Part shown: positions 1-34,147 of the stretch, in pieces
How the letters are laid out: every line of letters begins with the position of its first letter
Position numbering within the stretch: the stretch's first letter is position 1
Virus record (IMG/VR): IMGVR_UViG_3300048772_000102
Location: 1 to 34,147 of that record
Origin: a virus
Length of the DNA: 34,147 nt
Strand: one strand, 5' to 3'
Program-made: the position numbers and the translations under genes
The notes under the pieces: model-generated
The model's database searches: none
What the model saw: the letters and a program-made list of their open reading frames with translations, nothing else
What the model was told of the DNA's origin: nothing

Positions 1-87
1 GCCGACACTGTTGGAGCATTGAACGTACTCGCTCGTACCTTGGACACTCTCGGGAGTTTACAGTCCCCGAGGCTAAAAAGGGCGTGA
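1..87 (+). CDS. 3' end of an unidentified gene (partial)
   Basis: Frame 1 is open from the window edge to a TGA at 85-87 and would give 28 C-terminal residues. They contain ADTVGALNVLAR, which resembles the end of the last RuvC motif of TnpB/IS605 OrfB proteins (a D followed by an (A/G)-A-x-N-(I/V)-L pattern). That resemblance rests on about 12 residues and is only a suggestion. Frame 3 is also open, from position 3 to a TAA at 99-101, and cannot be ruled out as the real coding frame. No start lies inside the window. Confidence 0.3.
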   Translation, partial: ADTVGALNVLARTLDTLGSLQSPRLKRA

Positions 88-115
88 AGCAGCCGTTGTA
101 ATAAACGACTATTCA

Positions 116-370
116 ATGCTCAACTGTCTGATGGCCGGGTTCATTCCCTTTGATGGTGAAATGTACGAGGGCCGCGACGTGCTGGACATCGGCGTCCTGC
201 AAACCTTCGTCGGCGGACTCGTGCGCTTCATCGCCATCGGCTTTGGCGACAACGTAGTCTGCCACGAAGATGCCGAGATTATTTACCCCGAAAACGTCAC
301 CGCTTCATCGCTCTATCACCAGCAATTCTTTGGGCCGGTGGTAGTTTGCAATATGAAAGAATTATTGTAA
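116..370 (+). CDS. DUF3846-like small protein
   Basis: An 84-residue ORF. Its pattern fits the DUF3846 family of small phage and plasmid proteins: an N-terminal IPFDG strand, then LQTFVGG, then a VVCHEDAEI strand, then a P-x-N-x-x-A-S-x-L-Y segment and a closing FFGPVVV strand. The function of this family is unknown. The ATG at 116 has no clear ribosome binding site. A second in-frame ATG at 134 would give MAGFIPFDG, closer to the usual family start, so the first six residues are doubtful. It is followed after 10 bases by the nucleotide kinase on the same strand, so the two are probably cotranscribed. The family call is from remembered pattern and has not been tested by search. Confidence 0.6.
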   Translation: MLNCLMAGFIPFDGEMYEGRDVLDIGVLQTFVGGLVRFIAIGFGDNVVCHEDAEIIYPENVTASSLYHQQFFGPVVVCNMKELL

Positions 371-380
371 GGAACCCGAC

Positions 381-1028
381 ATGATCGTCATTGGATTGGG
401 CCACTATTCTCGCACGGGAAAAGATACGACCGCGAACTACATGATCGAATGCTTGAACGAGTATTCAAGCCTTCGCGTGCTCAAGCGATCACTGGCATGG
501 AAATTGAAGCAGACGACTTACGAACTCTACTCTTGGGCCGGCATGATGCCGCCCGAACACTACGAAACCAAGGAAGGCGAGAAGGACCGAGACATCAAGC
601 TGCCGGCCCTGAACATGACGCCGGTGGAAGTATGGGTGGCGTTCGGTACACACGCCGTCCGTAACAACGTCTACGACCGAACATGGTTGGATTACCTTTT
701 CAAGAGCGACCACCAGTGCGACGTTTTGATTGTCCCCGACATCCGCTTCCCGAACGAGGCCGATGCTATACCAGAAACAGGCGGTTTCAGCATCAAGGTC
801 GTTCGCCCCGGCTATGGCCCGCGCAAGACCGTGGCCGACCGTGCCCTGCTCGGCTACGACGGCTGGGACTACGTGATCGGGGCGGAAGGGACGATGGAGA
901 GCCTGCGACATTGGGCCTCCCGCTTCGCCCACTACATCGCCAGCGGCCTTGACCGACCGGTCCAAACAAAGGCTGAACGCGCGGCTGCCTTGAAGGTCGA
1001 GTGTGTGGAGACCTGGGAGCCGGAGTAA
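381..1028 (+). CDS. Deoxynucleoside monophosphate kinase
   Basis: 215 residues. A P-loop lies at the extreme N-terminus (GHYSRTGKD, residues 7-15), the G-x4-G-K-(D/T) form used by phage dNMP kinases of the T4 gp1 type. DIRFPNEA at residues 120-127 is the second hallmark of that family, in the acceptor-binding region. HAVRNNVYDRTWLDYL at about 91-106 also fits. The enzyme would phosphorylate dNMPs to dNDPs in the cytoplasm to feed phage DNA synthesis. The start is supported by an AAGGA ribosome site seven bases before the ATG. The stop overlaps the start of the next gene by one base (TAATG), suggesting translational coupling. About 20 residues after residue 195 are rich in Lys, Arg and Glu and look like an appended tail. 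The exact dNMP specificity cannot be told. Confidence 0.85.
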   Translation: MIVIGLGHYSRTGKDTTANYMIECLNEYSSLRVLKRSLAWKLKQTTYELYSWAGMMPPEHYETKEGEKDRDIKLPALNMTPVEVWVAFGTHAVRNNVYDRTWLDYLFKSDHQCDVLIVPDIRFPNEADAIPETGGFSIKVVRPGYGPRKTVADRALLGYDGWDYVIGAEGTMESLRHWASRFAHYIASGLDRPVQTKAERAAALKVECVETWEPE

Positions 1029-1834
1029 TGCGAAAGAAAGGCAAGTGGAAACAAAAAGGCGGTCTCTGGAACACGGAGGCCGCCGAAAAGATGGGGGCCC
1101 GGCTGCATACCCTATCCCAAAGCCTGTGCCCGGTGGGGCGACGGCAAGCACGGCGGCAAGAAGCTCAAAAACCTACGATCTCACAGACCCGAAACCAGAA
1201 AATCAACATGCGACGATTGAAGACCTATTCCTCCCTGGTCACTTGCAATGGCAACCTCTTGGCCTCTATCGACCTGGAAACAACCGGCACGCAGCCGGGC
1301 TTCCATGAGATAATCCAGATCGCCGTCGTACCACTCAATAGCGACATTCGGCCAAATAACGACCTCCCGGTGTTCTACCAGAACATCAAACCCAAGCGGC
1401 CGGAGCGCGCCACACAAGGGGCAACCGCCAAGCACGGTATCTCCATCAACGATCTGTTGTTGGAAGCACCAGACCCGGAAAAGGTTGAGGATATGTTGGT
1501 CGAATGGTTCGACAACCTTGATCTACCTTTTGGAAAGGTGCTTGTGCCACTGGCCCACAACTGGGCGTTTGAGTCGTCGTTCCTCAAGGCTTGGCTCGGC
1601 GTCGAAATGGTGGACAGATTATTCCACTCTCACGCCCGAGACAGTATGCTCACAGCCGTCTATCTCAACGACCGGGCTGCCTTCGCCGGAGAGCCGGCAC
1701 CTTTCAACAGGGTCGGACTGGGCTCGGTTTGCAACAAGTTCGGAATCACCAACACGAGAGCGCATGATGCGTTGGCCGACGCTTACGCCGGGGCCGAGGC
1801 TTATCGGGCAATGACGCTCGGAATGAAGGGGTAG
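1028..1834 (+). CDS. DnaQ/RNase T-like 3'-5' exonuclease (DEDDh)
   Basis: From ATG 1028 this encodes 268 residues; from the internal ATG 1208 it encodes 208. In the shorter numbering, Exo I is DLETTG (D22, E24), Exo II is the HNWAFESSFL segment (about 117-126) and Exo III is HDALADA (H186, D191). This is the DEDDh exonuclease fold used for 3'-5' trimming or proofreading. Exo II carries Glu where most members have Asp (HN-x-x-F-D). The ATG at 1028 overlaps the kinase stop and has GGGAG eight bases upstream, so it was chosen. The first 60 residues are very basic, have no recognisable domain and may be a separate small or frame-shifted reading frame, in which case 1208 is the true start. As the nuclease lies next to a nucleotide kinase, a role in phage DNA metabolism is likely. 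Confidence 0.78.
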   Translation: MRKKGKWKQKGGLWNTEAAEKMGARLHTLSQSLCPVGRRQARRQEAQKPTISQTRNQKINMRRLKTYSSLVTCNGNLLASIDLETTGTQPGFHEIIQIAVVPLNSDIRPNNDLPVFYQNIKPKRPERATQGATAKHGISINDLLLEAPDPEKVEDMLVEWFDNLDLPFGKVLVPLAHNWAFESSFLKAWLGVEMVDRLFHSHARDSMLTAVYLNDRAAFAGEPAPFNRVGLGSVCNKFGITNTRAHDALADAYAGAEAYRAMTLGMKG

Positions 1835-1837
1835 ACT

Positions 1838-2392
1838 ATGGCAACACCAACACAAGTCACTACTGTACTAACAACGGTACAGTGGAATGCGCTGATTGAT
1901 AAGGTAAACACCGCCACCCAGAAGTGCGGCGGTGGCAGCCTAAAGCACGTCACTGACCCCTACCTTTGGTCACTGACAGACATCCAAGCTGTTCAAAAAG
2001 CTCTCAAAGCCGGCTGTAGCACTGCCAAGTTCACCGGCCCGTCCGGGCCGCCGTATATCTGGATGCAGACAATTATCGACGAAATCAATAAAGCAATCTC
2101 TGTTGCTTGTTGTAGCGGCGGCGGCGGCAACAGCGGCAGCAGTGGGTCGTCTGGTCCAACGGAGGCGGGCCAATACGCATACTTCCTGGGCTGTAGTAAT
2201 CTCGGAAACCCGACCGCGCCATGTGCCTATTGGGGCGAATTTCCGTTTTGGGGGACCGCCGCGGCTATCGCCACCGAACTCGCCTATATGAAAGCCTACG
2301 ATAGTCCCCCCGGTTGGGAGAGTAGTTGGATTATGGTCTCAACAGTGGCGGAAGCAATGAGTCTGTACGGGCAACCTTGCGAATGCACATAA
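1838..2392 (+). CDS. Cysteine-containing hypothetical protein
   Basis: 184 residues, not recognised. The ATG has an AGGGG-type ribosome site in the end of the preceding gene, three bases away. Residues about 1-90 look helical, with conserved-looking Trp, Asp and Tyr. A low-complexity Gly/Ser linker follows (about residues 94-108), then a second domain rich in aromatic residues with several Cys (CCSGGG, GCSNL, PCAYWG, PCECT at the very end). The cysteines could bind metal or form disulphides, but no zinc motif is clear. The last ten codons are part of an imperfect 34-base tandem duplication that extends past the stop. It lies in a same-strand run with two other Cys-rich proteins. Confidence 0.7.
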   Translation: MATPTQVTTVLTTVQWNALIDKVNTATQKCGGGSLKHVTDPYLWSLTDIQAVQKALKAGCSTAKFTGPSGPPYIWMQTIIDEINKAISVACCSGGGGNSGSSGSSGPTEAGQYAYFLGCSNLGNPTAPCAYWGEFPFWGTAAAIATELAYMKAYDSPPGWESSWIMVSTVAEAMSLYGQPCECT

Positions 2393-2424
2393 TAGTCTGT
2401 CCGGGCAACCTTGCCCCTGCACAT
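2361..2424 (+). repeat. Imperfect tandem duplication, 34-base period
   Basis: Positions 2361-2390 and 2395-2424 match at 26 of 30 bases. The first copy holds the last codons and stop region of the preceding gene. The second lies just after the stop, before the next gene. Read in the shifted frame, the second copy would encode a nearly identical C-terminal peptide (SLSGQPCPCTW then stop, versus SLYGQPCECT then stop). Confidence 0.85.
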
Positions 2425-2436
2425 GGTAGGTGATCT

Positions 2437-3054
2437 ATGCTTTGTCCAATGCTCCATACCAGTGTCTCACCTGGCGGTCGCGTGTGCAACTTCTGTATGC
2501 ACGCCAAGCACACCAGGGGGACTCGCTACATTCAGGATGGTCGCTGCACGACCTGTCAACTGCCGCAGGAATTTGGACTTGACCTGTCGCTACGGTTGAC
2601 GCCGCCGACATTTCCGACTCCGGCATCGACTCCAACAGGGCCGACTGGCCCTACGGGGCCGACTGGCCCCACAGGGTCTATTGCACCGCAGTCAGTACCT
2701 CGACCCGATCTGGCTGCCATAGCTCTGACACTGCCTGTTGAAGCCCCAGAGAAAACCACGAAACGCACTTTCAAGCCGCCGATCTTCCACGCGGATGGCT
2801 CCATTGAGTATCCCAAAGGGGATAAAGATTGGGAGCCGCCGAGGGACATCAACGGCTACATCCGAGACCCGAACAATAAGTGGCTATTCCACCCGCAGTG
2901 GCCAGTGTGCGGGCTACGACATCAGATGGCCTTTCTCAAGGCCAACTGTGGTTGCATCGACATTATTATGCGATGCAACAACCCGCAAAGTCCTGAATTT
3001 GGCAAACGTCTCGCCCCCGATACGTGCATCAAGTGTCCGGTACGGTTGAAGTGA
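2437..3054 (+). CDS. Cys-rich protein with collagen-like linker; paralogue of the next gene
   Basis: 205 residues in three parts. Residues 1-45 hold a treble-clef-like cysteine cluster (C-x2-C then H, and a later C-x2-C) that could bind zinc. Residues about 65-85 are a short collagen-like run of Gly-Pro-Thr triplets. The C-terminal part holds the segment GYIRDPNN, then HP-x-WP-x-C, a helical stretch with GCIDI, and a final C-x5-C-x2-C. That C-terminal region recurs in the next gene, so the two are paralogues from duplication. A weak AGGTGA ribosome site precedes the ATG. The function is unknown. The cysteine spacing suggests a small metal-binding fold. Confidence 0.75.
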   Translation: MLCPMLHTSVSPGGRVCNFCMHAKHTRGTRYIQDGRCTTCQLPQEFGLDLSLRLTPPTFPTPASTPTGPTGPTGPTGPTGSIAPQSVPRPDLAAIALTLPVEAPEKTTKRTFKPPIFHADGSIEYPKGDKDWEPPRDINGYIRDPNNKWLFHPQWPVCGLRHQMAFLKANCGCIDIIMRCNNPQSPEFGKRLAPDTCIKCPVRLK

Positions 3055-3109
3055 ATACAAGTAGCCTGTGGGCTGTCATTGACTCAGACTCAATCAGAAA
3101 AGGTAAACA

Positions 3110-3652
3110 ATGAACGAAACAAACCAACCCTGTCCAGTGTGCCCGGAGGGGCCTTCGATCCCATTGGCCGTGCCTGCGATACCACTGACATCGCAGGTAA
3201 ACTATGTTATCAATCACGGCGGCCCAGTGCAGCAAGTCTTCCGTACTGTTGCGTTCGCCATCCCGGCAGGTGAGGGAAGGCCGGAAGACCGCGACGGTTC
3301 GTTGGAATTTCCCTACGAGCACCCGGAAATCGACGGGTACACGCGCGACCCAAATAACCCTCGTCTGCAACATCCAACTTGGCCTCCGTGTGCTTGCCGG
3401 GCTTACAAAATCACCTTGAAAAATAGGTTGACAACGATTGCCGGTGTCTGTCACCACCTTACCGCAGAGTTAACGGGTCAGACAGTCCTCTCAGCGCAGT
3501 GTCAAGAGTGTCCCGCGCGTATTCAGCCTTGTGAGCGAAAGTCGGCCCGCAGCCCGGCGCAGATCATGTCGGACTTCCTTGCCGCCAGTAGAGCACGGGC
3601 GGCTACAAGTAAAACTGCGAATTTGTCATCGCATGATGATCCGCCTGCGTAG
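3110..3652 (+). CDS. Cys-rich protein; paralogue of the preceding gene
   Basis: 180 residues. The centre repeats the motif of the preceding gene: DGYTRDPNN, then HP-T-WPPC-x-C-R, a helical segment with an AGVCHH stretch, and a closing CQECPAR. The N-terminus has CPVCPEG, a possible half zinc knuckle. No collagen-like run is present. The start has AAAGGT seven bases before the ATG. The C-terminal 40 residues are rich in Ala, Arg and Ser. The gene ends inside the convergent SPFH gene, overlapping it by 50 bases on opposite strands. The role is not known, but the pair appears to define an uncharacterised small domain. Confidence 0.75.
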   Translation: MNETNQPCPVCPEGPSIPLAVPAIPLTSQVNYVINHGGPVQQVFRTVAFAIPAGEGRPEDRDGSLEFPYEHPEIDGYTRDPNNPRLQHPTWPPCACRAYKITLKNRLTTIAGVCHHLTAELTGQTVLSAQCQECPARIQPCERKSARSPAQIMSDFLAASRARAATSKTANLSSHDDPPA

Positions 3653-4178
3653 TAAGCAGTTTGAACACCTTCGTCTCGGCAAAGTTCACCAGCTTAGCCC
3701 GCACAACATGCACGCCGTACTGACGGAGTTCCTTGCGGACCTCTTTCGTCATGGTGTTGGTTATGGATTCGTCGGCAGTGCCGTGCAGAATCTCGTCAAG
3801 GGTGTGTGTGGCCACGACGCGCACGACGGCCGACTGTGTGAGATCATTCACGGTACTGTCCACATCCCAGTTGGTCTTGCCGATGGCTTGAATGATGTCA
3901 CGTATCTTGTATACCACGAGGGTCTTGACCGTAACCTTCTTACCATCCTTGGTGGTGAGCACTTGGTCGGGAATGGCAAGCGTCTGACGGGCTGTGACCA
4001 GTACCTCGATCTCGGTCGTCAACGGCCAGTAGAAATGCAACCCCGGTTGCAGGGCCTTGATATGTTTGCCTCGCACCCACTTCACGCCGGCATGAGTTGC
4101 CCGGATGATAACGATGTGCGGAATGAATCGGTAAAAAGTCTCGATCAGTTGTTGAAGCCACCCGAAAGCTGAGTCCAT
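3603..4178 (-). CDS. SPFH/band 7 domain protein
   Basis: 191 residues. After a short amphipathic N-terminus (residues about 5-27, a plausible membrane hairpin), the sequence follows the stomatin/prohibitin/flotillin pattern: V-R-G-K with a LQPGLHFYWP turn, then paired beta strands containing LTTKDGKKVTVKTLVVYKI, then a helical region with L-x-x-x-V-R and a THTLDEIL segment typical of SPFH domains. SPFH proteins form membrane-associated oligomeric cages. The start has AAAGGT seven bases upstream. The protein is shorter than usual cellular homologues (250-400) and lacks the long C-terminal coiled coil. The phage role is unknown; superinfection exclusion or control of a membrane protease are guesses. 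The 3' end overlaps the opposing plus-strand gene. Confidence 0.85.
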   Translation of the reverse strand: MDSAFGWLQQLIETFYRFIPHIVIIRATHAGVKWVRGKHIKALQPGLHFYWPLTTEIEVLVTARQTLAIPDQVLTTKDGKKVTVKTLVVYKIRDIIQAIGKTNWDVDSTVNDLTQSAVVRVVATHTLDEILHGTADESITNTMTKEVRKELRQYGVHVVRAKLVNFAETKVFKLLTTQADHHAMTNSQFYL

Positions 4179-4231
4179 TGGATTGACCTTTCTCTGCTAG
4201 TTGCCTCATTGTCTGTTGTTGTATCGAAAGT

Positions 4232-4268
4232 AAAAGGGCACGCTGTCATTGTGACGGCGTGCCCTTTT
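4232..4268. terminator. Bidirectional hairpin terminator
   Basis: A perfect 12-base inverted repeat (4232-4243 with 4257-4268) has A-rich and T-rich outer ends and a 13-base loop. It lies between the minus-strand genes ending at 4304 and starting at 4178. The symmetric A and T ends mean it could stop transcription from either side, including readthrough from the plus-strand block. Confidence 0.75.
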
Positions 4269-4303
4269 GTCATTTGTAGTCAGTCGATTCCAGGTGTAAC
4301 CTG

Positions 4304-4573
4304 TTAGGGAATCGGCAGGGGAGCATCCGGGTCCGGGTTCGGACTGCCGGGCTGCATGTCCCGTCGCGCATGGGCTTCCTGCATCATAGTCAAGAGTTTG
4401 TTCTTGACCGGCATGGAGTCCGCGTTCCTTGCCAGGGTGTGCATTTGCTTTGCTTCCTTGGCGGCCCACCGCGCGTTCTGAATGTCATTATGCACGGCAT
4501 CGCCGTCTCGGCCCTGGGCCGGTATCATGGCGATGTCCGGCGACGGACTATTCGCGTGGCCTACTTCTTGCAT
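4304..4573 (-). CDS. Small hypothetical protein
   Basis: 89 residues from the ATG at 4573, chosen because GAGAGGT lies eight bases upstream. The longer ORF start at 4615 falls inside a terminator hairpin and has no ribosome site. The protein is polar and helical in its centre, with Met/His/Ala-rich stretches, and ends in a Pro/Asp-rich tail. It resembles no family I can name. It is one of three short genes after the large tail gene, each with its own ribosome site. Confidence 0.6.
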   Translation of the reverse strand: MQEVGHANSPSPDIAMIPAQGRDGDAVHNDIQNARWAAKEAKQMHTLARNADSMPVKNKLLTMMQEAHARRDMQPGSPNPDPDAPLPIP

Positions 4574-4600
4574 TGCAGTGTACCTCTCGTCGTGGCTGAC

Positions 4601-4627
4601 GGGGCCGCGCAACATACGCGGCCCCGC
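4601..4627 (-). terminator. Hairpin terminator
   Basis: A perfect nine-base GC stem (GGGGCCGCG with CGCGGCCCC) and a seven-base loop lie directly downstream of the minus-strand gene ending at 4659. There is no clear T tract after the stem on the minus strand, so it may work as an mRNA 3' stabiliser rather than a full terminator. Confidence 0.55.
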
Positions 4628-4658
4628 TTTAGCCGAATCGTTTCAAAGCGGCCGACGC

Positions 4659-4925
4659 TTAGCACGTGCTGGTTTTGCCAGCGGTCTCGCTGAGGGTATC
4701 GGGAGCCGTCGCATGGCCGGAATCCTTGCCGCCAATGGGCTTCCAGCCCGCGCCGGCGTAGACCTGGGCTTGATCCTTCTCGGGAACCTGGCCCATCGCC
4801 TTGCTGTACTCGTTCATGGACTTGGCCATCGTCGTGTCGCGCTCGACCTGGTCGCCAGTCTTGCCTTCGGCCTGGACCAAAACGGTGTCGTTCTTGCCAG
4901 GGGTGCTGCCGGAAATGTTCAACAT
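4659..4925 (-). CDS. Small hypothetical protein
   Basis: 88 residues, polar, with no transmembrane segment. The N-terminus is MLNISGSTPGKND, the middle is Lys/Asp/Glu-rich, and the end is low in complexity (AGAGWKPIGGKDSG then Thr/Ser-rich). A GAAAGAGA purine tract precedes the ATG. No family is recognised. It is followed by a strong GC hairpin. It could be a minor structural or decoration protein given its place after the tail genes, but nothing in the sequence proves that. Confidence 0.55.
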   Translation of the reverse strand: MLNISGSTPGKNDTVLVQAEGKTGDQVERDTTMAKSMNEYSKAMGQVPEKDQAQVYAGAGWKPIGGKDSGHATAPDTLSETAGKTSTC

Positions 4926-4995
4926 GTTCGTATCTCTTTCTTCAAAAGGAACTTACTTGGGAGCGAACCTACATCGGCTCGTCTCTCCACTCGCG

Positions 4996-5175
4996 CTATT
5001 TCTTTCGGTTCTTGGCGAATCCGGCCAGTCGCTTAGCGAGCGCGACTTGGCGATTGGTTGTCGGGTCTTTGTGGGGCATCGACTCGAATTTGGACAGGCT
5101 AACGCCGGCCGCCTTCGCTTTTGCCTTCAAGGCCCCAGGGTGCTTGATTGCTCCCTGAATCCACTTTTCAGCCAT
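4996..5175 (-). CDS. Small basic phage protein (KHPGAL motif)
   Basis: 59 residues, rich in Lys/Arg/Ala. It has W-x-x-x-A-I-K-H-P-G-A-L at the start, then a short helix, a VSLSKFE segment, a T-x-x-R-x-x-LAKRLAGF helix and a basic end. This pattern recurs in many phage genomes as a small protein of unknown function, often near structural genes. GAGAGGT sits eight bases before the ATG, which supports the start. It lies directly downstream of the 1180-residue tail gene. Confidence 0.7.
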   Translation of the reverse strand: MAEKWIQGAIKHPGALKAKAKAAGVSLSKFESMPHKDPTTNRQVALAKRLAGFAKNRKK

Positions 5176-5214
5176 TGGATTACCTCTCGATGGTTAAGGG
5201 TTAAGGATTAAGGG

Positions 5215-8757
<3,543 letters not shown>

Positions 8758-8845
8758 AGTGGGCCTCGATTAAAAGAGTCTCTACATAGAGAGCCGTAAA
8801 ACGGAATCGGTTTTGTCGGTCGTGTCGATTTTTCCGACTTTAGGG

Positions 8846-9628
8846 TCAGTACGTGATTTCGACCAGTGAAGGGTTGGAAATCGAGTAGGTCGGAATGCCG
8901 TTCTGAAACAGATAACCACCGATGTAAAAAATACTCGGAACGACACTGGCCGTATTCCAGTTGTAGGTGCCATTGCCGTTGGCGGCGGTAATCTGGTCAA
9001 TCTCGATCCAGTATATCGGGCTCGTAGGCCAGCCGGACCAAGCAGCGGCAGGGGTGTAGCAAAGGCTGATTTTGGCACCAGCAGCCACGTTTGCGGCCGT
9101 CCACGTAATCGGCACAATCGCGCCCCTCCGGTATTGAAGATTGTAGAGAGACCCGATATTGAACGTAGGCAGCGGTGGCGGCAATGGCGGTATCACAGGC
9201 ATCGACGCCCCTGCGACTTGCTGAATTCCCTCAAACTCGATAGTGATTGCCTGAACCTCACCGACTGGCCATCCTTGATGGGGTGGGGCACCCCGTTCGG
9301 GTGTGTCAAACTCGAACGGGTTGCCCGTAAAGTTGCCAATCCAATACCGCCCAAGGTGGTCAGTCACAAGAATCTTCGAGGCAAAGTAGGATCGTATGAA
9401 GGCCCGGAGTTCCAAGCCTTTGTTTCTCGTCAGCAGGAACTCCCATTTCAGCTTCTTCCGACCGCCCTTGGTCTTGACGTAGGTGAAGCGTGTACCATCC
9501 ATCGCACGCTTCACCGTGACTGCATCTGTCAGCGCCATCGTGTCGCTAAATTTAGGCAAAGGTAACACCGTCGTAGTCTGCAATGACGGGTAGGGAGCCT
9601 GCAAGTAGAACATAGGTATTACCGACAT
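8846..9628 (-). CDS. Tail-tip protein: Dit-like domain plus KNH-like beta sandwich
   Basis: 260 residues. The first ~150 resemble a distal-tail-type domain: KLKWEFLLTRNKGLELRAFI, then DHLGRYWIGNFTG, then an AITIEFEG closing strand. The same outline (F-x-x-x-Y, I-x-x-x-D-x-x-G-R-x-W-x-G) occurs at the C-terminus of the neighbouring 1765-residue protein, so the two share a domain. After a proline-rich hinge (PPLPPPLP), residues about 165-260 read as a KRE9/KNH-like beta sandwich: an IVPITWTA strand, ISLCY, GTYNWNTA, IFYIGGY and a YSISN end. GAGAGG precedes the ATG by seven bases. The second domain may contact the host surface, but that is inference. Confidence 0.65.
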   Translation of the reverse strand: MSVIPMFYLQAPYPSLQTTTVLPLPKFSDTMALTDAVTVKRAMDGTRFTYVKTKGGRKKLKWEFLLTRNKGLELRAFIRSYFASKILVTDHLGRYWIGNFTGNPFEFDTPERGAPPHQGWPVGEVQAITIEFEGIQQVAGASMPVIPPLPPPLPTFNIGSLYNLQYRRGAIVPITWTAANVAAGAKISLCYTPAAAWSGWPTSPIYWIEIDQITAANGNGTYNWNTASVVPSIFYIGGYLFQNGIPTYSISNPSLVEITY

Positions 9629-9643
9629 GATGCGCCTCTCAGG

Positions 9644-12600
9644 TTAAACAGTTTGTCCCGTCAATTCCGACACAAGCTGGCCTTCAAACTCAAACGAGGC
9701 CGTGAAGCTGTACTTGCTGTCTTGAACAACCGGATCATTAGGTTTGACGATTACGCCCGTCCATTGGCGGCCTTCCCAGTCCATTAGGCCAATCTCCAAG
9801 CCCAAATAGGTTTCCATGAACCTTTGCAAGTTGAAAGCCTGATCGGGTCTCAAAGCGGCAAACGTCAAAACAAGCGTCTGCGTCTTGGGCCACATCGGAT
9901 CGGCAAACACGATCAACGTACCGCCACGAGTCTCGCGGCTGATACGGTCAAAGTGTAGGCGGTCTTTGTTTCCAAACTCCGGTTTTCGCAGGACGACAAT
10001 ATCTGCCGGCGCAAAGGGTGCGGGCGGATAGCACAATGAAAATTCACCTGGCTTCAAATTCTGGACCAACGTGATTGGCGGCGGTGCCGGGTTGCCTTTT
10101 GTACCCTTCCCGATGAACGGGTTATACACCCTCTTCGCAAGTGCGAAAGGCGAAAGATACGTGAGCGAATCTTCAATTACCAGCCACTCTTGAACAAACA
10201 AACTGCGTCTGATATTGCAGATCGTTTCTTCATCGACAGCCAGAAAGTCGTTCGTAAGCTGTCCATACAACTCGGCTAAGACCATTTCGCCAAGCTGAAT
10301 TCCATCCTGCCCGCCGTAGTTAAGTGCGAGTAGCTCAGCAAATACCAAGCCCTCTGTCACTGTAACGTGTTTCCCTATCCAGTCTGGAACGTACTTAGCG
10401 CAAACTGTCGTTTCCCACAACGCCAACGAGTCTACTTCCGGTGTGTTCGCGTGCTGGACAATAACCGATACTGCATCCTGCAAGCCCCAGGGTATGGTCA
10501 GATTTAGCGATCCACCGGTCACTAGATACGACGGGCTGGTGATTGCCTCTACCACAGTCGCGTTCATTGGCGAGACCGTTGTTGGGGTTTCCGACAGTTG
10601 TAACCCGTCAGTCACAGGCGGCACCGTGCCCACCGCAGAATGTCGTGCCACTTCCGACACGATTAGTGTCTCAGTCGCGCTTAAAACTTGAGTAGTGTTT
10701 TGCGCGGAAGCACTCTCAAGAACAAGAACGGGTTCAGAACAGAGGTGCGACGTATTGTTAGCCGTCGCACCTTCTGAGATCGTCAGCGGATCATACAGTA
10801 TCAACCGGCTCGTAGTATTATGCGTGAAAATCGGTTGATTCAGTAAGACCGCCTCGGCCAGCACTATGTTAATCAGTGGCTTGCGCTCACTGGTTGACTC
10901 GTTGAGGGTCAACCCTTCGAGTGCCCTGGCACGTTTCACTACATTCACGAACGTCGCCACTTCCCGAATCGAGACGGCATCTGACGTACTGGCAGGCACC
11001 GACGCGTTCACAGCGCTTGCTGTTTCGCCAAGTGCAAGAGCGTGGCCAGTACTCGAATGCTCCACAGCGATTGCGTGCTGCATCTTATTGTGACAGCTTG
11101 CCGACTCGCCGAGGATAGGACTCTCGGTGATTTGTGGTCGATTTCGCTGGCACTTTGTGCTCTCACCAAGCGACAGTGATTCCCCTGACGCCCTTGTCCC
11201 GGCAGCACTCACTTGCACTGGCGTACCGACCGTGACCAGCAACGGGCTGCTCTGAATGTTATAGTCAGTGGCGAGATAGTTAGCCGACCGCTGTAGGGCC
11301 GTCAGACGTATTTCGTCAAGGTTTCCTATAAACAAACCTGCGCCATTACTGTCGTCACCTAAAGCTATTCCAGGCTCGTTACCGGCACCACCCTCACCAA
11401 TACCTGCTGTACCGGTTATTCCAACACCGGTATTATCGACAGCTAGATAATAGTTCGTCCCTGAACTTCTGCTAGTACCGTTGTAGGTGAAGGCATACTG
11501 GTGCCAAGTTTGCAGGTTTTGGTCTGGCGTGACAAGTGGTGAAGTCGATGTGAAAGCACCAACGTCTCGGTAGCCAAAGTACAGCGTATTGCTTCCGCCT
11601 AGGCTTCCGCCGTCCGTGTTGCCTGTTGCAAACATGAACGCTCCCGACAGGCCGGGAGTGGCTCCAATACGCAATATACAGTCGTAGGTATCAACCGCTT
11701 CATACTCTTCCCAAAACTGGAAAGTGAAGGGGTTGGCCGTGTTTAATGGCACGGTGCTAGCGGTGATCGTACCAGTGTTAAGAGGCGGTGGCTGATTGAA
11801 TTCGGACGCCGAACCAATATGCCCCGACGTTTCAGAAACAAGATTCGCTGCGGTAGCTATCTGGCCAGTGGCATCTGTTAGTCCGCCGTCGTGGCTGACA
11901 AAGGCCAAACTGTTAGCCGTACCGCCGACACTGTAGCTGTAGCCATTCCACACGGCGGCCCTGCCGTATGGACTAGCATTTGTCGGTTGATAGAGTACAT
12001 CCGACAGGCTAGCGAACCAGACATAGATCGTAGTGTCCGTATTAAGAGTCAACGGCACTGCAACCCAAATCTCTGCTTGTTTGTCAACAACATCAAAGTT
12101 GACCAACTCCATCGGCAGCAGATTTAACCCTGCCATATCCGATGTGAAGCAAATGTCCCCGCCATCACTCTGGCATTTCTGGAAGAGTACATCCGGTAGA
12201 CGCACACCAAATTTTGATGAATCGCCACTCCCGTCAAACAGAACGGCGTAGATTCCCGTTTCAGCTACTTGCGGCGTGCCGCCTATTGTGGCAGAGCCGT
12301 TAATCGTCAACGGGCACCAGTGGGCACAGCTTGCGGGCGTCACGTAGTTCGGTGTTGGCGTACTCGTCGGCGTCCCCGCCAGCACCATTGTAGCACTGGT
12401 TTGAATGGCGTAATCCGTGCTTTCGTAGTTGGCCGATAATACGGCAGCTATTACACGAATCTCACCAGCAGCGAAATTGGCACCATTAGAGCCTGCCGGC
12501 AACGACATTCCACTATTGCCGGCCACCGCAGTAAATGTGCCATCAGCGGCGAACGGTATCGCTGTGTTGTCCAGCCCGAGTGTGAAATTTGCAGCAGATG

Positions 12601-14941
12601 TTGTGCCTGCACCGTTGTAGGACAGTGAGTGCCAGTGCCAGCCTCCAACATTGTTGATGTCGTAGGCACCGGTATTATTATCAAACTGTGTTGAGCCGTT
12701 GAAACCAAAGAGTGGCGAGACATCAGTGCTGTAACCGTAGGTCAACTCAAACTCTTCCGCACCGGCCAACGACATAACACGTATATCGCCGGTGCCAGCC
12801 CCTAGTGCCGCCCAAAGTTGTAACGTGAAAGGATCAGCCGTGTTTACGGGCGAAGCGCTAAACGTGTCAGCCGCTTCGTAGCCACCACACCATGTAGAGC
12901 CTAAAGGCCCTTCGCCCAAACCGCCGGAGCCGGAGGGGCTCAGTGTGATGTTGCCTGTGGAGTCTGTGTAGCCGTCATGGCTCACCAGCTTAGCTAAGTT
13001 ACCACTACCGCCAATACCGAGGCTGCCATTCCAGACAGCTTGACTGCCGTAAGAATCTGTAGACGACGGCTGCTGCAATATCGTGCTAGTATTACTTGCA
13101 TACCACAGATATATGTAATTAGGTTGGCCTGCCGTCAGCAGTACGGATGTCCAAATTTCAGCGGTCTCACCCGACAGTGAGAACGAGTTGGCGACAAGTT
13201 CCATTGGCAGCTGATGGTTGCCTGCCGAATCTGATGTTATGCAAATATCCTCGCCGTTTGCTTGACACAGCGAGAACAATTCAGAAGGGAGCCGCGAGCC
13301 TAAACTGTTGATGCGGCCATTTGGCCCTGTGAGCAACACAGCATACGTGCCACTCTCAAGCACTTGGCTACCGTCAATCGTTATTTTGCAAACACGCTGA
13401 CAGTGTGAAGGTGCAACAAGAGGTATACCAATAACAACAGGCGCGGTAGCGGACCCTGCTGACGGTGTGCCGACAGTCACGAGGCTGCCGGCAGTTTGTA
13501 CCGCAAAGTCTGTGGCAAGATAGTTAGGCGACCTTGCAATCGAACAGATACGGAATTCATCAACTTCGCCCGGAAAATTATAGTAGCCGTAGTCCGGTAG
13601 GGTTCCAACACCGATGCAAGTGGTGTGCGTGTTGTATCCGTCAGTGGTCGTTACCGTGTCGAAAGTGTTACCACCGTCGATGATGGTCTTTTGCTGACCA
13701 TCAAGAAACATCTGAATGTTGCTCGATGCTCTATTTCCGTTAGGATTAACAGAGACAAGGGAGTGCCAGTTGTTGTCGGGCGTCCAAGTGAAGCCGGTCG
13801 TAAAACCGGCCATTTCAACGCTCAGGCTATTCGAGCTATACCAATGGTTCCATCGGCAACCGGTGTAGTTTACACCCCACCCGCCGATTGCGGTGTTCAC
13901 GCCGCTAGACGTTTCTAGTTTGAACCAAGACTGTAGTGTGCGCGCGCCGCCCTCGGCGGGCAGACCTTGACAGATGGCTGAGAGCGCCCCTGTGCCGGCC
14001 GCCATACTGCCGCCAGCAAAATCGCCAGCGGCCACCGCGCCGTCGCCGGTGTTAAGATTGTTACCGTAACTTGTCGAGTCGGCGTGCGACAGGGTTGTCG
14101 GCGTACCGAAGTGATAGACAGCAACCATGTTGCCCACGTCGGCCCAAACGGCCTGCGCGCCAAACGGGTCGGTTGCTGCTGGTTGCGTCAGTGTGCCGGC
14201 ATTACTCTTATACCAGACATATACCTTGGTATTGGTGACTGCGCCAGTGCTTGCAATTCCAGTTATTGTGGCCAAGCCAGAGACGGCAGTGGTGACGTTG
14301 CCAGTCACCCTAGCTGTCAGTGTGACCGCGCCAACTGCTGCTACGGAGGTTGTATTGACTGTTATCGACGTAGCACCGATTGATGCTATTGTGCATCCTG
14401 ACGAGAAGACACCGCCGCCTGTCACTGCCTGTCCTACCGCCAAGCCTGCGGTGCTGGACACGCTGATTACTGCCAGATTTGCCGTAGCGGCGACAATAGT
14501 GCCGGTGATCGTAGCTGTCGTGAGCGTTGTCGGGCCGGTGGCCGCTGTGCCCGTGGTGTTGACTGTTATCGAAGTGCCACTAACAACCGTGTTGATAGTG
14601 GCACCCGAGGCAAAAACCCCGCTGCCAGACACCGACTGCCCGGCAATCAAACCAGTTTGAGCGACGAGCGGTACTGCCACCCAAATCTCAGCCAACTTGC
14701 TACCGGTGTTAATGTATACCAACTCGGCCGGTAGCCTATTCGCCCCTGCTGCGTCCAACGTGAAACAAATATCACCGCCGCCACTCTGGCAAAGTGCGAA
14801 AAGATTCTCGGTGACATTTACCCCGTTGGGCAACCTTGTGCCGTCAAAGAGAACAGCGTAGATGCCGGTCTCTTTCACTTTTGTCCCGTCAAGGGTCAGA
14901 GCGCAAACACGATTACAGAGACTAGGATTTACAACTGTCAT
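9644..14941 (-). CDS. Giant tail-tip/receptor-binding protein with three DUF2341-LamG modules
   Basis: 1765 residues from ATG 14941, chosen for the GGAG eight bases upstream; an in-frame TTG at 14974 is less likely. Three tandem modules occur. Each begins with a DUF2341-like part (C-x3-C-x-L-T-(I/L)-x-G, GIYAVLFDG, L-P-x-E-L, AEIW, Y-(V/L)-W-(Y/F)) and continues into a LamG/concanavalin-like jelly roll ending in a Y-x-x-T-D-(Y/F) segment. The first DUF2341 unit is split by about 120 residues of Thr/Val repeats. After about residue 1220 come degenerate repeats with an L-x-L-x-E core. The last ~170 residues hold a Dit-like domain. LamG folds bind glycans, so the modules may form the receptor-binding surface; that is inference. 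Confidence 0.75.
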   Translation of the reverse strand: MTVVNPSLCNRVCALTLDGTKVKETGIYAVLFDGTRLPNGVNVTENLFALCQSGGGDICFTLDAAGANRLPAELVYINTGSKLAEIWVAVPLVAQTGLIAGQSVSGSGVFASGATINTVVSGTSITVNTTGTAATGPTTLTTATITGTIVAATANLAVISVSSTAGLAVGQAVTGGGVFSSGCTIASIGATSITVNTTSVAAVGAVTLTARVTGNVTTAVSGLATITGIASTGAVTNTKVYVWYKSNAGTLTQPAATDPFGAQAVWADVGNMVAVYHFGTPTTLSHADSTSYGNNLNTGDGAVAAGDFAGGSMAAGTGALSAICQGLPAEGGARTLQSWFKLETSSGVNTAIGGWGVNYTGCRWNHWYSSNSLSVEMAGFTTGFTWTPDNNWHSLVSVNPNGNRASSNIQMFLDGQQKTIIDGGNTFDTVTTTDGYNTHTTCIGVGTLPDYGYYNFPGEVDEFRICSIARSPNYLATDFAVQTAGSLVTVGTPSAGSATAPVVIGIPLVAPSHCQRVCKITIDGSQVLESGTYAVLLTGPNGRINSLGSRLPSELFSLCQANGEDICITSDSAGNHQLPMELVANSFSLSGETAEIWTSVLLTAGQPNYIYLWYASNTSTILQQPSSTDSYGSQAVWNGSLGIGGSGNLAKLVSHDGYTDSTGNITLSPSGSGGLGEGPLGSTWCGGYEAADTFSASPVNTADPFTLQLWAALGAGTGDIRVMSLAGAEEFELTYGYSTDVSPLFGFNGSTQFDNNTGAYDINNVGGWHWHSLSYNGAGTTSAANFTLGLDNTAIPFAADGTFTAVAGNSGMSLPAGSNGANFAAGEIRVIAAVLSANYESTDYAIQTSATMVLAGTPTSTPTPNYVTPASCAHWCPLTINGSATIGGTPQVAETGIYAVLFDGSGDSSKFGVRLPDVLFQKCQSDGGDICFTSDMAGLNLLPMELVNFDVVDKQAEIWVAVPLTLNTDTTIYVWFASLSDVLYQPTNASPYGRAAVWNGYSYSVGGTANSLAFVSHDGGLTDATGQIATAANLVSETSGHIGSASEFNQPPPLNTGTITASTVPLNTANPFTFQFWEEYEAVDTYDCILRIGATPGLSGAFMFATGNTDGGSLGGSNTLYFGYRDVGAFTSTSPLVTPDQNLQTWHQYAFTYNGTSRSSGTNYYLAVDNTGVGITGTAGIGEGGAGNEPGIALGDDSNGAGLFIGNLDEIRLTALQRSANYLATDYNIQSSPLLVTVGTPVQVSAAGTRASGESLSLGESTKCQRNRPQITESPILGESASCHNKMQHAIAVEHSSTGHALALGETASAVNASVPASTSDAVSIREVATFVNVVKRARALEGLTLNESTSERKPLINIVLAEAVLLNQPIFTHNTTSRLILYDPLTISEGATANNTSHLCSEPVLVLESASAQNTTQVLSATETLIVSEVARHSAVGTVPPVTDGLQLSETPTTVSPMNATVVEAITSPSYLVTGGSLNLTIPWGLQDAVSVIVQHANTPEVDSLALWETTVCAKYVPDWIGKHVTVTEGLVFAELLALNYGGQDGIQLGEMVLAELYGQLTNDFLAVDEETICNIRRSLFVQEWLVIEDSLTYLSPFALAKRVYNPFIGKGTKGNPAPPPITLVQNLKPGEFSLCYPPAPFAPADIVVLRKPEFGNKDRLHFDRISRETRGGTLIVFADPMWPKTQTLVLTFAALRPDQAFNLQRFMETYLGLEIGLMDWEGRQWTGVIVKPNDPVVQDSKYSFTASFEFEGQLVSELTGQTV

Positions 14942-14974
14942 TGTAGCACTCCGTAAACCTTTGACGAGAAACAA

Positions 14975-15010
14975 GGGTCAGGGGCCAGATTTTACTCTGG
15001 CCCCCGACCC
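14975..15010 (-). terminator. Strong intergenic hairpin
   Basis: A 15-base stem (14975-14989 with 14996-15010, one G.T pair) and a six-base loop lie between the minus-strand gene ending at 15037 and the giant tail-tip gene starting at 14941. On the minus strand the stem is followed by TTGTTTCTC, which fits an intrinsic terminator or partial attenuator. Confidence 0.7.
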
Positions 15011-15036
15011 GGCGAGGGAGAGATTGAGATAAATCA

Positions 15037-15693
15037 CTATGCAGTGACTTGATAGGTGACTTTCAACACGTCGCCAGACAAGACGCTGACCGGCGTTGTG
15101 AAGGCCGCTGCCGACCAGAGTAGGGCGGTGGCCGCATTGTCGCCGGCAGTGGTAATAGTGCCGGTGCCACCTGCAATAAAGAGGCCAAACAACGAGCCGC
15201 TAGTGGGTGGTGTAGTAATAGTGAACTGGGATGCGCTGCCTGACGAATTTGTAACAGTAACCACGTTGGCTGCGACCGTCGATGAAGTTGTGGTCCACGA
15301 CGGACGCACGCCGGCCCCTACCGGGCTGCTGTAGCTGATAAACTCGGCCCAGTTATTCGTAGCACCTGATGGCGTTCCCGATGTGATATTGGCGTAAGTG
15401 TCCGTTGAGGCAGGCACGGCGGAACCTGAAGACGGGTACACAATAAGGCCCATGTACCACGCCGTAATCGCCGCCGCGCCGGCCGGTGTGGCGAAAAACT
15501 GATCCAGAAGATGTTGTCGGGCGAGATTGGTGATTGCGTTGTCGAGTTCGTGAACTCCGATCAACTTACCATCGCGCCAGTGTTCAACCCTGAAATGCCC
15601 TTTGGCTTTCAACTCGTTGCCGGGAACAAGAGGCTTGGGTGCCCGAATCACTTCGACACTGGCCTTGTGGCCAAATTTCAAGCTGTCATTCAT
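15037..15693 (-). CDS. Small structural (tail-associated) protein
   Basis: 218 residues from ATG 15693, chosen because GGAGAG lies six bases upstream; a longer version would begin in the hairpin region at 15723. The N-terminal part has a short basic region then HFRVEHWRDGKLIG, and LDNAITNLARQHLLDQFF. This outline (F-x-V-x-x-x-x-G, then N-x-(I/V)-T-N, then LLD-x-x-F) recurs in phage minor structural proteins near the tape measure. The rest is a Thr/Ser/Gly-rich beta region ending in VLKVTYQVTA. The gene lies between the tape measure and the LamG protein with terminator-like hairpins on both sides, so its expression level may differ from its neighbours. The role is inferred from position. Confidence 0.65.
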   Translation of the reverse strand: MNDSLKFGHKASVEVIRAPKPLVPGNELKAKGHFRVEHWRDGKLIGVHELDNAITNLARQHLLDQFFATPAGAAAITAWYMGLIVYPSSGSAVPASTDTYANITSGTPSGATNNWAEFISYSSPVGAGVRPSWTTTSSTVAANVVTVTNSSGSASQFTITTPPTSGSLFGLFIAGGTGTITTAGDNAATALLWSAAAFTTPVSVLSGDVLKVTYQVTA

Positions 15694-15721
15694 TTCGATC
15701 TCTCCGTTGTTAAAGGAAGGC

Positions 15722-15747
15722 ACACCGGGCGGTCGCCCGCCCGGTGT
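15722..15747 (-). terminator. Hairpin terminator after the tape measure gene
   Basis: A perfect 11-base GC-rich stem (15722-15732 with 15737-15747) closes on a four-base loop that reads GCGA on the minus strand. It lies seven bases beyond the tape measure stop, and the minus strand continues into CCTTCCTTTAAC. Confidence 0.7.
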
Positions 15748-15753
15748 AGGTTA

Positions 15754-18700
15754 TTAGTTGAGTGTTGACGAACCACGACGCAACTCACGTCGAAGCTCAC
15801 TTGCGATCTGACGACCGGTGCCGGACGCCGAATTTCCTCCGGCGACATGCACGTTGATGTCGCCCACGTTGGTAACACTGCCGCCGTGGCTATGATAATT
15901 CGGACGTGACCCTGAATTCATGGCCACGAGTTGCGATCCAAACTTGCGTGAGGATTGCTCGTTCATAACCATTTCACCAGGGGAAAGCATTGCGTGAACG
16001 GTGTCACGGCCTCTTGCCGTTCCACCAGCATCAAAGTGGCTCCACATCATGCCGCCACTCGCTTGTGCGGGTGGCGTTGCTTGCGGGGTCGCAGACGTGT
16101 CGCCGATGGAAAGGTTAGAAAGGCCGGTGGCAAGACCAGTCAACGTCTGCATCTTGCCTACGGAATCGTCAAGCTGCTTGTTCACATTAGGCAAAGTTGT
16201 CTCCGCCGTCGTCGTCATTAGCTGATTGTAGCTCTGCGTGCGAGTGAGCAAGTCGTTGGCCGATGTCACGGGGTTAGCCGTGGTCATCTTGTTAATCCAA
16301 CTCCCGCCCGCTGCGGCCTCTTCCCGGCCTTTCGACGCCTTTTCCTTGGCCGCTATCATTTGTGCATACAGATCGAGGATAGTTTGCAAACTAGTGATGT
16401 CGGTGTCCAGGGCACTCTTCTTCGGTTCCGTTGCGGCCGGGTGCGCTTTGAATTGTTCGACCCTGGCTGAAAGGCTTTCAAAGTCCTTACCGCTTGTCGC
16501 CGCTGGATGTTCTGCTGAGAGAGCCATGTCCGCCCGTAACTTTGCCAGTTTCTTGTCATAGTCATCTATGACTCGTTTGACTTTACTTTCAAAGTCGCCA
16601 GCGTAGCCGCCACCCTCCTTGGCCACCATATCCTTCACGGGGCCGCTTCGCATAAGAGCATCCATGCCCCTGTCAGTCGATAGCGACTGCGATCCGCGCA
16701 TCGAGTCTTGCACGTTCTTGATCCGACTAGCCAAGTTCAAAGCCTTGGCATCTTCTTGATTGACTTCCTGCCTGATGTCTCTCATCCGCTCAAGTTTCAT
16801 GTTAACTTGCTGATGAACTTCATCGGGGGTCTTACCTTTGAGGTCGAGACCCGGGGCAAGTTGCACGAAAAGATTGATCGCACCGATGCCGGTGGTTATC
16901 TCTTCATTCAACTGCCTGAGTCTGCCGGGGGCTGCGTGCAACTCTGTAAGCTGCGTATCGGACAAAGCGCCTCGCATGTTGTCCGCCATTTTCTGCCGGA
17001 ACGATGCAAAGTTAATCATCGCAGACATATCCCAACTGCCGGTGCTAAACGCCTTCTCTTGGAATTGATCCATGTGCGTTTGCATCGCAGCCATATTCTC
17101 TTGGCGAGTCTTATCGTCCAGTGGCGCTCCGGCCTTGTTTGTCAATACGGACTCTTTAAGGATTTGCTTCATCAAATCCCGTATTTCGCCGGCTTGTTCC
17201 TTCTCTTTTGCTGCGGCAGCCTCGGCCTCGGCCGCTTGCTGTCGCTTGAATTCTTGGAGCTTCTTCTCGGCAGCCATCCGCTGATTGACAATATCAAGAA
17301 TAGTCCGCTCTGCCGATGCCTCGGCACTGGTGCTATGCGCCTTCTCGGCAGCCGACATGGCCATCTGGCCATAGGCTTCCGAGCGCTTGAGCGTGGCTTG
17401 GGCCGATGCCAAATCTTCCTCCGACGTTGCCTTTGACAGTTGCTTTGAACCCTCCCTAGCAAGTTTCTCGGCCTCTGCCTCGTCTTGCCACACATGCTTT
17501 TTAGCGGTGGCTTCACGTCGCTCCTCTTCGGGTGTTTTTTCCTCTTGTTGGAATTTCCTGCTGGCGAGTTCATCGTTGGTTTCATCCTTCTTTTGGCGGA
17601 ACTTAAACTCAACGTCTTCCTTTTCCGACTTGTCCTTGTTGACGCGCTTCACAGAGTCTTTAATTTCCTTTTCAGACTCTTTCGCCAAATCGACAAGCAT
17701 GTGATAGCCCTTTTCCTTGGCGCTTACCAACTGCTCCATGCTTTCCTTCAAGCTGTCCACAAATTCCTTGTTATGTGTCTTGGCAGTCTCCGTCTGCGCA
17801 TTGGCGTACTGCGCTATCTTGGCGGCAGCCCGCTCGGCGGACTGTACAGTCTTCTGATCGGCGTCGGCCGAGGCCGCTATCTTCTCGGCTCTGGCTGCGT
17901 CTTCCTTAGCGAGTTGGTCGCTGCGTGTCTTTTCAAAATCTGTGCGGGCTTTCTGACCCGCCGCATTGTACTTTTCGTCAGCGAATTTTACCATTGCGAG
18001 AGCTGCTAGAATAGCAGTGGCGCCCAACGCCGCCGCACCCATTACTGTAATGGCCCCGGCAGCGGCCATTGCGTATACTTCAATCCCTATCAACACGGCC
18101 TTGTAACCGGCGAGGAATAGTATGCCCGTCGTTATCGGACCCATCAATGCCGTAATAGCCGATGTCAACGTGTCAACACCGCCCGCCGCCGCCAAAAACT
18201 TAGAGACTAATTCCAGCAGCTGCGGACCCAACTCAGTCGCCAACCAGACTTTCAGTTTATTCAAGTCGGCAGAGACCTTCTCGGCATTCGTGTCGATGAA
18301 GATTTTATAAGCCGTCCCCATCGAGGCGGTACTGGCTTCGTGCATCCGTTTTATTTCGTCAGCGGCTTTTCCAGCATTCGTTCCTGTCTCACGGAAGAGT
18401 GTATTCTGCCCACGGACATTCGGAACCAACTTCACAGCGGCAGCAACACTGCCGTCTGTTGAACTCCTCAAAAGGTTCAACGCTCCGACCAATCCGTTAA
18501 CGTGGATAATTTGCTCGCCTGAAGTATAGCCAAGGTCGTATAGCTCGCGCTGCAAGTCCTTTGACGGTTTAACCAAGGACACCAAAGCACTGCGCAAGGA
18601 CGTAGCGGCTTCCGGTGCTTTAATGCCGGAAACAGTCAACTGGACAATCGCCGTGTTGAGTTCATCAAAGCTGGCGCCCAACTCATGGGCTATAGGCATT

Positions 18701-19581
18701 ACCTTGCCAACCGATGCTGCCAATTCTTCACCACGAATTTTACCGTCTCTTATCGTTTGAAAGAACTTGGCGGCCACTTCGGTAGCGTGACTTGAATCTA
18801 GACTGTAGGCGTTCAAAGCACTCGTTATGAGGCTAGTCGCTGTATTCAGGTCCATGACGCCGATCTTAGCCAGCTTCAAAGAGGCCGTCATAATGTCGGC
18901 GCGTTGAGTCGTCGTTGTGAACTGAGCGGATACCGCTTGGTATTCTGCCTCTACAACTTGACCGAGAGGGAAGTTGAAGGTCGTTGCCAAACTGGCAATA
19001 CTCTTCTTCATCGCCTCCATGCTCTCTTTGGGCTCGCCAAGAATCGAGTTCAACTCCGAGATATGCTTAACGAAGTCCATGTTAGCTGTAATGGCTTCGC
19101 TAAAGGCGTCTCGAATAGCGCTTAGGGCGCGAACAATGGCCTGCGTAATAACAATACGGGAAAGCATCTGCAAGCTAACAGCGAAGCCGCCCGCTTTCTT
19201 ACCGGCTGCTTCCGATCCAGTGCCAATGGCATCAATCTTCGGCTTGATAGCGTCCAACTGTTCTTGTGTGCCTGCCGGCAGCCACAGCTTAGGGGCTGGC
19301 GGTGGTGGTGGGGGCGGGGGCGGCGCGGCAGCAGCACCGCCGCCACCTTTATTCATGTTGGCATTCAGCTTGCCCATAGCCGACGCCGCGCTATTCGCGT
19401 GTGTGGCTAGTTCTTTCAGAACACTAATTGTCGAAGCCGCGCTGGTGTTCCAGGCTGTCATGGCCGACGCGAGCGAGCCGAAGTGCCCCTCAAGCGCTCC
19501 CATCTTCTCGTCCATGTTCTCCAACGCCTTGATTGCGTCAGATGCGTCAAAGCCGAGTTTACTGATAAGTTCATCAGCCAT
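15754..19581 (-). CDS. Tail tape measure protein (TP901-type)
   Basis: 1275 residues. A proline run (10 consecutive, near residue 90) follows a helical N-terminus. Residues about 150-430 carry the TP901 tape measure core: SELNSILGEPKESMEAMKK, SLATTFNFPLGQVVEAEYQAV, a GKIRGEELAASVGKVMP helix, a FDELNTAIVQLTVSGI segment, then ASTASMGTAYKIF. A hydrophobic stretch follows (about 475-530), then long Ala/Glu/Lys coiled coils. The C-terminus has HAMLSPGEMVMNE, a common tape measure ending. By the rule of about 1.5 angstrom per residue the tail would be near 190 nm, a long siphovirus tail. AAGGGGTG precedes the ATG. It follows the chaperone and gp10-like genes, as is usual. Confidence 0.93.
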   Translation of the reverse strand: MADELISKLGFDASDAIKALENMDEKMGALEGHFGSLASAMTAWNTSAASTISVLKELATHANSAASAMGKLNANMNKGGGGAAAAPPPPPPPPPAPKLWLPAGTQEQLDAIKPKIDAIGTGSEAAGKKAGGFAVSLQMLSRIVITQAIVRALSAIRDAFSEAITANMDFVKHISELNSILGEPKESMEAMKKSIASLATTFNFPLGQVVEAEYQAVSAQFTTTTQRADIMTASLKLAKIGVMDLNTATSLITSALNAYSLDSSHATEVAAKFFQTIRDGKIRGEELAASVGKVMPIAHELGASFDELNTAIVQLTVSGIKAPEAATSLRSALVSLVKPSKDLQRELYDLGYTSGEQIIHVNGLVGALNLLRSSTDGSVAAAVKLVPNVRGQNTLFRETGTNAGKAADEIKRMHEASTASMGTAYKIFIDTNAEKVSADLNKLKVWLATELGPQLLELVSKFLAAAGGVDTLTSAITALMGPITTGILFLAGYKAVLIGIEVYAMAAAGAITVMGAAALGATAILAALAMVKFADEKYNAAGQKARTDFEKTRSDQLAKEDAARAEKIAASADADQKTVQSAERAAAKIAQYANAQTETAKTHNKEFVDSLKESMEQLVSAKEKGYHMLVDLAKESEKEIKDSVKRVNKDKSEKEDVEFKFRQKKDETNDELASRKFQQEEKTPEEERREATAKKHVWQDEAEAEKLAREGSKQLSKATSEEDLASAQATLKRSEAYGQMAMSAAEKAHSTSAEASAERTILDIVNQRMAAEKKLQEFKRQQAAEAEAAAAKEKEQAGEIRDLMKQILKESVLTNKAGAPLDDKTRQENMAAMQTHMDQFQEKAFSTGSWDMSAMINFASFRQKMADNMRGALSDTQLTELHAAPGRLRQLNEEITTGIGAINLFVQLAPGLDLKGKTPDEVHQQVNMKLERMRDIRQEVNQEDAKALNLASRIKNVQDSMRGSQSLSTDRGMDALMRSGPVKDMVAKEGGGYAGDFESKVKRVIDDYDKKLAKLRADMALSAEHPAATSGKDFESLSARVEQFKAHPAATEPKKSALDTDITSLQTILDLYAQMIAAKEKASKGREEAAAGGSWINKMTTANPVTSANDLLTRTQSYNQLMTTTAETTLPNVNKQLDDSVGKMQTLTGLATGLSNLSIGDTSATPQATPPAQASGGMMWSHFDAGGTARGRDTVHAMLSPGEMVMNEQSSRKFGSQLVAMNSGSRPNYHSHGGSVTNVGDINVHVAGGNSASGTGRQIASELRRELRRGSSTLN

Positions 19582-19608
19582 GATGTCACCCCTTGTGTTG
19601 CCGTGTTA

Positions 19609-20139
19609 TTACACCCTGATCTTCTTACCAATGCAAAACGGACCCACCACTGGCAAGCGGACGCCCTTTGAAAACTGGTTGAATGTCATCAGGCCCTTTG
19701 CTTGAAACTCATAGGGTCCAGGTGTCAACAGCTTAGCCGGTGGCGGCCACTTGGTTGGGTCCGGGTTTTCGTTCGCATTGTTGTACTCGTTCCAAACCAG
19801 CCAAGGTAGATTGCTCTGGTAAGTAAACGTGTATTGCCCTGGCGGCTCGTTGAGCGACAACTTGCTGCCGGCACTGCTCATTATTCCTTCACCGACACGA
19901 CTCCCCGCCATAACCTTTGCACTGGGTGAAGGTGAAGACGATATTTCCATACCAATCGTGCCAGCCAGTGTTGAGAAAGTGGCGCGAGACGCGCCCGACC
20001 ATTCGGGTATTTTTTCCAACACACTGTCGAGCCACTCCATCAAGGCTTGCGAAATTGCCTCTCGCAAGGCTCTGTCCAAGGCGTCACGGTAGCCGCTTAC
20101 ATCGAACCGTGGGGCCACAAATTGTGCCTTGAATTTCAT
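19609..20139 (-). CDS. HK97 gp10-like/minor tail protein candidate
   Basis: 176 residues. A GGAGG site five bases before the ATG supports the start. The N-terminal half is a long helix (YRDALDRALREAISQALMEWLDSVLEKIPEWSG, split by a short turn) followed by beta strands with FTYQSNLPWLVWNEYNNAN and a Pro-rich end. The helix followed by a Y-x-x-x-x-E-x-G-type strand is typical of gp10-like and tail completion proteins. It lies between the tail chaperones and the tape measure. The exact role is inferred from that context. No membrane segment or enzyme motif is seen. Confidence 0.55.
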   Translation of the reverse strand: MKFKAQFVAPRFDVSGYRDALDRALREAISQALMEWLDSVLEKIPEWSGASRATFSTLAGTIGMEISSSPSPSAKVMAGSRVGEGIMSSAGSKLSLNEPPGQYTFTYQSNLPWLVWNEYNNANENPDPTKWPPPAKLLTPGPYEFQAKGLMTFNQFSKGVRLPVVGPFCIGKKIRV

Positions 20140-20204
20140 GTCTGCCTCCGCTTAGGTCAGTAGCCTCCGCACTTACTCCGGCGAGCCTGAACGTCAGAGA
20201 ACCG

Positions 20205-20435
20205 TTAGGGCATCCGTGCCCCCACCATCAGAGCATCCCGCTCCGCTTCATCGTGATCTCTCGTCTGGTGATACGCAATAATCAAGGCTTGCGCCTCCAT
20301 ACCGCATTCATCCCAAGACGATTGGACGCCCGGAGGAAGTATGCCTAGCCGTTCACAGGCTCCCCAGACGACGTATTCGCCGGTTCGCTCACTTGGCCAG
20401 AGCAACTTGCGGCTTCCTGCTGCTGACCAGCAAGA
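20205..20435 (-). CDS. gpT-like extension of the tail chaperone, reached by -1 frameshift
   Basis: This minus-strand frame has no convincing start of its own (the first possible one is a TTG at 20405 inside the gpG-like gene). It is open from just after a stop at 20454-20456 to 20205. It overlaps the end of the gpG-like gene in the -1 frame, the classical gpG-gpGT layout of tail assembly chaperones. A GGTTTTT run at 20435-20441, read as G-GTT-TTT in the zero frame, is the best slip candidate within the permitted interval. Slipping there would fuse 146 gpG residues to 76 more, giving about 222 residues. The extension has WGACERLGILPPGV, MEAQALIIAYHQTRDHDEAER and a helical end, a good match to gpT-like domains that recruit the tape measure protein. 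Confidence 0.6.
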   Translation of the reverse strand, partial: SCWSAAGSRKLLWPSERTGEYVVWGACERLGILPPGVQSSWDECGMEAQALIIAYHQTRDHDEAERDALMVGARMP

Positions 20436-20872
20436 AAAACCGAGCGGGCCTTTTCAAGCTTCTCGTCGTCAAGGCTGTTGGCTTCCAGCACCAGAGCCGT
20501 CACACGGTTGCATTCAAACTGACTGAGGCCGCCGTTTTTCAAGTCGGTCTCCCAGTTGCCCCACGTCTTCGGGTTGTTGATGTCAGCCGTGTCCCACTCG
20601 ATCTCGGTGGGTTCAAGAGTCTTGATGACCATGTAGCCGAGCCGCTTGCTGCTCCACTGCGCCATGACTTGTTTGTAGGTGGCGTCAGTCGTATTCGGAA
20701 TGAAGCCGTCCTTGGTCAGCTTGCCCGGTGCTTTCGGCAGCGGACAGATGACATTGAATTCGGTCATGTCTTTCAGGCTCTTTGCCCGAAACACGATTTG
20801 CGATTCGCCACGAGGCAGAACCAGGATCGTTTCACGAGACAGACTGTTGGGGTCGATACCAGCGATTTTCAT
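20345..20872 (-). CDS. Tail assembly chaperone (gpG-like)
   Basis: 175 residues. It begins MKIAGIDPN and contains LVLPRGESQIVFRAKSL, then a Lys/Pro-rich region with PGKLTKDG, and ends with the helix LSQFECNRVTALVLEANSL and a Gln/Ala/Ser-rich tail. It lies between the tail tube and the gp10-like/tape measure genes, which is where gpG-like chaperones always occur. A GGGAG site lies eight bases before the ATG. A second frame continues past its end (see the gpT-like entry). Together they would help load the tape measure protein and are normally absent from virions. A strong palindromic hairpin precedes the gene. The fold was not confirmed by sequence comparison, so the call rests on context and overlap. 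Confidence 0.75.
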   Translation of the reverse strand: MKIAGIDPNSLSRETILVLPRGESQIVFRAKSLKDMTEFNVICPLPKAPGKLTKDGFIPNTTDATYKQVMAQWSSKRLGYMVIKTLEPTEIEWDTADINNPKTWGNWETDLKNGGLSQFECNRVTALVLEANSLDDEKLEKARSVFLAGQQQEAASCSGQVSEPANTSSGEPVNG

Positions 20873-20923
20873 GTGCGTTTCTCCCTCGCAATGATAAGTA
20901 AACAGGAAAAGGAAAGGAAAGAT

Positions 20924-20951
20924 GGCAGCCCGGCACCGGTGCCGGGCTGCC
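20924..20951 (-). terminator. Perfect palindromic hairpin after the tail tube gene
   Basis: A 28-base perfect palindrome with a CCGG-rich core lies between the tail tube stop at 21025 and the chaperone start at 20872. On the minus strand it is followed by ATCTTTCCTTTCC, a T-rich tail. It would reduce transcription of the downstream tail genes relative to the very abundant tube protein. Confidence 0.8.
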
Positions 20952-21024
20952 TATAGCTCCAATCATGTAGGTTGAAGCAACCGGTCTCAAAGGACCGGGG
21001 AGTCGTTCGGATTCGGCATCGGGC

Positions 21025-22215
21025 TTACTGCGGGACGCGATACACTTCGGCTTCGGTGATATTGCACTTGCCGTTGACCGAGATCATGGCCTTCTGGAAG
21101 TCGATTTCTTTCGTCTCCACTCGATAGTCGGGGAAGACCGTGTACTCGATGTCCTGACTGGAACACGGCGGGACATACTCGATCTGGACTTGCACGCTAT
21201 ACGGCTGGCACGGGTCCACCGGGTCCGACGTAACCCACTCGGCCGCACCGAGTTCTCCCTTGAGGGCGTCGATGGGGCTCAGGGGCTCGCCGGTGCCAGT
21301 CGTGATGTGCTCGTAGACGGCCTCAAACTTCATGTCCACGGGCACTTCGTTGCCTTCACGCACGGCGTCCAGGTTGCCACGTTCCAGGTCGTACTTGTAT
21401 TCCTTCTTTTCGGTATAGGTCAGGTTGCCTTCACCGATCTTGATGGCCAACTGCTGGGCCTGGAAGGTAATCACGTCGCCAACGGCATACGTGCTCGATG
21501 CCGCGCCGATGGCCGGCGAAAAGGTGATCGAAGCTGTCTGGTCCGGCGAAGTGCCAACCTGAATTTCAGTCACCGTGACAGCCGTAGACGAGCTACCAGT
21601 TAGCGCTAAACCGTTGCCGACAAGCAGTTGTTGCGGGGCGTTTCCGAGCGCGCCCTGGAACTCAACAGTCCAATAAGCCGGGCCGACCGGACCACTGGGA
21701 CCGGTGGGGCCAAGTTCAGACGGTTGGTAAGTCGCGACGAAACAGTTGGCAAGACCTATCAGCGAATTCAAAGCCGATTGCACGGCCGATGCTGACGCAT
21801 TGTAAGCGATAGGAATGGTCGTCAACTCACCGAAGGACAGCGTAAACGTGCCGCCTGTCGGCTCATCGGCCTCGGAACCGGTCGGGCCGGTCGGACCTGT
21901 GCCGCCAGTGACTACGCCGGGCAACTTGATTTGCTGTATTTCATTTGTGCCGACACCCGTGGCCTGTACGCGGGACTGGACGACGTGGACCGGGTTGTTG
22001 GCTTCCGAGGCCAGCGTGAAGCGGGCACCGACAGGAATCTTCTGATGATTCTTCGCACGCGGAATATAGACACTACTCACGTCAAGCGACGTGTCGCCGT
22101 TCACGGCGGCGGTCGTGGCAACTTCGGCGGTAGCGCCGTCGCCGCCTACGACAGAGGGCAGCCCGAGGCCGTCCGAAAGGGTGATCGTGCAATAACGTAA
22201 CTCGATACGAGCCAT
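21025..22215 (-). CDS. Major tail tube protein with inserted beta domain
   Basis: 396 residues. The N-terminal ~90 residues and the C-terminal ~130 form one tube-like unit: it opens MARIELRYCTITLSDG and closes with ERGNLDAVREGNEVPVDMKF, a Cys-containing YVPPC segment and a KAMISVNGKCNI end. Between them about 130 residues form a separate module, GGTFTLSFGELTTIPIAY, NASASAVQSALN, WTVEFQGALGNAPQQL and VTVTEIQVGTSPDQ, flanked by GPTGPTG and GPTGPSGPVGP linkers. That module is a repeat-like beta domain of phage and environmental bacterial surface proteins. The GAGAGAA site precedes the ATG. Position before the chaperones fits the tube protein. The insertion would sit on the outside of the tube. 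Tube identity rests on position and architecture. Confidence 0.75.
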   Translation of the reverse strand: MARIELRYCTITLSDGLGLPSVVGGDGATAEVATTAAVNGDTSLDVSSVYIPRAKNHQKIPVGARFTLASEANNPVHVVQSRVQATGVGTNEIQQIKLPGVVTGGTGPTGPTGSEADEPTGGTFTLSFGELTTIPIAYNASASAVQSALNSLIGLANCFVATYQPSELGPTGPSGPVGPAYWTVEFQGALGNAPQQLLVGNGLALTGSSSTAVTVTEIQVGTSPDQTASITFSPAIGAASSTYAVGDVITFQAQQLAIKIGEGNLTYTEKKEYKYDLERGNLDAVREGNEVPVDMKFEAVYEHITTGTGEPLSPIDALKGELGAAEWVTSDPVDPCQPYSVQVQIEYVPPCSSQDIEYTVFPDYRVETKEIDFQKAMISVNGKCNITEAEVYRVPQ

Positions 22216-22256
22216 GATTGGTTCTCTCTTTTATTGGTTGAAGGAAGCTGGGTCGC

Positions 22257-22952
22257 CTACACGTAAGGCTGCCCATCGTTCGTGAGATACAACAAGTACC
22301 GGGCATCCACAAGAGACTGCTTGACCCGGTTAGTCAAGTCCGCCTGTCCAAAGTGCATAACTCGCACCGCATCGCCGCGCTTATTGCGAGGCTCCATGAC
22401 GCCGATGCAGACAGTTTCATCGTCGCCCGGCAGGCCGCCAAACTGGTAGATGGGAATTGGGGCGTCCATAGCGGTTTGGAAAGCACCGATTACCGCTAAA
22501 ATGGCGTAGTTGTTTTTGCCAACCTCATACCGGCTGACAAACAAGGCGTTCATGTCAACCGAAAGTTCGTAGTAGGCAGTCGTCACGCTCAGGTCACGAG
22601 TAAATGGTCCAGTTATTCGGATTTCAACCCGGTCGGTTGAATCCATAAACTCCGTTGTCCGTTCATCAAGACCTTCCACCAAACAAGGTATCTTGTTAGC
22701 CTTTGCCACGCCCTTCATTAGAGTGGCCAACGAAGCAAAAACCCACCGTACCCAGTTAGGGTTAGGTGTCCCTATGGTTACTGTTTTTGTTTTGAAGTTC
22801 GGGCTGCTCAGATTAAAGGGAACACTTACGGGCGGGTAAGGCGGTCCCGGCGCTACTCCCCCTGTATTCGGTTGTGACGGTTGGACCGGAGCCGGACCCG
22901 GTTCCAGTGTGACAGGATAGGGTGCTCGCGTCTCGCCTGTTGGTAGACTCAT
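22257..22952 (-). CDS. Tail terminator/tail completion candidate
   Basis: 231 residues. The first ~45 residues are Pro/Gly-rich and disordered, unusual for tail terminators. The folded part opens WVRWVFASLATLMKGVAKANKIPCLVEGLDERT, continues with beta strands (VEIRITGPFTRDLSVTTAYY, DMNALFVSRYE) and ends with LVDARYLLYLTNDGQPYV. A GGGAG site lies before the ATG. Its place between the neck protein and the tail tube gene is that of tail terminator proteins, so this is the most economical call. No sequence motif proves it. Confidence 0.6.
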   Translation of the reverse strand: MSLPTGETRAPYPVTLEPGPAPVQPSQPNTGGVAPGPPYPPVSVPFNLSSPNFKTKTVTIGTPNPNWVRWVFASLATLMKGVAKANKIPCLVEGLDERTTEFMDSTDRVEIRITGPFTRDLSVTTAYYELSVDMNALFVSRYEVGKNNYAILAVIGAFQTAMDAPIPIYQFGGLPGDDETVCIGVMEPRNKRGDAVRVMHFGQADLTNRVKQSLVDARYLLYLTNDGQPYV

Positions 22953-22963
22953 TTGACTTCTCC

Positions 22964-23470
22964 CTATTCGCTTTCGGCGTTGTCGGCAGGTGTCAAGGCG
23001 TCCGCCGATTCAAGGCCAAGAATGTCCATGCCCTCTGTTCGGCCACGTAATTCTTTTCCGACAATAATCCAAGCACTCTTGTATCCGTACTCGTTAATGT
23101 TGTCTATGTCGTAGTGTCTATTGTCGAAAACGATCCAGTCGTCCTTCTCAATCATGTGGCCTTTCGGCAAGTCCCTGGCATCAATTAGGAAGGTACGTTT
23201 GCCAACGTCGAAGCCCCCGCCTTGCACCATCTGTTTCTGAGCGGTGATAAGCGAAATACTCTGCTTGGCGTCTCTCGTGACTTCTTCCGGCAAGACTGCT
23301 GCTCGCCGTATTAGCCACGTATGATTTTCGTAGGAAGGTGCCCCAGTCTTAGGGTCCGCCGTCACGTCGCCTTTTCGACGAAGCAAAATCGGAGCGCCAT
23401 ACTGCCTTTTCATGGCATAGATGTTATGCGCTACGTGACTGTTCGTTATGTAGTTGTACGGCGGTTTCAT
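22964..23470 (-). CDS. Head-tail joining (neck) protein
   Basis: 168 residues. The pattern matches phage neck/head closure proteins: MKRQYGAPILLRRKG, then ADPKTGAPSYENHTWLIRRA, a VLPEEVTRDAKQSIS segment, GGGFDVGKRTFLIDARDLP, IEKDDWIVFDNRHYDI and a YGYKSAWIIVGKELRG end. These are two-layer beta folds that close the head channel and accept the tail. AAGGGA precedes the ATG by six bases. It lies immediately after the small membrane protein and ahead of the tail terminator, as expected for a head-tail joining gene. The C-terminus is Asp/Glu/Ala-rich and probably disordered. Confidence 0.8.
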   Translation of the reverse strand: MKPPYNYITNSHVAHNIYAMKRQYGAPILLRRKGDVTADPKTGAPSYENHTWLIRRAAVLPEEVTRDAKQSISLITAQKQMVQGGGFDVGKRTFLIDARDLPKGHMIEKDDWIVFDNRHYDIDNINEYGYKSAWIIVGKELRGRTEGMDILGLESADALTPADNAESE

Positions 23471-23485
23471 GTTCGTTCCCTTGGC

Positions 23486-23779
23486 TTATTCTTTGCTGTG
23501 TTCCTTCAAAGAGCGGTCAAACTTACTACCCAACCGTTCGTCAAGAGCCCGTTCCAATCGCTCCATGACGTTTGTGTTCTTTGTTATGACTACGAAGCAT
23601 CGTTCGACCATCGGCAGCAATACGTTGCGCTGATCGTCTTCGAGTCGGTCGATTCTACTGCCCATGCGTGTCTCGCGATTCCATCCTTGCCAAAGTAGGT
23701 ACACCACAACTAAGACCAGCGGACCATATTGCTTGAGCAACGGGAAAATTTCAGTGAAAGTTACATCCGCGAAAAGCAT
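23486..23779 (-). CDS. Small one-transmembrane protein, holin-like
   Basis: 97 residues. One hydrophobic segment at about residues 17-32 (YGPLVLVVVYLLWQGW) follows a short N-terminus and precedes a polar, charged helical region (RIDRLEDD, MERLERALDERLG). This is the shape of class III holins and phage membrane-anchored coiled coils. GGAGG precedes the ATG by seven bases. It lies between the coat gene and the neck gene, an odd place for a holin, so a structural or membrane-attachment role remains possible. No lysin is seen beside it. Confidence 0.55.
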   Translation of the reverse strand: MLFADVTFTEIFPLLKQYGPLVLVVVYLLWQGWNRETRMGSRIDRLEDDQRNVLLPMVERCFVVITKNTNVMERLERALDERLGSKFDRSLKEHSKE

Positions 23780-23808
23780 TGCCGTGCCTCCATGTGAAAA
23801 GATAAAGG

Positions 23809-23838
23809 CCGCCCACCCGGATTGCTCCGGGCGGGCGG
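23809..23838 (-). terminator. Hairpin terminator after the major capsid gene
   Basis: A 12-base GC stem with one G.T pair and a six-base loop lies about 60 bases after the coat stop at 23902. On the minus strand it is followed by CCTTTATCTTTTC, typical of an intrinsic terminator limiting readthrough from the highly expressed coat gene. Confidence 0.75.
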
Positions 23839-23901
23839 ATTCTTGTTTAGACGCACAGCGTCAGAACTCGGCAATAACCTAAGCTGTTGCCGAGAACGCG
23901 C

Positions 23902-25309
23902 TTAGCCTTGGAGCACGACGGCGAGGTTGGTGTCCAACACCGCGACACCCGCGAGGATGTCCAGGTTGACCACGGTGCCGCCGTTGGCGATGCTGTACTG
24001 CATCGAAACTCGCATGGCGATGTCGTTGTAGACACCGACATGGCTCAACACGCCCATCGCGTTGTTGGGAATGGCCAAGGGCCGTGTCACGAGAGCGATG
24101 GCGTTGCGATGGAACGCGAGGTTCATCGCACCGGCAGGGCCGGGGAACGCCAACTGGCCGCCCGTCAGGGCACCGACCAGGGGCCGGTCGAGAATGACGG
24201 TAACGGCGCTGCCGTTGGACGGGTCCAGGTAGGACTCGATCACGGTGTAATTGACACGGGCCGAAGGAGTCGTGCCGAAAGAGAGCAACTGACCCACGGC
24301 CGGAGCCGCGAAAGTCGGGTCGCCCGCGTGGGCCACGAGAACGATGCCGGCCACGTAGCCAGCCGCATAGGCCGCGCCGGTCGCGCAAGCCTTGTAAATG
24401 GCTACGGCCGCACCTGCGGCGGTGGCGTACTTGTTGGGCTCGTTCAGGTCGATGGCCGTGGACGGGGCCGCGCCGGTGACGGCTGTAATCCACGTCGGCT
24501 GGTCGTTGCCGGACACGACGGCGAACTCGCCGACATTGGCGGTGTAGGACGCCGTGAGGGTCACGCCGTCATTACCGTTGCCGGTGACCTGGGTCACGCC
24601 AGACGCCACGGCACTCGTCACGGTGCCGGCCACAACGTCGGTCGGAGCCGCGCTGTTGACGTTCTGGTCCATGTACGTGTCGAAGCCGAGGATACGGCCG
24701 AGAGTCGCACTCTCCAACGCCGTACCGAAGTCACCGCGCTGCTGAGCCGCGATGAACAACTCGTTCTTCAACAGGGCGGTTTCGCTGATCGGGGCCAACA
24801 CGAGGTTGCGGCCTTCCAGCGGAGCCTTGTTGACGTTGAGTGTCTGGCGGGCTTCCAGCACGTAATCCTTGCTGTTCGCGGCACTCAGGTTGCCGAGACG
24901 GCCAACGCGAGCATACGGGTTGCCAACGTAGGTCGGAACGCCGTTGACGCCGCCGTTGAGGAATTGGTGAACCTGACCGAGCACAGCGCGGTCAACCGAC
25001 CGGGCAATCGTAATCATACCGGGCCGGAGGTAGATGTCCACCAAGTCTTGGAAGGACTGGCTGGCCTCGCCGTCCAGAATGGTGAAGCTGTTGTAGAACC
25101 ACTGGTTCAACGGCACTTGCACGTTGGTCGCCTGGGCGTCCTGATTGCTCAGGGCGATCCCGTCCGCCTTGCGGCGAATCTGGAAGGTGCCCGGCCGACG
25201 TGTGTTCACAACGTCGCCGAATTGGCGAATTTCATTCTCGAAGTCCCTGTGAACGAGGTTCGCAATGACCATATTCTCTTGAAGGATTGCGAGCCCCTCG
25301 TTTGCCCAA
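23902..25309 (-). CDS. Major capsid protein, exon 2 (P22 coat-type)
   Basis: This is the main coat exon. The first exon lies at 25985-26052, and the join gives 491 residues. Taken alone, an ATG at 25272 appears to start a 456-residue protein, but that start has no ribosome site and truncates the conserved N-terminus. Upstream of it the frame stays open and reads WANEGLAILQEN, the missing part of a P22-type coat N-terminus. It continues ANLVHRDFENEIRQFGD and NTRRPGTFQIRR, then a DLVDIYLRPGM helix, a region matching an inserted I-domain-like segment, and a conserved C-terminal beta layer. Residues of the HK97 fold would form the icosahedral shell. It is followed by a terminator. Splice sites are described in the intron entry. 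Confidence 0.9.
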
Positions 25310-25984
25310 CGATCTGTTACCCATTCGAGGGATGGGGTAAGTCATTTCTGCTTACCTCTGCATGTCGCCATGCAGATCAGACTATATCTTCACCCGTTGC
25401 TTGGCAAATCGTATGCAGCATTCAAGTCGCCTTAAATGGCCTGCCGATTCGTCTCGCAAAGTATGGTTGCAATAAAGACAAATAACACCAACGACTTTGC
25501 TACCTATGTGGTGGATATGTTTGTGAGTCTGTTTCTCAAACTCACGACCACAACACTCGCAAGTTTTTGCAGCGTAATACTTCTCAGCCTCGGCCCGTGT
25601 AATCTTGTAACGAGACATGGCTTTATGAAGACGCTGACAACTCTTGCAGTAGCTATATGGCTTTCCACTTATGTTGGCAAAATCACTGACAGGCTTCCAC
25701 TGGTTACAGTCAGAGCAATGTGTCAAACCGTCTTTGACGGTTCGTATCCAGCGCTCCTGTGAATCTGACCAATGGTAGCCAACTGTATCTTTATGCTTCC
25801 TCTGCTTCTTCGGGGCGGTGCGTGTAGTCGTTGAGGGTTCCCTTGCGGGCCTTCCCTGCTGATTGTCCGCAGCAACTAGATTTTTACGATCAGTTAATTC
25901 GTACTGTTGCATACTCGGAGATTCCAGCATATAGCACCGTTTATTAGTTGCACGTCACCGTGCAAGGAACCTTGGGTCTATCTA
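25310..25984 (-). ncRNA. Group I intron in the major capsid gene
   Basis: 675 nt between GGAACU (end of exon 1, 25990-25985) and UUGGG (start of exon 2). P1: exon GGAACU pairs with intron GGUUCC (25972-25967) with the obligatory U.G at the splice site. P10: intron CCCAA (25977-25973) pairs with exon 2 UUGGG. The intron ends in G. P2 is a 7-base stem with a GUGA loop (25949-25966). P3 pairs CGGUGC (25940-25935) with GCACCG (25821-25816). The conserved R-like element CAACGACUACACG lies at about 25820-25833 and an AAAGAUACAGUUGG element, the P7 partner, at 25779-25792. A P9-type hairpin with a GCGA loop lies at 25358-25375, with a second stem at 25336-25356. Both tetraloops are GNRA. The structure is inferred by eye, but splice-site agreement is strong. 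The intron carries an endonuclease ORF. Confidence 0.92.
25382..25930 (-). CDS. Intron-encoded endonuclease VII-type homing endonuclease
   Basis: 182 residues from ATG 25930; no ribosome site is clear. The catalytic part begins near residue 66: CSDCNQWKPVSDF, then YCKSCQRLHKAM (a zinc-binding CxxC pair), then CECCGREFEKQTHKHIHHIG, VVGVICLYCNHTL and a helical end. This is the endonuclease VII/HNH layout: zinc cysteines, the His-His catalytic pair and the Asn-His before the last helix. Such enzymes cut an intronless allele near the insertion site and spread the intron. The first ~60 residues overlap the ribozyme core (P3-P7), so a shorter protein is possible; a TTG at about residue 68 (GLTHCSDC) is one alternative. 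Confidence 0.8.
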   Translation of the reverse strand: MLESPSMQQYELTDRKNLVAADNQQGRPAREPSTTTRTAPKKQRKHKDTVGYHWSDSQERWIRTVKDGLTHCSDCNQWKPVSDFANISGKPYSYCKSCQRLHKAMSRYKITRAEAEKYYAAKTCECCGREFEKQTHKHIHHIGSKVVGVICLYCNHTLRDESAGHLRRLECCIRFAKQRVKI

Positions 25985-26052
25985 AGTTCCGGGATGAACG
26001 CCGTGTTGTCGTTAGCAAAGCAAACGAGACGAGCGCGATAGTTAGGATTCAT
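25985..26052 (-). CDS. Major capsid protein, exon 1
   Basis: 68 nt encode 22 residues and two thirds of a 23rd codon. The ATG at 26052 has GGAG seven bases upstream. The peptide begins MNPNYRARLVCF and ends FIPE; the split Leu codon is completed by the first base of exon 2, giving FIPEL-WANEGL. FIPEL followed by a W-A-x-x-x-L-x-I-L helix is the usual beginning of P22-type coat proteins, so the join is natural. Without splicing, the frame hits a stop at the first intron codons, so the intron must be removed to make the coat protein. The RARLVCF segment is also in the scaffold N-terminus. Confidence 0.9.
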
Positions 26053-26215
26053 TTCAAAACTCCGTGTTGTTGATCTAAAGAAACGCCAACGGGCCGCCCA
26101 CATAGGCAACCTATAGTCGCAGCGTTTTCAGAACGACTGGGGCCGTCTGAAAGGCGACCCGTTGAAATCAGATGTCAAACCCCCTGATCTTCAACGCCGG
26201 GCGAGGCCAACTGGC

Positions 26216-27121
26216 CTAGACATTCCGGCGCTTGTCACGTCGAAGGCCGAGCAATTCAGGGTTCTTTGCTCGAATATCGGCATACTGCTGCGGTGTGAGG
26301 TTCTTCACATCCACCTTGCCGGTACTTCCCAGCGCGGTGCCGCCTGTGACTGAACTCGAACCAATGCCCGAGACCACTCCGCTCTTGAACAAGTTGCCGT
26401 AAATGGCGGCCAACTCTTTCATTCGCTTCACGGCCGATTCAGGCGTGTGTAAGGTGATAACCGGCTCTCCCGTTGTGGGATCGGTGTCAGGGAAATCGAC
26501 TACCACCTTGAACTTGCCGGTGCCCTTGCCGGTCTTCTCGTCCGTGACTTCGTTGATACGAGTCATCTGACGGAGAATCGTCACGACTTGGGCCGGCTGG
26601 AAAGAATCGCCGGTCACGGCGGCATCCTGCAACGCCCGTTCGACCATGCTTTCCCGAAAACGGTTTTCCCACTGGACGCGACCCTTCTTTTCCTCTTCGA
26701 GTTTGGTCTGGTACTGCTCTTCCAACTGTTTGCGGTCGTGGGCGGCTTGCTGATCCTTGGTCCGTGTCTCCTTCTGCATGTCTTCCAACCGTTGAGCCAG
26801 TTGCTCGCGCTCCTGGGTCGTCAGGTTCTTGCTGGTGAGCGTCTCTTCCAACGTCTGTTGGATTTTGACGACCTGGGCTTGATGCTTCCGGCGATCCTCA
26901 GCCAGAATCTTATTCAAGTCTTCCTGCGTAAACTTGGCGGGCTCTTGGATGTTCAAACCAGCGCCGCCGGCGGCAGCGGCAGCGGCAGCAGCCTGTGCCT
27001 TCGCATCGGCAGCAGCCTTGGCGGCAGCAGCCTGAGCGGCGGCAGCGGCAGCAGCCTGAGCGGCGGCATCGTCACCATCGAAACAAACCAAACGAGCGCG
27101 ATTGATAAAGCTGTTCAACAT
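26216..27121 (-). CDS. Capsid scaffolding protein
   Basis: 301 residues. The first ~14 residues are MLNSFINRARLVCF, with RARLVCF shared with the coat protein. An Ala-rich stretch follows (about residues 18-50), then a long charged coiled coil (FTQEDLNKILAEDRRKHQAQ, QEREQLAQRLEDMQKE, KQLEEQYQTKLEEEKKG) and a polar C-terminus with DKRRNV. Length, charge and position upstream of the coat gene are those of scaffolding proteins, which guide coat assembly and then leave the procapsid. AGAGGT precedes the ATG. The basic C-terminus is typical of coat-binding scaffold ends. No protease motif is present. A perfect inverted repeat overlaps the stop region. Confidence 0.85.
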   Translation of the reverse strand: MLNSFINRARLVCFDGDDAAAQAAAAAAAQAAAAKAAADAKAQAAAAAAAAGGAGLNIQEPAKFTQEDLNKILAEDRRKHQAQVVKIQQTLEETLTSKNLTTQEREQLAQRLEDMQKETRTKDQQAAHDRKQLEEQYQTKLEEEKKGRVQWENRFRESMVERALQDAAVTGDSFQPAQVVTILRQMTRINEVTDEKTGKGTGKFKVVVDFPDTDPTTGEPVITLHTPESAVKRMKELAAIYGNLFKSGVVSGIGSSSVTGGTALGSTGKVDVKNLTPQQYADIRAKNPELLGLRRDKRRNV

Positions 27122-27149
27122 TTCAAACCTCTAACGCCCCACTACTGTA

Positions 27150-27296
27150 TCAGACGGCCGTACTCGCGTTGTGGGTATCCACAAATCGTGCCACGTCGGA
27201 GTTTAAGCCCTTACCGACTCTTTGGCCCGTAGCCGGAGCGGTGCCCCGAAAGCCACGATTGAAAGACCGCAGCGCGGTCGTATTTCCCTTAGCCAT
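27150..27296 (-). CDS. 48-residue basic protein coupled to bacterioferritin
   Basis: 48 residues. Its ATG (27294-27296) overlaps the bacterioferritin stop in the sequence ATGGCTAA, an arrangement that favours translational coupling. The protein is small and basic (MAKGNTTALRSFNRGFRG, then QRVGKGLNSDV), with no recognised family and no transmembrane stretch. It sits between the bacterioferritin and scaffold genes with 28 bases to the scaffold start. The lack of an independent ribosome site and the small size leave real doubt. Confidence 0.55.
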   Translation of the reverse strand: MAKGNTTALRSFNRGFRGTAPATGQRVGKGLNSDVARFVDTHNASTAV

Positions 27297-27756
27297 TTTT
27301 TGTCGAGAGATAGGCACCAAGACCCATTTGGGAAATCTGTGCGATATTCTCTTCGATCTTGGCCATGTGATTATCCTCTTCCTTGACGATATGTTCCAGC
27401 ATCTTGCGTGTGGCCCCGTCGCCAACCTCGGCCGCCAGAGCAATTACTTGGTTGTAGGTCACGATGGCCTCTTTCTCGGCCATCTGATCCGCGCCAAACA
27501 TCTTGCTCACATCGGACCCGATTGCGATGTTATTGATCTTGCTCACCACCGGCGTCCCCTCAAGGAAGAGGATTCGCTTAATCAGCTTGTCCGCGTGCTC
27601 CATTTCGTCGTGAGCACGTTTGAAGATGTATTGGTGGAGATCGTCGTAGCCCCAGTGCCGGCACATCGACGCATGAACCTCGTACTGCAAGATGGCAGTG
27701 AGTTCTTGCGCGAGCAAGACATTCAGCATGGGGATTAGTTTTTCGTTGCCTCTCAC
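27289..27756 (-). CDS. bfr: Bacterioferritin
   Basis: 155 residues, the usual Bfr length. The start is GTG at 27756 with GAAAGGGA five bases upstream. All six di-iron ligands are present at their standard numbers: E18, E51, H54, E94, E127 and H130. Met52, the axial haem ligand of Bfr, is also present (in HDEMEHAD), so this is a true bacterioferritin and not a plain ferritin or Dps. The four-helix bundle is complete, and motifs such as AQELTAILQYEVH, GDGATRKMLEHIVKEEDNH and ENIAQISQMGLG fit the family. Bfr stores iron as a 24-mer with 12 haem groups. It lies between the head-tail connector and scaffold genes, where no metabolic gene is expected. Confidence 0.92.
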   Translation of the reverse strand: MRGNEKLIPMLNVLLAQELTAILQYEVHASMCRHWGYDDLHQYIFKRAHDEMEHADKLIKRILFLEGTPVVSKINNIAIGSDVSKMFGADQMAEKEAIVTYNQVIALAAEVGDGATRKMLEHIVKEEDNHMAKIEENIAQISQMGLGAYLSTKNG

Positions 27757-27783
27757 GTTGTCCCTTTCGGTTATGAGATACGG

Positions 27784-28353
27784 TTATGAGATTCTGCTTG
27801 TTCTGGCTGTCCTGCTATCTCGGAGATACGGTTTCAGGATGTTCCAGGCCGTCACACTGGGTATCCCGTTGATGATATGCTCTTGTGGCACCATCGACCG
27901 TTCGTAGTGCGTCCTGACTAGGCCGTATCCGTGGGCAGTGACTTGGAGATTCTCCAACTCCATTTCCGGGTCTTTGCCATCAAGTAGATTGTACGCAATC
28001 TCATAGCAGGCCCGGCGGATGTCGTCTGGCACCACTGCATCAGCACCGCGAGGAAACTCAAGCGGTTGCTGCTCTTCGGCCGCCCGTATTTGATCTTCAC
28101 GAAGCCTCTCAAAGTAGGTGTCAAGGAAAGGGTCGTTGTCGTTGCTGTACTCTCGCACAAACGACTGTAGCAACACCCATACCGTGTGCCGGTGCCCTTT
28201 GAAGTTCAGACTGTCGATAATTTTTGTGGCGGCAAACAAAGCCTTCGGCTTGTCCCTTGGTTCAGCCATGTCCCACGCAATGCTATGTAGCCGGAGGGCG
28301 AAGTATTGATTCGCTTCCGCGAGCGTTCCGTAGTAACTCATATTCAAAGCCAT
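27784..28353 (-). CDS. Head-tail connector ("DnaT-like" family)
   Basis: 189 residues from ATG 28353, chosen for GGAG seven bases upstream. The pattern is that of a widespread phage head completion/connector family often labelled DnaT-like ssDNA binding: YYGTLAEANQYFALRLHS, KALFAATKIIDSLNF, a QPLEFPRGADAVVPDDIRRA segment, then CYEIAYNLLDGKDPE, and GIPSVTAWNILKPYLRD. That name is misleading; the genomic place next to the head genes fits a connector. It lies one gene from the collagen-like protein and one from the bacterioferritin. There is no membrane segment. Confidence 0.75.
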   Translation of the reverse strand: MALNMSYYGTLAEANQYFALRLHSIAWDMAEPRDKPKALFAATKIIDSLNFKGHRHTVWVLLQSFVREYSNDNDPFLDTYFERLREDQIRAAEEQQPLEFPRGADAVVPDDIRRACYEIAYNLLDGKDPEMELENLQVTAHGYGLVRTHYERSMVPQEHIINGIPSVTAWNILKPYLRDSRTARTSRIS

Positions 28354-28355
28354 TG

Positions 28356-28613
28356 TCACGCTCCATTTAGGTTGTGCGGCCACGACAGCAGCATTGGTGG
28401 GTTGCTTGAAAAGGCGTCGGTCGTCACTTCCGTAATGTCGGCCGAATCCACAACAGCATCGGGTGGCGTTCCGACCGGTCCTGACGGGCCGGTCGGTCCT
28501 GGGCAGAAGCTATCCGTGGTCGTTTGCGTAATGGTCCCGTTGTCAATTATCTGCACCAACGCAATCTGCTCCGAAAGCTGGGCCGCATCAACTGTGTTTA
28601 CATTGTCTTGCAT
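28356..28613 (-). CDS. Small collagen-like protein
   Basis: 85 residues. Two similar halves (ITQTTTDSFCP and ITEVTTDAFSS) flank a short collagen-like GPTGPSGPVG segment. The ATG has a GAGGC site nearby. The gene ends two bases before the connector start at 28353. Its function is not known. It may be a minor head or neck decoration protein. The half-repeat and its collagen run link it to the other GPTGP-bearing proteins in the window. Confidence 0.65.
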   Translation of the reverse strand: MQDNVNTVDAAQLSEQIALVQIIDNGTITQTTTDSFCPGPTGPSGPVGTPPDAVVDSADITEVTTDAFSSNPPMLLSWPHNLNGA

Positions 28614-28620
28614 GGCGGCC

Positions 28621-29775
28621 TCAGCTTCGCGTTAGCCAGTGATTATCAGGGTCATCGTGCGCGGCATACCAACCCTCGCCCCACAAATCCATGAGTTGAT
28701 TGAAGTAGGTCTCATACTGCCACTTCACGTTGTCCATCGCATATTTGGCGACGGCTCGCTCGTGGATGTATCGGGGGTCAAGAGTGTGGACATTTTGGGC
28801 TGCGTGAACGAATTCGTTCATCGTCCGACACCGGAAGCCGGTCTTGCCATGCTCCACAGTCTCAGGAAAGGCTCCGAAATCGGTTGTGATTGCCGGGGTG
28901 CCAGTGAGTTGACTTTCGACATTCGTGCCGCCGAAAGGCTCAATGTACGTGGTCGGGACGAACGTGGCCTTGGCTCTCTGATAGAGCCTTGCCCGTTCCA
29001 CGCCGCCGACACAGCCGACGTACTCAATGTTGCCTTCGTAAACCTCTCCATCCGCACAACGGATTCGCTGGCCGCCTGGGATGTTCTCAACACCGACGCA
29101 GCCTTGGCCGGCAATAACCAGTTTGGCTCCAATGCGTTTACACGCTTCAACCGCAATGTTGATGCCTTTCCTCTTAATCAGTCTCCCGATATAGAGGTAG
29201 TAGTCCGTTTTCTCCGTACAGAGCGGGAAGTCGGCCGGGTTAAAGTAGTTCGGAATCACGGCGTCAAAGAACTTGCCGTCCGGGTCGTAGCCGCCCTCTG
29301 CGCCCCATAACTTGTGCATGTGACAGTAGGACTCGAAGACCCGATACTTGGCGAACGTGCCGTTATAGCCGATGCCGGTCTCAACGACGAACACTTCTTT
29401 TCGGAGTTGTGCGGCAAGAGCCTGTTGCAAGTTGCCGAAAGCAAAGCTAACAATGTCCTTCGGCTGTGCCCGCTTGTTAATTTCGGCGGCGGCCCGGTCA
29501 CTCGTCAGCTTCCAGTACGGAGCCTTACCGGACCAGTCGGCGCTATACATGGCATCTTTGTTGAACGGACCAAAGAACCCTGTCTGTTCTTTACGTGAAA
29601 TGATCTGTACGTGTTCGTCACACGCAACTTCGCTGCCTTCGGCCCCATAATGGATTACGGTGTGGCCAAGGCTTTTCATCATCTGGCCGAACTTGAGAAT
29701 CTTCATCGTGAAAGCACAGGCAGTGTGCATCTTGTGCGTCTGCGTGTGCGGCAAACCGATAATGTGAAAACGCAT
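28621..29775 (-). CDS. GT4-family glycosyltransferase
   Basis: 384 residues, a complete GT-B enzyme. The N-terminal domain opens MRFHIIGLPHTQT and holds SFAFGNLQQALAAQL. The C-terminal domain has DYYLYIGRLIKRKGINIAVEA, then KLVIAGQG, a donor-binding segment with EPFGGTNVE (the E-x7-E motif of GT4 retaining enzymes) and ITTDFGAFPE. It would transfer a sugar from a nucleotide-sugar donor in the cytoplasm. GGGAG precedes the ATG. The acceptor is unknown: phage proteins, DNA bases or host surface glycans are possible. It lies between the fibre genes and the head-tail connector, so modification of virion proteins is plausible but unproven. Confidence 0.85.
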   Translation of the reverse strand: MRFHIIGLPHTQTHKMHTACAFTMKILKFGQMMKSLGHTVIHYGAEGSEVACDEHVQIISRKEQTGFFGPFNKDAMYSADWSGKAPYWKLTSDRAAAEINKRAQPKDIVSFAFGNLQQALAAQLRKEVFVVETGIGYNGTFAKYRVFESYCHMHKLWGAEGGYDPDGKFFDAVIPNYFNPADFPLCTEKTDYYLYIGRLIKRKGINIAVEACKRIGAKLVIAGQGCVGVENIPGGQRIRCADGEVYEGNIEYVGCVGGVERARLYQRAKATFVPTTYIEPFGGTNVESQLTGTPAITTDFGAFPETVEHGKTGFRCRTMNEFVHAAQNVHTLDPRYIHERAVAKYAMDNVKWQYETYFNQLMDLWGEGWYAAHDDPDNHWLTRS

Positions 29776-29819
29776 TTCTCCCTCGCGAGGATTGATTTAG
29801 AGTTTAAGTAGTTGGTTGA

Positions 29820-30125
29820 CTAGGTGGCGGGTCTCGGAAACTGACTCTTGACGGCGGCAATCGTGTCTCTCCACACGGTTGTACCGTTGACTTGATCGTG
29901 ATAGATCATGTCGAGTTGATCGGTCAGCGACGGGTACACTGGCCGCCGATAGTCACGATAGACTGCGGCAATCTGCTCTGGTGTTCGTGGGTCGGGGTCG
30001 CCGGGCATTATCACCATTTCCGGGCACTGGTAGATAGTGGAGCCCGGATACAGGGTACTCAACTGTTGCAACTGGTCGTCAGTGTGTAGTGCAAAAACCT
30101 TACCTTCATTGATAATGAGTATCAT
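29820..30125 (-). CDS. XkdW-like small tail-associated protein
   Basis: 101 residues from ATG 30125, chosen because it lies just past the fibre stop at 30136; a longer ORF would start inside the fibre gene. The N-terminus (MILIINEGKVFALHT, then LYPGSTIYQCPE, then GDPDPRTPEQIA) resembles XkdW-type phage proteins. The C-terminus ends SLTDQLDMIYHDQVNGTTVW and AAVKSQFPRP, a pattern found in small proteins next to phage fibre genes and often labelled as fibre assembly. That role is inferred from the recurrent context, and the catalytic or binding features are unknown. Confidence 0.6.
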   Translation of the reverse strand: MILIINEGKVFALHTDDQLQQLSTLYPGSTIYQCPEMVIMPGDPDPRTPEQIAAVYRDYRRPVYPSLTDQLDMIYHDQVNGTTVWRDTIAAVKSQFPRPAT

Positions 30126-30135
30126 TGGTGTTCGC

Positions 30136-32178
30136 CTATGCAAAGTTATAAGATTCGTTATTTCCAGCCGTGCCGCCTTGCGCCGGTGATTCTGCATTAC
30201 CGTGACCGTTACCGGTGAACGTCAAAGTGCTACCGCCAGTAGTCATAGCAACATTAAGTGTGTAGACAGAACCGAGAACATTGTAGCTACAAATTCCATT
30301 ATAGCCGCCAGCTTGGCCGAATACTACAACACTAATGTTGTAACACTCAAATCCGTATGCGTTGTTTTCGCAGCAAATTGGTGCGACCGCAATCAGCGAA
30401 GAATTGTTGACGATAGTGTGCCCGGTTGTGGAACAGCCGACCACGGCGCTACTCGTCTCATACAGTGTTGTGTTGTAGCTATTATAGACGCCAGTAATAC
30501 CTCCGTTTATCACACACTGATTTGTGGCTGCGGTCGAGACGAATGTCAACTGTAAACCTGTTGCATTACCGCTAAAAGCAGAAGTGTAGGCGTTTAGAAG
30601 CCCGAGGTTATTCCCATTAAACCCGATAGCGAAGTTGACGACACCGACCGTAGCGAGGTAAATGTAACCAGCATTGATACCTATACCCGCCCCTGCCCCA
30701 ACCATCACAAGGTTGCCAATTTCTCCAATAGCATAATTCTGCTCGGCAGTCACAAGTGCGACCCCGCTGCCAGTAAAGGTTAGTCTGGTTTTCAAGTTTA
30801 CCGCCGATATTGCGGTCAGTCCTGTCAAGGTTCCTTGCGAGGGTGCGCCAGAGTTTACAGTGTAGGTGGCCACGTTAATAGTGATTGACGTGCCTGAAAC
30901 ACCTGTCACTTTATGACAACCGAATATGTTCCACCAGTGGGCACAGGTTCCTGTTAGCGTACCAATCGTCGCTGCCGGTACTATCAGAAGGTAGTCATTT
31001 ACAGCAATGGTTCCGGCCGACGCTACAACAAGCGTTACAGAAGAAACACCGCTACTCGGTGCGCCAAATGCCGTTACGCTGCTTACTGTAGTCGATCCAG
31101 GTGTCGCCCCTACAATGGATATTTGACTACCATTAGGATGTAGCAAATTGATACTTGCAAGACCGGTGTAATTACCGGCCGCGACGTGTATCGTGACATA
31201 GGCACTGGGCGTTATTGAAAAGTTCTGCAAGTACAACATTGCCTGGGCGATTGTTGCCCAAGGATTGCCGCTGGAACCGTCGCCGCTACTATCACTACCT
31301 GTCGTAGCTATGTAGAGGCTTATCGACGTGTTAATAACACCGTTAAGCGGGTTCCCGCCCTGTGTCATTGTACCGGTCACTACTACATTACCGTAGACCG
31401 TTCCGCCGTCACGAGACAGTGCGAAATTATCCATCGGCGTCGATGTGGAGTACAGTGCCAGTCGGCAAAGCTGAAACGATCCCGTGCCAGAGAACGTGAG
31501 CGTCACCGTGACAGTGCCAAGAGTCGAGAACGGTGCCCCAAAAGTCGGGCTGATCCATGTGCTACCGTTGGCGTTGGGATTTGCAAGAAACGTCGGGGCA
31601 CCACTAAATACCGTGCCAGCGGTGGTCGCTATTTGAATGTTGGTCGGCGTCAGGCTGGCGGCGTTGGGCATAACCATGCAGAGGTTATAGTTGCCCGCCT
31701 GCACACCTGCTGTCGGAAACGTCAACGTAATCGTTGATGGGTTTGTCCAAGAAGGACCATTGCCACCGACATTCGACGCACGAAAAATGTTACCCCACGT
31801 ACCGCTACTCGCTGCCGGTGACGGCGATGCCCCAAATGTGAGGTCTGCATAGGCGAACGCATCGTACATATCGTTGAACGCGAGTTGTTGAACCTGTTGA
31901 CCGCGAGGTATGCTCACGTTAGCCAAATTCAACGCCGTTCCGCTGCCTGTTGTTGGCGGATAGTTCAGCGACAGATTAGGCGTGTTAAGCGTGCTTGTCG
32001 TTGTTGTGAAAGTGAAATTAGCCTGACCTGTAGCCGTCATACCAGATGCAGCAAAAAGCACCTGGGAGGCTGTCAGACCACTGAATTGCAAGTTCACGAC
32101 CGAGGCATCAAGCGAGTCGCCAGCTTGCAACTCTTCAATCTGTCCGCTGGCTATAACCAATGGTCGTTTGTAAGCCAT
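30136..32178 (-). CDS. Tail fibre with pectate lyase-like beta helix (paralogue 1)
   Basis: 680 residues. The N-terminal ~300 residues hold an IASGQIEELQAGDSL start and a Ser/Thr/Gly-rich beta region. At about residue 290 begins LYIATTGSDSSGDGSSG and NPWATIAQAMLYLQNF, the entry into a right-handed beta-helix domain of the pectate lyase-like type, followed by repeated G-x-x-(I/V) strands to the end, NNESYNFA. The same domain, in the same order and with a near-identical end, occurs in the neighbouring fibre. Such beta helices form trimeric fibres or depolymerases that bind or cut host surface polysaccharide. No catalytic Asp/Glu set can be assigned. A terminator separates it from the upstream fibre gene. 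Confidence 0.8.
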   Translation of the reverse strand: MAYKRPLVIASGQIEELQAGDSLDASVVNLQFSGLTASQVLFAASGMTATGQANFTFTTTTSTLNTPNLSLNYPPTTGSGTALNLANVSIPRGQQVQQLAFNDMYDAFAYADLTFGASPSPAASSGTWGNIFRASNVGGNGPSWTNPSTITLTFPTAGVQAGNYNLCMVMPNAASLTPTNIQIATTAGTVFSGAPTFLANPNANGSTWISPTFGAPFSTLGTVTVTLTFSGTGSFQLCRLALYSTSTPMDNFALSRDGGTVYGNVVVTGTMTQGGNPLNGVINTSISLYIATTGSDSSGDGSSGNPWATIAQAMLYLQNFSITPSAYVTIHVAAGNYTGLASINLLHPNGSQISIVGATPGSTTVSSVTAFGAPSSGVSSVTLVVASAGTIAVNDYLLIVPAATIGTLTGTCAHWWNIFGCHKVTGVSGTSITINVATYTVNSGAPSQGTLTGLTAISAVNLKTRLTFTGSGVALVTAEQNYAIGEIGNLVMVGAGAGIGINAGYIYLATVGVVNFAIGFNGNNLGLLNAYTSAFSGNATGLQLTFVSTAATNQCVINGGITGVYNSYNTTLYETSSAVVGCSTTGHTIVNNSSLIAVAPICCENNAYGFECYNISVVVFGQAGGYNGICSYNVLGSVYTLNVAMTTGGSTLTFTGNGHGNAESPAQGGTAGNNESYNFA

Positions 32179-32205
32179 TGTCGTACCTCGTGAGTGTTTT
32201 GAAAA

Positions 32206-32234
32206 GCAGGCGACAGTGGTTAGCTGACGCCTGC
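32206..32234 (-). terminator. Hairpin terminator between fibre genes
   Basis: A seven-base stem (GCAGGCG with CGCCTGC) has a 15-base loop and is followed on the minus strand by TTTTCAAAACAC. It lies between the stop of the upstream fibre gene at 32242 and the start of the second fibre gene at 32178. Confidence 0.65.
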
Positions 32235-32241
32235 GAAGTGT

Positions 32242-34147
<1,906 letters not shown>

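Follow-up and report, generated by a model that had tools for sequence, protein, structure and literature searches.

An uncultured tailed phage whose P22-type coat gene holds a group I intron with an endonuclease-like reading frame

A coat gene in two parts

The locus raises the question of where the coat protein of this phage begins. In the window (the whole stretch of DNA analysed, 34,147 nt), a 456-aa ORF starting at ATG 25272 resembles the P22-type coat family (Pfam P22_CoatProtein, PF11651; 73.9 bits), but only from profile position 24 onwards, in line with an earlier sequence-only reading, according to which this ORF lacks a normal P22-type N-terminus. That reading had placed the missing part in a short upstream exon, separated from the remainder of the gene by a group I intron (Table 1), and had proposed alignment with intronless relatives and a search with the Rfam group I model as checks. 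The junctions were borne out by both. Exon 1, preceded by a Shine-Dalgarno-like GGAG (as read from the sequence), encodes MNPNYRARLVCFANDNTAFIPE plus two bases, and when joined to exon 2 it gives an open frame of 491 aa that scored 82.3 bits against the same profile (curated cut-off 24 bits), from profile position 3. The joined product was collinear through FIPEL/WANEGL with intronless coats, a large family in scans of IMG/VR in which FIPELWANEGL or near variants of it run uninterrupted. The closest intronless coat (L002) was 76% identical to the spliced product and starts like exon 1 (MNPLYTTRARIVCFDNDNTAFIPELWANEGL), while a coat of about 90% identity (L001) had this intron in an identical position.

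Table 1. Features of the interrupted coat gene, in window positions.
Feature	Positions	Strand	Remarks
Coat gene exon 1	25985..26052	minus	68 nt; 22 codons and two extra bases
Group I intron	25310..25984	minus	675 nt, last base G; RF00028, covariation, empty sites
Coat gene exon 2	23902..25309	minus	Pfam PF11651 and phrog_283 (major head protein)
Intron ORF	25382..25930	minus	182 aa, EndoVII/HNH-type, probable homing endonuclease

That translation might simply start at ATG 25272, the 0.8 kb upstream being a separate gene region, is suggested by the length and family match of the ORF found there, but such a start would forgo 35 residues conserved in intronless relatives and would leave both the Rfam match (below) and the exact junctions unexplained; we consider it very improbable, and an ORF called from ATG 25272 represents coat exon 2 only in truncated form. 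An intein or an artefact of assembly is less probable still. Although the window comes from a metagenome contig, the same insert occurs at the same site in several contigs, and an intein is ruled out by the reading frame, since in unspliced RNA the exon 1 frame reaches a stop after 24 codons, just past FIPEL, and the nuclease is encoded in a different frame.

Directly upstream of the coat gene lies an ORF (26216-27121), scaffold-like by its position, that starts with nearly the coat's own peptide (MLNSFINRARLVCFDGDD versus MNPNYRARLVCFANDN). Across 88 related loci the leader likeness persists and is specific to the locus, with a mean score of 39.4 with the partner from the same locus, 28.3 (sd 0.8) with partners from other loci and 14.9 with letter-shuffled leaders, values that are uncorrected for kinship among the loci and that suggest a shared, co-evolving leader of the upstream ORF and the coat. 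Elsewhere in the window a collagen-like tail fibre gene (GATGPTG repeat; 32242-34140) and a phage glycosyltransferase gene (phrog_3408, 1.9e-83; 28621-29775) were found. Because a scan of genome contigs returned only coat relatives of 29-32% identity, no host was assigned.

Ribozyme core and splice-site pairings

The Rfam search matched the full RF00028 model (1-253) to positions 25994-25358 on the minus strand with 55.9 bits (E 9.3e-12), above the gathering score of 50, and RF00028 was the sole Rfam family at gathering level within the window. All pairings claimed earlier were verified: P1 (GGAACU/GGUUCC, 6 bp, with a U.G pair at the 5' site), P10 (CCCAA/UUGGG, 5 bp) and P3 (CGGUGC/GCACCG), together with the terminal G and two hairpins with GNRA tetraloops (GUGA in P2 and GCGA in P9). 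The last base of exon 1 is U and that of the intron (25984-25310) is G, and a U before the intron and a G at its end were found in 12 of 12 related introns.

The cores of these 12 introns were aligned under a structure comprising P3, P4, P5, P6, P7, P8, P9 and P9.1, in which 95.0% of the cells were paired. Both sides had changed in 24 core pairs, relative to 13.9 in shuffles, and the covariation score was 0.478, relative to 0.164 when shuffled and at most 0.087 with slid partners. As the structure was partly drawn from the window sequence and checked on the same rows, it has an advantage over its slid versions, and the changes on both sides (in P3, P4, P5, P6, P8, P9 and P9.1, with P7 nearly invariant) are the stronger support for the core. 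P3 covaried unbroken across the 12 introns and the P9 loop was GNRA in all rows, while one pair in P8 was a C/U mismatch in 12 of 12 rows, which makes P8 shorter by one pair.

Base pairs in P1 and P10 were counted in the unaligned introns, because MAFFT shifts the guide sequence by one base in some rows. In what follows, site A denotes the site of the window intron and site B a position 7 nt downstream, after TTTGGGCT or a close variant. The guide sequences partly track the exons: GGAACU/GGUUCC in the window corresponds to GGAGCU/GGCUCC in L085, and the site B intron of L092 has the guide UUCUUG with exon CAAGAA. P1 was weak (3 bp) in L084, and by script little or no P10 was found in L034, L085, L086 and L094, for which our own reading alone gives shifted P10 pairings.

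Taken together, the RF00028 match, the uninterrupted relatives, introns at the same site in independent contigs and the covariation of the core identify a group I intron at the proposed junctions. While the intron, its boundaries and its structure are established by sequence and comparison, splicing in the cell is predicted from them, and we regard the explanation as a whole, a mobile 675-nt intron that would splice itself out of a P22-type coat message in a tailed phage, as very likely. In the folded pre-mRNA the intron guide GGUUCC would pair with GGAACU of exon 1 to form P1; guanosine would attack at the U.G pair, and exon 1 would then attack past the terminal G at 25310. The ligated message would be translated into the 491-aa coat protein, and unspliced RNA into 24 aa before the stop. 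Since phages usually make more coat protein than any other product, efficient splicing of this message is required.

The intron-encoded reading frame

The sequence-only reading overlooked both a 182-aa endonuclease-like ORF within the intron and the family-wide hot spot described below. The ORF extends from within P4 to a TAG stop located in the 3' strand of P7, so that roughly 40 residues at its N-terminus correspond to translated core RNA. A region resembling a zinc finger at the N-terminus is followed by CxxC-HIHH-CxxCN at the C-terminus, and the ORF matched the PHROG families phrog_2633 (endonuclease VII, 3.6e-9) and phrog_2255 (HNH, 3.8e-9); the match to Pfam Endonuclease_7 (E 0.0026, 18.1 bits) was under the curated cut-off of 23.6. 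For a weak AlphaFold model, the best structural matches included Hpy99I and T4 endonuclease VII, the latter found by Foldseek with a probability of 0.80 but an E-value of 0.33. No relatives of the ORF were found by tblastn across 50,697 phage records. The ORF retains N155 and the zinc cysteines, but not all residues of the DHHRN motif, as HIHH stands in place of DHDH and, by our own reading of the alignment, V147 would occupy the EndoVII arginine position, which is R in L067. Because of these two substitutions the ORF is referred to as EndoVII/HNH-like and not as a DHHRN member.

Comparison with the intron ORF of L001 gave a dN of 0.061 and a dS of 0.39 (dN/dS approximately 0.16), and 0.059 and 0.48, respectively, outside the core; judged by these rates, the ORF is under purifying selection. 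A homing endonuclease is probably its role. The protein would probably cleave coat genes that lack the intron in relatives infecting the same cell, near the FIPELWANEGL codons, and repair of the cut allele would copy the intron in. Nuclease activity is probable given the selection on the ORF, and homing is suggested indirectly by the patchy presence of the intron, with at least eight changes in intron presence on the coat tree (below). An intron that still splices but has become immobile, its ORF a relic passed on by vertical inheritance, appears unlikely: decay of this kind does occur, the ORF of L094 being devoid of the HNH part and nuclease active site, and the window ORF starts inside P4 without an obvious ribosome site, but the latter ORF is intact, has kept its CxxC, HH and CxxCN residues and shows the low dN/dS given above, and the patchiness on the coat tree speaks against vertical inheritance.

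Two insertion sites and their bearing on known introns

Site A introns were present in the window, L001, the L067 group, L084, L085, L086 and L093, and site B introns in L034, L092, L094 and L147 and as the second intron of L093; two further site B cases (L169 and the ORF-less L192) are cut off and were assigned from the 3' junction. Introns at both sites have the same core, and their ORF content ranges from none to one or two nuclease domains. In the long introns of L034, L147 and L093 (922-934 nt) a single frame with two EndoVII-like domains is read through the core, one domain lying between the P5 strands and the other in the P8 loop. On a tree of 117 coats, on which the introns are patchily distributed, at least eight changes in intron presence were counted, which suggests repeated gain and loss.

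Both sites are occupied in the coat gene of L093 (1796-3399), where introns of 670 and 927 nt, matching RF00028 with 50.5 and 60.0 bits, respectively, are separated by a 7-nt micro-exon (TTGGGCT, 2466-2472), and the spliced frame reads YIPELWAQEGLAILEENM. This arrangement was seen in one contig only, and no other tandem pair emerged from a pattern scan. We lean towards a reading in which the FIPEL-WA-NEGL codons are a landing pad with two sites for one group I lineage that gains or loses EndoVII-like domains read through its core, the 7-nt exon of L093 having to pair in P10 of the first intron as well as in P1 of the second, an overlap that would force the order of splicing. Within a partial coverage of the literature, no precedent was found for introns parted by very short exons or for an adjacent-site pair with a micro-exon.

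Introns of this kind, short and ORF-less, were also observed elsewhere. L190 (3485-3982) has two in tandem with seemingly identical cores, which may be real or an assembly effect, and L189 (3941-4158) has one in the same gene. In L193 (4242-4768 and upstream) several ORF-less group I introns stand in a row in another gene, two of them above the Rfam threshold and a third core visible in translation. In L194 (3905-4125) an ORF-less intron splits the N-terminus of a major tail protein homologue (MARIELR/YCTITL), a gene of which the window holds an uninterrupted copy (21025-22215).

The sequence-only reading had called introns in coat genes rare, a remark that needs tempering. A group I intron in a capsid gene was demonstrated in mycobacteriophage LittleE by RT-PCR and N-terminal sequencing (PMC3706429), where lactococcal phage Tuc2009 is cited as well, and a report on crAss-like phages describes group I introns with nuclease ORFs in MCP genes, sometimes several per gene (PMC7886860). 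Known homing endonucleases with the EndoVII motif (DHHRN) include F-CphI and intron-encoded members in Yersinia phage Berlin and LUZ24 (PMC6083498).

LittleE resembles the window in that its major capsid gene holds a group I-type intron encoding a nuclease, in having relatives that lack the intron, and in the U that precedes and the G that ends the intron. However, the LittleE ORF is LAGLIDADG-like and runs on the other strand, whereas that of the window is of EndoVII/HNH type, on the sense strand and overlaps the core; the window coat, unlike that of LittleE, is P22-type, and its splicing is deduced from sequence where that of LittleE was shown experimentally. The crAss-like introns are similar in carrying nuclease ORFs and in occurring at times several to a major capsid gene, but belong to a different phage order, and the available portion of their description notes no sites 7 nt apart with a micro-exon (PMC7886860). 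With the DHHRN endonucleases (F-CphI, Berlin, LUZ24) the window ORF has in common the C-terminal EndoVII-like motif, the zinc CxxC pairs and, for some of them, being encoded in an intron; their host gene is a polymerase or psbA instead of a coat gene, and the window differs in HIHH for DHDH, in V for the arginine and in relatives that carry two domains per ORF. Given these precedents, the window intron belongs to a known kind; capsid-gene introns and intron-encoded EndoVII-type endonucleases are already known, and what is less expected is the two-site hot spot.

When such contigs are annotated, the N-terminus of the coat will be lost or mis-called if the intron goes unrecognised. The family also constitutes a natural series on splicing, with many empty sites, a pair of occupied sites spaced by 7 nt, introns that carry zero, one or two nuclease domains, one nuclease in decay and a single micro-exon pair; if the reading of L093 is true, the overlap of its pairings would dictate which intron of a highly expressed gene is spliced first.
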